Shown: positions 1-64,000, numbered from the stretch's first letter. The stretch: 64,000 nt of DNA from an uncultured Erysipelotrichaceae bacterium (GCA_902764145.1 CACWUS010000001.1:85678-149677), one strand, 5' to 3'. Notes: generated by a model not told the origin, from the letters alone. Numbers and translations: made by a program.

Positions 1-473
1 ATGATACTCAGCAAGAAATTATTCCAATAGATGTTGAAACTCATATTGGAAAAGAATACACTGATGAGAATAGCATTATAATTGAATTGCATAAAAAGAT
101 AAATGGTATTACTAATAAAAAGGAACTAAATGAAGTTTTATCGGAAATAAGAGATAGATTTGGTATGACCAATATATCATTAGAATTATATGCACATGAA
201 AAATATTTAGAAAAATTATTAGCAATAACGATGGTCAAAATCACTGAAAATGATAATTTAAAAACAATCATTAAAATTAAACCTGAGGTTTATAAAAATA
301 TAAATATTGAAAAATTATTTATTGAAACCTCAAAAATTTCTACAAAATTTAATTTTACATATAAAAATAACAATATACTAATTACTTTATTAAAAGCGAC
401 ACTAGAAAAAAACTATATTTATTATTTAGAGGAATTATTAGAATTGATTTATACAATGAAGTTTAGTGTATAA
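1..473 (+). CDS. mfd: Transcription-repair coupling factor Mfd, C-terminal end (partial)
   Basis: The reading frame is open from base 3 and has no start in the window, so this is the 3' end of a longer gene, about 156 residues. The residues resemble the C-terminal TRCF domain of Mfd, with an IDRFG-like segment (EIRDRFGMTN) and a helical ending. Mfd is a DNA translocase that removes RNA polymerase stalled at lesions and recruits UvrA. The next gene is spoVT, the same mfd-spoVT order as in Bacillus subtilis, which supports the call. The ATG at 87 is an internal methionine codon, not the start. Confidence 0.85.
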   Translation, partial: DTQQEIIPIDVETHIGKEYTDENSIIIELHKKINGITNKKELNEVLSEIRDRFGMTNISLELYAHEKYLEKLLAITMVKITENDNLKTIIKIKPEVYKNINIEKLFIETSKISTKFNFTYKNNNILITLLKATLEKNYIYYLEELLELIYTMKFSV

Positions 474-511
474 ATGTTTAATAATTGTTAAAAATATATA
501 TAGGTGATTAT

Positions 512-1015
512 GTGAAAAACATAGGTATAATTAGAAAAATAGATGATTTAGGTAGAATAGTTCTTCCAAAAGAACTAAGAACAACACTAAATATTAATCC
601 AGGTGATGATTTTCAAATAACAATTGATAATGAAAAAATAATTTTAGAAAAATATTCGAAATTAGAAAATTTTGAAGAAATAATAATTAAGATTATCAAT
701 TGTTTTTCTATTTTTTCTGATTATAATATTTTTTTTACAATAAACAACAAATTAATTAATAAAGAAAATGAGGAAGTATCAAATGTAATAAGTAATATCA
801 TTTTAAATAGGCGATTATATATAATTGATAGAATAGATAAAAACATACTTAGTAATACTACTATTATTAATGGTAAACTTGTTATTATGCCTGTAGTATA
901 TAATAGTGATTTATTAGGATCAATAATTATAATTAGTAAAGATGATATAAATAATATGATTAATATTTCAAAAATAATAGACAATATAATAAAAAAATTA
1001 TTATTAACAAAATAA
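512..1015 (+). CDS. spoVT: Stage V sporulation protein T, AbrB-family regulator
   Basis: The N-terminus carries the swapped-hairpin AbrB/SpoVT DNA-binding domain (IIRKIDDLGRIVLPKELR, roughly residues 5-50). A C-terminal part of about 110 residues matches the size of the GAF-like domain of SpoVT. In Bacillus, SpoVT is a forespore regulator acting with sigma G. I chose the GTG at 512 because AGGTGA at 502-507 is correctly spaced and the protein then begins like B. subtilis SpoVT; a TTG at 485 has no ribosome site. It follows mfd as in Bacillus. The C-terminal half is diverged, so the effector it senses cannot be inferred. Confidence 0.85.
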   Translation: MKNIGIIRKIDDLGRIVLPKELRTTLNINPGDDFQITIDNEKIILEKYSKLENFEEIIIKIINCFSIFSDYNIFFTINNKLINKENEEVSNVISNIILNRRLYIIDRIDKNILSNTTIINGKLVIMPVVYNSDLLGSIIIISKDDINNMINISKIIDNIIKKLLLTK

Positions 1016-1045
1016 ATGTATTATAATTGTATTGAGGTGCATAAA

Positions 1046-1783
1046 ATGATAGATACTCATGCTCATATCTATAGTGAATATTATGATATAGACGACTTAA
1101 TAAAAAAATTAAAATCAAATTCAATTATAAAGGTTATTAATAATTCTACAAATAATGAAGATATGTTAGAAGTAGTAGAATTATCTAAAAAATATAGAAA
1201 TTTTTTACTTCCATCAATTGGAATACATCCTGAGTTCGTTAATAATTATGATTTAAATAAAATGGAAATGATAATAAAAAATAACAAAGTATATGCAATT
1301 GGTGAAATAGGACTCGATTACTATTGGGTTAAAGATAACAAAGAAGAACAAAAAAACCTATTTATAAGTCAAATCAAATTAGCAAATAAATATAATTTGC
1401 CAGTAATAATTCATAGTAGAGACTCAATACAAGATTGCTTAAATATAATAAAAGAAAATAGGTGCAGAGGAATTATCCATTGTTTTAGTGGAAGCTATGA
1501 GATGGCTAAAGAATTTATAAAATATGGTTTTAAACTTGGAATAGGTGGTGTTTTGACATTTAAAAACTCAAAATTAAGTGAGGTTATAAAAAAAATAGAT
1601 TTGAAAGATATTGTTTTAGAAACAGATAGTCCATATTTGACACCTGAGCCATATAGAGGCAAAACAAATGATCCTTCAAATGTTTACTATGTTGCCAAAA
1701 AAATATCTGAAATTAAAGAGATAGATATAGAAAAAGTAATAAAACAAACAACACAAAATGCTATAGACATTTTTGACATTTAA
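1046..1783 (+). CDS. tatD: TatD-family metal-dependent deoxyribonuclease
   Basis: About 245 residues, the usual length for the TatD family. It starts with the metal-binding MIDTHAHI motif and has GEIGLDYYW near residue 95, VIIHSRDS, IIHCFSGS and LETDSPYLTPEP, the full set of TatD metal ligands. The family acts as a 3'-5' DNase and DNA-repair or DNA-turnover enzyme. The ATG at 1046 is preceded by GAGGTG; an upstream ATG at 1016 has no ribosome site and would add residues before the conserved start. It precedes the 3D-domain gene and rsmA, as yabD precedes yabE in Bacillus. Confidence 0.93.
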   Translation: MIDTHAHIYSEYYDIDDLIKKLKSNSIIKVINNSTNNEDMLEVVELSKKYRNFLLPSIGIHPEFVNNYDLNKMEMIIKNNKVYAIGEIGLDYYWVKDNKEEQKNLFISQIKLANKYNLPVIIHSRDSIQDCLNIIKENRCRGIIHCFSGSYEMAKEFIKYGFKLGIGGVLTFKNSKLSEVIKKIDLKDIVLETDSPYLTPEPYRGKTNDPSNVYYVAKKISEIKEIDIEKVIKQTTQNAIDIFDI

Positions 1784-1821
1784 TATCCAATATTATATAA
1801 TTATATTGGAGTATTTTAAAA

Positions 1822-2376
1822 ATGAAGGAATATATTAGAAGTAGAATCATAATGAGTTTGGAGTTTGCTATTATTATATTACTAGCACTATTTTTAAAAA
1901 AAGAAACTTATACTGTTTCAACTCTTTCTGTTGCCAAAAATAATAGTTTAGAAAAAACACTTGATGTAGAAATAATTCAACAAAATCAGAAAGAACTATT
2001 TTCAAAAGGAACATACAATCCTGTGTATAGTTTTATTGGTGAATTAACAGGGTACGCTGGTGATTGTCCATTGTGTTCAGGATATTTAGCTTGCCCCCCA
2101 AGAACTAATGTATTAAAAAAAGGAATATATTATGATGATAAAACTTATGGAAAAATAAGAATTGTTGCAAGTAGTAGAAACTATCCTTGCGGAACAATTT
2201 TGAAATTTAATGTAAAAAAATTATCAGATGAGCCAATAATAGCTATTGTACTTGATAGAGGCGTTGGCGGAAATGTCATTGATTTGTTAACTGAATCAGA
2301 AGATTTTGCGAGGAAAAAGGTGGGAAGAGTTAGAAATTTAAATTTTGAAGTGTTAAGAGAGGGATGGAAAAAGTGA
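1822..2376 (+). CDS. Membrane-anchored 3D-domain protein (YabE-related)
   Basis: A signal anchor at about residues 11-26 (SLEFAIIILLALFL) is followed by a spacer of about 40 residues and a C-terminal 3D domain, named for its three aspartates; CGTILKF, VLDRGVGGNVIDL and the final VRNLNFEVLREG are visible. The 3D fold is a double-psi beta-barrel related to lytic transglycosylase domains and is found in wall-remodelling proteins. B. subtilis YabE at this position is longer, with DUF348 and G5 domains that are absent here, so this is a short version. The cysteines in CPLCSGYLAC could form disulfides outside the cell. The stop overlaps the rsmA start. Confidence 0.75.
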   Translation: MKEYIRSRIIMSLEFAIIILLALFLKKETYTVSTLSVAKNNSLEKTLDVEIIQQNQKELFSKGTYNPVYSFIGELTGYAGDCPLCSGYLACPPRTNVLKKGIYYDDKTYGKIRIVASSRNYPCGTILKFNVKKLSDEPIIAIVLDRGVGGNVIDLLTESEDFARKKVGRVRNLNFEVLREGWKK

Positions 2377-3155
2377 GTTTTGAACATAAAAAATCATTAG
2401 GCCAAAACTTTCTTAATGATAAAAATATAATTAAAAAGATAAGCAATTCTATTAATCCAAAAGAAAAAGATCTTATTATTGAAATTGGTCCTGGTGAAGG
2501 TGCTTTAACTAAAGAACTAATTAGCAAAAATTGTGATGTTATATCTTTTGAAATAGATAAGAGACTTGAAGAAACATTAATTCAAATAAAAAGTGATAAT
2601 TTAAAAATAATCTATGAAGATTTTTTAAAAGTAAATTTAAATAATTATATTAATGAAAAATATGAAAATGTGTATTTTGTTGGTAATTTACCATATTATA
2701 TTACGACTGCAATAATAAATAAAATAACTGAAGAATCTAGTCCAAAAGAAATAATAATTATGATACAAAAAGAAGTTGCAAATAGATTTATGGCAAAAGT
2801 AAAAACAAAACAATATAATTCATTATCAGTTTTTCTTCAATATAATTATAATATAAATAAAATATGTGAAGTTAGTAGAAATTGTTTTTATCCAATTCCT
2901 AAAGTTGATAGTATGGTTATTAAATTAACAAGGCAAGATAAATATAAAAAACTATGTAGTAATGAAAAATTACTTTTTAGAATAGTAAAAGACGCTTTTA
3001 GACAAAAGAGAAAAAATCTTAATAATAATTTGAAATCATATGATAAAGAAACAATCACAAAAATACTAAATAAATATGATAAAAGTTTATATAATAGAGC
3101 AGAAGAAATAACAATAGAAGAGTTTATTGATATTGCTAATAATTTAAGTTCATAG
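2373..3155 (+). CDS. rsmA: 16S rRNA adenine dimethyltransferase KsgA/RsmA
   Basis: It carries the conserved start KKSLGQNFLND, SAM motif I IEIGPGEGALT, motif II FEIDKRL and the catalytic motif NLPYYITT, then the C-terminal domain with FYPIPKVDSMVI. It dimethylates two adjacent adenines in helix 45 of 16S rRNA. The GTG at 2373 is preferred because the GAGGG at 2359-2363 is about nine bases upstream; the in-frame ATG at 2364 directly abuts that ribosome site. The gene overlaps the stop of the 3D-domain gene by four bases. In Bacillus rnmV lies between these two genes; it is missing here. Confidence 0.94.
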   Translation: MSFEHKKSLGQNFLNDKNIIKKISNSINPKEKDLIIEIGPGEGALTKELISKNCDVISFEIDKRLEETLIQIKSDNLKIIYEDFLKVNLNNYINEKYENVYFVGNLPYYITTAIINKITEESSPKEIIIMIQKEVANRFMAKVKTKQYNSLSVFLQYNYNINKICEVSRNCFYPIPKVDSMVIKLTRQDKYKKLCSNEKLLFRIVKDAFRQKRKNLNNNLKSYDKETITKILNKYDKSLYNRAEEITIEEFIDIANNLSS

Positions 3156-3179
3156 AAATATGAATTTTTTTAAATTAGA

Positions 3180-3208
3180 TTGAATTTTAAAAAAAAATTT
3201 TGTATACT
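3180..3208 (+). promoter_or_regulatory. Sigma-A type promoter for the histidine kinase pair
   Basis: TTGAAT (3180-3185) is followed by 17 bases and TATACT (3203-3208), with a TG one base upstream of the -10 box. It lies between the rsmA stop and the kinase ribosome site, so the two kinases can be transcribed independently of rsmA. Confidence 0.7.
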
Positions 3209-3240
3209 AATATTGAATAATATTGAGGGAGTTGATAGTG

Positions 3241-5151
3241 ATGCATATCGGTGCGTATTTTAACAGTGTAGGATTAACTATACCCGGATTAGTATTTTTA
3301 ATATTAATTTTGATTATATATATTAAAAAGCAAAAGAAATTTGATTTAAGAGGAAAAGTATTTATATTATTACTTGTTTTAACAGCTGCAACTATCATCT
3401 TAGAATTAATAATACCAAATTTAATTGCTGATAGAGCTTCAAGTGAGACTTTATGCCTCGTAATATCGAAAATATATGCTTATATCATGTTTTTATGGGA
3501 TATTGTTATGCTTGTGTATGTATTCACTTTCTTATTTGATACTGAAGCGTTAAAAGAAAATCCTAAATATAAACTGATGATGACAATAGGAATTGTTTTA
3601 ATGATATTGATTCCACTTGCATTTGTATTACCTTTAGAAGTTGAATTTTCTGGTAATGAAAATACTAACCTTCAATATGTAGTAGGTGGACCTATAATGT
3701 TTGCTTACCATTTATATACTTTTTTCGGTACAACTATAATGTTAACTGTTATGTCTATAAATATTAGAAAATTTAAAAATGTTAACGTATTGCCTCTATA
3801 TTTATTCTTTATATTCTATATATTAATTACATTATTTCAAACATTCTTAAATTATGAAATTAATGAAGTCGGTTTATTCTTTGTTTTATTCTTAACAATT
3901 TTGTTCCTAACTGTTGAAAGTCAGGATAATAAATTATTAAGTGAATATAGAAAGAGTAAAAAAGAAGCTGAAAAGGCAAATAAAGCAAAAACTGAATTTT
4001 TAATAAATATGTCTCATGAAATTAGAACTCCAATGAACACAATTTTAGGTTTTAGTGAGTCATTATTAAAAGAACCTCAATTAACAGAAGAAATAGTAAA
4101 AAGAGATTTGCAAAATATAAGTGCTGCTAGTTCAACATTATTAGACTTAATTAATAATATATTAGATATTTCTAGAATTGAATCTGGAGAAGAAGTATTA
4201 AATGAAGCTAATTATAGTTTAGAAAACTTAATATTTGAAATAAATAGTTTAATTCCTTCTAAAATTAATAAAGAAGAGTTAAAATTTTCAATTGATATAA
4301 ATGAAAATTTACCAAAAGAATATTTTGGAGATACCTATAAATTATTTAAAATACTAACATATATTTTAGTAAATGCAATTGAATATACAAATTATGGTGA
4401 AGTAAAATTAATAATTGATGGACAAGAAGAAGAAAACAATATTATGAATTTCAATCTAGTAGTTTCTAATACAGGTCATGCAATGTTAGCGGAAAATTTT
4501 GAAAAGAATTTTGATGACTATGTAAAACTAGAAAATGCCTCACAAAATAATGTTGATAGCATCAAACTAGGTTTAATTATTGCTAAACAATTAATTAATA
4601 TATTAGGTGGAACTATTGAATTTAAAAATGAAAAAGGAATGGGTACTAGATATTTAATTAATGTTAAACAAAAAATTGTTAATAAAGAAAAGATAGGAAA
4701 TATATTCGCTAGTCATGAAAGTGCAGTATCTAGCAGTAGAGATTTACTAGATTGTACCGGAAGAAAGGTATTAGTAGTTGATGATGCTGAAGTAAACTTA
4801 AGAATAGCTAGTAAATACTTAGAACAATATAAATTTACTATTGATACAGCAAATAATGGAAAAGATTGTGTAGAAATGGTTAAAAATAATCTATATGATA
4901 TTATTTTCCTAGATCATATGATGCCTGACATGGATGGTGTTGCTACAGTAAAAGCTTTAAATGCAACAGGATATAAGTTACCACCAATAATAGCTCTAAC
5001 AGCCAATTCTTATACGGGTCTTGAAAATGAGTATATTGCACAAGGATTTAGTGGTTACTTACAAAAACCAATTGACTTTAGGCAACTTAATAAAATAATT
5101 AATGATATATATAAGAATAAGACTGATCAATATAAGGAAGAGGTGATATAG
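3241..5151 (+). CDS. Hybrid sensor histidine kinase with degenerate ATPase domain
   Basis: About 636 residues. The first 220 hold some seven hydrophobic segments, a short charged linker follows, then a HisKA domain with an intact H-box (MSHEIRTPMN, His about 259), a HATPase-like domain and an intact receiver domain (LVVDD, LDHMMPDMDG with Asp about 558, LTAN, LQKPID). The ATP-binding boxes are damaged: the G1 box reads SNTGHAM in place of DxGxG, and the G2 box reads SIKLGL in place of GxGLGL. It can therefore probably accept phosphate but may bind ATP poorly. The next gene is a second hybrid kinase one base away. Start at ATG 3241 follows GAGGGAG. Confidence 0.85.
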   Translation: MHIGAYFNSVGLTIPGLVFLILILIIYIKKQKKFDLRGKVFILLLVLTAATIILELIIPNLIADRASSETLCLVISKIYAYIMFLWDIVMLVYVFTFLFDTEALKENPKYKLMMTIGIVLMILIPLAFVLPLEVEFSGNENTNLQYVVGGPIMFAYHLYTFFGTTIMLTVMSINIRKFKNVNVLPLYLFFIFYILITLFQTFLNYEINEVGLFFVLFLTILFLTVESQDNKLLSEYRKSKKEAEKANKAKTEFLINMSHEIRTPMNTILGFSESLLKEPQLTEEIVKRDLQNISAASSTLLDLINNILDISRIESGEEVLNEANYSLENLIFEINSLIPSKINKEELKFSIDINENLPKEYFGDTYKLFKILTYILVNAIEYTNYGEVKLIIDGQEEENNIMNFNLVVSNTGHAMLAENFEKNFDDYVKLENASQNNVDSIKLGLIIAKQLINILGGTIEFKNEKGMGTRYLINVKQKIVNKEKIGNIFASHESAVSSSRDLLDCTGRKVLVVDDAEVNLRIASKYLEQYKFTIDTANNGKDCVEMVKNNLYDIIFLDHMMPDMDGVATVKALNATGYKLPPIIALTANSYTGLENEYIAQGFSGYLQKPIDFRQLNKIINDIYKNKTDQYKEEVI

Positions 5152-5152
5152 T

Positions 5153-7006
5153 ATGATTTTTAATGAAGCATTTACTTATTCATCTATAGCCTTTATGATT
5201 ATCTTGATAATAATATATTTTTCAAAATCTATGTTTAATGATATTAGAACAAAATTATATAAATTAATGATTGTTGATGCAGCATTGTACATTGCAACTG
5301 AATTAATTCCTATGTTCTCACTTAAATATGGAAATAGTAAGTTTTTGGTAGAATTTAGTTGGAGAATTCACTGGGTATTTGGAATTGCTTTCTTATGGTT
5401 ATTCTTCGATTATTGTATTGTTATGATAAAAAAACCACAGATTAATAATGTATTTAAATTATTCACATCTGAGTTGGTTTATACAATATCATCTGCTTTG
5501 TTCATATTATTTGAATTAGCATATTTCTTCTTATTAAAGTATGATGGTTTAAACTTAAATGATATGAATTATTTACCTGGAAGAACTGCAATATATGTTA
5601 TAATATTTACACTATTAACAATTGCAATTATATTATTCTTCTTATTTAAGTATAAAGATAATACAACTAGTCAAGAGAAAAGAGCAGTTATTATTGTTAT
5701 ATTGATATTTATTGGTAGTGTTATTTGCCAATTAATGATGAAGGATATATCTATAATACCATTTGGATTTTGTTTATTCATGTATAGCTTATACTTCAAT
5801 TATGAGAATCCAGACTTAGCAATAATTAGTGAAATATCAAATGCTCAAGGAGATATTGAAAAATCTAATCAAACAAAAACTGATTTCTTATCTAACATGA
5901 CATATGAGATTAAAGTTCCAATGAATTTGATTTCAAGTTTATGTGATGAATTAGTTAATATGTCAGTGTTTGATGAAAAACTTGTTAGAGATGATATTGA
6001 ACAAATTCAAACATCTGGAAATAATCTTTTAGATATTATAAATAATATTCTTGATGTATCTAAAATTGAAAGTGGAAAGGATGCACTTCAAGAAAGAGAA
6101 TATCCTATTAATGATATGCTTGTAAATATTATAAATATAGCAAAATCAAAGATAGGTGCAAAGCCAATAAAATTAGCTGTAAATATAGATCAAAATATAT
6201 CTTCTGTACTTTATGGAGATTCAGCTAAGTTATATCAAGCTTTAATTAATATTATGGGTAATGCTGTAAAATATACTGAGGTTGGTAGAATTACATTTAC
6301 AGTAACAAGTACTAAATCATCTGGAATTGAGCATTTGCAATTTAAAATATCTGATACTGGTACTGGTATAAAAGAGGAAGATCAAGACAAATTGTTCTCT
6401 AAATTTACAAGACTTGATAATGCTGTAGAAAATGAAATAGAGGGTAGTGGACTAGGATTGGTTATTACAAAACAATATATTGAATCTATGGGTGGAAAGA
6501 TTTGGTATGAAACTCAATACAGAGTTGGTACTACTTTCTACATAGATGTTTCACAAAAGATTGTAGATTCAACTACATTAGGAGTTGCTGCAGCAACTGT
6601 TAAAACAGAAAATACTGGGGAAAAGATAGACTGCTCAAAATATACTGCATTAATTGTTGATGATAATAACTTAAATATTAAAGTAGCAAAAAGATTACTT
6701 GAAGCTTACAAATTTAATATTGAAAGTGTAACGGCAGGTAAAGATTGTGTTTATAAGATTAAAGAAGGATCTGTTTATGATATAATTTTTATGGATCACA
6801 TGATGCCAGAAATGGATGGAATTGAAACTTTACATGTTCTAAAAAAATTGGATGGGTATAAACTTCCTCCAATAGTAGCATTAACAGCAAATGCAATAGC
6901 TGGTATGAAAGAAATGTATTTAAGTGAGGGATTTGATGATTATTTATCTAAACCAATAAATACAAATGAATTAGATAGAATAGTTCATAAATTCTTTAAT
7001 AAATAA
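5153..7006 (+). CDS. Hybrid histidine-kinase-like protein lacking the phosphoacceptor histidine
   Basis: About 617 residues with the same layout as the gene before it: some seven membrane segments, HisKA, HATPase and receiver domains. The H-box reads MTYEIKVPMN, so Tyr (about residue 251) sits where the phosphorylated His should be. The ATPase part looks complete: N-box NAVKYT, G1 ISDTGTGI, F-box KLFSKF and G2 GSGLGLVI. The receiver is intact (LIVDD, MDHMMPEMDG with Asp about 548, LTAN, LSKPIN). The gene starts one base after the previous stop with GAAGAGGTG upstream, so the two are co-transcribed. A heterodimer with the first kinase is the natural inference. Confidence 0.85.
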   Translation: MIFNEAFTYSSIAFMIILIIIYFSKSMFNDIRTKLYKLMIVDAALYIATELIPMFSLKYGNSKFLVEFSWRIHWVFGIAFLWLFFDYCIVMIKKPQINNVFKLFTSELVYTISSALFILFELAYFFLLKYDGLNLNDMNYLPGRTAIYVIIFTLLTIAIILFFLFKYKDNTTSQEKRAVIIVILIFIGSVICQLMMKDISIIPFGFCLFMYSLYFNYENPDLAIISEISNAQGDIEKSNQTKTDFLSNMTYEIKVPMNLISSLCDELVNMSVFDEKLVRDDIEQIQTSGNNLLDIINNILDVSKIESGKDALQEREYPINDMLVNIINIAKSKIGAKPIKLAVNIDQNISSVLYGDSAKLYQALINIMGNAVKYTEVGRITFTVTSTKSSGIEHLQFKISDTGTGIKEEDQDKLFSKFTRLDNAVENEIEGSGLGLVITKQYIESMGGKIWYETQYRVGTTFYIDVSQKIVDSTTLGVAAATVKTENTGEKIDCSKYTALIVDDNNLNIKVAKRLLEAYKFNIESVTAGKDCVYKIKEGSVYDIIFMDHMMPEMDGIETLHVLKKLDGYKLPPIVALTANAIAGMKEMYLSEGFDDYLSKPINTNELDRIVHKFFNK

Positions 7007-7040
7007 AAGTATATTATAAAAAGTAATATACTTTTTTTTT
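7006..7040 (+). terminator. Intrinsic terminator after the kinase pair
   Basis: Perfect 11-bp stem AAAGTATATTA/TAATATACTTT with a 7-base loop, followed by a run of T. Confidence 0.9.
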
Positions 7041-7068
7041 GCAAATATATTTAATTGAGGGGGAATGT

Positions 7069-7818
7069 ATGTTTAAAATAGGTGATTATGTAACAAGAAA
7101 TAAATATGGAAATGATATATTATTTATAATCAAAGATATTAAGAATGAATTATATATTTTATCTGGTGTAGAATTAAGACTTTTTGCAGATGCAGAAGAA
7201 GATGATTTAACAATAGTAACTGAATATAAAAAAAAAGAGAAATATAATTTGATAAGAAATTTAAATAAAAAAGATTTTTATTATATTCCTGGTATTATTT
7301 TACATATTGATAGTGATGAGAATTATATCAAAAAGTGTGCAAATTTTTATAAAGAAAATAAAGTTAAATATTTTTGTTATAAATTTAGTGAAAAGGAATA
7401 TTCTTTTAATATAGAAAAATTATTACTTAAGCATAAACCAAATATATTAGTTATTACGGGACACGATGCGTACTATAAAGATAAGAATAAATATAAAAAT
7501 AGTAAATATTTTATTGAAACAGTAGAAATTGCTAGAAAAATATTTAAAAGAAAAGAATTAACTATAATAGCAGGAGCGTGTCAAAGTGATTTTAAAAACC
7601 TAATAAAATATGGTTCAACCTTTGCATCTAGTCCTAGTCATATTAACATACATGCATTAGATCCCTCAATCATAGCGACATATGTAGCATTAACAGATAG
7701 ATTAGAAATTATTGATTTAGATGATATATTGTCTAAAACTAAGTATGGATCTGATGGAATTGGTGGAACAATAACTAATGGTGAAATGATAAGTATTTAT
7801 CCAAGAAAGGATGAATAA
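7069..7818 (+). CDS. yabG: Sporulation-specific protease YabG
   Basis: About 249 residues aligning along their length with B. subtilis YabG: FKIGDYVTRNKYGNDILF at the start, then FYYIPGIILHID, LVITGHDAYYKDKNKY, AGACQSDFKNLIKYG and FASSPSHINIHALDP. YabG is a protease made in the mother cell that processes spore-coat proteins. The ATG at 7069 follows GAGGGGGA and matches the family N-terminus; an upstream start at 7039 adds unconserved residues. It is somewhat shorter than the Bacillus protein, lacking part of the charged linker. It is strong evidence that the organism sporulates. veg follows at once. Confidence 0.93.
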   Translation: MFKIGDYVTRNKYGNDILFIIKDIKNELYILSGVELRLFADAEEDDLTIVTEYKKKEKYNLIRNLNKKDFYYIPGIILHIDSDENYIKKCANFYKENKVKYFCYKFSEKEYSFNIEKLLLKHKPNILVITGHDAYYKDKNKYKNSKYFIETVEIARKIFKRKELTIIAGACQSDFKNLIKYGSTFASSPSHINIHALDPSIIATYVALTDRLEIIDLDDILSKTKYGSDGIGGTITNGEMISIYPRKDE

Positions 7819-7819
7819 A

Positions 7820-8035
7820 TTGAATATTGAATTAGTAAAAAAAGCTATTTTCAAATTGTCAGGAATAAGAATTAAAATAAAGGTTAGTCTTGGTAGAAAT
7901 AAATATGAATATTATGAAGGAAGTATATCAAAAATGTATTCAAATTTGTTTGTTGTTGATACTAATAAAGGCAAAAAAACATTTAGTTATTCTGATATAG
8001 CGAGTAAGCAAGTGATAATAAGTAAATTTAGTTAA
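7820..8035 (+). CDS. veg: Veg protein
   Basis: A 71-residue protein resembling B. subtilis Veg: a KKAIFKLSGIRIKIK start, then a beta-rich segment and SNLFVVDT...KTFSYSDIASKQVII, matching the VFVIQL and SYSYADILT region of Veg. Veg is a small conserved protein tied to biofilm gene control and spore outgrowth in Bacillus. The TTG at 7820 is preferred because AGAAAGGA at 7803-7810 lies nine bases upstream and the N-terminus then has the family length. The in-frame ATG at 7811, overlapping the yabG stop, directly abuts the ribosome site. The yabG-veg order is conserved in Bacillus. Confidence 0.85.
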   Translation: MNIELVKKAIFKLSGIRIKIKVSLGRNKYEYYEGSISKMYSNLFVVDTNKGKKTFSYSDIASKQVIISKFS

Positions 8036-8040
8036 AATGA

Positions 8041-8069
8041 TTGATATTAAAAAAAAATTGTATTATAAT
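8041..8069 (+). promoter_or_regulatory. Sigma-A type promoter for spoVG
   Basis: TTGATA (8041-8046), 17-base spacer, TATAAT (8064-8069). A strong ribosome site AAGGAGGT follows at 8087-8094. In Bacillus spoVG is sigma-H dependent; this promoter instead looks like a near-consensus housekeeping promoter. Confidence 0.8.
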
Positions 8070-8100
8070 TAAATTAACTAATGGTTAAGGAGGTACTCAA

Positions 8101-8385
8101 ATGGAAATTACATCAGTTAAAATTCGTAAGGTTGAAAGAGAAGGTTCTCGTATGAAAGGAATTGCTTCAGTAGTTGTTGATAATGCTATAGCTATTCATG
8201 ATATTAGAATAATCGAGGGTGATAATGGTTTATTCATTGCTATGCCTAGTCGTAAGACTCCTGTAGGTGAATATAGAGATATAGCTCATCCAATCAACCA
8301 AGAAGTAAGAACTATGTTTGAAAAAGAAATATTAGATGCATATGATAAGGCAGAAGATGTTCAAACAAGTGATGATAACGAATAA
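8101..8385 (+). CDS. spoVG: Septation/sporulation regulator SpoVG
   Basis: 94 residues with the full SpoVG pattern: [62 protein letters not shown] and a charged acidic tail. SpoVG is a small DNA/RNA-binding protein that affects septum formation, sporulation and virulence genes in Firmicutes. Length and sequence are typical. It has its own promoter and terminator, so it is monocistronic here. glmU, prs and ctc, which follow spoVG in Bacillus, are absent. Confidence 0.97.
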
Positions 8386-8395
8386 TTCTATATAT

Positions 8396-8421
8396 AAGAC
8401 TATTTATTAGTCTTTTTTTTT
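8396..8421 (+). terminator. Intrinsic terminator after spoVG
   Basis: Stem AAGACTA/TAGTCTT with a TTTAT loop and a nine-base T run. Confidence 0.9.
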
Positions 8422-8457
8422 GTTTTTAAACATATATTCTAATAAAAAGGAGGCAGA

Positions 8458-8736
8458 ATGGAAAAAGATAGTATTTCTAATCATAATATTAGTATATTAG
8501 AAAGGAAAAATATTAGTTTAACAGGTATAAAAAAAATTAATAGTTTTGATGATTGTGAATTTTTTGTTGATAGCATAATGGGTGCTATGTTAATAAAAGG
8601 TGAAAATTTAGAATTGATTAAATTAGATACATTTCAAGGAAATTTATCTATAAAAGGTAAAATTAATTCTATTAGTTATTTGGATGATAATAAGAAAATT
8701 AAAACAGATAATATAATGTCAAGGTTATTCAAATGA
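8458..8736 (+). CDS. yabP: Sporulation protein YabP
   Basis: 92 residues of the YabP/YqfC fold: NHNISILERKNISLTGIKKINSFDD, then FFVDSIMGAMLIKGENLELIKLD and GNLSIKGKINSISYLDD, ending in a basic LFK tail as in other YabP proteins. In Bacillus yabP is in the mother-cell sigma-E regulon and is needed for spore cortex formation together with yabQ. The start ATG has AAGGAGG upstream. The yabQ start overlaps its stop by four bases. No sigma-E promoter could be assigned by eye. Confidence 0.85.
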   Translation: MEKDSISNHNISILERKNISLTGIKKINSFDDCEFFVDSIMGAMLIKGENLELIKLDTFQGNLSIKGKINSISYLDDNKKIKTDNIMSRLFK

Positions 8737-9008
8737 TAATAACAGAGCAATTACTGTCATTTATTATTTCAATTTTATATGGATTTTTCTATTTTTTTAC
8801 GCTTAAAATATCATATAATTATCTTTATTGTAAGAAAAAAATATATAAAATGTTAAATTCTTTTTTATTTCAATTTTTACACACAATAATCTATTTTAAG
8901 ATATATTATTTTGTTAATTTTGGACAAGTAAACGTATATTTTATTATTATTACAATTATCGTTTATTTTATGATAAATATTAAATTTACAAAAAATATGT
9001 CAAACTAA
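8733..9008 (+). CDS. yabQ: Spore cortex biosynthesis membrane protein YabQ
   Basis: 91 residues, mostly hydrophobic with about three membrane segments, beginning ITEQLLSFIISILYGFFYFF, the typical YabQ start. It is shorter than many YabQ proteins. Translational coupling to yabP (ATGA overlap) and position just upstream of divIC are as in Bacillus, and I rely on that context as much as on sequence. YabQ is an integral membrane protein of the mother cell required for cortex synthesis. Confidence 0.75.
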   Translation: MIITEQLLSFIISILYGFFYFFTLKISYNYLYCKKKIYKMLNSFLFQFLHTIIYFKIYYFVNFGQVNVYFIIITIIVYFMINIKFTKNMSN

Positions 9009-9071
9009 GTATAATCAATTGTAAATGATAATTCTAAAAGTTATAATTAACAATAGAAAATGGTGAATTAT

Positions 9072-9362
9072 ATGAGAAAATTAAGCGGAAAAACTAAATT
9101 TAGAGTGACTTTTTTATTTGTTAGTCTTATAATAGCTAGTGTAGTTTTTGTATCTACTGCTTTTTCTTATGTATCACAAATTGAAAAAACTAAGAATGAA
9201 ATTAATGATTTAAAAGTAACATACAATGATACATTATCTACTGAAGAAGCATTAAAAGATGAAATTAATAAACTTCAGGATCCTGAATATATGGCAAGAT
9301 ATGCAAGAGAAAAATATTTATATTCAAAGAAAGATGAAATTATTATTAAAATTGAAGACTAG
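9072..9362 (+). CDS. divIC: Cell division protein DivIC (septum initiator FtsB-like)
   Basis: 96 residues with a cytoplasmic basic start, one membrane helix (VTFLFVSLIIASVVFVSTAF), a coiled coil (IEKTKNEINDLKVTYNDTL...ALKDEINKLQDPEYMARYAREKYLY) and a short tail. This is the bitopic FtsB/DivIC architecture, and the PEYMARYAREKY segment is diagnostic. DivIC works with FtsL and DivIB in the divisome. GGTGA at 9062-9066 fits the ATG at 9072; the ATG at 9060 lies before it. The position between yabQ and tilS follows Bacillus, though spoIIE and yabR are missing between them. Confidence 0.88.
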   Translation: MRKLSGKTKFRVTFLFVSLIIASVVFVSTAFSYVSQIEKTKNEINDLKVTYNDTLSTEEALKDEINKLQDPEYMARYAREKYLYSKKDEIIIKIED

Positions 9363-9374
9363 AAAGGTCAAATA

Positions 9375-10700
9375 ATGGAAGAAGTATATAACTTTATAAG
9401 GAATGAAATAGATTTAAATCCTAATGATAAAATAGTAGTGGGAGTTTCAGGTGGTCCTGATTCAATGGCACTATTATATATTTTAAATGAGTTTAAAAAT
9501 AAGATGGGTCTTAAACTAATATGTGCACATATTAATCACAATGTTAGAAAAGAAAGCGATGAAGAGGAAAAATATGTAAGAAATTATTGCAAAGAAAATA
9601 ATATTATTTTTGAATCTGTCAAAATTAAATTCTGGGGAGATGATAATTTTGAAAATGAAGCAAGAAGTAAAAGATATAATTTTTTTGAAGAATTAGTTGA
9701 AAAATATAATGCTAAATATTTAATGACAGCGCATCATGCTGATGATTTAATCGAAACCATTTTGATGAGAATTGTAAGAGGATCAACTTTAAAAGGCTAT
9801 AGTGGGTTTTCAAAAATTGTTAACAAAGGAAATTATAAAATAGTAAGACCACTAATAACACTAACGAAAGATGAAATAATTGAATTTGATAAACTAAATA
9901 AAATTAAATATTTTATTGATTCATCTAATAATGAAAATTATCATACTAGAAATAGATATAGACATATTGTTTTACCTTTTTTAAAAAAAGAAAATCCTAA
10001 TGTACATAAAAAATTTTTAAAATTTAGTGAAACACTGCTTGAAAATAGTGCATTTATTGATAGAGAAGCAAATAGTCATTTTAATAGAGTCTTTCAAGAT
10101 GGTATTTTGTTCATCGACAAATTTATTGAATTAGATAAAGTAATTCAAACAAAAATAATATATAATATACTAGAACGAATTTATGGAGATGATTTATTAA
10201 TAGTTAATGATGCTCATGTTGATTTAATATTTAGTTTGATAAAGTCAAATAAATCAAATAGTATTGTTCATTTGCCTAATAATGTAATAATTGTTAAAGC
10301 ATATAATGAATTGACATTTAGTTATGATGATGAGCAAAAAGATGAATATGAAATGGAAATTGATAAAGTAGTAAATTTACCTAATGGAAAAATAATAGAA
10401 GCTGTTAATGATAGCGTTGACAATTCAAATTTTACTACTAGATTAAATAGTAAAGATATAAAACTTCCATTATATGTTAGAAATAGAAGAGATGGAGATA
10501 AAATGGAAGTTAAAGGATTAAATGGTAGTAAGAAAATTAGCGATATTTTTATAAATGAAAAAATTAAAGTAACAGATAGAAACTCTTGGCCAGTGGTATT
10601 GGATGCTGAAAATACAATAATATGGGTTCCAGGATTAAAAAAATCAAAACTTGATAGAAAAACTGATGAGGAATATGATATAATACTAAGGTATTATTAG
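9375..10700 (+). CDS. tilS: tRNA(Ile)-lysidine synthase TilS
   Basis: 441 residues. The PP-loop ATP pyrophosphatase motif GVSGGPDSMALLYIL is near residue 24, followed by CAHINHNVR, FENEARSKRYNFFEE and TAHHADDLIETILMRIVRGS, then the C-terminal TilS domain (LPLYVRNRRDGDKM, KKISDIFINEKI). TilS converts C34 of the tRNA-Ile CAU anticodon to lysidine and is essential in most bacteria. It lies 12 bases after divIC and 14 before ftsH, probably in one operon. hprT, which separates tilS from ftsH in Bacillus, is not present. Confidence 0.96.
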   Translation: MEEVYNFIRNEIDLNPNDKIVVGVSGGPDSMALLYILNEFKNKMGLKLICAHINHNVRKESDEEEKYVRNYCKENNIIFESVKIKFWGDDNFENEARSKRYNFFEELVEKYNAKYLMTAHHADDLIETILMRIVRGSTLKGYSGFSKIVNKGNYKIVRPLITLTKDEIIEFDKLNKIKYFIDSSNNENYHTRNRYRHIVLPFLKKENPNVHKKFLKFSETLLENSAFIDREANSHFNRVFQDGILFIDKFIELDKVIQTKIIYNILERIYGDDLLIVNDAHVDLIFSLIKSNKSNSIVHLPNNVIIVKAYNELTFSYDDEQKDEYEMEIDKVVNLPNGKIIEAVNDSVDNSNFTTRLNSKDIKLPLYVRNRRDGDKMEVKGLNGSKKISDIFINEKIKVTDRNSWPVVLDAENTIIWVPGLKKSKLDRKTDEEYDIILRYY

Positions 10701-10714
10701 AAAGGACGGATTAT

Positions 10715-12640
10715 ATGAATATCAAAAGAAGTAAAAAAAGTATGAGTTTTATGCCTTATATATTATTATTATTTGTAATATTAGGTTCATATTTAATATT
10801 AAATACTGTTAGTAATAAAGTTAATGAACTTAACTATACGGAACTAACAAGTGAATTAAACTCTGGCAATGTAGAAGAAATTGTAGTAACACCTAAAAGT
10901 GCTTCAGGAGTATATGTTGTTACTGGTAAATTGAAGGATTATGCAAAAAATGAGACTTTTAAAGTAACAATTCCATATACTGATACAGTAATATCATCTT
11001 TGTATGAAAATGCTGAAAAACAAAATTTAAAAGTTAAAACAAATACTAATCCAGAAAACAGTGCTTGGATAAATGTTTTAATTAATATAGTACCAATAGT
11101 TATATTTGGTGTGCTTCTATATTTAATGTTTACTAGATTAGGAAATAATGGAAAGGGAACATTTGATTTTGGTAGAAGTAAAGCTAAATTAGCTGATGAA
11201 GGCGGAAATAAAACATTTAAAGATGTTGCTGGATTAAAAGAGGAAAAAGAAGAAGTACAAGAATTAATTGATTTCTTAAAAAATCCAAAAAAATTCACAA
11301 AAATGGGTGCTAGAATTCCTAAGGGAGTATTATTAGTTGGTCCTCCTGGAACTGGAAAAACATTATTAGCAAAAGCAATAGCTGGTGAAGCTAAAGTACC
11401 TTTCTTTTATATAAGTGGTTCAGATTTTGTTGAATTATTTGTTGGAGTTGGAGCATCTCGTGTAAGAGATATGTTTAAACAAGCAAAACAAACAGCACCT
11501 TGCTTAATATTTATAGATGAAATTGATGCCGTTGGACGTGAAAGAGGAACTGGTTTAGGTGGTGGACATGATGAAAGAGAACAAACACTTAATCAGTTAT
11601 TATCTGAAATGGATGGTTTTGGTGAAAATGAAGGAATTATAATTATAGCTGCAACTAACAGACCAGATGTATTAGATCCAGCTTTATTAAGACCTGGAAG
11701 ATTCGATAGACAAGTTACAGTTGGAAAACCTGATGTTAAAGAAAGAGAAGAAATATTAAAAGTACATGCTAAAAATAAAATTTTAGATAATAATGTCAAA
11801 TTAAAATTTATTGCAGAAAGAACACCTGGATATAGTGGAGCAGATTTAGAAAATTTACTTAATGAAGCTGCATTATTAGCTGTAAGAAGAAATAAAAATG
11901 CTATTTCTATGGATGAAATTGATGAAGCAAGCGATAGAGTATTAATGGGACCTGCTAAAACAAGCAGAAAAGTAACAGATTATGAAAAGAAAATTGTAGC
12001 TTATCATGAAGCTGGACATGCTGTTAGTGGAATTATACTTCCTAATGGAGAAGAAGTACATAAAATAACTATTATTCCTCGTGGAATGGCTGGTGGATAT
12101 ACTCAAATGCTTCCTAAAGAAGAAAGAACACTTGTATATACAAAGAAGGAATTAGAAGAACAAATAATTACATTATTATCTGGTCGTGCAAGTGAAGAGA
12201 CTTATATGAATGAAATATCTACAGGGGCAAGCGATGATTTGAAACGTGCAACTAAGATAGCAAGAAGTATGGTTACTGAATACGGAATGAGTTCACTTGG
12301 ACCTATGCAATTTGAACATAGAAGTGAAAGTGTTTTCTTAGGAAGAGATTATAATCAAACTAAAAACTTCTCTGATCAAGTAGCATTACAAATAGATCAA
12401 GAGGTTAAAAAAATAATTGATGAATGCTATAAAGAAGCGAAAAAAATTGTTTTGGGCGAAAAGAAATTGATAAGTGTACTTGCAGATGCACTTATTACAA
12501 AGGAAACTTTAACTAAAGAAGAAATTGAGAAATTAGTTGAAGAAAATAGTAATTATAAAGTAAAAAAAGAAGATAATCCTGATAATGAAGAATCTGAAAA
12601 AAAGGAAAAGAAACATACTGAAGAAACAGATAAGGAATAA
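10715..12640 (+). CDS. ftsH: ATP-dependent zinc metalloprotease FtsH
   Basis: 641 residues. Two membrane helices (about 13-32 and 117-137) flank a small external domain. The AAA+ module has Walker A GPPGTGKT, Walker [11 protein letters not shown] and the second region of homology RPGRFDRQ, and the protease domain has the zinc motif HEAGH. The C-terminus is acidic and lysine-rich. FtsH degrades membrane and short-lived cytoplasmic proteins and in Bacillus affects sporulation. Length and motifs are typical. It is followed by its own terminator. Confidence 0.98.
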
Positions 12641-12643
12641 TTT

Positions 12644-12673
12644 GAGGTTACTGATTATCAGTAATCTCTTTTT
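12644..12673 (+). terminator. Intrinsic terminator after ftsH
   Basis: Hairpin GAGGTTACTGA / TCAGTAATCTC with a TTA loop (one wobble pair), then five T. Confidence 0.8.
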
Positions 12674-12688
12674 GTATAAGGAGAAAAT

Positions 12689-13582
12689 ATGAAGAATAAA
12701 ACATTATTAATACTTGCAGCTGGTATGGGAAGTAGATTTGGAGGACTTAAGCAAGCAACTTCTTTTGGACCAAACGGGGAATATATTATTGACTATTCAA
12801 TATATGATGCAATAAGATGCGGTTTCAATAAAGTGGTATTTATTATTAAAGAAGAAAATTATGATTTATTTAGAAATACAGTAGGTAAAAGAATAGAAAA
12901 TCATATTAAAGTAGAATATGTTTTCCAAAAAATAGATAATATTCCAAATAATGATAAAATACCTTCAAGTAGGATTAAACCTATGGGAACCGCTCATGCT
13001 ATATTATGTGCTAAAGAAGTTATTAAAGAGCCATTTGTTATGATAAATGCTGATGATTATTATGGGTATGAATCATTTGAAATAGCAAGTAATTATATAG
13101 ATAATAATAAAGATAAAATGGCAATACTTGGATATAAAGTGACAAATACAATGAGTGAAAATGGTTCTGTTAAAAGAGGAGTAATCAAAATTATTAATAA
13201 TAAATTAAATGAATTAATAGAATCAAGTATAGTAAAAGACAAAAAAACAATTAAAGCCACAAAATTGAGTAATGGTGAAGAATATATCATTGAACCTGAT
13301 ACTTTAGTTTCAATGAATATGATTATATTTATACCCGAATTTTTTGATTATATAGAATCAAATTTAAGCTATTTTATGGAAAATAGTGATTTAGAAAAAG
13401 ATGAATATTTAATACCTGATGTTATTACAAAATCAATTGCTGAGAAAAAATATGATTTTGAAGTAGTTAAAACACCAGCTAAGTGGGTTGGAGTTACTTA
13501 TAAAGAAGATAAAGATATGGTTATTAATTATATTAATGAATTAATAAAGAAAGGTATTTATAGTAAAGATTTGTGGAATTGA
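12689..13582 (+). CDS. Sugar nucleotidyltransferase family protein
   Basis: 297 residues with the NTP-transferase signature LLILAAGMGSRFGGLKQ at the N-terminus, then GMGTAHAILCA-like sequence (PMGTAHAILCA) and MINADDYYG holding the metal-binding aspartates. The family joins a sugar phosphate or similar alcohol phosphate to a nucleotide. The substrate is not evident; the protein resembles the uncharacterised NDP-sugar pyrophosphorylase group found in many Firmicutes rather than GlmU or GalU. It has its own ribosome site (AAGGAG) after the ftsH terminator, and its stop overlaps the -35 box of the tsaB promoter. Confidence 0.75.
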   Translation: MKNKTLLILAAGMGSRFGGLKQATSFGPNGEYIIDYSIYDAIRCGFNKVVFIIKEENYDLFRNTVGKRIENHIKVEYVFQKIDNIPNNDKIPSSRIKPMGTAHAILCAKEVIKEPFVMINADDYYGYESFEIASNYIDNNKDKMAILGYKVTNTMSENGSVKRGVIKIINNKLNELIESSIVKDKKTIKATKLSNGEEYIIEPDTLVSMNMIIFIPEFFDYIESNLSYFMENSDLEKDEYLIPDVITKSIAEKKYDFEVVKTPAKWVGVTYKEDKDMVINYINELIKKGIYSKDLWN

Positions 13583-13607
13583 CTTAAATAGCAATTTAAT
13601 ATATAAT
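13579..13607 (+). promoter_or_regulatory. Sigma-A type promoter for tsaB-rimI-tsaD
   Basis: TTGACT (13579-13584), 17 bases, TATAAT (13602-13607). The -35 box overlaps the stop codon of the preceding gene. Confidence 0.85.
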
Positions 13608-13637
13608 ACCTAAAGTTAATTGGGAAAGAGGAATATT

Positions 13638-14183
13638 ATGATATTATTTATTGATACACATTCAGAATTAATTACAATTGCGCTAAAGAACAATGATGAT
13701 TTGTACATTAAAACTAAAGAGAGTGAATTCAGTCATTCTGTTTATACTATGCCTATGATAGAAGAAATTTTTAAGGAAAACAATCTAAATATTAGAGATT
13801 TAAAAAAAATAATAGTGGTAAATGGTCCAGGTAGTTTTACTGGTATAAGAATTGGTTTATCTATTGCTAAAACCATGGCTTATGCTCTTAAAATAGATAT
13901 TAATACTATATCTAGTTTAACTGCTTATTTAGTAAGTAATGAAACAAATAAAAATAAAGCTTCTGTAATTGAAGACAACAAAGGATATTACATAAGTGTA
14001 TTTGATAAAAACAATAATCCTATTAATAAAGAATACTATAGTGAAGTAAATGATTGTAAATATGATGTTGTTGAGCAAAAATTAGATATAAATAGAATAA
14101 TTGACTATTGTAAAAATATCAAAAGTGAAAATCCTCATTTTGTTAAAGCAAATTATGTTAAGAAAATAGAGGTGGAAAAATGA
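13638..14183 (+). CDS. tsaB: tRNA t6A biosynthesis protein TsaB
   Basis: About 181 residues. It starts with the ASKHA fold motif ILFIDTHSELITIALK and contains VVNGPGSFTGIRIGLSIAKTMAY, the TsaB signature. TsaB is the non-catalytic partner that activates TsaD in threonylcarbamoyl-adenosine (t6A37) formation. The ATG at 13638 follows AAAGAGGAA; a TTG at 13620 lies ahead of the ribosome site. The C-terminal half is short and diverged, as often seen in Firmicutes. It overlaps rimI by four bases. Confidence 0.92.
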   Translation: MILFIDTHSELITIALKNNDDLYIKTKESEFSHSVYTMPMIEEIFKENNLNIRDLKKIIVVNGPGSFTGIRIGLSIAKTMAYALKIDINTISSLTAYLVSNETNKNKASVIEDNKGYYISVFDKNNNPINKEYYSEVNDCKYDVVEQKLDINRIIDYCKNIKSENPHFVKANYVKKIEVEK

Positions 14184-14512
14184 TTGAAAAAGAAATATTA
14201 AGTGATACAGATTCTATTTACAATTATATGGATGGCGAAAAAGTATTAGGTTATTTAGAAATAAGAAACGTTGATAATGTTATTGATATTATGAACCTTT
14301 ATGTAAATGAAGAAAACAGGCATAAAGGAATAGCAACTTCACTTATGAATGAAGTTATTGAAAAAGAAGAATATAGCAGAATTATGCTTGAAGTAAATGA
14401 AAATAACAATGAAGCATTACGTTTATATAATAAGTTAGGATTTAAAGAGATTAGTTTAAGAGAGAGATATTATGGTGAAGATACCGCTATTATTATGGAG
14501 AAGGTGAAATAA
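14180..14512 (+). CDS. rimI: GNAT acetyltransferase RimI
   Basis: 110 residues, shorter than the usual RimI of about 150. The GNAT acetyl-CoA motif A is visible (LYVNEENRHKGIATSLMNEVI) and so is motif B (LEVNENNNEALRLYNKLGFKEI), ending YYGEDTAIIMEK, which is typical of ribosomal-protein S18 N-acetyltransferase. Position between tsaB and tsaD is the conserved Firmicutes arrangement. Start and stop codons overlap both neighbours (four bases with tsaB, one base with tsaD), pointing to tight translational coupling. Targets other than S18 are possible. Confidence 0.88.
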   Translation: MIEKEILSDTDSIYNYMDGEKVLGYLEIRNVDNVIDIMNLYVNEENRHKGIATSLMNEVIEKEEYSRIMLEVNENNNEALRLYNKLGFKEISLRERYYGEDTAIIMEKVK

Positions 14513-15534
14513 TGAAAGATGTATATATTTTGGCTGTAGAATCATCTTGTGATGAAACAAGTGTGAGTATAATAAAAAATGGCCATGAGGATATAGCTAC
14601 AGTTATTAACTCACAAATAGATGTACATACTAAATATGGTGGTGTGGTTCCAGAAGTAGCTAGTAGACTTCATTTAGAAAATATTACTATGGTAATTGAT
14701 GAATGTTTAGATAGGGCAAATATGTCACTTGAAGATATTGATGCTTTTGCATGTACTTATGCTCCTGGTTTACTTGGTAGTTTGCTTGTAGGAGTTGAAG
14801 CTACAAAGGCCCTTTCATTTGTATATAATAAGCCATTTATAGCAACAAATCATATGATGGGACATATATATGCCAATATGATTGGAAATGAATATGATTA
14901 TCCATTAATTTCATTAATTGTATCAGGTGGACATACAGATTTAATATTAATGAAAAGTGAAAATGAATTTGAATATTTAGGACAAACTTTAGATGATGCA
15001 ATAGGTGAAGCTTATGATAAAGTGGCAAGAATACTTGATTTACCTTATCCAGGAGGTCCTAATGTAGAAAAATATGCATTAGAAGGTACACCCTCATATA
15101 AAATGCCTCAAATACTAAATGATGATTCTTTTAATTTTAGTTTCAGTGGTATTAAAAGCCATATAAATAATTTAGTTCATAATGAACATCAAAGGGGACA
15201 TGAAATAAATAAGTATGACCTTGCTTGTTCTTTTCAAAATTGTGTTACATCACATTTAGTAGATAAAACTAAAAAAGCATTATTAAAATATAATTTAAAG
15301 ACATTTTTAATAAGTGGTGGTGTTGCAGCAAATACATTTATACGTACTTCATTAAAAGAGATGTGTGAAAGTATAGGTGTAAATATGTATATGCCAGAAA
15401 AAAAATACTGTACAGACAATGCAGCTATGATTGGAGCTGCAGCTTATGTGTTATATAAAAACAAGCAATTTGCTCCATTATCAACTAATGCACAAAGTCA
15501 TGCAAGTTTGGAAATGAATTTTAAAAAAGAGTAG
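14512..15534 (+). CDS. tsaD: tRNA t6A threonylcarbamoyltransferase TsaD
   Basis: 340 residues, full family length. Motifs: LAVESSCDETSVSI, the metal-binding HMMGHIYAN, SLIVSGGHTDLI, GEAYDKVARILDLPYPGGP and ISGGVAANTFIR, with the C-terminal CTDNAAMIGAAAY. With TsaB and TsaE it transfers the threonylcarbamoyl group to A37 of tRNAs reading ANN codons. It is the last gene of the tsaB-rimI-tsaD operon and ends in a terminator shared with the convergent neighbour. tsaC and tsaE are not in this window. Confidence 0.97.
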   Translation: MKDVYILAVESSCDETSVSIIKNGHEDIATVINSQIDVHTKYGGVVPEVASRLHLENITMVIDECLDRANMSLEDIDAFACTYAPGLLGSLLVGVEATKALSFVYNKPFIATNHMMGHIYANMIGNEYDYPLISLIVSGGHTDLILMKSENEFEYLGQTLDDAIGEAYDKVARILDLPYPGGPNVEKYALEGTPSYKMPQILNDDSFNFSFSGIKSHINNLVHNEHQRGHEINKYDLACSFQNCVTSHLVDKTKKALLKYNLKTFLISGGVAANTFIRTSLKEMCESIGVNMYMPEKKYCTDNAAMIGAAAYVLYKNKQFAPLSTNAQSHASLEMNFKKE

Positions 15535-15557
15535 TTTTAATAACTACTCTTTATTTT
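15526..15557. terminator. Bidirectional terminator between tsaD and the LRV gene
   Basis: Perfect stem AAAGAGTAGTT/AACTACTCTTT with T-rich and A-rich flanks, serving two convergent genes. Confidence 0.85.
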
Positions 15558-16660
15558 TAATATTTTTTAACTCCTACATTAGTTCCTTCCATATTTACAC
15601 CATCAAAATTATAAGAAGCAAGATTCTTGTCATCAAGTGTGGTATTACTTAAATCTTTATTATAAATAAGTTGTGGATCTATTTTTAGATTTGATTCACT
15701 TATATCAATACCACAAACTTTTAAATTATTAGTATCAATATTCTCTAAATTCAGAAAATTAAGTACTGATAGAAATTCACTTTTAATTTCATAATGATCA
15801 TCAACTTTAGTAAGAAAAGTATCATTATCTATTTTAAAACTATGATAGAATTTTCTGACAAAAGTTTTGTTACTTCTTTTTAATTTATCAATTGTAATTA
15901 ATAGTTTAGAAGGAGACTTACTTTTTTCTTCTTGCTCTAATTCTCTTTCTATTTCTGCTTCAAATAATCTGTCTTCTTCACTTTCACTATTTATTTCAAT
16001 TTTAGCATCAATTGATTGTTGAAGAGTAGCTGGCTCACTTTTTTGGACCAAATTGTCTGGTGTTTGAGTGTAAGAAATATTTGAATTAGCATTTTCATTT
16101 GGTGTAATATCATTATTTATATTTAATCTACCAACATTTTGTGTTGCCATTCTTCTAGCAGCGGCAAGTTCATTTGGATCAGCCATTACTTTTGGTTTAT
16201 TTTGCTTTTCTTTTTGTTTTTCTATTTCTTTCAGTTCATTATAATAAGCAATCATGTTATCAAGTTCTTCTTCATGTTTTCCTTTTTTAATCTCTTTTTG
16301 CTCAGTTTTATCTTTTGAATCCAATCTTTTTTTAGCAGCATCTCTTATAAAAAAATCGCTATCCATTAACAGTCTATCTAATAACTCAAAAGAACAGTTT
16401 GGATTTTGTATAGCAGTTTTTTTAATAGTTGAGTTAGAATCGAATTTTATAATTCTTTCTAATGTTTGAACAGAACAATTTTTGTTTTGAACTCCTAGTT
16501 TTCTTACTAATACATTACTATCATTTACAAGCATTGTAAGAATGTCAATTGGACAATCAAAATTAATAAGGTAATCTTCAGATAATTTAGTATTAATAAT
16601 ATAGTTTTTAATAATATTAGCAATTTCATTTAAATCAGTTATATCTTTTAGGTTTTTCAT
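15557..16660 (-). CDS. LRV-repeat / pentapeptide-like protein, unknown function
   Basis: 367 residues, no signal peptide or membrane segment. Residues about 25-105 hold three repeats of about 26 residues of leucine-rich-repeat-variant type, with NPNCSFELLDRLLMDSD and NKNCSVQTLERIIKFDS as clear copies. The middle (about 115-250) is charged and low in complexity. The C-terminus resembles pentapeptide repeats (NTTLDDKNLASYNFDGVNME). Such parts usually bind other proteins; no catalytic motif is visible. It is the last gene of an operon with the dCMP deaminase and a glycosyltransferase (gaps of 8 and 12 bases). Function not recognised. Confidence 0.7.
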   Translation of the reverse strand: MKNLKDITDLNEIANIIKNYIINTKLSEDYLINFDCPIDILTMLVNDSNVLVRKLGVQNKNCSVQTLERIIKFDSNSTIKKTAIQNPNCSFELLDRLLMDSDFFIRDAAKKRLDSKDKTEQKEIKKGKHEEELDNMIAYYNELKEIEKQKEKQNKPKVMADPNELAAARRMATQNVGRLNINNDITPNENANSNISYTQTPDNLVQKSEPATLQQSIDAKIEINSESEEDRLFEAEIERELEQEEKSKSPSKLLITIDKLKRSNKTFVRKFYHSFKIDNDTFLTKVDDHYEIKSEFLSVLNFLNLENIDTNNLKVCGIDISESNLKIDPQLIYNKDLSNTTLDDKNLASYNFDGVNMEGTNVGVKKY

Positions 16661-16668
16661 ATTTCACC

Positions 16669-17532
16669 TCATAAAATATTATCATCGAATCCTATTAGTT
16701 CTCTGATATAGTAATCATGTTTTTTATTTTTGACATTTAATGAGCAAATAATAAAACTTGTTAAAAATTGTTGTAATATAATTAATAAAAATAAACCAAA
16801 TAAGCAAGTACTATTGCCAATTTTTAATACTTTTGTTACTCTTAATATTAATAATATGAAGAATATTGCTATTAAAAAATAATTAATAAATTTAATAAAA
16901 TTATATGGTTTTTCTGAGTAAGAAATTAATTTTGTTGTATCAATATCTTTTAGGTGATTTTTATTATCATATTTTGAATAATAAATATTAAAACCGACAA
17001 GTTCAAATATATATTGTGAAAAATAATTACTAGGATATTTTAAAATAGCATTTTTAATATTTTTTCTAAATATTTTATAATTAGTTTTATTAATATCAAT
17101 ATTTAATTTAAATAATTTATTTAATAATTTGATTTTTAGTTTTTTAAAAAATTTATTTTCTTCGTAATTTGAATACATACAAACACAGTCATAATTTGTA
17201 TGTTCAATTAGAAAATCATACATCTTTGTTATATGTGTTACATTTGCTTGTAAATCTAAATCAAAAACACATACTAATTCACTATTACTATATTCTAGAC
17301 CTGCTTTAATAGATAAATCTTTACCACAATTATTTGATAAACTAATTATTTTTACATTTTCATCATCATTAGAATATATTTCTTTTAATATATCTAGTGT
17401 TTTATCATTTGATGAATCATCTACAAAAATAAATTTATGTTTTACATTTTTTAGTTCATCATTAATTTTATTGTAGTAATTTAATATGCTTTTTTCTTTG
17501 TTATACAAAGGTATAATAATATCTAATGTCAC
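16669..17532 (-). CDS. GT2-family glycosyltransferase with C-terminal membrane anchor
   Basis: 287 residues. The GT-A fold start LDIIIPLYNKEKSI, FVDDSSNDKTLDIL and the metal-binding VFDLDLQANV (DxD-like) are visible, and two membrane helices lie in the last third. This is the DPM1/GtrB layout: transfer of a sugar from a nucleotide donor to a polyprenyl phosphate. The start is a GTG at 17532, with AGGAG nine bases before. The acceptor and sugar are unknown; no flippase or GtrA partner lies next to it. It is in an operon between the dCMP deaminase and the LRV protein. Confidence 0.8.
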   Translation of the reverse strand: MTLDIIIPLYNKEKSILNYYNKINDELKNVKHKFIFVDDSSNDKTLDILKEIYSNDDENVKIISLSNNCGKDLSIKAGLEYSNSELVCVFDLDLQANVTHITKMYDFLIEHTNYDCVCMYSNYEENKFFKKLKIKLLNKLFKLNIDINKTNYKIFRKNIKNAILKYPSNYFSQYIFELVGFNIYYSKYDNKNHLKDIDTTKLISYSEKPYNFIKFINYFLIAIFFILLILRVTKVLKIGNSTCLFGLFLLIILQQFLTSFIICSLNVKNKKHDYYIRELIGFDDNIL

Positions 17533-17544
17533 AATTAATCACTC

Positions 17545-18033
17545 CTAATAACCTTTTGTCCCATTTAAACTATCATCATTTTCTATTAATTCACTAACCA
17601 TTATTTCTCTATATTTATCTTTTGAATCTCTAAAAATCATTTTTTCTATACCACTATTAATAATAAATCTTTTGCACATAGCACATGGCATTGAATTTTT
17701 AACATATTCACCTGTTTTAGCATCAACACCAACTTCATAAAGAGTTGAACCAATCATATCTTTTCTTGCTGCTGATATGATTGCATTTTGTTCTGCATGA
17801 ACGCTTCTACAAAGTTCATATCTTTCTCCTCTTGGAATGTTTAATTCCTCTCTTATGCATGTTCCAATATCAGTACAGTTTTTTCTTCCTCTTGGCGCAC
17901 CATTATAACCTGTAGATATTATTTCATCATCTTTAACTATAACAGCACCCCATTTTCTTCTTAAGCAAGTTGACCTTTCAAGGGCAGCTTCTGCTAAATC
18001 CAAATAATAATTGTTTTTATCTATTCTTTTCAT
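17545..18033 (-). CDS. Deoxycytidylate (dCMP) deaminase, ComEB-like
   Basis: About 162 residues. The zinc-deaminase motifs are VHAEQNAI (HAE) and MPCAMCKRFII (PCxxC), and KWGAVIVKDDEIISTGYNGAPRG near the N-terminus is typical of dCMP deaminases; an extra cysteine pair around CTDIGTC fits the second zinc site of the family. The enzyme turns dCMP into dUMP, feeding thymidylate synthesis. The ATG at 18033 follows AGAGGTAG; an upstream in-frame start at 18063 has none. First gene of a three-gene minus-strand operon, divergent from the P-type ATPase. Confidence 0.9.
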   Translation of the reverse strand: MKRIDKNNYYLDLAEAALERSTCLRRKWGAVIVKDDEIISTGYNGAPRGRKNCTDIGTCIREELNIPRGERYELCRSVHAEQNAIISAARKDMIGSTLYEVGVDAKTGEYVKNSMPCAMCKRFIINSGIEKMIFRDSKDKYREIMVSELIENDDSLNGTKGY

Positions 18034-18134
18034 TTTACTACCTCTTATAAAACATTTTAGCATAATAAAGTTAATATTTAAATATTTTTGTCATTATTTA
18101 TTATTCATATGAGTAGACTTTATTGAGGAAAAAA

Positions 18135-20693
18135 ATGAATACTAATAAATATAATGGTCTTAGTAATAAAGAAGTTATAGAGTCTAGAAAAAAACATGGT
18201 TGTAATGAAATTATTAAGAGGGGAAAAAATAGTTTTTTAAGTCTTATAATAGAATCTTTAAATGACCCAATTATTAAAATATTGCTAATTGCTTTAGCAG
18301 TTAAAGTTATTTTTCTATTTAATGATTCTAATATTTATGAAACTTTAGGTATTGCTATAGCTGTTTTCTTAGCTTCTTTTATATCTGCAATATCAGAATA
18401 TGGAAGTGAAAAAGCTTTTGAAAAATTATCAAAAGAAAACAACAAAATATCTGTTAAAGTTATTAGAAATTCAAAGATTGAAATAATAAATATGAATGAT
18501 GTAGTAGTTGGAGATATTGTACAAATATCTGAAGGTGATAAAATACCCGCTGATGGGATAATTCTCGATGGAAATATAAGTGTTGATGAAAGTGCATTAA
18601 CAGGAGAAAGCGATGAAAAACAAAAAAATGCTAATGATACTGTATTAATGGGCTCTATAGTTTGTGAAAAAAATGCTGTTATAAAAGTGACAAATGTTGG
18701 AGAAAAGACTTTTTATGGTAAAGTAGCAACTGATATTCAAGAAAAGAGTGCTTCAAGTCCATTAAAAGATAGATTGACAATATTAGCAAAAGTCATTAGT
18801 AAATTTGGTTATATAGGAGCTTTATTAGTATTTTTATCATATATGATTAATGCTGTTTTTATTCCATATAATTTTGACTTAAGTTATATCTTAGATATGA
18901 AAATAATTCTTCCACATCTGATGTATGCATTAACATTGAGTGTAGCTGTAATTGTAATGGCTGTTCCAGAAGGATTACCAATGATGATAACACTAGTATT
19001 ATCATCCAATATGAAAAGGCTACTTAGAAAGAATGTTCTTGTTAGAAAATTAGTAGGTATTGAGACAGCTGGATCATTAAATATATTGTTCACTGATAAA
19101 ACTGGTACATTGACTGAAGGAAAGCTTAAGGTTGAATGTTTTATAGATCCAATATTAAATGAATATAAGGATTTTAAAAGTTTTATAAATAATGAAATAA
19201 TCTACCAGTCACTAGTATACAACAATGAATCTTTTTTAATAAATGGTGAAGCTCAAGGTGGAAATACTACTGATAGAGCAATATTAAAATTTGTTAACAA
19301 TGATAATAGAAATAAATACAAAATTTTAAAAAGAGTTAGTTTTTCGAGCAAATTAAAATACTCTAGTGTTATGACTAACTATGACAACAACAAAGTATTT
19401 TATAAAGGCGCTTATGAAGTAATATTAGACAAATGTAATTACTACATAGATGAAAATGGATTTAGAAAAGTGTTAGTTAACAAAGAAAAAATAGAAAAAT
19501 TTATTTCTAATAAAACAATTCAAGGATATAGAGTTATTGCATTTGGTATAAGTAAAAATGATAATTTAAATGATTTGGATTTAGTAGGATTTATTGTTTT
19601 AAAAGATAACATTAGAGAAAAAGCTTATGAAGGAATAAGTGATATCAAAAAAGCGGGTATACAGGTTGTTATGGTTACAGGTGATGCAAAAAACACAGCA
19701 GTTAGTGTTGCTAGTAAATTAAAAATAATAGATAATGATAATGATATTGTAATGTCAAGTAATGAATTTAATAAATTAAGTGATATTGAATTAAAAAAGG
19801 TACTTCCAAAATTAAGAGTTTTATATAGAAGCCTTCCACAAGATAAAAATAGATTAGTAAGTCTTGCTCTTGAGAATAATCTTGTAGTAGGAATGACTGG
19901 AGATGGTATAAATGATGCACCTGCATTAAAGAAATCAAGTGTAGGTTTTTCTATGGGAAGTGGTACCGAAATAGCAAAAGAAACAAGTGACATTGTTATT
20001 TTGGATAATAATATTAAATCAATTTCTAATGCCATATTATATGGAAGAACTATTTTTAAAAGTATAAGAAAATTTGTTATATTTCAATTAAGTGTTAATT
20101 GTTGTGCGGTTCTTTTAAGCATAATAGGTCCTTTTATCGGAATATTGTCTCCAATAACAGTTGTTCAAGTTCTTTGGGTTAATATGGTAATGGATACTTT
20201 TGCTGGACTTGCTTTTTCTTTTGAACCAGCATTAAAAGAATATATGACTGAGAATCCTAAAAATAAAAATGAAAGAATTATTAATGGTTATATGAAAAAT
20301 CAAATATTTTTTGATGGCATATTTTCAATGTTACTTTGTATATGGTTTTTAAAATCTAATTTTGTATCTTCTTTATATAGGGGTAATGATTATTTAATGA
20401 CTGCATTTTTTGGATTATTTATATTCATAGACATATTTATTGCTTTTAATTCTAGAACGCACAGAATAAATACATTTGGAGGTATTTTTAAGAATAAAAT
20501 ATTTATTATTATATTTTTATTTATAACTACTGTCCAAATCTTATTAATCTATTTTGGTGGTGAAATATTTAGAACAACGGGATTAACATTTTATGAATTT
20601 GAATTTATGATATCAATAGCATTTCTTTTAATACCTTTTGATATAATAAGAAAGATAATACTAAAGAAAAAAAGAGTAGATATGGGTGTTTAA
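18135..20693 (+). CDS. P-type Ca2+-transporting ATPase (PMCA type)
   Basis: About 852 residues. An N-terminal cation-ATPase domain (YNGLSNKEVIESRKKHG) is followed by the TGES actuator motif, the TM4 motif VPEGLP, the phosphorylation site DKTGTLTEG, the KGA nucleotide-binding motif and MTGDGINDAPALK. In TM6, WVNMVMDTFAGLAFSFEP carries the N and D used by PMCA-type pumps at calcium site II, so calcium export is the likeliest role; Mn2+ is possible. The ATG at 18135 follows GAGGA; a TTG at 18123 precedes that site. It overlaps the convergent RNB gene by four bases. Confidence 0.9.
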   Translation: MNTNKYNGLSNKEVIESRKKHGCNEIIKRGKNSFLSLIIESLNDPIIKILLIALAVKVIFLFNDSNIYETLGIAIAVFLASFISAISEYGSEKAFEKLSKENNKISVKVIRNSKIEIINMNDVVVGDIVQISEGDKIPADGIILDGNISVDESALTGESDEKQKNANDTVLMGSIVCEKNAVIKVTNVGEKTFYGKVATDIQEKSASSPLKDRLTILAKVISKFGYIGALLVFLSYMINAVFIPYNFDLSYILDMKIILPHLMYALTLSVAVIVMAVPEGLPMMITLVLSSNMKRLLRKNVLVRKLVGIETAGSLNILFTDKTGTLTEGKLKVECFIDPILNEYKDFKSFINNEIIYQSLVYNNESFLINGEAQGGNTTDRAILKFVNNDNRNKYKILKRVSFSSKLKYSSVMTNYDNNKVFYKGAYEVILDKCNYYIDENGFRKVLVNKEKIEKFISNKTIQGYRVIAFGISKNDNLNDLDLVGFIVLKDNIREKAYEGISDIKKAGIQVVMVTGDAKNTAVSVASKLKIIDNDNDIVMSSNEFNKLSDIELKKVLPKLRVLYRSLPQDKNRLVSLALENNLVVGMTGDGINDAPALKKSSVGFSMGSGTEIAKETSDIVILDNNIKSISNAILYGRTIFKSIRKFVIFQLSVNCCAVLLSIIGPFIGILSPITVVQVLWVNMVMDTFAGLAFSFEPALKEYMTENPKNKNERIINGYMKNQIFFDGIFSMLLCIWFLKSNFVSSLYRGNDYLMTAFFGLFIFIDIFIAFNSRTHRINTFGGIFKNKIFIIIFLFITTVQILLIYFGGEIFRTTGLTFYEFEFMISIAFLLIPFDIIRKIILKKKRVDMGV

Positions 20694-20704
20694 CTCTTTT
20701 TTTG
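20668..20704. terminator. Bidirectional terminator between the ATPase and RNB genes
   Basis: AAAAAAGAGT / ACTCTTTTTTT stem spanning both stop codons, with A-run and T-run on opposite sides. Confidence 0.75.
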
Positions 20705-22429
20705 TATTTTTAATGCTCTTACATATTCTGCTCGCATTAATGATAATTCAGCATTTCTTTGATTAAAATAATCAATATAATCTAAATATTCATCATAATC
20801 AAAGCAGAAATCTTTATCATAAAAGTAGAATTTATGAACTAAGTATTGATTATATAAATCAGAATATCTTCTTGCTGGATCGGTTGAGTGTGAATATATA
20901 TCTAAGTTTAATCCATTATGAAACAAAGGAATATTTGAATATCTACTTGGAAGATATATGTCATCTATTACTTTTTTAGTAGATTCATCAATTTTTATAT
21001 TCATTTTTTTAATAAGTGAATCAATATATGAAGGATGTTGTACTCTATAAACATATGGTGAATTATTTTCACACATTATTTTTGCAATTAAATGACCATA
21101 TAGAAGCATAAATTCACTTATTATTTTATTACTTTTATGCTCCTTATGTTCTTCTTGATGTGTTTGTTTATCTTTTCTCTTCCAGTATTCTTTTTTCTTC
21201 TTATTTTTATTATCTAATGAGCAAGCAATTGTATATAGTTCTTTAAGTTGAATTTCTAATTCACTTTTTTTAGTGTTATCTAAAATTAAATCAACTTTGT
21301 CATAAGTTAGATTATCTTTTATGGATATTACTTCTTCTTTCAAAAAATAATCTTCAATTTTAGCATTCTCATCAAAAACTACATATAAAGCAAAAACTTT
21401 TTTATTCCTATTTTTATTTAAAGATATGGCATTTTCAACATTAGTAGAAAACATCCTTGTTGAAGCATTTGGTAAATATATGCATTTATAATTATTTAGA
21501 GCCTGTTTATCTATTTCACTATTTGGATTAATAAAAGCAGCAACATCAGTTATATATATTCCAACTATAGTTTTATTTCCATCTTTAGTTATACTAATAG
21601 CATCGTCTCTAACATTTGTTTTTTCATCATCTATTGTTATAACTATTTCATTATTAGTTCTTTTATTTGGCAAAAAAATGCTTTGACTTTTAAAGTTACT
21701 AATTATCCCATATTTATTTAATATTTCATCTGGTTTCAATCCTCTTTTAATACCAAATAATATCATGTATATCTCATTTGCAAATTCATTTTTATCATTA
21801 CTTACTGAATTTAATATTTTTATATATTTATTTTTATCTATAGTAGTACTATAAAATATTTTTAGAAGGGCAATATAATAATAGATATTTTCACTATTTT
21901 TTATTAATGAATCAATTGCTAAATTAAAAGAGTAATCAAATAAAACATTTTGATCTTTTATAATTGCACCTTTATTTGTATTTAACAGTTTTTTAATTAT
22001 ATTTATATCTTCTTTTTTAATTATTAATTTTTTAATAAGCAAAATAAGATCATTAACATCAATATTTTTATCTAAAACAATCTCATCTAATTTATTTGCA
22101 CATTCAAATAATTTATCATTTTGATATTTATTAGCATATGCTAAAATAGCTTCTCTTGATTTCTTAACTCTATTTTTGTTAATTATTACTTCTTCTTCAT
22201 TAAATTCAACTATATTACAAAGCGTAGAAATTAGATTCACATAGTTTTCTATGTAATGCACAATAATCTCAGTATTTTCAAATTTTCCTAAAGTTGAATT
22301 TAACTGTTTAAAAGACTTTCTAATTAATTGTTTGTGATTCATAGCAGCAAAAAGTTCAAATTCAATAATTGATTCTAATGAAAAATCTTCTTTTTTTACA
22401 AATTTGTTAAATAATTCATTATTTTGCAT
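20690..22429 (-). CDS. RNB-domain (RNase II/R-like) protein with altered metal site
   Basis: 579 residues. A diverged N-terminal part of about 250 residues is followed by an RNB catalytic domain: ITIDDEKTNVRDDAISI, GIYITDVAAFINPNSEID, RMFSTNVENAISLN and PARRYSDLYNQYLVHK. RNase II/R enzymes degrade RNA 3' to 5'. Two features are unusual. There is no recognisable S1 domain at the C-terminus. Of the four metal-binding aspartates equivalent to D201, D207, D209 and D210 of E. coli RNase II, the second is replaced by valine. It may be a weak nuclease or an RNA-binding relative. Monocistronic; the start has GAGGTATGT upstream. Confidence 0.75.
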   Translation of the reverse strand: MQNNELFNKFVKKEDFSLESIIEFELFAAMNHKQLIRKSFKQLNSTLGKFENTEIIVHYIENYVNLISTLCNIVEFNEEEVIINKNRVKKSREAILAYANKYQNDKLFECANKLDEIVLDKNIDVNDLILLIKKLIIKKEDINIIKKLLNTNKGAIIKDQNVLFDYSFNLAIDSLIKNSENIYYYIALLKIFYSTTIDKNKYIKILNSVSNDKNEFANEIYMILFGIKRGLKPDEILNKYGIISNFKSQSIFLPNKRTNNEIVITIDDEKTNVRDDAISITKDGNKTIVGIYITDVAAFINPNSEIDKQALNNYKCIYLPNASTRMFSTNVENAISLNKNRNKKVFALYVVFDENAKIEDYFLKEEVISIKDNLTYDKVDLILDNTKKSELEIQLKELYTIACSLDNKNKKKKEYWKRKDKQTHQEEHKEHKSNKIISEFMLLYGHLIAKIMCENNSPYVYRVQHPSYIDSLIKKMNIKIDESTKKVIDDIYLPSRYSNIPLFHNGLNLDIYSHSTDPARRYSDLYNQYLVHKFYFYDKDFCFDYDEYLDYIDYFNQRNAELSLMRAEYVRALKIQKKS

Positions 22430-22509
22430 ACATACCTCATCTAATTAAATATATCATATTAAGTTTATTAAAAACAAGTAATGTGATATAATTTATTAAA
22501 GGAGTATAT

Positions 22510-22941
22510 ATGTTTAAATATAAAAAAATGTCAATTTATTTAATTACAATTATATATTTTTTAATTACCATTATTGAGGTCATTAAGTATTTATTGTTTG
22601 GTAATAATTTATTTGGATTGTATTATTTATATATAAGTTTATTGATAATCTTTTTAATTGTACCTTGTGCTTATAACTATAAAAAGTATTATTCTAGTGC
22701 TAGGATAAGTAAACTAATAATTGTAATCTTATTGATAATATTTGATAGTTTTATACTTGAACATGTATTATTTAAATCAATGGGTTATGTTGATTTTTCA
22801 AAAGATTTTATTAAAAGCATATTTATATATAAAAATATTCTAAAGCCAATAATAGCATTTTTACTCATTGTGTTTACTACATTTGAATTTAAATTAGATG
22901 ATTTAATTAAGAAAAGCGTTGTTAATAAAAGTATTGACTAA
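22510..22941 (+). CDS. Small integral membrane protein, unknown
   Basis: 143 residues with about four hydrophobic segments (residues about 7-27, 34-55, 66-88, 107-125) separated by short basic loops. No family recognised. It has a ribosome site (AAAGGAG) right before the ATG and a TATAAT-like box at about 22484. It ends in a hairpin with a T run at about 22928-22952, which overlaps the promoter of the next operon. Confidence 0.6.
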   Translation: MFKYKKMSIYLITIIYFLITIIEVIKYLLFGNNLFGLYYLYISLLIIFLIVPCAYNYKKYYSSARISKLIIVILLIIFDSFILEHVLFKSMGYVDFSKDFIKSIFIYKNILKPIIAFLLIVFTTFEFKLDDLIKKSVVNKSID

Positions 22942-22961
22942 TGCTTTTTTTATGTTATAAT
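22934..22961 (+). promoter_or_regulatory. Upstream promoter of the surface-protein operon
   Basis: TTGACT (22934-22939), 16 bases, TATAAT (22956-22961). It sits inside the terminator of the preceding gene. Confidence 0.6.
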
Positions 22962-22998
22962 ATATAGCACTATGTCAGAGAGTGTTTATTGAAAACAT

Positions 22999-23027
22999 TT
23001 GACAAATTGGTAAGTTTGTGGTATAAT
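22999..23027 (+). promoter_or_regulatory. Consensus sigma-A promoter of the surface-protein operon
   Basis: TTGACA (22999-23004), 17 bases, TATAAT (23022-23027): a perfect match to the housekeeping consensus, followed by AAAGGGGG and the ATG at 23058. It implies a highly expressed operon. Confidence 0.92.
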
Positions 23028-23057
23028 CTATACGAATTTACAAAGGGGGATATATAT

Positions 23058-24638
23058 ATGAATAATGAAGCTAGGGTAGAACTAGTAAAAAAAGCTTGTC
23101 AAGAAATGTATGACAGCGTACAACCAAGATATAACGAACTTTTAAAACTTGGAGACGCTGCTAAAAGTGAAAGAAATGATATTGTAAGAGATGTTAATAA
23201 GGCTCTTAAGATTTATGAGGGAGTTTCTGAAAGTAATGTAATGCATCATGAAGGTGAAACAGAAAAACTACAAAAAGTAATTTATTATGAAGGTGAAACA
23301 GAAAAACTACAAAAAGAATTTACAGAAAAATATGGAGTTAAACTTGAAACTAAAATGTATAGTACTGAAATAAGCAGTTTAGATGAAGATACTCCAGTTG
23401 ATAGCAAAAAATCAAATGGTGGAGCACTTCTAGGAGTAGGACTAGGTGCTGCTGCTTTAGGAATTTTAGCTGGTATGGGATTATCTAGTTGTAATAAAGA
23501 TACTAAAACAAATGAAAATAATGCTGAAGTAAATAGAGTAATTGCATCAAATAATGAGGCTGTAGTTGAAGAAACTGAAAATGGTCGTTTAGTTATTACA
23601 AGTAACAAAAACCAAAATAATGGTGAAAAAGCTACTGTTATCAGTGATGTAGAACAATCTGTAAATGAAGTTGTAGCAGAAAATCTTGTTCTTGGAGAAT
23701 ATGGAACATTCTTCGATGCATCTAATGAAGAACAAGTTATGGCTAGAGCTCAATACTTATTTGATAATTATTATTTAAAATTCATGCCTAAATTAAGTCA
23801 ATCTGAAAGAGATTTTATAACAGTTGATAGAATTGCTAATACTATTAGAGTTATGAATGGACATTGTCCAGTTGATGAAAATGGATATATGGAATTAGAT
23901 GCTAATACAGTAGATACTTATGGTCAAGCATTTATAGAATTAACTGCTAATATTCCATCTTCTGATGTAATGGGAACAATTGAATTAGTACCTGCATATT
24001 TATTTGCTGAAGATGGTAGTGACTTACAATACTTTATTAAATCTTATGATGATGTTTATGCAAGAATAGCAGAAGGTAGAAATAATAGAAATTCTGATGA
24101 ATATAGAGCTGCTGGAAAAGTTATGGCTGCTAAATATTGGACAGAATGGTTCTTACAAGGAATGGGTGGAAACATCTTATATAACAATGAAACTGATGAA
24201 ATTACATATGACAATAATAATGTAGCATTTAGTGATCAATATGGAAGATTAGTACATTATAATCCTGATACTTTAGAAATTGAAAAGAATTTAGAAGTAT
24301 ATCAAGTAACTAATCCACATAACTTTGATGCAACAAGTAGATACTTTGCATATCAAGCAACAATGGCTAGATATGGTTCATTTATAAAAGAAGCTGAATT
24401 TAATCAAATGGCAACAATTTGTATACCAGCTTGTGTAGATTACAGCACTAAAACTTTAGAAGAATTAAGTATTCCAGCTATTTATACAGCAATTAATGAT
24501 GGTGTATGGAATGATATAATTGCTAGATCTGCTGGTATTGAAGTTCCAACTGAACCAATGCTTGTTGGTTTCTGGGAAGCATTAGATGCTCAATTAAATT
24601 TTGAATATAGTCATGCTAATACATTGAAATTAAGTTAA
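23058..24638 (+). CDS. Single-pass membrane protein with large external domain, unknown
   Basis: About 526 residues. The first 120 are hydrophilic and helical, with a tandem 13-residue duplication (EGETEKLQK twice). One glycine/alanine-rich membrane helix follows (GGALLGVGLGAAALGILAGM, about 124-145), then SSCNK and an acidic external region of about 370 residues. No known domain was recognised. It lies behind a perfect consensus promoter and directly before the cysteine-rich gene (gap 19 bases, AGGGGG site), so both are probably abundant and act together at the cell surface. The ATG at 23058 is preferred over one at 22989, which lies upstream of the promoter. Confidence 0.7.
   Translation: MNNEARVELVKKACQEMYDSVQPRYNELLKLGDAAKSERNDIVRDVNKALKIYEGVSESNVMHHEGETEKLQKVIYYEGETEKLQKEFTEKYGVKLETKMYSTEISSLDEDTPVDSKKSNGGALLGVGLGAAALGILAGMGLSSCNKDTKTNENNAEVNRVIASNNEAVVEETENGRLVITSNKNQNNGEKATVISDVEQSVNEVVAENLVLGEYGTFFDASNEEQVMARAQYLFDNYYLKFMPKLSQSERDFITVDRIANTIRVMNGHCPVDENGYMELDANTVDTYGQAFIELTANIPSSDVMGTIELVPAYLFAEDGSDLQYFIKSYDDVYARIAEGRNNRNSDEYRAAGKVMAAKYWTEWFLQGMGGNILYNNETDEITYDNNNVAFSDQYGRLVHYNPDTLEIEKNLEVYQVTNPHNFDATSRYFAYQATMARYGSFIKEAEFNQMATICIPACVDYSTKTLEELSIPAIYTAINDGVWNDIIARSAGIEVPTEPMLVGFWEALDAQLNFEYSHANTLKLS
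23249..23316 (+). repeat. In-frame 39-bp tandem duplication
   Basis: An identical 29-base sequence beginning TGAAGGTGAAACAG occurs at 23249-23277 and 23288-23316 with a 39-base period, adding 13 residues to the N-terminal domain of the surface protein. Confidence 0.9.
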
Positions 24639-24657
24639 TTAATAGGGGGTTTTGATT

Positions 24658-26136
24658 ATGTATAGTAATGAAAGAAAAAATGGGTTTAGTATACTAGATC
24701 TATTAGTAAAAATTATTTTTGCTGGGGTTTTCATATTTATACTAATTTGGTTATTTAATAAGAAAATGCCAAATGTTAATATGACTCCATTCTATAGCAA
24801 TGTATTTAGAGAAAACATCAAGTATATGCAAGAAGCTGGTGAAAATTATTTCACTGATGATAAAATGCCAAGTGAAGTTGGTGAATCATATAAGTTAACA
24901 CTTTCAGAAATGGAAGCTAAAAACTTAGTATTACCATTTGTTGATCAAGATGGTAAAGCTTGTGATAAAAATGCATCTTATGTAACAATAACTAAATTAG
25001 AATCTGGATATGAATTAAAGACTTTCTTATCTTGTGGAAAGGAATCTAATTATACAATTAAAACACTAGGATGTCATACTTATTGTCCTACTGGAAATTG
25101 TAATCCAGATAAATCTTGTACAATTGCAAAAATTACTGAATATCAATATAAAAAATTAGTAAATGGTAACAAAACTAAATATAGTTGTGCTAAAGGATAT
25201 ACTTTAAAAGGAAAGTACTGTTATAAATCTAAATTATTAGATTCTAAAAGTGCTGTAGTAAGTAAAACTGAGACAACAACAATTAAAAAAGCTGCTAAGA
25301 TTGTTCAAGGTGAAGCTAAATTAACTAAACTTACTACTTTATCAACTACTAAAAAAGTAGAAGTTTCAGTTATTAAAAATACAACTCCATCTACAACAAG
25401 AACAGTTAAAAAAGCTTATGATTGTTCAACAACTGAAAAAGTTAGAGAATCATATGATTGTACTAAAACAAAAACTGAAACTAGTTGTTCAACAACTTAT
25501 CAACAAGAAGCATATAGTTGTAATTGTAAAACAACTACATCAAGAGGAAAAAATGTAACTACTTGTAATACATGTTATAAATCAGTACCAGTTCAATCTT
25601 GTAGGGATGTTCAAAAGACATATACTGATACATGTTATAGAGAAGTAGAAAAGAAAACTCCAAAAACATGTTATAAGGATGTAACAGAGACAATTCCTGG
25701 AACAACAACTTATAAATGTCCAGCTGGTGCTACTTCAACAGGTAGTGGTGCTAGTATGAAATGTTATAAGAATCAAACAACTTATAGTTGTCCAAGTGGA
25801 ACAGATGCTCAAGAAGGTAGTGGAGCTAACTTAAAATGTTATAAAGTTACAGCTGGTAGCATTAGTTATACTTGTGAAGATAGTTCTTATAAATTAGATG
25901 GAAAATCTTGTGTTAAAACTATAAAGAGTACAACAACTCATAAAGAATGTAAAGACAAAGGATATAAATTAGAAGGTAATAAATGTAATTTATATAAAAC
26001 AACAAAAGTTAAAGCTAGTGCTAAGACTACAAAATCATCTTATTATGTTTATAAGTGGAGTGAAAAGACTTCATTAAGTGGATATACTAAGACTGGAAAA
26101 ACAAGAGTTGTTAATGGTGAAGAGGTTTGTGAATAA
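24658..26136 (+). CDS. Cysteine-rich secreted protein with pilin-like N-terminus
   Basis: About 492 residues. The N-terminus RKNGFSILDLLVKIIFAGVF resembles a type IV prepilin start (basic leader, Gly, Phe, long hydrophobic helix), but the conserved Glu at +5 is Asp. The rest is threonine- and lysine-rich and holds about 35-40 cysteines, many in spaced motifs such as YSCAKGYTLKGKYCYK, YKCPAGATSTGSGASMKCYK and YSCPSGTDAQEGSGANLKCY, which are repeats of one another. It probably forms many disulfides outside the cell. It follows the surface protein in one operon, and a thioredoxin-like gene follows it. ATG 24658 has AGGGGG upstream. Exact role unknown. Confidence 0.7.
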   Translation: MYSNERKNGFSILDLLVKIIFAGVFIFILIWLFNKKMPNVNMTPFYSNVFRENIKYMQEAGENYFTDDKMPSEVGESYKLTLSEMEAKNLVLPFVDQDGKACDKNASYVTITKLESGYELKTFLSCGKESNYTIKTLGCHTYCPTGNCNPDKSCTIAKITEYQYKKLVNGNKTKYSCAKGYTLKGKYCYKSKLLDSKSAVVSKTETTTIKKAAKIVQGEAKLTKLTTLSTTKKVEVSVIKNTTPSTTRTVKKAYDCSTTEKVRESYDCTKTKTETSCSTTYQQEAYSCNCKTTTSRGKNVTTCNTCYKSVPVQSCRDVQKTYTDTCYREVEKKTPKTCYKDVTETIPGTTTYKCPAGATSTGSGASMKCYKNQTTYSCPSGTDAQEGSGANLKCYKVTAGSISYTCEDSSYKLDGKSCVKTIKSTTTHKECKDKGYKLEGNKCNLYKTTKVKASAKTTKSSYYVYKWSEKTSLSGYTKTGKTRVVNGEEVCE

Positions 26137-26146
26137 ACCTCTTTTT
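26121..26146 (+). terminator. Terminator overlapping the stop of the cysteine-rich gene
   Basis: AGAGGTTT / AAACCTCT stem with a T run; the stop codon lies in the loop. Confidence 0.85.
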
Positions 26147-26195
26147 TCTTGTTTTTATTGTCATGTTAGTATAAAATATATTATAGAGGTGTACG

Positions 26196-26738
26196 ATGAA
26201 GAAGAAAGAAAAAATTAAAAATAATAGTATATTATGGTGGCTACTTGGAGTAGTATTACCACCAATTGGAATTATTTTGTTTTTTATAAATAGAAAGCAA
26301 GATAAAATGAAATCTAAGGAATTATTAACAGGCTCTATTATTGGGTTTTTAATATATTTATTTGCAATATTAATAGTATTTACAAAAATACCAGAAGATA
26401 AAAGAACTGTATCAGATTGGCACACTGATGTTAATAAGGGAGGCGTAGTTGTAACTGTAATAGGAGCTTCATATTGTTCACATTGTCAAGAATATAAACC
26501 TGTAATTAGATCATTAGCTAGAAAATACAAATTTAATTTATATTTCTTTGAATCTGATACACTTGGAAAAGAAGATCAAAATGTATTATATAATACTTTT
26601 GAATTACCTGATTTTGAAGGATATGTTCCATATACAGTAATTATTAAAGATGGAAAACCACAAATATCCACATCAGGTTTTGCTGATAAAGAAACTACTA
26701 TTAATTTTCTTAAGGAAAATGGTGTTATAAAAAACTAG
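26196..26738 (+). CDS. Membrane-anchored thioredoxin-like protein
   Basis: 180 residues. Two N-terminal hydrophobic segments (about 9-29 and 44-64) are followed by a thioredoxin fold with the redox motif YCSHC (about residue 93) and a later Val-Pro that fits the cis-proline loop (GYVPYTVIIKDGKP). It could form or reduce disulfides at the membrane surface. Its position directly after a cysteine-rich exported protein suggests that protein as substrate; this is inference. The ATG has GAGGTG upstream, and the gene has its own terminator. Confidence 0.8.
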   Translation: MKKKEKIKNNSILWWLLGVVLPPIGIILFFINRKQDKMKSKELLTGSIIGFLIYLFAILIVFTKIPEDKRTVSDWHTDVNKGGVVVTVIGASYCSHCQEYKPVIRSLARKYKFNLYFFESDTLGKEDQNVLYNTFELPDFEGYVPYTVIIKDGKPQISTSGFADKETTINFLKENGVIKN

Positions 26739-26753
26739 GCAACTAGTTTTTTT
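26730..26753 (+). terminator. Intrinsic terminator after the thioredoxin-like gene
   Basis: AAACTAG / CTAGTTT stem, GCAA tetraloop, T run. Confidence 0.85.
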
Positions 26754-26789
26754 ATTTTATATATTGTATAATTTATATAGGAGATAATC

Positions 26790-27893
26790 ATGAAAAAATT
26801 ATTAGTATATTTTATTATTATAATATTTATTATAATTACCATTAAGTATTGTTTTTCAAATTATAATATTGATTATGTAGTTTCTGGCTATAATGTTAAA
26901 ACAAATTATAATAATGGTAGATTTTATTATGAAATATATAATGATGATTTAAAATTTAATTTTGATTATTATAAAAAAAGAAGTTTAAGCAAAACTAAAA
27001 TTGATAGTATTATTGAAATTAATAATGAAGAAATAAAATGTATTTATCCAAAAATAAAAAATGTAGAAACTTATCCATTATGTTATGTTGATGGAGTATT
27101 TACAGATTATAATTTAATTGATTCGGAGTTGTTAGAAAAATACAAGTCGGAAAGAGTGGATGTGGAAAAATCATCAAAGGATTTTATTTTTTATAACAAT
27201 TTGAATAAGGATGAATACGTTGCTTTATGGAATTATAATGGATATATAGTAATGAATGGTAGTAGTTATAAAAATATTAAAATTTTTAATAAAGAAAAAT
27301 ATGATAATTCTCTTTCATTTATATTAGATAGCAAAATATATATGGCTAATTATGATGATGAGCATGAGTATACAAGTTTAAAAGTTCTTGATTTGAAAAA
27401 TAATGATATTAATACAATTAATTTAAAGAATAACATTGATTTTGATTCATATTTTGTAGGAAATATTAAGAATAATATATACATATATGATGATAAGTAT
27501 TCAAAATTGTATGAAATAAATATTAAAAATAAAAAAGTGAATATTATTGGTGATAATGAAAAAGGATTTATTAAATATGAAAATGGTAAAATGGTTCCAT
27601 GTAGTAAAAATGAGTATAAAGTAAATAAGATTAAATTTAATAATACTGAATCAAATTATAGTTATTCAAAAAACAATGGAATATATAAAGTAATTAATAA
27701 TAATAAAAGTATAACTGAAAAAATATTAAATACTGATGTATCTATTATTAAAGAATATAAAAATAATATTTATTATGTAGATAAGGATGACTTTTATTTA
27801 TATAGTCCTATTAATGGTAGTAAAAAGATATTTTATAATTATGAGTTAACATTTAATACAGAAAGTACAATTTATGTTTATAATGATAACTAA
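26790..27893 (+). CDS. Signal-anchored extracytoplasmic protein, unknown
   Basis: 367 residues. An N-terminal membrane helix (LLVYFIIIIFIIITIKYCF, about 4-22) is followed by about 340 tyrosine- and asparagine-rich residues. Short recurring beta-strand segments of the type NIYIYDDKYSKLYEINIKNKKV and NIYYVDKDDFYLYSP suggest beta-propeller-like blades, as in surface proteins that bind sugars or other proteins. No family motif was recognised, so this is a structural guess. GGAGA precedes the ATG. The LysM gene follows 38 bases later without a clear terminator. Confidence 0.6.
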   Translation: MKKLLVYFIIIIFIIITIKYCFSNYNIDYVVSGYNVKTNYNNGRFYYEIYNDDLKFNFDYYKKRSLSKTKIDSIIEINNEEIKCIYPKIKNVETYPLCYVDGVFTDYNLIDSELLEKYKSERVDVEKSSKDFIFYNNLNKDEYVALWNYNGYIVMNGSSYKNIKIFNKEKYDNSLSFILDSKIYMANYDDEHEYTSLKVLDLKNNDINTINLKNNIDFDSYFVGNIKNNIYIYDDKYSKLYEINIKNKKVNIIGDNEKGFIKYENGKMVPCSKNEYKVNKIKFNNTESNYSYSKNNGIYKVINNNKSITEKILNTDVSIIKEYKNNIYYVDKDDFYLYSPINGSKKIFYNYELTFNTESTIYVYNDN

Positions 27894-27931
27894 TTTTAAT
27901 AATTTACATATAATACTTTAGGTGATTAATA

Positions 27932-28258
27932 ATGTATGATGTTAAAAAAAGTTTAGAAAGTCCATTCTATGATACTTATGAAATTAAAAATGGAGATACT
28001 TTATATGAAATATCTAAAAAGTATAATGTAAATACAAAATTATTAGCTGAGCTAAATGGCCTTAATTTAGATGATTATATTTATCCAAATCAAATTATTT
28101 ATGTTCCTAAAAAGAATGTAAGTTATTATATTACTAAAGAGGGAGATACTTTATCTAATATAAGTGATATATTTGGTGTAAGTGAGAGTGAAATAATTAA
28201 TCAAAATAAAACTATATATTTATCAAATGGTCAAATGATATATTTTATAAGAGACTAA
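27932..28258 (+). CDS. Double LysM-domain protein without signal peptide
   Basis: 108 residues consisting almost wholly of two LysM modules: EIKNGDTLYEISKKYNVNT...YPNQIIYVP (about 17-62) and ITKEGDTLSNISDIFGVSESEI (about 67-107). LysM binds N-acetylglucosamine in peptidoglycan. No signal peptide or anchor is visible. In spore formers, LysM proteins without a signal (SafA, YaaH type) are made in the mother cell and bind the spore cortex, which would fit this organism; export by another route cannot be excluded. AGGTGAT precedes the ATG and a terminator follows. Confidence 0.85.
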   Translation: MYDVKKSLESPFYDTYEIKNGDTLYEISKKYNVNTKLLAELNGLNLDDYIYPNQIIYVPKKNVSYYITKEGDTLSNISDIFGVSESEIINQNKTIYLSNGQMIYFIRD

Positions 28259-28274
28259 TACTAGTCTTTTTTTT
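28252..28274 (+). terminator. Intrinsic terminator after the LysM gene
   Basis: GACTA / TAGTC stem with a four-base loop and eight T. Confidence 0.8.
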
Positions 28275-28311
28275 ATGAATATGATACAATTTATAATAGG
28301 AGTTGGTTAGG

Positions 28312-29898
28312 TTGATAATTAAAAAACCATATGCTTTCATAATTAAAAATTTTAGACTTATTCATGGTCTATTATTTGTGATGCTTGTTTTTTTAGCAGT
28401 AAAAAGTGTTGGTATATATGATTTTTTTAGTGCTTATGTTACTAATCATTATTACGTGAATTTTGCTGATATTGCATCTAATTACGTTAGCGTACCTATG
28501 TATTTGTTAGCAATTTTAACTGTATTAATTTCTTTTGTAATATATTATATTTTATCAATAAAAGATAGAGAGAATAGATTATATTTAATACTTATTTTAT
28601 TTTATATAATATTATTTGCATATTTCATTTATATGTATAATATTTTTTTAGGACTTGAAACTAAAGCTATGAATTCTGAAACACAAAGAGCATTTAGAGA
28701 TATTTCTTTAATAGCAATATTACCTCAAATTGTATTTATATTTATAATTATGCTAAGAGCTCTTGGCTTTAATTTAAAGCAATTTGATTTTAAAAAAGAT
28801 TTAGAAGAATTAGAAATTGATACTTCAGATAATGAAGAGGTTGAAGTTACATTAGGAACAGATACTTATAAAATAGCAAGATTTTTTAGAAAATTTTTAA
28901 GATTATCTAAGTATTTTATTATAGAGAATAAGACATTTGTAATAGCGGTATGTTCTATTATTGTTTTAGCTGTTGGGATATCAATATATAGTAAGGTTGA
29001 TGTGTTTGGTGTAACATATACAGAGAATGAAGAAATAATTGCTTCAGGTGTGTCATATAATGTAATAGAAAGTTATATAACAGATTCTGATTATAATAAT
29101 GTTGTAATTAACAATGGTAAAAAATACATTCTTGTTAGAGTTAATATTAGCAATAAATCAAGATTAAATTATTCTTTGAATAGGGATACATTTAGGTTGC
29201 AAACAAAAAGTGATTTTTTACTACCTGTTTTTAGTTATCAAGAAAAATTTTCAGATTTAGGAGAAATTTTTACGCCTGATATAGTTTATTCTGGTAATGA
29301 TAAAGAATCACTAGTTGTATTTGAAATTAAGAATAGTGATGAGAGTAAAGATTATATTTTTAAAATAAAAACTGAAAATAGTAATGATAGATACAAAGAG
29401 ATAATTGTTACACCAAGTAATATTAGTTCTTCTAAAGATATGGGATCATATAATTTACCAGCAAAAGTAACATTTAATGATTCAATATTAAAAAATAGTA
29501 CTTTAACAATTGGTAATATAGAAATTGCTGAAAAGTTTAAAGAAGAATATGAGTATACTATTAATGGAGAAGTTAAGAAAGGAACTCAATTTATTCTTCC
29601 TGAATCAAGTAATAGAGGTGAATCTTTAATAATCAAAATTAAAAATACACTAGAATTAGACAAATCTAGCGCACTTTCTAATTATATTGATAATCCAGAA
29701 GATTTGTTTTTAAGATATGGAATATTAAAGTATAGGTATCAAGGAAAATATGTTTCAATAAAATTTAGTAAAATAAACACTAATTATGATAAAAGTAATT
29801 ATTCTTATTTGCAGGTTCCTAAGAACATTGAAGAAGCTAGTAAATTTGAAATAATTCTCCTAATTAGAGGGGTAAAATACACATTTATCTTGAATTAA
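28312..29898 (+). CDS. Multi-pass membrane protein with external beta-rich domain, unknown
   Basis: About 528 residues. Four hydrophobic segments lie in the first 165 residues, then a cytoplasmic acidic linker and a fifth helix (FVIAVCSIIVLAVGISIYS, about 208-226), followed by about 300 residues of beta-strand-rich external sequence with YILVRVNISNKSRLNYSL, which resembles DUF4352-like Ig domains. No catalytic motif. I chose the TTG at 28312, nine bases after AGGAG; a TTG at 28303 abuts that site. A role in envelope assembly is possible but not shown. Confidence 0.6.
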   Translation: MIIKKPYAFIIKNFRLIHGLLFVMLVFLAVKSVGIYDFFSAYVTNHYYVNFADIASNYVSVPMYLLAILTVLISFVIYYILSIKDRENRLYLILILFYIILFAYFIYMYNIFLGLETKAMNSETQRAFRDISLIAILPQIVFIFIIMLRALGFNLKQFDFKKDLEELEIDTSDNEEVEVTLGTDTYKIARFFRKFLRLSKYFIIENKTFVIAVCSIIVLAVGISIYSKVDVFGVTYTENEEIIASGVSYNVIESYITDSDYNNVVINNGKKYILVRVNISNKSRLNYSLNRDTFRLQTKSDFLLPVFSYQEKFSDLGEIFTPDIVYSGNDKESLVVFEIKNSDESKDYIFKIKTENSNDRYKEIIVTPSNISSSKDMGSYNLPAKVTFNDSILKNSTLTIGNIEIAEKFKEEYEYTINGEVKKGTQFILPESSNRGESLIIKIKNTLELDKSSALSNYIDNPEDLFLRYGILKYRYQGKYVSIKFSKINTNYDKSNYSYLQVPKNIEEASKFEIILLIRGVKYTFILN

Positions 29899-29927
29899 TG
29901 CATATAATTTGTTATAATTATATGCAT
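29898..29927. repeat. Perfect inverted repeat upstream of tRNA-Cys
   Basis: ATGCATATAA (29898-29907) and TTATATGCAT (29918-29927) are exact reverse complements around a 10-base centre that includes TATAAT (29913-29918), the likely -10 box for the tRNA. It may act as an operator or as a weak terminator for the gene upstream. Confidence 0.6.
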
Positions 29928-29929
29928 GT

Positions 29930-30003
29930 GGAACCATAGCCAAGTGGTAAGGCCCCGGTCTGCAACACCGTCATCGCCGGTTCGAATCCGGCTGGTTCCT
30001 CCA
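29930..30003 (+). tRNA. tRNA-Cys (GCA)
   Basis: Acceptor arms GGAACCA / TGGTTCC, D-arm GCC..GGC, anticodon loop CTGCAAC (anticodon GCA), T-arm GCCGG TTCGAAT CCGGC, and an encoded CCA end. The T-rich terminator follows ten bases later. Confidence 0.95.
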
Positions 30004-30012
30004 ATTTTAAAA

Positions 30013-30038
30013 AAACTCATTTTTGAGTTTCTTTTTTT
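30013..30038 (+). terminator. Terminator after tRNA-Cys
   Basis: AAACTCA / TGAGTTT stem with a TTTT loop and a seven-base T run. A TGCTATAAT extended -10 box for the next gene follows at 30039-30047. Confidence 0.85.
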
Positions 30039-30070
30039 ATGCTATAATTTTTATGTAGGATGTGATTAAT

Positions 30071-31537
30071 ATGAATTTATCTAAATCCAAATATTGTCAG
30101 GCAGTTCAATGTAAAAAAATATTGTGGCTTGATAAATACAAAAGAGAAGTAAAGGAAGAAATAGATAACAAAAGTGTTTTAGAAAATGGTACTAATGTTG
30201 GTGAGTTAGCTAAAAGATTATTTGGAAAGTATGTTGATATTGAATATAATAGTGATTTAAATAAAATGATAAGTGATACCAAGGAAGCTCTTAAAGAAAA
30301 AAACACTATTATAACTGAAGCTTCATTTGTTTATGATAATAATTTTTGTAGTGTTGATATACTAAAAAAAGAGAATGATGAGTATATGATGTATGAAGTC
30401 AAAAGTTCAACTCATGTTAGTGATATTTATTTAGAAGACATTTCATACCAATATTATGTTCTTACTAGTTTAGGAATGAATGTAAAGAAAGCATTTATAA
30501 TATATATTAATAGTGACTATGTAAGAAATGGTGATCTTGAATTAGATAAATTATTTATAACTAAAGATGTAACTGAGATTGTTGAATCTAAAAAAAGAGA
30601 AGTAGAAGCAAACATTAAAGAAACAAAAGAATTTTTAAGTAATAAGAGCGAGCCTAATATAGATATAGGTAGTCATTGCTTTTCACCATATGATTGTCCA
30701 TTTTTTAAATATTGTTCAAGGAATTTACCTGAAAAGAATGTATTTGATTTAAAAGGTTTAAATTTAAATAAAAAAGTTGAATTTTATAACAATGGAATTG
30801 TTAGCTATGAAGACTTAATCAATAGTAATTTAGCAGATAAGTATAAGGATGTAATTGATTTTGAATTAAATGGTAAAAAAGATAAAGTAAATAAAAAGAT
30901 GATTAAAAACTTTTTAGATACTTTATCTTATCCTATTTATCATCTTGATTTTGAGTCTTATCAGGAAGCTATTCCTTCATATGATGGAATTAGACCTTAT
31001 ATGCAAATACCATTTCAATATTCACTTCATATAGAAGATAAGAATGGAAATATAGAACATAAAGAATTTTTAGCTTCTGGAACTGGTGATTCAAGAAGAG
31101 AACTTGCTTTAAAACTAATAAATGATATTCCTAAAAATTCTTGTATACTTGCATATAACATGGCTTTTGAAAAAAGTATTATAAAATATTTAGCTAGTTT
31201 ATATGATGATTTAAGTGAACATTTAATGAATATTTATGATAATATTAGAGATTTAATGATACCATTTAAAAATAGGGATTATTATAGTAAAGAGATGCAT
31301 GGTTCTTATTCAATAAAATATGTTCTTCCTGCTTTATATCCTGATGATCCTGATTTGGATTATCATAATCTTGATATGGTACATAATGGAAGTGAAGCAA
31401 GTGATAGTTATTTTAAATTATCTATGCTTGAAGGAAAGGAACTAGAGGAATTAAGAGAAAATATGCTAAAATACTGTGAACTTGATACATATGCAATGGT
31501 AAAAGTTTTAGAAAAATTAAAAGATTCTATTAAGTAG
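30071..31537 (+). CDS. DUF2779-type protein: Cas4-like nuclease plus DnaQ-like exonuclease
   Basis: About 488 residues. The N-terminal half looks like a Cas4/RecB PD-(D/E)XK nuclease: cysteines near the start (KYCQAVQC), FCSVDIL, the core YEVKSS, and a cysteine cluster HCFSPYDCPFFKYC that could hold an iron-sulfur cluster. The C-terminal half carries DEDD exonuclease-like motifs: HLDFESY, LAYNMAFEKSI and KYCELDTYAM. DUF2779 proteins have this two-nuclease layout; their physiological role is not established. No CRISPR genes are nearby. The ATG at 30071 follows GTAGGATGTGA. It could act in repair or in defence against foreign DNA. Confidence 0.8.
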   Translation: MNLSKSKYCQAVQCKKILWLDKYKREVKEEIDNKSVLENGTNVGELAKRLFGKYVDIEYNSDLNKMISDTKEALKEKNTIITEASFVYDNNFCSVDILKKENDEYMMYEVKSSTHVSDIYLEDISYQYYVLTSLGMNVKKAFIIYINSDYVRNGDLELDKLFITKDVTEIVESKKREVEANIKETKEFLSNKSEPNIDIGSHCFSPYDCPFFKYCSRNLPEKNVFDLKGLNLNKKVEFYNNGIVSYEDLINSNLADKYKDVIDFELNGKKDKVNKKMIKNFLDTLSYPIYHLDFESYQEAIPSYDGIRPYMQIPFQYSLHIEDKNGNIEHKEFLASGTGDSRRELALKLINDIPKNSCILAYNMAFEKSIIKYLASLYDDLSEHLMNIYDNIRDLMIPFKNRDYYSKEMHGSYSIKYVLPALYPDDPDLDYHNLDMVHNGSEASDSYFKLSMLEGKELEELRENMLKYCELDTYAMVKVLEKLKDSIK

Positions 31538-31547
31538 AATCTTTTTT
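31519..31547. terminator. Bidirectional terminator
   Basis: AAAAGATTCTA / TAGAATCTTTT stem spanning the end of the DUF2779 gene and reaching the stop of the convergent lipoprotein gene. Confidence 0.85.
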
Positions 31548-31998
31548 AATATCCAAGTTCTTTTATTATCTTTTTAATTGTTTTTTCATAGTCTTTTTTT
31601 GCTGATGCATATAGTAAAGTATCATCAACTTGTATTATATAGAAGTACAAATCATTGTTTTTTAAAGTAAATTTAATACTATTAATATCACTAACAGTAC
31701 CATTAGTATATGCACCATATTTATATTGTTTTTCTACATTATTTTTATTCATATTAAATAGTGTTACTGCATTTTCTTCTTCTGTTGCTTTTACAAATTG
31801 AATTACATAATTATCATTTTCTTTTGCTTCAAATGCATATTTTATTAAAACAGAGTCTTGATAATTATTTGTTATATCTGAAGTGGTTAAATTGTTATTT
31901 GTCATTATTTTTTGAAATTGTTCAATATCAATTGGTGTTATTCTTCCACAACCATATAAAATTAATAGTAAGAATAAAGAAATAATAAATTTTTTCAT
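31546..31998 (-). CDS. Small lipoprotein, unknown (DUF4358-like)
   Basis: 150 residues with a lipoprotein signal (KKFIISLFLLLILYGCG; lipobox LYGC, Cys about 17). The mature part is about 130 residues with a mixed alpha/beta pattern and ends KKIIKELGY. It resembles small DUF4358-type lipoproteins of Firmicutes, but I cannot confirm that by eye. It should be anchored on the outer face of the membrane. AGGTGA precedes the ATG. It is divergent from queH. Confidence 0.65.
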   Translation of the reverse strand: MKKFIISLFLLLILYGCGRITPIDIEQFQKIMTNNNLTTSDITNNYQDSVLIKYAFEAKENDNYVIQFVKATEEENAVTLFNMNKNNVEKQYKYGAYTNGTVSDINSIKFTLKNNDLYFYIIQVDDTLLYASAKKDYEKTIKKIIKELGY

Positions 31999-32029
31999 AG
32001 TTCACCTACCTGTTTTTATTATCTCATAG

Positions 32030-32058
32030 TTGATAATAATTTTCAAATTTTATATAAT
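32030..32058 (+). promoter_or_regulatory. Sigma-A type promoter for queH
   Basis: TTGATA (32030-32035), 17 bases, TATAAT (32053-32058). Confidence 0.8.
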
Positions 32059-32074
32059 ATAGCCGGTGATTTAA

Positions 32075-32701
32075 ATGAATGAGTCATATTATAAATTATG
32101 TTTAGAAGAATTAAAAAAAATAGATAAACCTAAAAAAATACTATTACATAGTTGTTGTGCTCCTTGTAGTAGTCATGTAATATCATATTTAACAAAGTAT
32201 TTTGATATTACTATACTTTATTATAATCCAAATATTTCCCCTAAAAGTGAGTATGATAAGAGAAAAAGTGAGCAAATAAGATTAATTAAAGAAATAGATA
32301 AGGAAAATAAAATAAACATTATTGATTGTGATTATGATAATGATTTATATGAAAAGTTAATTAAAGGTTATGAGGATTGTCCTGAAAGAGGTAATAGATG
32401 TACTATATGTTTTAATTTGAGACTTGATAAAACTGCCAAAATGGCAAGCGAACTTAAATATGATTATTTTTGTAGTACGTTAACTGTAAGTCCATATAAA
32501 AATTCTAAATTAATAAATGAAATTGGTAAAAAAATGGAAGAAAAATATAATATTAAATGGTTATATTCTGATTTTAAAAAAGAAGATGGATATAAACATT
32601 CAATTGAACTATCTAAGAAGTACGGACTCTATAGACAGGATTATTGTGGATGCAAATACTCTGTTAGAGAAAAGAAGTTAGATCAAAAAATTGTAGTTTA
32701 G
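32075..32701 (+). CDS. queH: Epoxyqueuosine reductase QueH
   Basis: 208 residues with all QueH signatures: LLHSCCAPCSSHVI near the start, YYNPNISPKSEYDKR, RCTICFNLRL, STLTVSPYKNS and the C-terminal RQDYCGCKYSVRE. The cysteines hold an iron-sulfur cluster and a second metal. QueH performs the last step of queuosine synthesis in tRNA, replacing the unrelated QueG. No other queuosine genes lie here, so the organism may salvage precursors or encode them elsewhere. It has its own promoter and shares a terminator with the convergent CDF gene. Confidence 0.93.
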   Translation: MNESYYKLCLEELKKIDKPKKILLHSCCAPCSSHVISYLTKYFDITILYYNPNISPKSEYDKRKSEQIRLIKEIDKENKINIIDCDYDNDLYEKLIKGYEDCPERGNRCTICFNLRLDKTAKMASELKYDYFCSTLTVSPYKNSKLINEIGKKMEEKYNIKWLYSDFKKEDGYKHSIELSKKYGLYRQDYCGCKYSVREKKLDQKIVV

Positions 32702-32716
32702 TTACTACAATTTTTT
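32685..32716. terminator. Bidirectional terminator between queH and the CDF gene
   Basis: AAAAAATTGTAG / CTACAATTTTTT, a 12-bp perfect stem; the two genes' stop codons lie in and beside the loop. Confidence 0.9.
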
Positions 32717-33609
32717 GATTCACATTCTTCATTTATAAATTCAAATTCTAGAGTAGAATGTTTAATATTATTTGTTTCCAAATATTCTTTAATATCATGT
32801 TTTAATGTTATTAAATCTTTTTTATTTATATTATCATCTATCAAGATGTGAGCTGTTAAATAATTGTTTATTCCATCCAGTGTCCATATATGTATATGGT
32901 GTATGTCTTTTACTAAATTGAATTTTTCTTTAATATCAACTTTTATTGAATCGATGTTAATATTATCTGGAACTTTTTCCATAAATATATAAAAGACTTC
33001 TTTCATATATTTATAAACATGATACAGAATATATATAGCAATAAGTATTGACAATATTGGATCAATAATATATAGCTTGAATAATTTTATAAGAATACTT
33101 CCAATTAAAACTGCTATCCAGCCCATTACATCTTCTAACATATGTAAGTTTATTGCTTTTTCATTGTGCTTTTTTGCGTGTGATGTTCTATAAGCTGCAT
33201 AACCATTTATAAATACACCAAAAATAGCAAATATTATCATGGCATCATAATTTATTTTTTCTACATGCATTAATCTTGGTATAGCATTATATAAAACTAT
33301 AATAGATCCTGTTAAAAGAACTATTGATGTTATAATAGCTCCAAGTAAAGAATATCTCAAATATCCATATGTGTAATTATTATCTGATTTCTTTTTACTT
33401 TTCTTTTCAAGCAAGTAGGATACACCAATGGAAATTGAATCTCCAAAATCATGTATTGAATCAGTAAATATTGAAATACTATTAGTTAAAAAGCCTCCAA
33501 TAACTTCTAATATAGAGAATAATAAATTAAGTAAAAATGCAACTTTAATATTTTCTTCTGCTCTATCATTATGAATAACTGAATGATGATTATGTATTTC
33601 TTTTTTCAT
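32698..33609 (-). CDS. Cation diffusion facilitator (CDF) metal efflux protein
   Basis: About 303 residues, typical for the family. Six membrane segments; TM2 carries SIFTDSIHDFGDS (HxxxD-type metal site with adjacent Asp) and TM5 carries HMLEDVMGWI. The cytoplasmic C-terminal domain has HHIHIWTLDG. The histidine-rich start (HNHH) and the HD pairs fit Zn2+ or related divalent metals (CzcD-like); the exact ion is not determined. The ATG at 33609 follows AGGTGA; a GTG at 33618 lies inside that site. It overlaps queH by four bases at the stop. Confidence 0.9.
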   Translation of the reverse strand: MKKEIHNHHSVIHNDRAEENIKVAFLLNLLFSILEVIGGFLTNSISIFTDSIHDFGDSISIGVSYLLEKKSKKKSDNNYTYGYLRYSLLGAIITSIVLLTGSIIVLYNAIPRLMHVEKINYDAMIIFAIFGVFINGYAAYRTSHAKKHNEKAINLHMLEDVMGWIAVLIGSILIKLFKLYIIDPILSILIAIYILYHVYKYMKEVFYIFMEKVPDNINIDSIKVDIKEKFNLVKDIHHIHIWTLDGINNYLTAHILIDDNINKKDLITLKHDIKEYLETNNIKHSTLEFEFINEECESKNCSN

Positions 33610-33639
33610 ATACTTCACCTAATTAATTATATCACATTA

Positions 33640-33668
33640 TTGAATATGCATTCTATTTTTAGTATAAT
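33640..33668 (+). promoter_or_regulatory. Sigma-A type promoter for the LtaS-like operon
   Basis: TTGAAT (33640-33645), 17 bases, TATAAT (33663-33668), just upstream of the small membrane ORF. Confidence 0.85.
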
Positions 33669-33685
33669 AATCTTGGTGAATTTTT

Positions 33686-33823
33686 ATGAGCTATATGACT
33701 GAAAGATTAATGACATTAGATCCGGGTTATGAAACAGAAATAGCAATTTGTTTAATAATTGGAATACTTTTAATACTATCAATAATAATATTAACTATAA
33801 TAAAAAAACTTAAGGATAAATAA
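33686..33823 (+). CDS. 45-residue single-pass membrane protein
   Basis: A short ORF with its own ribosome site (TTGGTGAA at 33673-33680), beginning MSYMTERLMTLDPGYETE and continuing with one membrane helix (IAICLIIGILLILSIIILTI) and a basic end (KKLKDK). It is the first gene after a good promoter and stops one base before the LtaS-like gene. The predicted topology is an outside N-terminus and inside C-terminus. Small partner proteins of membrane enzymes often look like this; no homologue recognised. Confidence 0.65.
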   Translation: MSYMTERLMTLDPGYETEIAICLIIGILLILSIIILTIIKKLKDK

Positions 33824-33824
33824 T

Positions 33825-35735
33825 ATGAAAAAAAACAATATGATTTTATGGTGGAGTTTTTGGCTCGTTTTTCTAGAATTAGTATATAAGGTTTTTATAA
33901 TTAAAAACTTTTTTACTTGGACAACTTTTTCGGTTATTTTATTTACAATTCCTTGGATAATTATTTTAACTATAGTAACAAGTATATTTAATGAAAAGAT
34001 AAATAAAATAATAAACATTTTATTAACATCATTTTTAATAATTTTAACTTTAGCTCAAATTGTATATTATAATTTTTATTCTTCTATGTTTTCTTTTTTC
34101 TCTTTAACTGGTGGAGGAACAGGTCAAGTTTTCCAATTTTATACAATGATAATTGAAGTGATTTTGAGAATTTGGTATATTTTTGCGATTGTTCTTATTC
34201 CTTTGATAGTTGTTTTTGTATTTAAAAATAAAATTAAGTATGGAAGAATAAATTATAAGGGATTAATTACGTATTTTATAATTTTTATATTTTCAATCGT
34301 AGGAATATTTATTGAACTCAATGTTGATAAGAGTTTGTATTCAACTAAGAGATTAATTAATGATACTTATTCTTCTATGTTAACTATTAATAAAACAGGA
34401 TTGTTAACAATGGAAATTTTGGATTTATATAGATATTTTTTTGGATTTAGTGAAAATATTGTTATTGAAGAAAAATATGATGTCTATAAATATGATGAAA
34501 AGTATAATATGTTAAATATCAACTTTGAAAAATTGATTAATAGTGAAAAAGATGTTGATATAAAAAAAATGCATAAGTATTTTAGTACAATTGAACCAAG
34601 TAATAAAAATCAATATACTGGAATATTTAAAGGAAAAAATATTATTTTAATAAATGCTGAATCTTTTGATATTACAGCTATAGATAAAAATATAACTCCA
34701 ACTTTATATAAAATGGTTAATAATGGTTTTGTTTTTAATAATTATTATCAACCTTTATATCCAATATCAACATTTGATGGTGAATATATGAATCTTACTA
34801 GCCTAATACCAAAAGAGGGCGTATGGAGTTTAAGGGTGTCAAGTGACAAAGTAATGCCTTTTGTATATGGAAATGTTTTCAAAAAAATAGGATATAACAC
34901 ACATGCATATCACAATCACGTGTATAATTTTTATGAAAGAGAACAAACTCATCCTAAAATGGGCTTTGATTATATGGCTTGTGGAAATGGTCTAGAAAAA
35001 GTAATGAATTGTAATAATTGGCCAAATAGTGATTATGAAATGATTAAATCAACCGTTGATTTTTATACAAATAATAATAATCCATTTGCAGTTTACTATA
35101 TGACGGTGAGTGGACATTTAAATTACAATTTTAAAGAAAATGCAATGTCAATCAAAAATAAAGAAAGTGTTTCTTCTTTAAATTATAGTAATAAAATGAA
35201 ATCTTATATTGCCGCAAATAAGGAATTGGATTTAGCAATGGAATATTTAATTAATTATTTAGATAATAAAAAATTATTAGATGATACTTTAATAGTTATT
35301 TCACCAGATCATTATCCATATGGATTAACTTGTGATGAACTAAATGAAATAAGTGATAATGATAGATGCAATAAATTTGAGTTATATCATACATCATTAA
35401 TAATGTATAATCCAGATATTAAGAAAACTGAAGTAAATAAAGTTGTTTCTGGAATAGATATATTACCAACTATATTCAATTTATTTGGAATAGAATATGA
35501 TTCAAGATTATTAATGGGAGTAGATGCATTAAGTGATAAAGAAGGAATAGCAATACTGTCAGATCGAAGTTGGATAAGCGATTATGGTACTTATGATAGT
35601 ATTAGCAACAAATTTTCATCTAAAAAAAGAGTGAATGATGATTATGTAGATAGAATAAATAATATTGTTAGTGAAAAGGTAAGTGTTTCATCTGCTATAC
35701 TTGAAAAAAATTATTATAAAAAGTTAGGGTATTAA
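33825..35735 (+). CDS. LtaS-like phosphoglycerol transferase (sulfatase fold)
   Basis: 636 residues. Five hydrophobic segments in the first 195 residues are followed by an external alkaline-phosphatase-superfamily domain with IILINAESFD (metal-binding Glu), PISTFDGEYMNL (the Thr nucleophile is expected here), GHLNYNF and VISPDHYPYG (Asp-His metal ligands). LtaS enzymes move glycerol phosphate from phosphatidylglycerol to a lipid anchor to build lipoteichoic acid. The layout and length match LtaS; the exact polymer is inferred. It starts one base after the 45-residue membrane protein, and the DNA glycosylase follows at once. Confidence 0.85.
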   Translation: MKKNNMILWWSFWLVFLELVYKVFIIKNFFTWTTFSVILFTIPWIIILTIVTSIFNEKINKIINILLTSFLIILTLAQIVYYNFYSSMFSFFSLTGGGTGQVFQFYTMIIEVILRIWYIFAIVLIPLIVVFVFKNKIKYGRINYKGLITYFIIFIFSIVGIFIELNVDKSLYSTKRLINDTYSSMLTINKTGLLTMEILDLYRYFFGFSENIVIEEKYDVYKYDEKYNMLNINFEKLINSEKDVDIKKMHKYFSTIEPSNKNQYTGIFKGKNIILINAESFDITAIDKNITPTLYKMVNNGFVFNNYYQPLYPISTFDGEYMNLTSLIPKEGVWSLRVSSDKVMPFVYGNVFKKIGYNTHAYHNHVYNFYEREQTHPKMGFDYMACGNGLEKVMNCNNWPNSDYEMIKSTVDFYTNNNNPFAVYYMTVSGHLNYNFKENAMSIKNKESVSSLNYSNKMKSYIAANKELDLAMEYLINYLDNKKLLDDTLIVISPDHYPYGLTCDELNEISDNDRCNKFELYHTSLIMYNPDIKKTEVNKVVSGIDILPTIFNLFGIEYDSRLLMGVDALSDKEGIAILSDRSWISDYGTYDSISNKFSSKKRVNDDYVDRINNIVSEKVSVSSAILEKNYYKKLGY

Positions 35736-35736
35736 T

Positions 35737-36555
35737 ATGAAAATAGAAGTAGGAAATATAAATGTAGAAGAAATATTATTTAGTGGTTCATGTTTTAGAG
35801 CTATTAAAGAAGAAGATGGGAGTATTACAAATATATTATCTGATAGAGTTATTAATCTAAAACAAAATGGAAAATATATTGATGTCTTATCAAGCAATTA
35901 TGATAATTTGGATAGTGTTATTAGAGAATACTTTGATTTAAATAGAGACTATGAAAAAATCAATAGTGAATTAATAAGCAATAATAAAGATTTAAAAGAA
36001 ATGATAGATAAATGTCTTGATTATAGAATTTTAAATCAAGATTCATTTGAAATGTGCGTTAGTTATATTATTAGTCAAAATAATAATGTAAAAAGAATAA
36101 GTAAGAGTATTAATTTGTTATGTGAAAAGTATGGTAAAGAGATAATTTTTAATAAAAAAAAGTATTATTTATTTCCAAGATATGATGATTTAAAAAATTT
36201 GAGTATTGATGATTTTAGAAGTCTTGGCGTTGGCTTTAGAGATAAATATTTAGTTGATTTTATGTCTAAATATCCACTATTAAAAGAAATAGATAATTTG
36301 AGTACTGAAAATGCTTTAGCTGTATTAATGAATATAAAAGGAATTGGCTTAAAAGTAGCATCTTGTATCTTATTATTTGGTTACAAAAGGTTAGATATTT
36401 TTCCTATTGATACTTGGGTAAAGCATTATATATCAGATAATTATAAAATTAAAAACGATGTAAAATCTATTGAAAAATTTGCTAGAGACAATTTTAAGGG
36501 ATATTCTGGTTTAGTAATACAATATATGTTTCATAGTAAGAGGAACTTAAAATAG
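35737..36555 (+). CDS. OGG1-family DNA glycosylase
   Basis: 272 residues. An N-terminal beta-rich OGG_N-like domain is followed by the HhH-GPD domain: CVSYIISQNNNVKRI, then LMNIKGIGLKVASCILLFG, in which the lysine occupies the position of human OGG1 Lys249, and FPIDTWV with the catalytic Asp. The enzyme excises 8-oxoguanine or a similar oxidised base and nicks the strand. It follows the LtaS-like gene by one base, so the two are co-transcribed although their roles differ. The ribosome site is weak (TTAGGG). Confidence 0.88.
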   Translation: MKIEVGNINVEEILFSGSCFRAIKEEDGSITNILSDRVINLKQNGKYIDVLSSNYDNLDSVIREYFDLNRDYEKINSELISNNKDLKEMIDKCLDYRILNQDSFEMCVSYIISQNNNVKRISKSINLLCEKYGKEIIFNKKKYYLFPRYDDLKNLSIDDFRSLGVGFRDKYLVDFMSKYPLLKEIDNLSTENALAVLMNIKGIGLKVASCILLFGYKRLDIFPIDTWVKHYISDNYKIKNDVKSIEKFARDNFKGYSGLVIQYMFHSKRNLK

Positions 36556-36564
36556 TTCTTTTTT
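36540..36564 (+). terminator. Intrinsic terminator after the glycosylase gene
   Basis: GAACT / AGTTC hairpin with flanking A and T runs. Confidence 0.7.
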
Positions 36565-36617
36565 ATTGATTTTTTTTGTTAAAAGGATTATAATATAGCG
36601 TACTTAGGGGTGGTATT

Positions 36618-37670
36618 ATGGAAAATGAAGCAAAGAAAATAGTAGAACTATATAATAAAGCAAATTCTAATAAGGAAGAAATTGTATTATACAATGAAGA
36701 TGGTAGAGATTTTAGTAGAGCTGAGATGACAGTTTTAGCATGTTTAGCTATAGTTGCTAGAGAAGCAGAATATTCAAAAATGCCTGCTTTACCAAAAGAA
36801 GTAGATTACGATGAAGTAATAAAAATATTAATTATTAATAGTTTAGATGGCAAAATTTCTGGTCTTAAAAAGGAAAAAGAATACTCAAATTTAATTGAGT
36901 CATATAAAAATATGGAAATGGGGCCTGCTTATGGAGCTAATATAGTTTATAGAGGAATGATTGATAATTTTAACCCTATATTAGATCCTGTATATAAAGA
37001 GGAAGTATTTGTTTTTGAAAATTTGCGTTTAAGAGAATTAATTAGAAAAGGACATATATACTGGGGATGCAAAGCTGAAAGATTAGAAAGTATATTAGAA
37101 CATATTTATGGATGCTTAGTATTGGCTGTTGGAATAGAATCAGAATATTCATATAGTATCGACTATAAAAAATTATTTAAAATGTTATTATTACATGAGA
37201 CAGGCGAAATAAAAATAGGTGATTTAACTGAATGGGATATTAGTAAGGAAGAAAAAAGTAAAAAGGAAAGAGAAGGAGTAGTAGAAATTCTATCTAAACT
37301 GTATGGTGGAGATAGTTTGATAAATCTGTTAGATGAATTTAATTTAGGTTCAACTCTTGAATCAGAATATGCTAATTTAATTGATAAATTAGAATATGAT
37401 ATGCAAGTAAAAGTTTATGACGATAATAATATGTATGATTTTGAAAGTTATCCTAGAAATGTTGTAACAGAAAGCAATAGGGTACAAGATATTATTAGTA
37501 GAGGTGCACAAAGCGTATTTGATGTTCATTATGAGTATGACAAATCAAGATATAGTAAATTACCTTGTATGAGAAGAATACTTGAGGAAACTAAACAGTT
37601 CAATTTTATTCAAGATAGTGATAAATTATGTAGTACAACAAAAGCTTTTGTTCCAAAATTAAAAAAATAG
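36618..37670 (+). CDS. HD-domain hydrolase (YfbR-like) with HD changed to HE
   Basis: 350 residues. A diverged N-terminal part of about 145 residues precedes an HD-type domain: ERLESILEHIYGCL (first His), MLLLHETGEIKIGDLTEWD (where YfbR has HDxSEVxTGDLPTP) and NLIDKLEYDMQV (last Asp). YfbR-like enzymes are metal-dependent 5'-nucleotidases for deoxynucleoside monophosphates. Here the HD pair is His-Glu, so metal binding may differ or activity may be lost. Position beside uraA-upp would fit nucleotide salvage, but a leader and terminator separate them. GGGGTGG precedes the ATG. Confidence 0.65.
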   Translation: MENEAKKIVELYNKANSNKEEIVLYNEDGRDFSRAEMTVLACLAIVAREAEYSKMPALPKEVDYDEVIKILIINSLDGKISGLKKEKEYSNLIESYKNMEMGPAYGANIVYRGMIDNFNPILDPVYKEEVFVFENLRLRELIRKGHIYWGCKAERLESILEHIYGCLVLAVGIESEYSYSIDYKKLFKMLLLHETGEIKIGDLTEWDISKEEKSKKEREGVVEILSKLYGGDSLINLLDEFNLGSTLESEYANLIDKLEYDMQVKVYDDNNMYDFESYPRNVVTESNRVQDIISRGAQSVFDVHYEYDKSRYSKLPCMRRILEETKQFNFIQDSDKLCSTTKAFVPKLKK

Positions 37671-37719
37671 TTGCAATTAATAAGTAGTTGTGATATCCTT
37701 TTAAAAGAGGAAAAAAGAT

Positions 37720-37803
37720 ATGAGAGAATTAACTAACAAAATTGTTTTTGTTAAATGTAGTATTTTATTAGATACTACTGTTGTTGATTTCTTTGATATT
37801 TAG
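37720..37803 (+). CDS. 27-residue leader peptide of uraA-upp
   Basis: A short ORF (MRELTNKIVFVKCSIL...VVDFFDI) with a good ribosome site (AGAGG at 37706-37710). Its stop codon directly touches the 5' arm of a terminator that precedes uraA. The 3' third of the ORF is rich in U. The arrangement resembles leader ORFs of pyrimidine operons regulated by coupling of translation to transcription (E. coli pyrBI). No conserved protein family. Confidence 0.55.
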   Translation: MRELTNKIVFVKCSILLDTTVVDFFDI

Positions 37804-37833
37804 TCTCATCATTTATTGGTGAGATTTTTTTTT
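37804..37833 (+). terminator. Terminator/attenuator in the uraA leader
   Basis: Stem TCTCATCA / TGGTGAGA (one wobble), TTTAT loop, then nine T. It begins at the base after the leader stop codon and ends 32 bases before uraA, so it can control uraA-upp read-through. Confidence 0.8.
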
Positions 37834-37865
37834 GCTTAATTTATTGTTTTTATAAGGAGGAAAAA

Positions 37866-39146
37866 ATGAAAAGAAACAGTAAAATGTTACTAGATGTTAA
37901 TGACAGGCCACCGATACTAAAATGGTTGCTTTTATCTATGCAACATGTATTTGCTATGTTTGGGGCAACTATTCTAGTACCTATTCTTGTTAATGGAGCT
38001 GCAGGAAGTGAAGTTTTATCAATACCAGTTGCATTAGTATCTTCTGGTATAGGAACACTTATTTATATTGTTTGTACTAGAGGAAAAAGTCCAGTATATT
38101 TAGGTAGTTCATTTGCTTTTATAACACCTATGATAGTAGGCTTTGCATCTGCTGGTAAAGCTGGTGTGTTTTCTGGAATCATGGCAGTTGGTCTTGTATA
38201 TGTACTTGTTGCATTAATAGTAAAAGCTGCAGGTAAAAAATGGCTTAATAAATTATTACCACCAATAGTAGTTGGACCAATGATTATGATAATTGGTTTA
38301 TCACTTGCACCAACAGCAGTTAGTGAAATTGGATTAAATGAAGCAAGTGTACCATGGAAAAATGTAGTTGTTGCATTAGTTTCATTTTTAACTACTGCAA
38401 TACTTGCTGTAAGAGGAAAAGGATTTTTTAAAGTAATACCATTTTTAATAGGTATGATTGCAGGATATATTACTTCAATGATTTTAGGAATAGTTGATTT
38501 TAGCGCAATAACTAGTGCTAAAATAATAAGTACACCTGCATTTTATGTACCATTTGTTCATTATAAGTTAAGCGCTAAAGCATTATTAACAATTGTTCCA
38601 ATAGCACTTGTTACTATGGCAGAACATATTGGAGATCATAAAGTATTAGGTTCTATTATAGATAAAGACTTAATTGAAGATCCTGGGCTTGATAGAACAC
38701 TAATGGGAGATGGATTTGCAACATTTGCAGCTGGATTAATTGGAGGACCTGCCAACACAACTTATGGTGAAAATACATCTGTAGTTGGTATGACAAAAGT
38801 AGCATCTGTTTGGGTAACAGGACTTGCTGCAGTAATAGCAATTATATTTGGATTCTTAGGTCAATTATCAGCAATTATATCATCAATTCCAAATGCTGTA
38901 CTAGGTGGAGTTGCAATTCTTCTTTATGGATTTATTTCAGTAAATGGTCTTAAAATATTAATACAGAATCAAGTTGATTTTGGAAATACTAAAAATGTAA
39001 TTGTAGCTGCTTCAATGTTAGTATTAGGATTAGGTGGAGCTGCAATTTCAATTATAACTAAAAATGTAAATGTATCAATTTCAGGAATGTCACTTGCAGC
39101 TATAATTGGTATATTATTAAATCTTTTAGTACCGGAGGAAAAATAA
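37866..39146 (+). CDS. uraA: Uracil permease (NCS2 family, UraA-like)
   Basis: 426 residues with about 12-14 membrane segments. The NCS2 features are [19 protein letters not shown] at the start, [16 protein letters not shown] (substrate-binding Glu) and [20 protein letters not shown] (second Glu), the last being typical of the uracil branch rather than xanthine/urate permeases. It imports uracil with protons. It overlaps upp by one base, forming a uracil uptake and salvage operon controlled by the leader upstream. Confidence 0.92.
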
Positions 39147-39772
39147 TGAAAGAAATTGTTTTAAATCATCCATTAATAACGCATAAATTAGCAATTTTAA
39201 GAGATAAAAATACTGGTACAAAAGAATTTAGAGAATTAATAAGTGAAATATCTATATTACTATGCTATGAAGCTACAAAGGATGCTAAGTTACATAGTGC
39301 AGAAATAGAAACACCTTTAGAAAAATATAAAACAAAGAAATTAAATGAAGATGACTATGCATTTGTTCCAATATTAAGAGCAGGAATGAGCATGGTAGAA
39401 GGAATAATTAAAGTTATACCAAATGCAAAAATAGGACATATAGGTTTGTATAGAAATGAAGAAACTTTGGAACCTGTGGAGTATTATTATAAAATGCCAG
39501 AAAACATAAAAAAAAGGCAAGTATTTATACTAGATCCTATGCTTGCAACTGGAGGAAGTGCTATAGCTACTATTGATAGATTAAAGAAAGATGGAGTAAA
39601 AAATATTAAATTCTTGTGTGTAATAGCTGCTCCAGATGGAGTAAAAGCAGTTCAATCAAAGCACCCTGATGTTCAAATATATTGTGCTTCAGTTGATAGA
39701 AAATTGAATGATGTAGGATATATTCTACCAGGCCTGGGTGATGCTGGAGATAGAGTGTATGGTACAAAATAA
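39146..39772 (+). CDS. upp: Uracil phosphoribosyltransferase
   Basis: 208 residues, the normal length. Contains [11 protein letters not shown], the PRPP-binding [18 protein letters not shown] and the C-terminal uracil-binding [17 protein letters not shown]. It converts uracil and PRPP to UMP. Its start overlaps the uraA stop (TAATG), so uptake and salvage are translationally coupled. A strong terminator begins right after the stop. Confidence 0.97.
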
Positions 39773-39793
39773 GCAGTAATTTTACTGCTTTTT
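39771..39793 (+). terminator. Intrinsic terminator after upp
   Basis: AAGCAGTA / TACTGCTT stem, four-base loop, T run. Confidence 0.9.
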
Positions 39794-39814
39794 ATATTTA
39801 TCTAATAATTTTTA

Positions 39815-39823
39815 TGCTATAAT
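39815..39823 (+). promoter_or_regulatory. Extended -10 promoter for a likely leaderless gene
   Basis: TG-C-TATAAT (TATAAT at 39818-39823). The first base of the next ATG (39831) lies eight bases after the -10 box, where transcription should start. No good -35 box and no ribosome site are visible. Confidence 0.7.
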
Positions 39824-39830
39824 TAATCAT

Positions 39831-40460
39831 ATGATAAAGAAAATAATAAAAGAAAATTATTATTATATATTTGTAATATTATTTTTATTAATAATATTAT
39901 CTATAATTATGAATTTATCTGTACTAGATAGTATAGCAACTTTTGATTATAAATTTATTAGTTTTATAAATGAATATAGTAGTGATAAATTAAGTTTATT
40001 ATTTAAGTTTGTTACTAATTTTGGTGATTTTTATATACCAGTATTTATACTGTTTTGTATTTTAATTTTCGTTAAAAATAAATGGTATTTTTATATTGAA
40101 GCAGCATCATACATGTTTTCTGGTATCATTACTTATATTGCAAAATTACTAGCATCTAGACCAAGACCACTTGAAGCTTTAATAGAAATACCTAGTAGTT
40201 TCAGTTTTCCTAGTGGACATACATTAACATCTATTGTGTTTTATGGATTATTATTTTACTTAGTAAGTATACATTCTAGTAAGACAACTAAAATAGTTGG
40301 TTTTATATTATCACTTATAATAATATCTATTGTTGCAATATCTAGGATATATTTAGGAGTACATTATTTTACTGATGTAGTAGGTGGTTTTATTCTTGGT
40401 ATACCATGTTTAATGATGATAATAAACATTATTGAGAAGAATTTTAAGGAGAAGTTATGA
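39831..40460 (+). CDS. PAP2-family membrane phosphatase
   Basis: 209 residues with about six membrane segments and the three phosphatase motifs: KLLASRPRP, FPSGHT and SRIYLGVHYFTDVVGG. Such enzymes remove phosphate from lipid phosphates such as undecaprenyl pyrophosphate or phosphatidic acid. No Shine-Dalgarno sequence lies before the ATG, and the -10 box ends seven bases upstream, so the mRNA is probably leaderless. The stop overlaps the patatin start (ATGA), so the two are coupled and may both act on membrane lipids. Confidence 0.88.
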   Translation: MIKKIIKENYYYIFVILFLLIILSIIMNLSVLDSIATFDYKFISFINEYSSDKLSLLFKFVTNFGDFYIPVFILFCILIFVKNKWYFYIEAASYMFSGIITYIAKLLASRPRPLEALIEIPSSFSFPSGHTLTSIVFYGLLFYLVSIHSSKTTKIVGFILSLIIISIVAISRIYLGVHYFTDVVGGFILGIPCLMMIINIIEKNFKEKL

Positions 40461-41518
40461 AAGCATTATTATTTGAAGGTGGGGGAGCTAAAGGAGCTTA
40501 TGAAGCAGGTGCAGTTAAGGCATTAAATAAGAAAAAAATTTATTTTGATGGTGTAGGTGGAACATCAATTGGAGCTTTTAATGCTGCCTTTTATGCACAA
40601 AAAAATTTTAATGGAATGTACAAACTATGGCTAAGTGTTGATAGTCAAGAGTTATTTGGTATTGAACCTAAATTATTATTAGATTTTCAAAATAGAAATG
40701 TAACAATAGATAATATAAAAAAAGGATTAACTACTGTTGGCAAAATTATTAAAAATAAGGGTATTGATACTGAAAATATAATGAAATTTTTGAAAAAATA
40801 TGTTAAGGAAGATAGAATTAGAAGAAGTAAAATTGATTATGCTTTAAATACATATTCCTTGAGTGATAGAAAACCAGTTGAAGTATTTAAAAAAGACATA
40901 CCTGTTGGTAAGATGCATGAATATATATTATCTAGTGCTTATTTGCCTATATTTAAATTTGAAAGAATAATTGACGACAAATATTATGTTGATGGTGGTG
41001 TATATTCAAATTGCCCAATTGATTTGTTTGTTGAAGCAGGATATGATGAAATATATGTATTAAGAGCATGGCAAAATAAACTAAAATATAAAAATACAAA
41101 AAAAGCTAAAATACATATAATTGGCCCTAGAGAAGATTTGGGTTCTATTATGTTATTTGAAAAGCAAACAGCAGAATATAGATTTAATCTAGGATATTTT
41201 GATATGATTAAATATTTAGATAATCTAGATGGAAATAAATACTATTTTAAACATTATAGTGATGAATATTATGATAATTTATTTGATAAAAATACATTAA
41301 ATAGAATGATTAAGATTCTAAATAAGGGAAAAAAACCAAAATCAAATAAAGATTTTATACTTAATGTAATAGAGAAGATATGCAGTGAATCTAAAATAGA
41401 AAGATTTAGAATCTATAATTTACCATACTTAATTACAAGACTTAAGTATAGATATGCTGGTAATAGAAAAAATATTTACTATGACTTTATTAAAAATATA
41501 AAAGTAGAATTTGAATAA
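40457..41518 (+). CDS. Patatin-like phospholipase
   Basis: 353 residues. The oxyanion loop GGGAKGAYEAGA, the nucleophile elbow GGTSIGAFNA (Ser about 41) and the catalytic Asp in YVDGGVYSNCP are all present. It belongs to the cytoplasmic RssA/YlbK-type patatin group without a signal peptide; the likely activity is hydrolysis of acyl chains from phospholipids. The last third, rich in Lys, Tyr and Asn, is not recognised. It is coupled to the PAP2 gene and followed by a terminator. Confidence 0.88.
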   Translation: MKALLFEGGGAKGAYEAGAVKALNKKKIYFDGVGGTSIGAFNAAFYAQKNFNGMYKLWLSVDSQELFGIEPKLLLDFQNRNVTIDNIKKGLTTVGKIIKNKGIDTENIMKFLKKYVKEDRIRRSKIDYALNTYSLSDRKPVEVFKKDIPVGKMHEYILSSAYLPIFKFERIIDDKYYVDGGVYSNCPIDLFVEAGYDEIYVLRAWQNKLKYKNTKKAKIHIIGPREDLGSIMLFEKQTAEYRFNLGYFDMIKYLDNLDGNKYYFKHYSDEYYDNLFDKNTLNRMIKILNKGKKPKSNKDFILNVIEKICSESKIERFRIYNLPYLITRLKYRYAGNRKNIYYDFIKNIKVEFE

Positions 41519-41529
41519 TTCTACTTTTT
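41501..41529 (+). terminator. Intrinsic terminator after the patatin gene
   Basis: AAAGTAGAATT / AATTCTACTTT stem with a T run. Confidence 0.9.
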
Positions 41530-41541
41530 ATTAATATTTGC

Positions 41542-41569
41542 TTGAAAAAATAATATAATGTGTTAAAAT
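41542..41569 (+). promoter_or_regulatory. Promoter of tRNA-Gly
   Basis: TTGAAA (41542-41547), 16 bases, TAAAAT (41564-41569); the tRNA begins 13 bases later. Confidence 0.7.
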
Positions 41570-41581
41570 ATTATTACTGAT

Positions 41582-41656
41582 GCAGGTGTAGTACAACGGC
41601 TAGTACGTGGCCTTGCCAAGGCTGAGGCGAGGGTTCGACTCCCTTCACTTGCTCCA
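41582..41656 (+). tRNA. tRNA-Gly (GCC)
   Basis: Acceptor arms GCAGGTG / CACTTGC (one G-U), anticodon stem TGGCC/GGCTG with loop TTGCCAA (anticodon GCC), a T-arm with TTCGACT, and an encoded CCA. A conserved-looking 3' flank and terminator follow. Confidence 0.93.
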
Positions 41657-41686
41657 TTGACGAATCTGTTCGAACTTTTCGAACTT
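41651..41686 (+). repeat. Direct repeat, copy A (tRNA-Gly 3' end plus flank)
   Basis: 36 bases starting GCTCCA and containing TCGAACTTTTCGA. It matches copy B at 42347-42382 at about 29 of 36 positions without gaps. Each copy is followed by a hairpin with a T run. Confidence 0.8.
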
Positions 41687-41696
41687 AATATAAATT

Positions 41697-41723
41697 TCAG
41701 TCTGAAATACGGCTGATTTTTTT
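41697..41723 (+). terminator. Terminator after tRNA-Gly
   Basis: TCAGTC / GGCTGA hairpin (one G-U) followed by seven T. Confidence 0.75.
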
Positions 41724-41730
41724 ACTATAT

Positions 41731-41779
41731 AAAAAATCCCCAATGGTTATTTTGATACTCGTGTCAAAATACCTAGGGG
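41731..41779 (-). terminator. Terminator of the Nudix gene
   Basis: Read on the minus strand: a long imperfect hairpin with CCCC/GGGG at its base and a perfect TATTTTGA/TCAAAATA upper stem, followed by T6. Confidence 0.75.
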
Positions 41780-41810
41780 GTTAAATATTTTGTCGTTTTG
41801 TCAAAATTTA

Positions 41811-42287
41811 CTAAGCATTTTCTTTTATACTTTTAATTAAAAATTTACAGCTTTCAGTAACTAATTCTGAAGTTATTGCATCTTCATATGTAAAAAATTG
41901 ATAACCTAGACATTTTTCAGGTTCCATAATTTTTATTTTACCTTGAATATATTTTCCTAAATATATAATAAAAATCCAATTAATATCATTTTTATAACAA
42001 TGATAAATTCCAATTGAATTACTTATATCTATAATGGCATCGCTACCAATTTCTTCTTTTAATTCACGTATAATTGCACTTTTAAAAGTTGCATCAGTAT
42101 CATCAAATTTGCCGCCAACATCTTCAAACAATCCATTTTCATCGCGTGATTTAACTCCTCTTTGTTGCAATAATATTTTTCCTTCATTATTCTCAATATG
42201 GATTATAACTCCTATTTTTTGATTATTATATTGAAATTTATTAATATCTTCTATTGTTGCTTCATGATTTAATTTATAAAAATTCAT
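41811..42287 (-). CDS. Nudix hydrolase
   Basis: About 158 residues. The Nudix box reads GGKFDDTDATFKSAIIRELK followed by EEIG, close to GX5EX7REUXEEXGU but with one extra residue, and Asp near the position of the first Glu. Flanks such as GKILLQQRGVKS and WIFIIYLG fit the fold. Substrate unknown (a nucleoside diphosphate derivative is expected). It has its own promoter and terminator and lies alone on the minus strand between two copies of the tRNA-Gly flank, suggesting a small acquired cassette. The ATG at 42287 follows GGTGA; upstream in-frame starts overlap the site. Confidence 0.8.
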   Translation of the reverse strand: MNFYKLNHEATIEDINKFQYNNQKIGVIIHIENNEGKILLQQRGVKSRDENGLFEDVGGKFDDTDATFKSAIIRELKEEIGSDAIIDISNSIGIYHCYKNDINWIFIIYLGKYIQGKIKIMEPEKCLGYQFFTYEDAITSELVTESCKFLIKSIKENA

Positions 42288-42303
42288 ATTCATCACCGCT
42301 TAT

Positions 42304-42332
42304 ATTATAGTTAATATATTTAAAGTTGTAAA
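42304..42332 (-). promoter_or_regulatory. Promoter of the Nudix gene
   Basis: On the minus strand: TTTACA (42327-42332), 17 bases, TATAAT (42304-42309). Confidence 0.75.
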
Positions 42333-42346
42333 TATCTACGGCAACC

Positions 42347-42382
42347 GCTCCATAGTGAAATCTGCTCGAACTTTTCGAGTTT
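42347..42382 (+). repeat. Direct repeat, copy B (tRNA 3'-end-like)
   Basis: Matches copy A at 41651-41686, including GCTCCA and TCGAACTTTTCGA. It is preceded by CAACCG, so CAACCGC-T-CCA could be the 3' end of a vanished second tRNA; no T-arm with a TTCRA loop is left. Confidence 0.75.
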
Positions 42383-42391
42383 TGATAAATA

Positions 42392-42419
42392 ACTAATCCA
42401 GAAACGGATTAGTTTTTTT
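42392..42419 (+). terminator. Terminator following repeat copy B
   Basis: ACTAATCC / GGATTAGT perfect stem with seven T. No intact gene precedes it on the plus strand, supporting loss of a former tRNA here. Confidence 0.85.
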
Positions 42420-42421
42420 GT

Positions 42422-42493
42422 GATAAGATACAAACTTTATCTAATACACTAGTTAATACTTATGAACAATTAAAAGACAAAAATAATATGTAG
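42422..42493 (+). pseudogene. Possible 3' remnant of a coding sequence
   Basis: An open frame without a start reads DKIQTLSNTLVNTYEQLKD and ends in TAG at 42491. The composition looks like the helical tail of a protein, and there is no ribosome site or start. It may be a gene fragment left at the tRNA-linked island, or chance. Confidence 0.25.
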
Positions 42494-42541
42494 ATTTTTG
42501 AAGTTTATTGTGATATATTATAGACATAAAGGAGAGTTGTT

Positions 42542-43321
42542 ATGGCAAAGAAGGAAAGAAATATTATTGAAGTTGCTGAAAAAAATGAAAGCAACAAAAA
42601 AATTGGTGTTGATTCAAAAGGCAAGCTTGTTGAAGTAAAAGAAACACCAAAAGAAGGTGCTAAAACTAAGAGAATAATAGCTATTTGCTTATGGTTAGTT
42701 GGTATTTTCTTTGAAGTAGTAGCTATACTAAGATTGAAGGGAACTATTGATTGGATACCAAGTATGAGTGAAACAGTATTCTTAATTGTTTGCTTAGTAC
42801 TAGATTGTATTGCTGTTCTTATTGGTTCTCAATTCTGGAAGAAAGCAAATCATATTGATCCTGCTAGTGAAAAGAACCCAACTAAGTTCTGGATTCAAAA
42901 TAACTTAGGATCAATCATATCAGTTATCGCATTTTTACCAATTATCATTTTTGTTCTAACTGATAAAGATATGGATAAGAAAAATAAGACTATTGTTTCA
43001 GTTGTAGCAATTGTAGCTTTATTAGTTGCTGGTATAGGTAGTTATGATTTTAATCCAGTATCTATGGAACAAGTTGAAAAAGCACAACAAGAAGTTTTAG
43101 CAACAGGAAATTATGATGTTAATGAAGATGGAGAAGCTATTGTTTATTGGGCTGAACATAGTAAGAAGTACCATGTAGATAAAGATTGTCCTGCATTACA
43201 AAATAGTGAAAATGTATATTTTGGAACTGTTAAAGCTGCTTATGAAAAAGGTTTAACTGAACCTTGTAGAAGATGTATTCATGAACTTGAAGAAGAGCAT
43301 ACTGAAGAGGAAAAACAATAA
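42542..43321 (+). CDS. Membrane protein with C-terminal Ada-like zinc-binding motif
   Basis: 259 residues. A charged N-terminal region of about 45 residues is followed by four hydrophobic segments (about 46-66, 76-97, 121-140, 147-165) and a C-terminal domain: YWAEHSKKYHVDKDCPALQ, then EKGLTEPCRRCIHELEE. The spacing His/Cys...PCxxC resembles the small metal-binding domain of Ada-type proteins, found at the ends of many secreted or membrane proteins. Function unknown. AAGGAG precedes the ATG. It overlaps the next small gene by one base. Confidence 0.65.
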   Translation: MAKKERNIIEVAEKNESNKKIGVDSKGKLVEVKETPKEGAKTKRIIAICLWLVGIFFEVVAILRLKGTIDWIPSMSETVFLIVCLVLDCIAVLIGSQFWKKANHIDPASEKNPTKFWIQNNLGSIISVIAFLPIIIFVLTDKDMDKKNKTIVSVVAIVALLVAGIGSYDFNPVSMEQVEKAQQEVLATGNYDVNEDGEAIVYWAEHSKKYHVDKDCPALQNSENVYFGTVKAAYEKGLTEPCRRCIHELEEEHTEEEKQ

Positions 43322-43596
43322 TGGCTAAGTTGGTTGAAGTTAAAGAAGAGAAAAAGACTAAATCTAAATCTAAAAGTAAAATTGATTTAGGCAAAATTAA
43401 AAAGATTATCGATGACAATCCTGAAGCAGTAAGAAAAATTAAAGAAGGTGTTACTGATATAATAACTAGTAAAGTTATTGGTAGTAAGACAAGTAAAAAA
43501 GGTACTAAGAAATCTACAAAAAGTACTAAAAAATCGAGTAATAATGATGGATTATCAAAGGTAATGGATTTAGCAGGGACATTATTAAAAAAATAA
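43321..43596 (+). CDS. Small lysine-rich protein, unknown
   Basis: 91 residues, highly basic. A first part (LVEVKEEKKTKSKSKSKIDL) resembles the LVEVKE segment near the start of the preceding membrane protein. A central helix (KIKKIIDDNPEAVRKIKEGV) and a Lys/Thr/Ser repeat tract (KKGTKKSTKSTKK) follow. Coupled by TAATG overlap to the membrane protein. The composition suggests nucleic acid or acidic-surface binding, but no family is recognised. Confidence 0.6.
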   Translation: MAKLVEVKEEKKTKSKSKSKIDLGKIKKIIDDNPEAVRKIKEGVTDIITSKVIGSKTSKKGTKKSTKSTKKSSNNDGLSKVMDLAGTLLKK

Positions 43597-43621
43597 AACT
43601 TATGAGTTTCATAAGTTTTTT
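43596..43621. terminator. Bidirectional terminator
   Basis: AAAACTTATGA / TCATAAGTTTT stem between convergent genes. Confidence 0.9.
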
Positions 43622-44022
43622 GTTTGTTTATTTTCAATTGCATTTTTAAGAGCTATATAGTACTGTCCAAGTGTCATACTGATATACTCTATATCTTTTT
43701 GTAATCTTTCCTTACTAAAGTAATTTAATTTAATAGTATTTAGAAATGATTTGAAATCATTATTGACTATTCCTTTTTGATTTATGTAGAAATCAGTCAT
43801 TAATGATATGGCTTTTGATGTCATTGTATTTTCTTGGAAGTTATCTTCTTGAATTGTGTAACAAATATTTACTAATCTAAAAAATAGATTATTATCTTGA
43901 GTTTCATCCATAGCACTTAAATAATAAAGCATTGATTTGTAATATTCACAAGCATTGTTTAATACTTGGATATCTTCAGAATTCATAAATGTGTTATCTA
44001 ATAACTTTAATTTGTAATTCAT
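43609..44022 (-). CDS. Hypothetical cytoplasmic helical protein
   Basis: 137 residues, mostly helical by pattern, no signal peptide or membrane segment and no recognised motif. It follows the SpoT-like HD gene on the minus strand after 35 bases with a strong ribosome site (GGGGAGGT), so the two are probably co-transcribed. It ends in the shared terminator. Confidence 0.6.
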   Translation of the reverse strand: MNYKLKLLDNTFMNSEDIQVLNNACEYYKSMLYYLSAMDETQDNNLFFRLVNICYTIQEDNFQENTMTSKAISLMTDFYINQKGIVNNDFKSFLNTIKLNYFSKERLQKDIEYISMTLGQYYIALKNAIENKQTKNL

Positions 44023-44057
44023 AAATACCTCCCCTGATAAGTAGTTATTATATCATA

Positions 44058-44582
44058 TTAATTGTAATATTCTAATTTTTTTTCGATTTCTTTTATTATT
44101 TTTATATGTGTATTTGATAATTCTCTGTTATCTTTTAAATATTTTATTATATCTATTGTTTCTTCTTTATACTTTTCTATGAATTCTTTTGAGCAATTTT
44201 TCATATCTATTACATTATCTAATCTATCGCAAAGTTTTATTACTAGTGCCCAACTACTCATATTTTTTAATTTGATTTGAAGATATCTTTTTTTACCTAA
44301 TTCATTTTTCATATCTTCATCTGTTGTTAATTCTAAAACTATGCTTGCAACTCCTGGTCCAAATTCATGAACAATATCATAGTATGTTGCATTTGTATCT
44401 TCGATGGTATCGTGTAGATAAGCCGCCTCTATTAGCATATCTAACTCACTTGATTCTTTAAATTGTCTTACATAATTTGCTACATTTATGGGATGAACAA
44501 TATAATCTTTTCCATCTTTTCTGTATTGCCCTTTATGCATTCTAGTGGCATACTCTTTTGCTTTTTCTATTTTACTTTTCAT
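44058..44582 (-). CDS. SpoT/MESH1-type HD hydrolase, probable (p)ppGpp hydrolase
   Basis: 174 residues, a stand-alone HD domain. Motifs of the RelA/SpoT hydrolase domain: ATRMHKGQYRKDGKDYIVHP, AAYLHDTIEDT (HD pair) and VIKLCDRLDNVIDMK. No synthetase, TGS or ACT domain is present, matching small alarmone hydrolases. It could lower (p)ppGpp, or hydrolyse another nucleotide as MESH1 also does. A TGCTATAAT promoter and AGGAG site lie upstream on the minus strand. Confidence 0.88.
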   Translation of the reverse strand: MKSKIEKAKEYATRMHKGQYRKDGKDYIVHPINVANYVRQFKESSELDMLIEAAYLHDTIEDTNATYYDIVHEFGPGVASIVLELTTDEDMKNELGKKRYLQIKLKNMSSWALVIKLCDRLDNVIDMKNCSKEFIEKYKEETIDIIKYLKDNRELSNTHIKIIKEIEKKLEYYN

Positions 44583-44661
44583 ATTTTTCTCCTATATTGA
44601 TTATAGCATATATTTAAAAATAATTTAAAATGTGATAAAATTAATGTAATGAGGTGAAGAT

Positions 44662-46086
44662 ATGAGCGGATTATTAATATTTATATTGCTTTTAGCTTTA
44701 TGGCATGTAGTTTTATTTTTTGGACACAGTTTGGGAATTTCAGTAATTTTATTTATGGTTCCATTGATAGCATTTATTTATTATTTTTTAAGTAAGAATA
44801 ATAAGATTAAGAATTGGCATGGACTTTTATTAAGTGTACCTATAATAATTCTTTCTTTGCATTATTTACTATTTAATAATAATACATTTAATGTCTTGAA
44901 TTATATTGTTATATTATTCTTATTATTATTGATGTATGTATTAACTGTTAAACCAACTTATAATTTTAAGGAAATATTATTTGATTTTGCAAAGTTTGTT
45001 TATAAGCCATTTATATATATAGGTGAATTTTATAAAGAGCATCTTAAAAAATTTTTTAAGGGAATTAAAATATCCGATAATGGCAAAAGACTTATTAAAA
45101 CTTTATTGATAATTTTACCAATTGTAATAATTGTTTTATTGCTTTTATCAAATGCTGATCCAAATTTTAAAAATTTATTTAAAATAGTCATTGATTTTAT
45201 AACTGATATATTAAAATTTGAGTTTATAGACAAGTTACTTGGTAAGATATTTATGTTTATTGTAATGATTTTTGTAATAGGCACAAGTACTATGTATTTA
45301 ATCAAAGATTATGGTAAAGAAAGTTATAAAGTAAAAGAAAGAAAGAACAAAGATATCTATACCATTAAGGTTTTAGTAACTGTTTTAAATATTATATATA
45401 TTATATTTGATATTATTCAAATCAAATCTTTGTTTATTCATAGTTCTAGCAGTTATATTAATTATGCGAGTTATGCAAGAAGTGGTTTTTTCGAATTGAT
45501 GGTTGTATCTTTAATTAATATGACTATAATTCTTATTTCTAAAAATTATAAAACTGATAAAAAGAATACTAAATATATGAATATTATGAGTATTTTAATG
45601 TTATTTTTAACACTAATAATAATAGTGTCATCATTTATAAGAATGCATTTGTATGAAGTTGCTTATGGATATACTGTATTAAGATTGTTAGTTGATGTTG
45701 TTTTAATAACTGAGGTGTTATTAATGATTCCAACTGTTATGTATATTATTAATTCTGAATTTAATATAAGTAAAGCATTTTTAATAATTATTATATGTGT
45801 ATATTGTTGTGTTAATTATATTAATATTGATTGTTTCATAGCAAATAAAAACATTAATAGGTATAATAATGGAAGTAAACTTGATATAGAATATTTAGAA
45901 ACATATACAACTGATAATATTCCAATATTAATTAACTTATATAATAGTACTGATGATAATAAAATTAAAAGTGAATTGTTAGATTATTTTGAAGTGATTA
46001 GAGATACTAATAAAATAAATAGTTGGGAAGAGTTTAACATTTCTAAATATAGAACTATTAAACAATTAGAAAAATTAGGACTGTAG
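44662..46086 (+). CDS. DUF4153/DUF4173-type multi-pass membrane protein
   Basis: 474 residues with about ten to eleven membrane segments in the first 385 residues and a C-terminal soluble part of about 80 residues. The segment YINYASYARSGFFELMVVSLINM is the hallmark of the DUF4173/DUF4153 group. Its biochemical function is not known. Divergent from the HD hydrolase; GAGGTGAAG precedes the ATG and a terminator overlaps the stop. Confidence 0.75.
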   Translation: MSGLLIFILLLALWHVVLFFGHSLGISVILFMVPLIAFIYYFLSKNNKIKNWHGLLLSVPIIILSLHYLLFNNNTFNVLNYIVILFLLLLMYVLTVKPTYNFKEILFDFAKFVYKPFIYIGEFYKEHLKKFFKGIKISDNGKRLIKTLLIILPIVIIVLLLLSNADPNFKNLFKIVIDFITDILKFEFIDKLLGKIFMFIVMIFVIGTSTMYLIKDYGKESYKVKERKNKDIYTIKVLVTVLNIIYIIFDIIQIKSLFIHSSSSYINYASYARSGFFELMVVSLINMTIILISKNYKTDKKNTKYMNIMSILMLFLTLIIIVSSFIRMHLYEVAYGYTVLRLLVDVVLITEVLLMIPTVMYIINSEFNISKAFLIIIICVYCCVNYINIDCFIANKNINRYNNGSKLDIEYLETYTTDNIPILINLYNSTDDNKIKSELLDYFEVIRDTNKINSWEEFNISKYRTIKQLEKLGL

Positions 46087-46098
46087 TAGTCCTTTTTT
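46078..46098 (+). terminator. Intrinsic terminator after the DUF4173 gene
   Basis: GGACT / AGTCC stem with a five-base loop and six T. Confidence 0.85.
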
Positions 46099-46115
46099 GG
46101 TTATTAATTATATAT

Positions 46116-46145
46116 AAAAAGATATTCTATATTGAATATCTTTTT
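46116..46145. terminator. Second terminator, serving the convergent minus-strand gene
   Basis: AAAAAGATATTC / GAATATCTTTTT, a 12-bp perfect stem. Confidence 0.9.
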
Positions 46146-46521
46146 ATAATTTCATTCCTTCTTCTTCAGGCAATGTCATTTTTCTAAACACTTCTTCATA
46201 TATATAGTTGTTAGATACTATTTTTGTTAATGCACTACTTTTTCTAAAATATTCTTCTGAAATGGCTTGTCTATATTGTGGACTTTCTTTTGGATTATGA
46301 CTTATTTTAGGAATTGGGCTTAATACTTTTGGTTCTTCTTTAAATGAGTCATATATATTTTTTAAAGATATTACTTCATTGAGAAGTTGAATAATACTAT
46401 TTATTATTATATCTAGAGCACAATTATCAAAATCAATACCTACTAGATATACTGAATTTGCTATATCTTCATTTGATAGTTTTTTTAAGTATTCTCTTAT
46501 TTCCAATTCTTTATTATTCAT
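46144..46521 (-). CDS. Hypothetical cytoplasmic protein
   Basis: 125 residues, no signal or membrane segment. The N-terminus is charged and helical (NNKELEIREYLKKLSNEDIA), the middle has a proline-rich stretch (EPKVLSPIPKISHNPKESP), and the end is acidic. No family recognised. Monocistronic, with GGTGATT before the ATG. Confidence 0.6.
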   Translation of the reverse strand: MNNKELEIREYLKKLSNEDIANSVYLVGIDFDNCALDIIINSIIQLLNEVISLKNIYDSFKEEPKVLSPIPKISHNPKESPQYRQAISEEYFRKSSALTKIVSNNYIYEEVFRKMTLPEEEGMKL

Positions 46522-46667
46522 ATAATCACCAATTAAATAATACCATAAAAATATATTATTTATTTATAATGTTTTATTTACTTTACATTATTTTTCATAC
46601 TAATTATTTGATGTAATATATTTTAGTTATGTGCAATTTATGTTATACTTTATATAGTAGGTGAATT

Positions 46668-47744
46668 ATGAATAAGGAATTAAGAGAAAGAGCTATTGAT
46701 CATAAATGTCCAAATTGTGGAGCAAAAATAGTTTTTGTTCCTGAATTAGGAAAATGGAAGTGTGATAACTGCAAGGGAGAGTTTGATTTAGAAACTCTTA
46801 AGAAGTACAATAATGCTAGTAGTGCTGAAAATAACAAAAATATTGAAGAAGACATTGATACAAATTATGTAGAATATCATTGCAAAAATTGTGGAGCCAA
46901 AATAGTAGCTGATGAAAATACTGCTTCAACTTTTTGTGTCTATTGTGGAAATACAGCAATATTAAAAAGTAAATTATCTGGTAAATTTGCACCTTCTAAA
47001 ATAATTCCTTTTAAGAAGAGTAAGGATGAGGCTCTTGAAGCTTTTAAAAATTTGAGTAAAGGAAAACCATTAATGCCAAAGTTTTTCAATAAGAGTGAAA
47101 ATATTGAAAAGTTATCAGGTGTTTATATACCATTTTGGTTGTATTCAATATCAAGTTCTGGAAATATAGATGTTAGTGCTACTAAGGTTATTACTTGGAC
47201 TAGTGGAGATACTAATTATACTAAAACAGATACTTATGATGTTAATAGAGAAGGTAAAATGAAATTTGATAGGATTCCTGTTGATGGTTCCACTCATTTT
47301 GAGGATGATTTAATGAATACAATTGAGCCTTTTAATTATGATGAAATGGTAGATTATAATCATGCATACTTATCTGGTTTTCTTGCAGAAAAATATGATG
47401 TTGATAGCTCAAAAGGCGAGGAAGTTGCTAAAAAGAGAGCAGAAGAGACTATTAAAAATACTTTTCTTGAATCTATTAAAGGGTATGCAAGTACAGTAAT
47501 CAAAAATTCTAACATTAATAATACTATTGATAATATTGAATATGTATTACTTCCAGTATGGATGGTAAATGTTAAGTATAAAGATAAATATTATACTTTT
47601 GCTATGAATGCGCAAACAGGTGAATTTATTGGTGATATTCCAATATCTAAAGAAAGAGCAATTTTATTTGGAATAGGTATTTTCTTAGTAATAGCATTAA
47701 TTGTTTTATTTATCAGTTTTCTAGTATATAAAGGAGGTATGTAA
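46668..47744 (+). CDS. Double zinc-ribbon membrane protein
   Basis: 358 residues. Two zinc ribbons at the N-terminus (CPNCGAKI...CDNC, about 14-36, and CKNCGAKI...CVYCGN, about 72-94) are followed by a body of about 230 residues (KIIPFKKSKDEALEAFKNL, GVYIPFWLYS, YVLLPVWMVNVKYKDKYY) and a C-terminal membrane helix (ILFGIGIFLVIALIVLFISFLVY). This TFIIB-type zinc-finger family is common in Firmicutes; its function is not established. It overlaps the TPM-domain gene by one base. Confidence 0.8.
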   Translation: MNKELRERAIDHKCPNCGAKIVFVPELGKWKCDNCKGEFDLETLKKYNNASSAENNKNIEEDIDTNYVEYHCKNCGAKIVADENTASTFCVYCGNTAILKSKLSGKFAPSKIIPFKKSKDEALEAFKNLSKGKPLMPKFFNKSENIEKLSGVYIPFWLYSISSSGNIDVSATKVITWTSGDTNYTKTDTYDVNREGKMKFDRIPVDGSTHFEDDLMNTIEPFNYDEMVDYNHAYLSGFLAEKYDVDSSKGEEVAKKRAEETIKNTFLESIKGYASTVIKNSNINNTIDNIEYVLLPVWMVNVKYKDKYYTFAMNAQTGEFIGDIPISKERAILFGIGIFLVIALIVLFISFLVYKGGM

Positions 47745-48664
47745 TGAAAAAGATATTACTAGTTTTAATTACTTTCTTATTATTGATTACTCCATTATAT
47801 GCTGATGAACTAGGTCATAATAGTGATGGGTATGAGAGAAATGAATCAAACAATTATGGAGTTAGTAAAAATATTAATGTTGATTCAAATAATATGCAAG
47901 ATGTTATTAATACACCTTATGTTGATTCAAGTGAAAAAATATATGATTTTGCAAATATATTAAGTAGTGAAGATGAGAAAGAACTTAAAAATATAATTGA
48001 TAATTTTATTAATAATACAAATTTAGATTTTGTATTTGTAAGTGTTGATATGCCTTATTCTGAAGATGAGGAAAATGAGATTTATGCTCAAAATTTTTAT
48101 GATTATAATGATTTTGGTAAAAATACATTAAAAAATGGTGGAATTGTATTATATAGAAATGTTTATTCTAGTAATCCATATTATGTTACAGTATATACTG
48201 GTGAAGCGCAGTTATATTGTAATGAAAATTGCTCTGATTATATATTAGATGAAATATATGATAATTTTCATTCTGAAAAATATAAGGAGGGAATAATTCA
48301 ATATATACATTCTTTTAATACATTTTTTAATAAAGGATATGACGAAGATAAGTATTATATTGATGAAAATGGTTCTTTAAAAGAAAAAAAATCATTGAAT
48401 TATATTCCAAGTATCATTTCAGGTGCTTTTGCAACGTTATTAGGAATGCTTGGATTAGTGAAAAAGAATAAAATGGTTAAGAAAGCTAGTAATGCTAATG
48501 ATTATTTAGTTAAATCTTCTGTAGAATATATTAATAAATCTGATAAATTAGTTTCTACTATAACTACACACCATAAAATATCTTCATCTTCAGGAAGTGG
48601 TAGTTCTCACAGTGGATTTGGTTCTTCAGGAGTTGGACACATTAGTGGTGGAAGACACGGTTAA
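47744..48664 (+). CDS. TPM-domain (YgcG-like) exported protein
   Basis: 306 residues. A cleavable signal peptide (KKILLVLITFLLLITPLYA) is followed by a TPM domain starting YDFANILSSEDEKELKNIID, a membrane helix (SIISGAFATLLGMLGLV, about 226-242) and a Ser/Gly/His-rich tail ending GGRHG, as in YgcG proteins. TPM domains occur in membrane-associated proteins with proposed phosphatase or assembly roles. Coupled to the zinc-ribbon membrane protein by start/stop overlap, a pairing that suggests one complex. Confidence 0.85.
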   Translation: MKKILLVLITFLLLITPLYADELGHNSDGYERNESNNYGVSKNINVDSNNMQDVINTPYVDSSEKIYDFANILSSEDEKELKNIIDNFINNTNLDFVFVSVDMPYSEDEENEIYAQNFYDYNDFGKNTLKNGGIVLYRNVYSSNPYYVTVYTGEAQLYCNENCSDYILDEIYDNFHSEKYKEGIIQYIHSFNTFFNKGYDEDKYYIDENGSLKEKKSLNYIPSIISGAFATLLGMLGLVKKNKMVKKASNANDYLVKSSVEYINKSDKLVSTITTHHKISSSSGSGSSHSGFGSSGVGHISGGRHG

Positions 48665-48679
48665 TTATTAGGAGGAAAT

Positions 48680-49549
48680 ATGCTTGTAAGTAATAGTTGG
48701 AAAGATTATGAGTGTATAGATGCAGGAAATGGTGAAAAATTAGAACGTTGGGGCGATATAATTTTAAGAAGACCTGATCCTTGGGCACTATGGACTCATA
48801 AGGATAATAATATTTGGAATAATTATCATGCTATATATCATAGAAATGATAAAGGTGGTGGATACTGGGAAAATGTAAAAAGTTTTTCAGAGTTTTGGAC
48901 TATAAATTACAAGAATTTAAAGTTTAAAGTTAGTCCAACTGGATTTAAACATACTGGTTTATTTCCAGAACAGGCTGCTAATTGGGATTTTATTATTTCT
49001 AAAATTAAGAGTGCTAATAGAAATATTAAAGTACTTAATTTATTTGCATATACAGGGTGTGCAACAATGGCTGCTTCATCTGCAGGAGCTATAGAAGTTG
49101 TGCATGTTGATGCATCAATTGGAATGAATGAATGGGCTAAAGAGAATGCAAAATTATCTCATTTAGAAAATAATAAAATTAGATATATATGTGATGATTG
49201 TTTAAAATTTGTTGAAAGAGAAAAAAGAAGAGGAAATAGATATGATGCTATAATAATGGATCCACCAACTTATGGAAGAGGTCCATCTAAGGAACTGTGG
49301 AGATTTGAAGATAGCTTGAATAAATTAATCGATTCTTGCATTGATATTCTAAGTGATAAACCATTATTTTTACTTATTAGTTCATATACTAAAGGAATTA
49401 CTCCTGAGATTCTTAAAAATGTGTTAATAACTGCTTGTGATGGTAGACTTGATGGTAAAATTAGTACTGATGAAATAGGTCTTAAGATAACTAAAACTAA
49501 TATGATACTACCTTGTGGAGTTTATGGAAGGTGGGAAAGTAATGAATAG
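48680..49549 (+). CDS. Class I SAM-dependent methyltransferase (RlmI/RlmK-like)
   Basis: 289 residues. The SAM motif VLNLFAYTGCATMAASSAGA, the acidic motif VVHVDASIGMNEWAKEN and the catalytic motif IIMDPPTYGRGP are all typical of large-subunit rRNA cytosine methyltransferases. The PUA domain of RlmI is absent; the N-terminus has a short beta region (CIDAGNGEKLERWGDIILRRPDP). The exact target is not certain. AGGAGG precedes the ATG. It overlaps the next small gene by eight bases. Confidence 0.85.
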   Translation: MLVSNSWKDYECIDAGNGEKLERWGDIILRRPDPWALWTHKDNNIWNNYHAIYHRNDKGGGYWENVKSFSEFWTINYKNLKFKVSPTGFKHTGLFPEQAANWDFIISKIKSANRNIKVLNLFAYTGCATMAASSAGAIEVVHVDASIGMNEWAKENAKLSHLENNKIRYICDDCLKFVEREKRRGNRYDAIIMDPPTYGRGPSKELWRFEDSLNKLIDSCIDILSDKPLFLLISSYTKGITPEILKNVLITACDGRLDGKISTDEIGLKITKTNMILPCGVYGRWESNE

Positions 49550-49892
49550 TAAAATTATGTTTAAAAGTATATTTGTAGGTATGTTACTTATTATTTTAAT
49601 TGGTCTTATATTTATTATTTTTGATAAGGCTGGAACAGGAGCTCATATATATAGTCCATTAGTTTTAAATGATTATAAAATAATTGATGAAACAGCAGAT
49701 TGTGACAATAATAAATATTTAATATATAGTGATGAAAAAAATAATTACTATTTAAATTGTTCTAATAGCAATATATTTATTTTATGGGATGATGGCGCAA
49801 GAGATTCTCTTGAATTTGATTTAAAAATTAGTAAAGTAACAATTGAGTCTTTAATTGAGCATGGATTAAAAGTGGTAAAAGATGAAAAATAA
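49542..49892 (+). CDS. Small signal-anchored protein, unknown
   Basis: 116 residues. One N-terminal membrane helix (SIFVGMLLIILIGLIFIIF) is followed by about 90 external residues with three cysteines (TADCDNNKYLIY, YLNCSNSN). No family recognised. The ATG at 49542 overlaps the methyltransferase stop, and its end overlaps the pseudouridine synthase start by 11 bases, so it is embedded in an RNA-modification operon. Confidence 0.65.
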   Translation: MNSKIMFKSIFVGMLLIILIGLIFIIFDKAGTGAHIYSPLVLNDYKIIDETADCDNNKYLIYSDEKNNYYLNCSNSNIFILWDDGARDSLEFDLKISKVTIESLIEHGLKVVKDEK

Positions 49893-50544
49893 TATTAATA
49901 TATTATATGAAGATAATCATTTATTAGTGGTTGAAAAACCAATTAATATTCCTGTTCAAGAGGATAGTAGTCATGATAATGATTTACTAAGTATATTAAA
50001 AGAGTATTTAAAACAGAAATATAATAAGCCTGGAAATGTGTATTTAGGGCTTGTTCATCGGCTTGATAGACCAGTAGGTGGAGTAATGGTTTTTGCTAAA
50101 ACTAGTAAATGTTCATCAAGACTGTCTGAACAAATACGAAATAATAAATTAAATAAAATTTACTATGCTGTTGTAGAAAATGAAATAAATAATAGTGGTA
50201 AATTAGAAAATTACTTGCTCAAAGATGGCAAAAAAAATATAGTTAAAGTGGACAAAAATGGTAAAAAGTCAATATTGTATTATGAAAAGGTAAGTGAGAA
50301 AAATAAATTAAATTTAATAAAAATTAAACTTGAGACTGGAAGAAGTCATCAAATTAGAGTACAATTATCCTATAATGGTAATCCATTATATGGAGATCAA
50401 AAATATAATAAGAACTCTCATGTTGGTGAACAACTTGCTTTATTTGCTAAAAAGTTAGAGTTTTATCATCCAATTAGTAATGAATTAATGAGTTTTGAAT
50501 TGGATTTACCAGATAGAAAACCATTTAATATGTTTAAGGAGTAA
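49882..50544 (+). CDS. RluA-family pseudouridine synthase
   Basis: 220 residues. The catalytic motif VHRLDRPVGGVMVFAKT (Asp nucleophile) and RSHQIRVQLSYNGNPLYGDQKY are characteristic. No N-terminal S4 domain, so it belongs to the short RluA-like group (as YhcT/YjbO or RluC without S4). It isomerises uridines in rRNA or tRNA; the target position is unknown. It sits in a run of RNA-modification genes with a methyltransferase upstream and a KsgA-like enzyme downstream. Confidence 0.9.
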   Translation: MKNNINILYEDNHLLVVEKPINIPVQEDSSHDNDLLSILKEYLKQKYNKPGNVYLGLVHRLDRPVGGVMVFAKTSKCSSRLSEQIRNNKLNKIYYAVVENEINNSGKLENYLLKDGKKNIVKVDKNGKKSILYYEKVSEKNKLNLIKIKLETGRSHQIRVQLSYNGNPLYGDQKYNKNSHVGEQLALFAKKLEFYHPISNELMSFELDLPDRKPFNMFKE

Positions 50545-50552
50545 AAGGGAAT

Positions 50553-51347
50553 ATGGAAAAAGAATTTGAAAATGATATTAATTATTTGGATCAACATTTT
50601 TTGATTGATAAGTCAATTATCAATGCTTTTATAGATGCATCTAAATTAAGTATAAATGAAAATGTTGTTGAAATAGGTCCTGGGAAAGGTGAAATAAGTG
50701 ATACTATTGCAAGAAGAGTTAATCATTTAACTTGTATTGAAATAGATAGAAATTTAGAACCATTTATTAATGTATTAAAAGATAGATTTGATAATGTTGA
50801 TGTAATATATGGAAATGCATTAAATGTTTTTATTCCTGATTGTGACAAGATTATTTCTGCTCTTCCATATTCAATAACTGAGCCATTTATTGAAAAACTA
50901 CTTAGATGTAATTTTAAAGAAGCAATATTAATAGTTGGTAAGAAATTTGCAGATAATGTAGTAGAAAAGAAGATGAATAAACTTGCTTTATTAACTAATT
51001 CATTCTTTGTTGTTGAAAAAATTATGGATATAGCTCCAGATGCATTTGATCCAGAACCTAGGGTTATGTCATCTATGATAAGATTAACTCCTATTAAAAG
51101 AGAAGATATGAGTCATAGTTTTAAAAAGTTTATATTTAGAGAAATGTTCTTTTATAGAGATAGAAAACTTAAGAATAATCTAATGGAATCTTTAATTGAA
51201 TTTGTTAAATTACATGGCAAAAAATTAACTAAGAAGGAAAGTAAAGGCATAATAGAAGGATATAATTTACCAAAGGAAATGCTTAATAAAAGAATGGAAA
51301 ATTTATCTAATGAAGAATATGAAATTTTATATAATGCTTTAAAATAA
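50553..51347 (+). CDS. Second KsgA/Dim1/Erm-like rRNA adenine methyltransferase
   Basis: 264 residues. It starts YLDQHFLIDKSIINAF, with motif I VVEIGPGKGEIS, motif II CIEIDRNLEPF and catalytic motif SALPYSITEP. The DQHFL start, the PYSI catalytic motif and PDAFDPEPRVMSSMIRL resemble archaeal KsgA/Dim1 more than the bacterial RsmA encoded at 2373-3155 or typical Erm enzymes. It may methylate a different rRNA adenine; Erm-like resistance is possible given the ABC-F-APH gene 190 bases downstream. Preceded by AAGGAG and followed by a terminator. Confidence 0.8.
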   Translation: MEKEFENDINYLDQHFLIDKSIINAFIDASKLSINENVVEIGPGKGEISDTIARRVNHLTCIEIDRNLEPFINVLKDRFDNVDVIYGNALNVFIPDCDKIISALPYSITEPFIEKLLRCNFKEAILIVGKKFADNVVEKKMNKLALLTNSFFVVEKIMDIAPDAFDPEPRVMSSMIRLTPIKREDMSHSFKKFIFREMFFYRDRKLKNNLMESLIEFVKLHGKKLTKKESKGIIEGYNLPKEMLNKRMENLSNEEYEILYNALK

Positions 51348-51366
51348 AGAACGTTAGTTCTTTTTT
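51346..51366 (+). terminator. Intrinsic terminator before the resistance unit
   Basis: AAGAAC / GTTCTT stem with a GTTA loop and T run. Confidence 0.8.
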
Positions 51367-51369
51367 ATT

Positions 51370-51397
51370 TTGAAAAAAATAATAAATATGCTATAAT
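51370..51397 (+). promoter_or_regulatory. Strong extended promoter of the ABC-F-APH gene
   Basis: TTGAAA (51370-51375), 16 bases, TATAAT (51392-51397) with TG one base upstream. The expected start is at about 51404, at the ribosome site of the leader ORF. Confidence 0.85.
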
Positions 51398-51415
51398 ACT
51401 CTCGAAGGTGATATT

Positions 51416-51472
51416 ATGTGTATATATAAAGATACAGTAATTATTTATACAAATAGTATCACACTTTGTTAG
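51416..51472 (+). CDS. 18-residue leader peptide upstream of ABC-F-APH
   Basis: ORF MCIYKDTVIIYTNSITLC with a good ribosome site (GAAGGTG at 51404-51410, spacing five). Its last four codons and its stop make up the 5' arm of a transcription terminator. This is the layout of ribosome-mediated attenuation leaders found ahead of many ABC-F, erm and msr resistance genes, where an antibiotic-stalled ribosome changes RNA folding. No homologue is claimed. Confidence 0.65.
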   Translation: MCIYKDTVIIYTNSITLC

Positions 51473-51507
51473 AATCCTTTAAGATAATAACAAGTGTGAA
51501 TTTTTTT
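51459..51507 (+). terminator. Terminator/attenuator between leader and ABC-F-APH
   Basis: TCACACTTTGTTA (51459-51471) pairs with TAACAAGTGTGA (51488-51499) with one bulged T, followed by seven T (51501-51507). It lies after the promoter and before the gene, so transcription must read through it. Confidence 0.85.
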
Positions 51508-51535
51508 GCATGTTGAAAATTTAAAGGAGATAATT

Positions 51536-53908
51536 ATGATAGAAATAAGTTTAAATAAAATAAATAAAAATTTTGGTTTTAATAGTGTCTTAAAAGATTT
51601 ATCTTTTGATATAAAGACTAATGAAAGAGTCGCATTAATTGGAAGTAATGGATGTGGTAAAAGTACTACATTCAGACTTATTATGGGAGAAGAAATTCCT
51701 GATAGTGGAAAAATTAATATTAGAAATGGAGCTAGTATTGGATATTTAACCCAAATTCCACCACTAGAAAATGATGGCACTAAAGCAATTGACGTGTATT
51801 TAAGAGGAATAAATGATTTAATCGAACTTGAAAATATTATAAATAATTTTGTTAATAATATGGATGATTCAGAAAAATCTATTAAGAAATTATCCAATCT
51901 TCAAGAAGAATTTAGGATTAAAGGTGGATATCAACTAAAGGAAAAGGTTGAGAAGATTAAGCATGGATTTAAATTATCAAATGAATTATTAAATACTGAT
52001 TATAACTTTTTATCAGGTGGTGAAAAAACAATTGTTAATTTGGCTTCACTTATATTATCAAATCCTGATATATTGCTTTTAGATGAGCCAACAAATCATC
52101 TAGATATTGAAACTCTAGAATGGTTTGAAGATTATCTTAAAAATTATAATGGTACTGTTATAATTGTTAGTCATGATAGATATTTTCTAGATAAAGTTGT
52201 AAATAAAATAATTTGTATTGAAAATGGACATGAAGATATTTATCATGGCAACTATAGTTATTATATGGAAGAATCTGAGAAAAGATTTTTATTACAGTTT
52301 CAATCATATAAGAATCAACAAAAAGAAATCAAAGCTTTAAAGGAAGCAATAATTAGGTTAAAAGAATGGGGTACTAAAAGTGATAATCCAATGTTTTTTA
52401 GAAGAGCACATGCGATTGAAAAAAGACTAGAAAGAATGAATGTGATTGAAAAGCCTAGAGAAAAGAGCGAGCTTAAAATTAATTTATCATTTGAAGAAAG
52501 AAGTGCTAATCACGTTTTAACTATTGATAATCTTGATTTACATATAGGTGATAAGGAATTATTAATTAAGTCAAGTATGAGTGTATATTATAAAGAAAGA
52601 GTATGTCTTCTTGGAAAAAATGGAAGTGGGAAGACCACTTTAATAAAAAATGTTATAAATAATACACACAATTCGATTAAAATAGGTACAAATACTATAA
52701 TTGGTTATATTCCACAAGAAATTAGATTTGACAATGATGATTTGACAATATATGACTATGTTAGACAGTTTTATGTTGGAAGTGAAAGTGAAATTAGAAG
52801 TAAGCTTTATAAGTTTTATTTTAGTGAAGAATCAATTTATAAGAAATTAAAAAATATTAGTGGTGGTGAAAAGGTTAGAATTAAATTATTAGAATTAATT
52901 CTTAAGAAAGCAAATTTTCTAATTTTAGATGAACCTACTAATCATATTGATATTGACACAAGAGAAATACTTGAAAATTCATTACTTGAGTTTGACGGAA
53001 CAATTTTATTTATTTCTCATGATAGATATTTTATAAATAAGATAGCTACTAAAATAGTAAGAATTGAAAATAAAAAATTAGTAACTTATGATGGAAATTA
53101 TGAGAGTATAAAAGAAAAAGAAGATAATAAAAATGTTAAGGAAACTAAAAAAGAAATAATAATAAAAGGTAGTAATAGATTAAATGAGTTTTTGAAAGAT
53201 GCTAATAAAATTGAGGAAATAACTATAGGATGTAATTCAAATGTATACAAGATACGCAAAAAAAGTAAGGTTTTTTATCTTAAAATTGCAAATCATTTAA
53301 GTAAAGAAAGTATGAGATTAGATTATTTAAATGATAAAATTAGTGTTCCAGAAAAGGTATTTTATGAAAAATATAATAACAAGTCATATCTTCTAACTAA
53401 GGAAGTTAAAGGAGAAATGTTATGTAGTGAATATTTTGAAAACAATCCTTTAATAGGAATTGATATCATAGTTGAAGCATTTAATGCAATTTATAATATA
53501 GATTATAGTGATTGTTTATTTGATGAAACTATTGATACTAAAATAAAAGAAATAGAGAGTAATTTAGCTAATATTAAAGAAGCTGAAATTGATAAAGATA
53601 TATTTAATAGATTTCATTCAAAGGAAGCAATTATTAGATATTTAAAAGGCAATAAACCAAAACAGATTATTGGGTTTACTCATGGTGATATGTCTTTGCC
53701 AAATATATTTGCTCTTAATAATCATTTTAGTGGTTTAATTGATGTTGGAAACGCGGGTCTTTGTGATATTTATTTTGATTTAGTTATATGTGAAATGTCA
53801 ATTGAAAGAAATTATGGCAAGGAATATGTAGATATTTTCTATGATAAACTTGGTATAGAAAAAGATAAATTTAAAAGTGAATATTATAGAATACTAATGA
53901 GTTTATAA
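51536..53908 (+). CDS. ABC-F ATPase fused to an APH(3')-like aminoglycoside phosphotransferase
   Basis: 790 residues. ABC-1: Walker A GSNGCGKST (36-44), LSGGE (about 159), LLLDEPTNHLD (Asp about 183). A charged linker of about 70 residues, then ABC-2: GKNGSGKTT (about 360), ISGGE, LILDEPTNHID. There are no membrane segments, so it is an ABC-F (ribosome-acting) protein. Residues about 535-790 form a kinase domain: FYLKIA (Lys about 583), THGDMSLPNIF (Asp about 718, Asn about 723) and GLIDVGNAGLCDIYFDL (Asp about 736), close to APH(3') enzymes. All key residues are intact. One unbroken frame; ATG 51536 follows AAAGGAG. Likely ribosome protection plus aminoglycoside phosphorylation; substrates are inferred. 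Confidence 0.88.
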   Translation: MIEISLNKINKNFGFNSVLKDLSFDIKTNERVALIGSNGCGKSTTFRLIMGEEIPDSGKINIRNGASIGYLTQIPPLENDGTKAIDVYLRGINDLIELENIINNFVNNMDDSEKSIKKLSNLQEEFRIKGGYQLKEKVEKIKHGFKLSNELLNTDYNFLSGGEKTIVNLASLILSNPDILLLDEPTNHLDIETLEWFEDYLKNYNGTVIIVSHDRYFLDKVVNKIICIENGHEDIYHGNYSYYMEESEKRFLLQFQSYKNQQKEIKALKEAIIRLKEWGTKSDNPMFFRRAHAIEKRLERMNVIEKPREKSELKINLSFEERSANHVLTIDNLDLHIGDKELLIKSSMSVYYKERVCLLGKNGSGKTTLIKNVINNTHNSIKIGTNTIIGYIPQEIRFDNDDLTIYDYVRQFYVGSESEIRSKLYKFYFSEESIYKKLKNISGGEKVRIKLLELILKKANFLILDEPTNHIDIDTREILENSLLEFDGTILFISHDRYFINKIATKIVRIENKKLVTYDGNYESIKEKEDNKNVKETKKEIIIKGSNRLNEFLKDANKIEEITIGCNSNVYKIRKKSKVFYLKIANHLSKESMRLDYLNDKISVPEKVFYEKYNNKSYLLTKEVKGEMLCSEYFENNPLIGIDIIVEAFNAIYNIDYSDCLFDETIDTKIKEIESNLANIKEAEIDKDIFNRFHSKEAIIRYLKGNKPKQIIGFTHGDMSLPNIFALNNHFSGLIDVGNAGLCDIYFDLVICEMSIERNYGKEYVDIFYDKLGIEKDKFKSEYYRILMSL

Positions 53909-53932
53909 AAAAAAGAGGGTTTCCTCTTTTTT
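53907..53932. terminator. Bidirectional terminator
   Basis: AAAAGAGG / CCTCTTTT stem between the ABC-F-APH gene and the convergent 705-residue gene. Confidence 0.85.
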
Positions 53933-56048
53933 ATATTGTTATTAAAGATGAGTAATCTTGTACAATAATAGGATTAATATGTGATACTGGGGTATTATAA
54001 ATATTGTTTACTTCAACTATAGCATCTTGAACTATTTGATTAGCTTGGTTCATTATATCAGCTAATCCTTCAAGTTTTTGTACTTCTTTTGTCAAATCAT
54101 CTACTATTTCTTCATATATAGGAACTCTATCTAATAAGTATCTAAATGGATAAACTTTTATTTGGTATCCATTTTTGAATTCTTTATCCCAGGAATCGTA
54201 ACAAGTCTGATAAACAAAAGTATTAGCTTTTGCTATTAAATTTGCTATTATTCTTTTTTGTCTACTTATTTGAGCATTTAATTCTGCAATTTTACTATCA
54301 TCTAATTCTGTATCAGGATACATGTACTCTTTAACTAAATTTAGTGATCTTACATATGCATCTTGTAAAATATTAGCAGCTTTCAATCTCATATCACAAT
54401 AATTATTATATGAATTTAAATGATTTAATACACTATCCCAGCCAGGTCCTTGTATATTATTATTAGTTATTAAATTATTTATAACTTCTTTTAAATAATT
54501 AGCATCATTTATTTCATTTTGTAAACTATTACCAATTACGCCAGTTAATGATCCATTTTCCAAAATATTATTAATATCAGATACATTTATTATTCCTACT
54601 GTTCCTTTTTGAATGTTTGTAGGAAATGTATCTAAATATATATTATCTATTTCTATTGGTCTTGTATCTTGTATTAAATCATCATTTGTAATTATGTATT
54701 CATCAATACCATTGCCTAGTAATTGAGCTTTTAATGCAAGATCTTTGTCCATATATGAATAGTTTCTTAAAATACTTTCTATTGCTTTTGTTTCACCAGC
54801 AAGACTAAATAGCATTTTTCCTGTTGTGTTAAATAAGAAAGCATTACTATTATTTAGACTATCTGGAAATGATGATGTACTTTGACATAATTGGTATCCA
54901 AATGTATCATTTAAAAATGATGTGTTTCCAATTGCGTTTATAATTGCATTTGTATTATCTGCTACACTTTTATATTCGACTGATATAGGTAGATTATCAC
55001 TATAAGCTAGGGATGTAAAACCATCTATATTTTGTAAATTGTTTATATCCTGTAATTGAGTTAAATTAAAATAGTCGCTTCTCATTTGCCTATATCTCGA
55101 ATTTTGATATCTATTTATGGCAAGTGTAGTAGTCTGATTCCATTTTCCATCATAATAGTGTTCATAAATATTTTCATTTGCATAAGCATTATATCCTTCA
55201 AAATATTTTTGTGATGTATAATCAGTTGTAACTGAAGTGTTTCTAACAATCATTTCTTGATTAAAGTCATTGAATACATTATATACCTCTCCACTTTTAA
55301 CGTTTATTCCATATTGTGACATATGAAAATCTGCATTAGGATTTTCGACTAATACTATATTTACTCCAGCTTCTGCAAGTTTAGCTAAATTAGTTTTAGC
55401 GCCGCTTACATTTCTAGGTGAGTATTGACTAAATTTATCTGCTTCATATGCATATACAGTACCACCATTTGAGATGAAATCCTCTAATAAATCTGGATTA
55501 TTAAGTAAATGATTAGTAAATCTACTTGCATCATCAGCAGCATCTATTAACATGATATTAACTGGTTTACTTACAATATCTTGGCATAATAAAGCTAAAT
55601 CTGCAGAATTTTGTGCTCCTGCACTAGCTCCACTTGAAACCATACTTTGATATTCAACACCATAGTCTTTGCTAAGAATTGTTAATACTTCTTTTACTGC
55701 TAAATTTGAATTCTGGTTTTCAGTATATGCATTGTGATAAGTGACTGTTATGTGGTTTAAACCTTCATTTAGAGCCATATGGTCTAAATCAGTACCAACA
55801 TCTCCATATCCACCTGATCCTACATTCATTGTTAATATATTTTGCATACTTGCAGTATCATTTGGATTATATGTTATTGTTACTTGATGAGGAGTACTAT
55901 TTGGATTTTCTTGTATGTTAAAAGTTACTTGTGCTATTCCACCATCACTTACTTGAACATTATCTACTTCAGTATTTGAAATTCTACAAGTACTACTACC
56001 ATCTGGATTATCCACGTAAAATTGTGCTCTTATTTCTTCCTCATTCAT
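53931..56048 (-). CDS. Large protein with esterase-like GxSxG segment, unknown
   Basis: About 705 residues, no signal peptide or membrane segment. The first 75 residues are beta-rich (VDNVQVSDGGIAQVTFNI). Residues about 90-270 look like an alpha/beta-hydrolase fold: HITVTYHNAYTENQNSNLAVK, the nucleophile-elbow-like SSGASAGAQNSADLAL, NIMLIDAADDASR and VENPNADFHMSQYG, with a candidate His. The last 170 residues are helical (AELNAQISRQKRIIANLIAK, EIVDDLTKEVQKLEGLADIM). The ATG at 56048 follows AGAGGAT. It may be exported without a classical signal or act inside the cell; no family recognised. Confidence 0.6.
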   Translation of the reverse strand: MNEEEIRAQFYVDNPDGSSTCRISNTEVDNVQVSDGGIAQVTFNIQENPNSTPHQVTITYNPNDTASMQNILTMNVGSGGYGDVGTDLDHMALNEGLNHITVTYHNAYTENQNSNLAVKEVLTILSKDYGVEYQSMVSSGASAGAQNSADLALLCQDIVSKPVNIMLIDAADDASRFTNHLLNNPDLLEDFISNGGTVYAYEADKFSQYSPRNVSGAKTNLAKLAEAGVNIVLVENPNADFHMSQYGINVKSGEVYNVFNDFNQEMIVRNTSVTTDYTSQKYFEGYNAYANENIYEHYYDGKWNQTTTLAINRYQNSRYRQMRSDYFNLTQLQDINNLQNIDGFTSLAYSDNLPISVEYKSVADNTNAIINAIGNTSFLNDTFGYQLCQSTSSFPDSLNNSNAFLFNTTGKMLFSLAGETKAIESILRNYSYMDKDLALKAQLLGNGIDEYIITNDDLIQDTRPIEIDNIYLDTFPTNIQKGTVGIINVSDINNILENGSLTGVIGNSLQNEINDANYLKEVINNLITNNNIQGPGWDSVLNHLNSYNNYCDMRLKAANILQDAYVRSLNLVKEYMYPDTELDDSKIAELNAQISRQKRIIANLIAKANTFVYQTCYDSWDKEFKNGYQIKVYPFRYLLDRVPIYEEIVDDLTKEVQKLEGLADIMNQANQIVQDAIVEVNNIYNTPVSHINPIIVQDYSSLITI

Positions 56049-56173
56049 ATAATCCTCTAATATATTAAAAATATAACATAAAATCATATAAAAATAAATG
56101 TTATTAATGATTTTTCTTTATTTACTCTTGTCTATAAATATGATATATTTAAATAGATAGAATAGGTGATAGT

Positions 56174-56452
56174 ATGAAAGATAGTTTAGAGTTAAATGAT
56201 GTATTTGAATTAAATGGAAAAGACTATATAACACTAGATAAAATTAAATATGCCGATATAACTTATTATTTTGTAAATAAGCTTAAAGACGAAAAAACTC
56301 CAAGTAGAGAATTTTTTGTTTATAAAGATGATCCAGCTGAAGGATTTATAGAGGAAAAAGAAGAGAAGATGCTTAAAGTTGTTCTTAAAATATTTAGTGA
56401 TAATATGAACAAGAAAATCGATACTATTAAAAATAGTGGAGGTGAAGCATAA
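56174..56452 (+). CDS. Small DUF1292-like protein, copy 1
   Basis: 92 residues, beta-rich then helical: FELNGKDYITLDKIKYADITYYFVNKL, EFFVYKDD, ending in KIDTIKNSGGEA. It resembles DUF1292/YrzB-like small acidic proteins. It is similar to the 83-residue protein at 59592-59843 (NGLQYYVVDEIIEGKKTYIF), so two paralogues flank the large repeat protein. It overlaps that gene by one base. TAGGTGATAG precedes the ATG. Confidence 0.65.
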   Translation: MKDSLELNDVFELNGKDYITLDKIKYADITYYFVNKLKDEKTPSREFFVYKDDPAEGFIEEKEEKMLKVVLKIFSDNMNKKIDTIKNSGGEA

Positions 56453-59400
56453 TGTTTGTATTAAATAATGATGTTGTAAGTGAAATAATTGATTCATCTA
56501 CATTTAATGATGAATTTAAAAATACATTAAAAGACTATTCTGGAAGAGTGCTATCTGAAGAAGAAGTAAATATATTTTTAGATATATTATTTAATAATAT
56601 TATAGAGGGAAGAAGAATTAAAAATAATTTATTTAATGAGATGTTAGGACTTGGAAGAGTGAGTAGACTTGATACAATGCTTGAAGGTATTAGAAGAAGT
56701 AATAGAAATAATACTTTAACTGATACTGACTTATCTTTTATAAGAAATAATCTTTTAAGAAACTTTATTATTGATGATGCTAGTGAAATTCAAGCAAATA
56801 ATGAAATGAATATTAATTCTGTTACTGAAGAATTCAATCGTATTCATGAAGAACTTGAGTCACAAGGGTTATCAATCGGTCTTGTTAGGTTAAGAGAAAT
56901 CATTAATGAATTAACTGATCTGCATCAAAAGATTTTTGAAGTTCAAAGTCAAGCAAGACTAAATACTGATTTAGATGATAATGAATTAAGAGATGTTTTG
57001 GTATCTGGAAATGATTTGTGGAATAGTACTTCAAATGAAATATATAGAGTAAATCAAATGATAGATGCTAAAGAAAGATTGATTGAATCTAAAAATGAGC
57101 AAATTACAATGGAAGAAACTCATGTAAGTGAAATTAACAATTTATTAACACTTGATAGAGCTCATTTAATTGAACTTGAAAAAGAAGTAAACAATATTAG
57201 TGATAATAATGTAAGAAGTGTATTACAAAGTGCGATTAGTCAGACTAGAGATAGAATTACTTCTGAAGAAAAATTAATTGAAGATAGAAATGATAATATT
57301 GAATCTTTACATGCAACTATTGATATTATAAATAATGGTGGAGAACTATCTGAACTATCTGAAACTGTAATTAATGAAGGAAATATAGATTTAGAAGATA
57401 ATAGTTTTGGTGAATCTAGTGTTCTTACAAGTGAATATGATGAAATATTAAAAAGATTAGAAAATAGAAATATTAATGAAATTGGTTTAGGTGAATTAAA
57501 TTCAATCAGAGCAGACTTAATAGCAGCTCATAATTTAAGTCAAGATTTGCAAAATAGAAATAGAATGAATCCTGAAATTGATATAAATGAACTTAGAAAT
57601 TCTCTTATTAAAGCAGAAGAAATTTGGAATGGTGTAAGAAATCAAGTCGCTAGTATTGATAGAGCTATTGAAGCAAAAAATAATTTATTGCAAAATTATA
57701 ATTCTGAAATAAATGAAACTAATGAAAGAATAAGAGTTCAAGAAGGGTTGATTACAAGTACTCAAAATCAAATATCTAGATTAGAAGAAGTAATGAAGAA
57801 TACAACAGATGAAATTGTACTTAAATCATATCAAGAAACACTCGATGCTTTAAATAAATCACTACAAAATGAGCAAAATATTTTAAGTGAATTAAGAAAT
57901 ATAATAAATGACACTAATAGAAAAGTGGAAATTATAAACAATGGTGGTAAATTAGATGTTGATAATGAAGAAGTAGTTTCTAATGATCCTGAAGTAAATA
58001 CTAATTTAGATTCAGAATTGTATGCAAAAGATCAAATGAGTGTATTAAAAAATAAGTATGATGAGATTGTATCTAGATTAGCTGGAAGAAATATAGATGA
58101 ATTGGGTGTTGATGAACTAGAGCAAATATATAAAGAGTTTGAACAATTACATAAAGATAATTTAAAATTTATTAATGATGTGAGATTTAATAGTCAAGTT
58201 GATACATCTTTATATAATGAGTTATTAAATGAATCAAATAAATTATATGATGATATTAGAACTTCTATGATAGAACCTTATGAAAAATTAAATGAGAAGA
58301 GGGCTTTAAATAACGAATTAATAGTTCATGAAAGGAAAACTAAATCTATAGTTCAAACATTAAATGATTTAATAAAAGAGAAGAATAAGACACTAGAGTC
58401 TTTAAAAAATAGTTTATCAAATGAAAAAGATCCTAGTGTTAGAAAAGTATATGAAGAAACAATAAAGTCTATAGAAAAAGAAATAGAAGCATATAATAAG
58501 CAACTTGAAAAGTATAAAGAAGATTTAGAAAATGTTGATAATAAGACAACTAAGATAAAAAGTGGAGGAAGAGGGAATTCTTCAGGACGAAAAAAGAAAG
58601 AAAGTAAACCTTCTAAAGATAGTGAAGAAATGATATTACCTGATGAAATATCTAGAAGAAAACCTAATGGATTAGCTCCAAATATTATGAATGTTCCAAA
58701 AGTTAAGTATAATAAACCAGAATTAACATGGAAGACTGCTTTAGCACTTGCAGCTGGTGTTGGAATTGGTGCAACTGTGTTCTTTACAACTGGACCAACT
58801 GGTGTAGCTATTATGTCTATTATAAATGGTATTACTAATAAATTTGTTAGTAGTGCAAGAGCAAAAGCTGCTGCTAATAGAATGAACATATTGGGTGGAG
58901 AAATAGAAGTTGAGGAAATAGAGGAACCTAAAAAAGGACTTAAAGCTTCCATCGACAAGTTTAAAAAATATATTAAGTCAGAAGAGGGACTTAGGGATAT
59001 TTCATGGATGCTTACTGCTGCAATTATTACAGGTAATGCATTATCTATTGGAAGTGTGGTTAGAAACAAAATAATTGCAAGTCAATCAGCAAAACCAATT
59101 GTAAATCCTGAACAAACTCCAATTAACACTACTGAGTCAACCACTGAAATACCTACTGGTCATATAGAGCCAACTCCGGAAGTTACAAATACTGTTGTTG
59201 CTCAAACTCCACAGCCAAGTTCAGTTCCGACTGATAGTGTATATAGTGGTATAAAACTTGGTGATAATGTTGGAAACTATAATGTTAGCATAGGACATAG
59301 ACAAGCATCAAAAGCATTTGGAGGATGGGACCCACTAAAACTAAATCAAAACTTGGTTAATAGTGATTCTGTATTTAGTGAATTTGCCATTGTTGATGAT

Positions 59401-59580
59401 AGTGGAAAATTAATTCAAAGAATTAGTACACCTGGACTTAGTTTAGATGAAGTATGTGCACAATATGGTGTTAATTATTCAAATGTTGTATTGGATGTTG
59501 CTAAAAATGGAACACCTCAAGCTTGGATAAGTGTTGAAGAACTTGTAAATGGTGTTACTATGAGTGGACCTACAATGTAG
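56452..59580 (+). CDS. 1042-residue coiled-coil membrane protein with three long repeats, unknown
   Basis: An N-terminal part (1-125) is followed by three diverged repeats of about 175 residues (about 127-300, 327-502, 534-708), each of long coiled-coil helices ending in a glycine motif (INNGGEL, INNGGKL, IKSGGRG). A basic serine-rich hinge then leads to hydrophobic segments (ALALAAGVGIGATVFFTTGPTGVAIMSIINGI split across about 764-795; WMLTAAIITGNALSIGSVV about 850-868), a Thr/Pro-rich linker and a C-terminal domain of about 110 residues. Long helices inside with an external tip suggest a structural or surface scaffold. No family recognised. Coupled to small genes on both sides. Confidence 0.65.
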   Translation: MFVLNNDVVSEIIDSSTFNDEFKNTLKDYSGRVLSEEEVNIFLDILFNNIIEGRRIKNNLFNEMLGLGRVSRLDTMLEGIRRSNRNNTLTDTDLSFIRNNLLRNFIIDDASEIQANNEMNINSVTEEFNRIHEELESQGLSIGLVRLREIINELTDLHQKIFEVQSQARLNTDLDDNELRDVLVSGNDLWNSTSNEIYRVNQMIDAKERLIESKNEQITMEETHVSEINNLLTLDRAHLIELEKEVNNISDNNVRSVLQSAISQTRDRITSEEKLIEDRNDNIESLHATIDIINNGGELSELSETVINEGNIDLEDNSFGESSVLTSEYDEILKRLENRNINEIGLGELNSIRADLIAAHNLSQDLQNRNRMNPEIDINELRNSLIKAEEIWNGVRNQVASIDRAIEAKNNLLQNYNSEINETNERIRVQEGLITSTQNQISRLEEVMKNTTDEIVLKSYQETLDALNKSLQNEQNILSELRNIINDTNRKVEIINNGGKLDVDNEEVVSNDPEVNTNLDSELYAKDQMSVLKNKYDEIVSRLAGRNIDELGVDELEQIYKEFEQLHKDNLKFINDVRFNSQVDTSLYNELLNESNKLYDDIRTSMIEPYEKLNEKRALNNELIVHERKTKSIVQTLNDLIKEKNKTLESLKNSLSNEKDPSVRKVYEETIKSIEKEIEAYNKQLEKYKEDLENVDNKTTKIKSGGRGNSSGRKKKESKPSKDSEEMILPDEISRRKPNGLAPNIMNVPKVKYNKPELTWKTALALAAGVGIGATVFFTTGPTGVAIMSIINGITNKFVSSARAKAAANRMNILGGEIEVEEIEEPKKGLKASIDKFKKYIKSEEGLRDISWMLTAAIITGNALSIGSVVRNKIIASQSAKPIVNPEQTPINTTESTTEIPTGHIEPTPEVTNTVVAQTPQPSSVPTDSVYSGIKLGDNVGNYNVSIGHRQASKAFGGWDPLKLNQNLVNSDSVFSEFAIVDDSGKLIQRISTPGLSLDEVCAQYGVNYSNVVLDVAKNGTPQAWISVEELVNGVTMSGPTM
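56827..58575 (+). repeat. Three tandem protein-level repeats (about 525 bp each)
   Basis: Units at about 56827-57350, 57430-57957 and 58051-58575. Shared features: a start of the type YDEIxxRLxxRNIxELGxxEL, a middle of long helices, and an end I-x-x-GG. The DNA has diverged, so the duplication is old. Confidence 0.75.
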
Positions 59581-59591
59581 TGGAGGCAAAT

Positions 59592-59843
59592 ATGAAAGAT
59601 AAAGTATTAAGATTAAAAAATGGATTACAATATTATGTGGTTGATGAGATTATTGAAGGCAAAAAAACTTACATATTTGCAATGCAAGTTGATAACGATA
59701 TTGAATCAACAACTAATAACTATATTGTTTGTTATTATAATAATGTATTAAATAAGGAAGATATGGCACTTAATGATATTTATGATAAAATGTTATATCA
59801 AAGAATATTGAATGAATTTTTAAAAAGATTAATTAATAAATAA
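59592..59843 (+). CDS. Small DUF1292-like protein, copy 2
   Basis: 83 residues, similar in layout to the 92-residue protein at 56174-56452: a short beta-rich start (LKNGLQYYVVDEIIEGKKTYIF), then acidic and helical to the end. The GTG at 59580 overlaps the stop of the large gene, but GGAGG at 59582-59586 fits the ATG at 59592. It is the last gene of the three-gene unit and ends in a bidirectional terminator. Function unknown. Confidence 0.65.
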   Translation: MKDKVLRLKNGLQYYVVDEIIEGKKTYIFAMQVDNDIESTTNNYIVCYYNNVLNKEDMALNDIYDKMLYQRILNEFLKRLINK

Positions 59844-59876
59844 AAGGAATTTAGATTTTACTAAATTCCTTTTTTT
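59842..59876. terminator. Bidirectional terminator
   Basis: AAAAGGAATTTAG / CTAAATTCCTTTT stem with flanking A and T runs between convergent genes. Confidence 0.9.
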
Positions 59877-61125
59877 AATGTTTCTTTTTTGATATTTTTG
59901 TTTTCAACCAATTTTTTCCATCAACAATTCTTGCTACTAACATACTTGATGCTGAGTCACCTACAACATTTAGCATTGTTGCTGGTGGGTCAATAATTGT
60001 AGCTATTATAGTAAGCATTCCTAAAGATGCCATTGGGAATCCTAACATTGTTATAATTAGTGTTTCTGAAATTGTTCCTCCACCAATTGGTACTGCTGTT
60101 ACAAGTAATGTAGCAAGCAATGCAATTCCAAGAACTTTAAGTGTAGATACATCTGTTCCAAATAAATTAACTAAGAACATTATTTTAAATACACTACCAA
60201 TAATAGAACCATCTTTATGGAAACTTGTTCCAAGTGGAATAGTAGTATCAGCTATTTCTTCTGGAACTCCTATATTTTTAGCACATGTAGTATTTACTGG
60301 AATACTTGCGGCTGATGAACATGTTGCTAGTGAAGTTAGTGTGGCTGGAATAATATTTTTCCAATATGCAATAAAGCCTTCTTTTCCAGCAGCTATAAAT
60401 GCATATAATGAATAAGCAATAAAGTAGAATAATACAGCAACTATTGTATAAATTATAAATGTTTTTCCATATCCTATTGCTATTTCACCACCGAATGTTC
60501 CAACTAATGCTGCAAAATAACATCCAAGTCCAATAGGTGCATAATACATAATTATTTTTATAAATGATTGTACTACATTATTTGCACTATCTAATACCTC
60601 TAATAGTTTTGTTCCTTTCTCTTTTGATAAATTGATACTAATACCAATTAGTACTGAAAAAACAATTACTGCAACTATATTATCTCTTGTTAATACTTTT
60701 GCAAAATCTGATACGCTAATTGTATCAACTGTTCTACTTAAGAAATTTACTTTTTCAGTTTCTTCATTTGCTTCTTCTTTAAGAACTTCTTTTATTGCAT
60801 TACTATCTTGTGCATTTACTAGTTTAAATGCTTTTGTACTTCCAATTCCAACTAGTACACTCACAAGTGAAGTTACAATGAAAACTGCAAATATAGCTCC
60901 TAAAATTTTTCCAATTCTTTTTGGTTGTTTCATCTTACCAATTGAAGTAGTTATTGTTAAGAATATCAATGGTACGATGATTACTAATAATAGATTTAAG
61001 AATAAATCTCCAAATGGACTAAGTATAGTAGCTTTTTCTTTAAATATTAGTCCTACAATAGTACCAAGTATTATTGAACCAAGCAATATTAATGAAGATT
61101 TATAATTTTTTATGAATTTTTTCAT
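59875..61125 (-). CDS. Dicarboxylate/amino acid:cation symporter (DAACS family)
   Basis: About 416 residues with eight or more membrane segments and two re-entrant loops. The family features are FLNLLLVIIVPLIFLTITTSI, the serine-rich hairpin ATCSSAASIPV, the TM7-like FHKDGSIIGSVFKIMF (NMDGT equivalent altered to HKDGS) and AVPIGGGTISETLIITMLGFP. It takes up an acidic or neutral amino acid or dicarboxylate with Na+ or H+. The altered TM7 motif leaves the substrate uncertain. The ATG at 61125 follows AAAGGAG. Confidence 0.88.
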   Translation of the reverse strand: MKKFIKNYKSSLILLGSIILGTIVGLIFKEKATILSPFGDLFLNLLLVIIVPLIFLTITTSIGKMKQPKRIGKILGAIFAVFIVTSLVSVLVGIGSTKAFKLVNAQDSNAIKEVLKEEANEETEKVNFLSRTVDTISVSDFAKVLTRDNIVAVIVFSVLIGISINLSKEKGTKLLEVLDSANNVVQSFIKIIMYYAPIGLGCYFAALVGTFGGEIAIGYGKTFIIYTIVAVLFYFIAYSLYAFIAAGKEGFIAYWKNIIPATLTSLATCSSAASIPVNTTCAKNIGVPEEIADTTIPLGTSFHKDGSIIGSVFKIMFLVNLFGTDVSTLKVLGIALLATLLVTAVPIGGGTISETLIITMLGFPMASLGMLTIIATIIDPPATMLNVVGDSASSMLVARIVDGKNWLKTKISKKKH

Positions 61126-61258
61126 AAATACTCCTTTCAATAATAATTATATAAATTTAATTCAAAAAAAGTCCATATTTTAGCTTCCACACTAAATCCA
61201 CATTTATTATTGAATTAAATATAAAAAGAATATAAAATATAATTTAAGTGGTGAATAT

Positions 61259-62533
61259 ATGAAAAAGAATTATATTAAAATGAATAATAATGATAAATAT
61301 TTATCATTTGGTAATATAGTTAGAATTATTAAAAAAGTTTCTAATAATAAGAATGCTATGCAATTTGAAATATTTGCTAGTATATTTGATGTTAATAATG
61401 TTAATAATACAACAATTAATAATTATTGTATTGGTATTAGAGCAATTGGTCTTGAATATAAAAAAATATTTTTGGATAAGTATAGAGATGATAAAAGATT
61501 ATTTTTGACTAATGTTTTATCAATAATAAGTATTTTGGATGATAAAATATATTTTATCGATGATAATAGTTATAATGAAATAAATCATAATCAAAAATTG
61601 AGTGAGGTAATAAAAGAGCTTCTTTTAATAGCAAGTAATGATGAGCATATTAGTGCTGAATTTATAAATAATATTAAGTTAATGGATAATTATGATGCTT
61701 TTATTGAATTATTAAATTATGCTATTAACAATAATAAACAGCCTATTTTTACACAAGATATTAACATTAAAATTAATAAAAAAGAATTAGATGAATATTT
61801 AAAAATTAAGTTATATTATGGTGTAAATTATATTAGTTCATTGATTGAACTATCAAGAAAAAATAATATGTATGCGTGTGCTGATCTTGGCTCTATGTGG
61901 TTTGATGGAAGTATTAATGGAAAATCTGATTACAATGAATCTTATAAATACTATATGAAAGCAGCAAATAAGAATCATCCTAAAGCATGTTGGATGATAG
62001 CTAATTTAATTTTAACTAAAAGAGTTAATTATGATTTTGATACTATGTGGAAATATTTAAATAAGTCAATAGAACTTGGAAGTGCAGCGGGATATAATAC
62101 TATGGGATTGTGTTATAAAAATGGTAATAATATTGACAATATAGTTGATTTAGAAAAAGCAAAATATTATTTTAATTTAGCTTGTGATTATGGGTATTCA
62201 TTTGCTTTTAACAATTTAGGAAAAATTTATGAAGAAGAGAATAACTCAGAAGAAGCTTTTAAAAATTATTCTATTAGTGCTGATTTAGGTGATAGTTGGG
62301 CTCAAAATAAAGTTGGAGAGTATTATAGAAAAAATGGTAATATCGAACTTGCATATATGTACTATTGTAAATCTATTTCTTCACCAATAAAAGAAAGGTG
62401 TGCTTATGCATATAAAAATTTAGCTGAGTATTTTTACAAGAGTGGTTGTGAAGAATTAAAAATTTTAAAAGATACAAATAAATATAAAGAGTATATTGAA
62501 ATATATAACAAACTAAAAGATACTAATAAATAG
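61259..62533 (+). CDS. Sel1/TPR-repeat protein
   Basis: 424 residues, no signal peptide. The first 180 residues are helical and unrecognised (FGNIVRIIKKVSNNKNAMQF, NNTTINNYCIGIRAIGLEYK). Residues about 200-390 are Sel1-type repeats: ACADLGSMWFDGSINGKSDY, SAAGYNTMGLCYKNGNNIDN, SFAFNNLGKIYEEENNSEEA, SWAQNKVGEYYRKNG. Sel1 repeats mediate protein contacts, often in signalling or adaptor roles. GTGGTGA precedes the ATG. It is divergent from the DAACS gene and ends in a terminator shared with the GH25 gene. Confidence 0.8.
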   Translation: MKKNYIKMNNNDKYLSFGNIVRIIKKVSNNKNAMQFEIFASIFDVNNVNNTTINNYCIGIRAIGLEYKKIFLDKYRDDKRLFLTNVLSIISILDDKIYFIDDNSYNEINHNQKLSEVIKELLLIASNDEHISAEFINNIKLMDNYDAFIELLNYAINNNKQPIFTQDINIKINKKELDEYLKIKLYYGVNYISSLIELSRKNNMYACADLGSMWFDGSINGKSDYNESYKYYMKAANKNHPKACWMIANLILTKRVNYDFDTMWKYLNKSIELGSAAGYNTMGLCYKNGNNIDNIVDLEKAKYYFNLACDYGYSFAFNNLGKIYEEENNSEEAFKNYSISADLGDSWAQNKVGEYYRKNGNIELAYMYYCKSISSPIKERCAYAYKNLAEYFYKSGCEELKILKDTNKYKEYIEIYNKLKDTNK

Positions 62534-62542
62534 TATCTTTTT
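62515..62542. terminator. Bidirectional terminator
   Basis: AAAAGATACTA / TAGTATCTTTT stem between the Sel1 and GH25 genes. Confidence 0.85.
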
Positions 62543-63767
62543 AGTGCTCATTTTTATTATCATATAATACATTTATATCTACAGATCCACTAATTCCATC
62601 TACACTACCTTTGCTAGATAATTGCCACATTATATATGATTTAGAAAAATCATTGTTGCTTGTGTAATAAGCTAACCATGTATTATCATATTCTTTCCAT
62701 ATGTGATTTAAATAGTAAGCACTTGAATAAAGCATGCCTTCATATCCATATTTTTCTGTTTCATCTATAAATGTTTTAGCTATGTCATTTAACTTTTTAA
62801 AGCTAACATTATATTTATTAAAAGAATTCCAGTTTTCCCAATCAAATGCTATTGGAAGTTCTAATTTTTCTCCATTAAGTTTATCATTAATCCATTTAAC
62901 TTGATTAATAGCGTCTTCTTTTGTCTTTGCGTAAGAGTATAAGTATATTCCAACTGGTATACCTGCTTTTTTAGCACCTTTAATGTTATTCTTAAACCAT
63001 TTGTCTTCTTTTATTTCATTATCGCTTGTTGGCCCATATCCTATTCTTATCATAGCGAATTCTACGCCTGCTTTTTTAGCTTTGTTCCAATCTATATTAT
63101 CTTGCCATGCGGATACGTCTATTCCTATTTTAGTATTTTCTTTTTTATACTTTTTTATATATTTACTTATTTTAGTTCTTTTTACTGTTCCGCTAGATGA
63201 TGATGAAGTTCCACTTGATTTTGCTGGCTCTACTACTTTTAATTTAAAATTTTTTGTAGTTTTATTTCCACTAGAATCTTTTGCTATATATTTTAAACTA
63301 TATGTTCCAATTTTATTAATATCATAGTCTCCTTCAATATAGCAATTTGGTTTATCATCATAATTGTCTCCACACATAAATTTATTTACTAAGTTAATTT
63401 TTTTACCTTTTGTTGTTGTTTTAGTTGATCCACCTAGTATAATTGGAGAAGTTGAATCTATTATTTTATAGTTAATTATATATTTATTATTATCTATAAT
63501 TACTTCCTTAGATTGATTACCAAGTTTTTGAGTATCTAGGATACCTTCTGTATCAATTTCAAGAATATCTTTTAAATAAATATTTGAATCATATTCAAAT
63601 ATTAAGTTATCTAGTTTTACTACATTTAAATTTTTGCTATTATTGTTGCTTTCAAAAGTAGTAGGATTATTCTTATTATCTTTTTTATTTAAAGAAAAAT
63701 ATAATAGAAATATATCTATTATTATTAATATAATTAAACCAATTATTATCATTTTTTTATTCTTCAT
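62541..63767 (-). CDS. Membrane-anchored GH25 lysozyme-like muramidase
   Basis: 408 residues. One N-terminal membrane helix (MIIIGLIILIIIDIFLLYF), a linker, an Ig-like domain of DUF5011 type (about 100-185: NKYIINYKIIDSTSPIILGG, YSLKYIAKDSSGNKTTKNF), a Ser-rich hinge and a GH25 domain: IGIDVSAWQDNIDW, FAMIRIGYG, GIYLYSYAKT and IAFDWENW, with the catalytic Asp and Glu in place. It cuts the glycan strands of peptidoglycan, probably for growth or separation. No ribosome site lies before the ATG, and a -10 box sits seven bases upstream, so the mRNA may be leaderless. Confidence 0.9.
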   Translation of the reverse strand: MKNKKMIIIGLIILIIIDIFLLYFSLNKKDNKNNPTTFESNNNSKNLNVVKLDNLIFEYDSNIYLKDILEIDTEGILDTQKLGNQSKEVIIDNNKYIINYKIIDSTSPIILGGSTKTTTKGKKINLVNKFMCGDNYDDKPNCYIEGDYDINKIGTYSLKYIAKDSSGNKTTKNFKLKVVEPAKSSGTSSSSSGTVKRTKISKYIKKYKKENTKIGIDVSAWQDNIDWNKAKKAGVEFAMIRIGYGPTSDNEIKEDKWFKNNIKGAKKAGIPVGIYLYSYAKTKEDAINQVKWINDKLNGEKLELPIAFDWENWNSFNKYNVSFKKLNDIAKTFIDETEKYGYEGMLYSSAYYLNHIWKEYDNTWLAYYTSNNDFSKSYIMWQLSSKGSVDGISGSVDINVLYDNKNEH

Positions 63768-63773
63768 GTAATA

Positions 63774-63802
63774 TTTATATCATAAATAAATTATTTTTTA
63801 AA
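63774..63802 (-). promoter_or_regulatory. Promoter of the GH25 gene
   Basis: On the minus strand: TTTAAA (63797-63802), 17 bases, TATAAA (63774-63779). The ATG begins six bases after the -10 box. Confidence 0.65.
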
Positions 63803-63860
63803 GAAGATATTGATATTTTTAATTATTTAATTTATAATATCAATCTACTCTGGAGGAGTT

Positions 63861-64000
63861 ATGAATAGAAGAAGAAAAATACAATTAATGTCAATTATAT
63901 CGGCAGGTATTGTTTTGGGAAGCGTAGTGTCAACAAGAATCGATGTTAACAATAGAAAAAAAGATAATGATAGTGAAGAAACATTTGTTGAAGAAACTAC
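63861..64000 (+). CDS. Start of an exported or membrane-anchored protein (partial)
   Basis: A strong ribosome site (TGGAGGAG) precedes the ATG. The 46 residues in the window show a basic start (NRRRKIQ), a hydrophobic stretch (LMSIISAGIVLGSVV) and then a charged region (NNRKKDNDSEETFVEET), typical of a signal anchor followed by a linker. The gene runs off the window end. Divergent from the GH25 gene. The downstream domain is not visible. Confidence 0.7.
   Translation, partial: MNRRRKIQLMSIISAGIVLGSVVSTRIDVNNRKKDNDSEETFVEET

Follow-up and report, generated by a model that had tools for sequence, protein, structure and literature searches.

Described paired and split histidine kinases

Histidine kinases are usually treated as homodimers, and the CA domain normally reaches the phosphoacceptor His of a HisKA domain only inside the dimer, this His lying within the rigid DHp bundle. 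Whether phosphorylation proceeds in cis or in trans is usually settled by engineering mutants without the His or without ATP binding and mixing them. A parallel for a split kinase is found in Rv0600c/Rv0601c of Mycobacterium tuberculosis. Among hybrid kinases, ArcB and EvgS autophosphorylate in cis, and the related BarA acts in trans, as seen by mixing His and G2 mutants (PMC4734776).

In Rhodobacter sphaeroides, neither CheA3 nor CheA4 autophosphorylates but the mixture is active, ATP binding being separated from the acceptor His and the phosphatase; ultrasensitivity and bistability were predicted for bifunctional split kinases of this kind (PMC3591291). The two proteins described here, K1 and K2, resemble CheA3/CheA4 in that acceptor and ATPase are divided between proteins, as read from their motifs. 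The CheA3/CheA4 halves, however, lack entire domains and rely on a mobile P1, whereas K1 and K2 are full-length HisKA hybrids that carry a membrane sensor and a receiver each and are damaged at point motifs. K1-K2 is predicted to work like a split kinase, but it is no CheA3/CheA4 homologue, all domains being present and of the HisKA type.

The GacS/RetS/LadS network of Pseudomonas (PMC12189002, PMC4866733; PDB 7n0e) likewise consists of HisKA hybrids, with heterodimers and phosphoryl exchange, and GacS and RetS structures are among the closest solved ones; GacS, however, is complete and is inhibited by RetS, and for that network no split of His and ATPase by reciprocal losses is described. DivL of Caulobacter (PDB 4q20) has, like K2, a Tyr for the His and a retained HATPase-like domain, and partners another hybrid kinase, CckA, as K2 would partner K1. 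The kinase activity of DivL is dispensable and CckA is complete, whereas K2 shows strict conservation of its ATPase motifs and K1 lacks them. RpfC/RpfG and RcsC/RcsD run from a hybrid kinase through an Hpt to a REC output, and sister pairs of K1-K2 adjoin an Hpt and a REC-HD_5 (HD-GYP-like) gene; RcsC/RcsD also pairs an active with a degenerate kinase. RpfC, unlike K1-K2, is a single-protein kinase with a fused Hpt, RcsD carries the Hpt itself, and the HD-GYP protein beside the sister pairs differs from that of RpfC/RpfG in lacking the HD dyad (YD). In the literature, only these partial parallels were found: no description of full-length hybrid kinases divided through reciprocal point losses, and none of such a split kinase with its evolutionary stages preserved.

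Two adjacent hybrid kinases with complementary motif losses

The window (the whole 64,000-nucleotide stretch analysed, from an uncultured Erysipelotrichaceae bacterium) encodes two membrane hybrid histidine kinases on its plus strand, to which the window coordinates below refer. K1 (3241..5151, 636 aa), the putative phosphoacceptor arm, comprises a seven-transmembrane (7TM) sensor, a DHp, a pseudo-CA and a receiver; K2 (5153..7006, 617 aa), the putative ATP-dependent kinase arm, comprises a 7TM sensor, a DHp without the His, an intact CA and a receiver. The K1 stop codon (5149-5151) and the K2 ATG (5153) are one base apart. GAGGGAG lies just 5' of the K1 ATG at 3241, and a TTG at 3223 is the start of the longest ORF. 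Ahead of K1 there is a weak promoter-like TTGAAT-17-TATACT (3180..3208), such sites barely exceeding the shuffled background in this region. After K2, an AT-rich inverted repeat (AGTATAT...ATATACT) with a T run (7008..7042) was seen by eye and is a possible end of the K1-K2 transcript, the scanner having found no terminator here.

K1 and K2 are paralogues with 33% identity over their whole length. HisKA, HATPase_c and Response_reg were found on each chain above the Pfam cut-offs, and the scores mirror the damage in each protein: HisKA scored 61.8 in K1 vs. 38.7 in K2, and HATPase_c 39 bits in K1 vs. 90.6 in K2. Hydrophobicity indicates a multi-helix N-terminal membrane region in both proteins, with seven helices in the K2 model. 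This seven-helix domain had no credible Pfam match and was modelled at low confidence, the AlphaFold alignment rows having been taken from the window and related loci only and being shallow in the transmembrane part.

The motif states that an earlier note on this DNA had reported were all recovered. In K1, the H box MSHEIRTP (4009..4032) is intact as phosphoacceptor (His259, codon 4015-4017) and as HExxT phosphatase motif, and the N-box Asn is retained, but the usual ATP-binding motifs DxGxG and GxGLGL are replaced by SNTGHAM and SIKLGL: the G1 box reads VSNTGHAM (4462..4485; Asp to Asn410, D410N, and the third Gly to Ala), and the G2 box, or ATP lid, is degenerate (4558..4575). In K2 the H box reads MTYEIKVP (5897..5920), with Tyr251 for the His (codon 5903-5905) and Val255 for the Thr at the phosphatase position, so that HExxT has become YEIKV, with both His and Thr missing. 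Its N, G1, F and G2 boxes are all present, including NIMGNAVKYT (6248..6277), ISDTGTGI (6347..6370) and GSGLGLVI (6443..6466). Both receivers are intact, as the note had also stated along with the one-base gap, the DD, D, T and K residues being present in each; the phosphoacceptors are Asp558 in K1 (4912..4914; no changes in the K1 clade) and Asp548 in K2 (6794..6796). Neither chain has both the acceptor His and the ATP-binding boxes, which only the pair holds jointly: by sequence, the two functions are on separate proteins. When K1 and K2 are aligned with 42 homologues from other phyla, conservation in the columns that either protein breaks is otherwise at least 90%.

The AlphaFold2 model of K1 as a single chain has a folded pseudo-CA core (pLDDT mostly 80-97) and a disordered lid (<50), and the closest solved structures to this domain are ShkA, HK853, GacS, RetS and DivL. 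The K1s of the window's class of pairs (class B, below) and of three other-genus genomes share a conserved form of the altered G1 motif, (S/L)NTGH(A/S/L)M, which is absent from the K1s of a second class (class A). This motif should not bind adenine, and it may have a role in the fold, in an interface or with another ligand. NTGHAM or NTGHSM is kept across genera (window 4462-4485; L236, L252 and L253) despite the lack of a working ATP site in K1.

Pairs in relatives and order of the losses

The search covered 60 relatives, all 18 genomes of the genus and two draws from the family, of 243 and 386 genomes (about 750 family genome entries in total, some searched twice). Genomes, contigs and loci are numbered below with G, C and L. 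Twenty-two adjacent pairs were found, always with K1 upstream of K2 on one strand, and among the loci fetched and classified there were no orphan members of the K1 or K2 clade. The majority of family singletons retain both functions. Besides K1-K2, the window's own genome carries another adjacent pair, on contig C10, and a family singleton that is complete.

The pairs represent three stages. At stage 0 (G060 and G199, with G166 nearly so, the F box of its K1 being worn) both partners are complete. At stage 1 (G251, G402, G419 and class A, i.e. G000:C10, G001:C13, G007:C17 and G008:C10) a K1 that retains the His without the ATPase stands beside a complete K2. Stage 2 is class B, which includes the window; the earlier note had proposed looking for the same paired defect in relatives, and the reciprocal loss, which is thus no chance pattern, is present in all ten genus pairs of this class, one of them with a K2 cut at the contig end after its Tyr box. 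In class B K2s the His is replaced by Tyr, Val or Ser, the phosphatase Thr is also gone and the ATPase is intact. An assembly error was excluded, the same motif states being present in G007 and five further genus genomes.

In a tree built without the motif columns (a quick search with no bootstrap, leaving a few inner branches unsettled), the K1s formed one clade (SH-aLRT 98) and the K2s another (99), and the genome order was nested broadly alike in both, with stage 0 basal, followed by stage 1 and then class B. Parsimony places a single loss of the G1 Asp at the root of the stage-1 K1s, and two losses of the His, one at the root of the class B K2s and one in the K1 of L051. The losses came after the duplication in two single steps, first the K1 ATPase and then the K2 His; since each was one event inherited by many genomes, the ten class B pairs do not represent ten independent losses. 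The K1 and K2 distances within class B were strongly correlated (r = 0.98, 0 of 5000 permutations), in part due to shared species history. Pairs without the reciprocal pattern, which the earlier note had counted against its proposal, do exist, but they occupy earlier nodes in both trees; as they form an ordered series, they explain the pattern and do not refute the mutual dependence of the two proteins.

Every pair with both members fully covered has at least one His and at least one ATPase, except L077 (G001:C3:19500-25500; genes at 1947-3767 and 3778-5223), where both members lack the His, the ATPase is lost or partial and the upstream member has no receiver; this pair is dead or purely structural. 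In L051 (G015:C8:1-6000), K1 has lost its His (LSREIRTP) as well as its ATPase and K2 is complete, a DivL/RetS-like state derived from the same ancestor, so a K1 can drift to a regulatory pseudokinase. Both L077 and L051 count against the split-kinase reading proposed below. In L045 (G008:C8:51500-60546) the whole pair is duplicated in tandem (K1-K2-K1-K2), the last K2 running off the contig. Adjacency alone was rejected as the cause of the losses, since the two functions persist in the members of the adjacent pair in G008:C7 (L052), which come from other subclades.

Lone hybrid pseudokinases with the His replaced and worn receivers occur in other genera (L100 in G023, L101 in G018 and L102 in G024); they have no adjacent partner kinase, and an AMP-dependent ligase-like gene lies just upstream in L100 and L101. 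A separate group of longer hybrid kinases (L083 1920-4106, L091, L094 and L255 4897-6000) has shortened or worn ATP lids and a largely intact G1.

Selection on the retained motifs

Both proteins are under purifying selection (dN/dS between orthologues 0.07-0.24 for K1 and 0.04-0.23 for K2). In the K1 tree after the ATPase loss (12.2 changes/site in total), the first three G2 columns changed 6-8 times each, and SHEIRTP accumulated a single change in total, being the most conserved of 511 seven-residue windows (median 37). As K1 without ATP binding keeps its acceptor site best of all, something else must phosphorylate or dephosphorylate it. In class B K2s (4.8 changes/site) the residues defining G1 and G2 are fixed but for a single substitution, in the second residue of G2, with no changes in the Asp, the Thr and the two Gly of G1; the H column (Y, V or S) and the Thr column vary within an otherwise conserved DHp stretch. 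A role of Tyr251 as a new phosphoacceptor is unlikely, as sister K2s have Val or Ser there.

Proposed mechanism and alternative explanations

Taking motif states, adjacency, purifying selection, tree order and single losses as established, we consider K1 and K2 to be halves of one split hybrid histidine kinase, derived from a tandem duplicate pair, with a probability of roughly 0.78. From these data we infer a physical heterodimer, phosphorylation in trans, a phosphatase arm and an output through an Hpt. ATP would be bound by K2, whose CA domain would phosphorylate K1 in trans at His259, the two proteins most probably forming a DHp heterodimer. For the trans mode, which this design requires, BarA is a precedent; the cis action of ArcB and EvgS counts against it. 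From phosphorylated K1, the phosphoryl group would move to the receiver of either K1 or K2, then to an Hpt and to a downstream receiver protein. K2 alone would have no acceptor and K1 alone no kinase. With HExxT present in K1 and absent from K2, free K1 would reverse the relay or dephosphorylate it, so that the K1:K2 balance would set the output; the phosphatase motif on K1 alone would make the pair a split kinase that is bifunctional as PMC3591291 uses the term.

The K1 ATPase would have been lost while covered by K2, and the acceptor of K2, by then redundant, later. Stage 1 implies that the heterodimer worked before the K2 His was lost; otherwise the K1 acceptor would have decayed and the loss in K2 would have broken the pathway. 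The earlier note had claimed that K2 phosphorylates K1 and that signalling needs both: conservation and phylogeny argue strongly for this claim, and obligate mutual dependence appears well supported by the sequences, while the heterodimer itself is to be taken as likely only. The fuller account, in which reciprocal point losses made an obligate heterodimer through ratchet stages preserved in sister genera, with K1 alone as phosphatase and K1:K2 as kinase, has slightly better than even odds. Coincidence detection of two inputs, also proposed in the note, is compatible with these data but only a possibility.

Under the split-kinase reading, evolution has itself run the experiment of mixing a no-His with a no-ATP protein, and the result has been kept under selection. 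Since each step is preserved in sister lineages, living proteins are at hand for testing whether selection or a neutral ratchet turns a homodimer into an obligate heterodimer, and the pair offers a concrete HisKA case for the switch-like outputs predicted for bifunctional split kinases (PMC3591291).

The alternative that survives best, though improbable, is that K1 and K2 are each homodimers and that the CA domain of K2 reaches the K1 His within a transient complex or a hetero-tetramer; such an arrangement has been proposed for RcsC/RcsD, whose structures disfavour a 1:1 heterodimer and favour dimers of dimers (PMC13317618). The sequence evidence for action in trans fits such a complex equally well, but a reach in the manner of CheA4 needs a mobile P1, whereas the HisKA His is buried in the rigid DHp bundle, and heterodimers are the default since K1 and K2 derive from one, presumably homodimeric, kinase.

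We consider it quite unlikely that K2 is a pseudokinase regulator like DivL or RetS and that the K1 His serves only reverse phosphotransfer from the Hpt, as a phosphatase or sink. A Tyr at the His position is the hallmark of DivL, the closest structural matches include both DivL and RetS, and K1 keeps HExxT; the dispensable ATPase of DivL, however, does not predict the near-unchanged G1 and G2 residues of K2 over 4.8 changes/site, and the Val and Ser of sister K2s indicate that Tyr was not selected, the conserved Tyr of the DivL type thus being a feature that K2 does not share.

There is a still smaller chance that the partners lie elsewhere, with another kinase of the genome phosphorylating K1 and K2 acting on the His of another kinase. 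The genome does have other intact kinases that could in principle phosphorylate K1, which counts against the split-kinase reading, and the second pair and the intact singleton are of the same family; strict adjacency, co-occurrence, mirrored trees and duplication as a unit speak against partners elsewhere, as do G010, G013 and G016, which carry this single pair only. Decay of two duplicates under relaxed selection with no joint function, a state that the degenerate sister pair L077 recalls, has a negligible probability and is already largely refuted by the conservation data, pseudogene decay being excluded by a dN/dS well under 1 in both proteins and by the K1 His and K2 ATPase motifs being among their best-kept parts.

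Output genes and genomic context

In six genomes of other genera (G060, G199, G166, G251, G402 and G419) the pair is clustered with genes for an Hpt of about 126 aa and a REC-HD_5 protein of about 540 aa, the Hpt scores of G166 and G419 being slightly below the cut-off; this cluster would form an RpfC/RpfG-like relay. The REC-HD_5 proteins of these loci (L236, L237, L238, L239, L252 and L253) carry HHENYDGTGYP or a close variant, in which GYP is kept and the HD dyad has become YD, so this HD-GYP output is possibly catalytically dead. The cluster was not found whole in the window's genus, where it is broken up.

Within the genus, G000, G007 and G015 have the pair flanked by ksgA and yabG, in G013 and G016 it adjoins ksgA, and the ksgA/yabG site is without the pair in G002, G005, G014 and G017. 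The window's genome also encodes two Hpt-REC proteins (C9 and C6), one lone Hpt (C21) and Spo0A (C15), which are candidates for the next steps of the relay.
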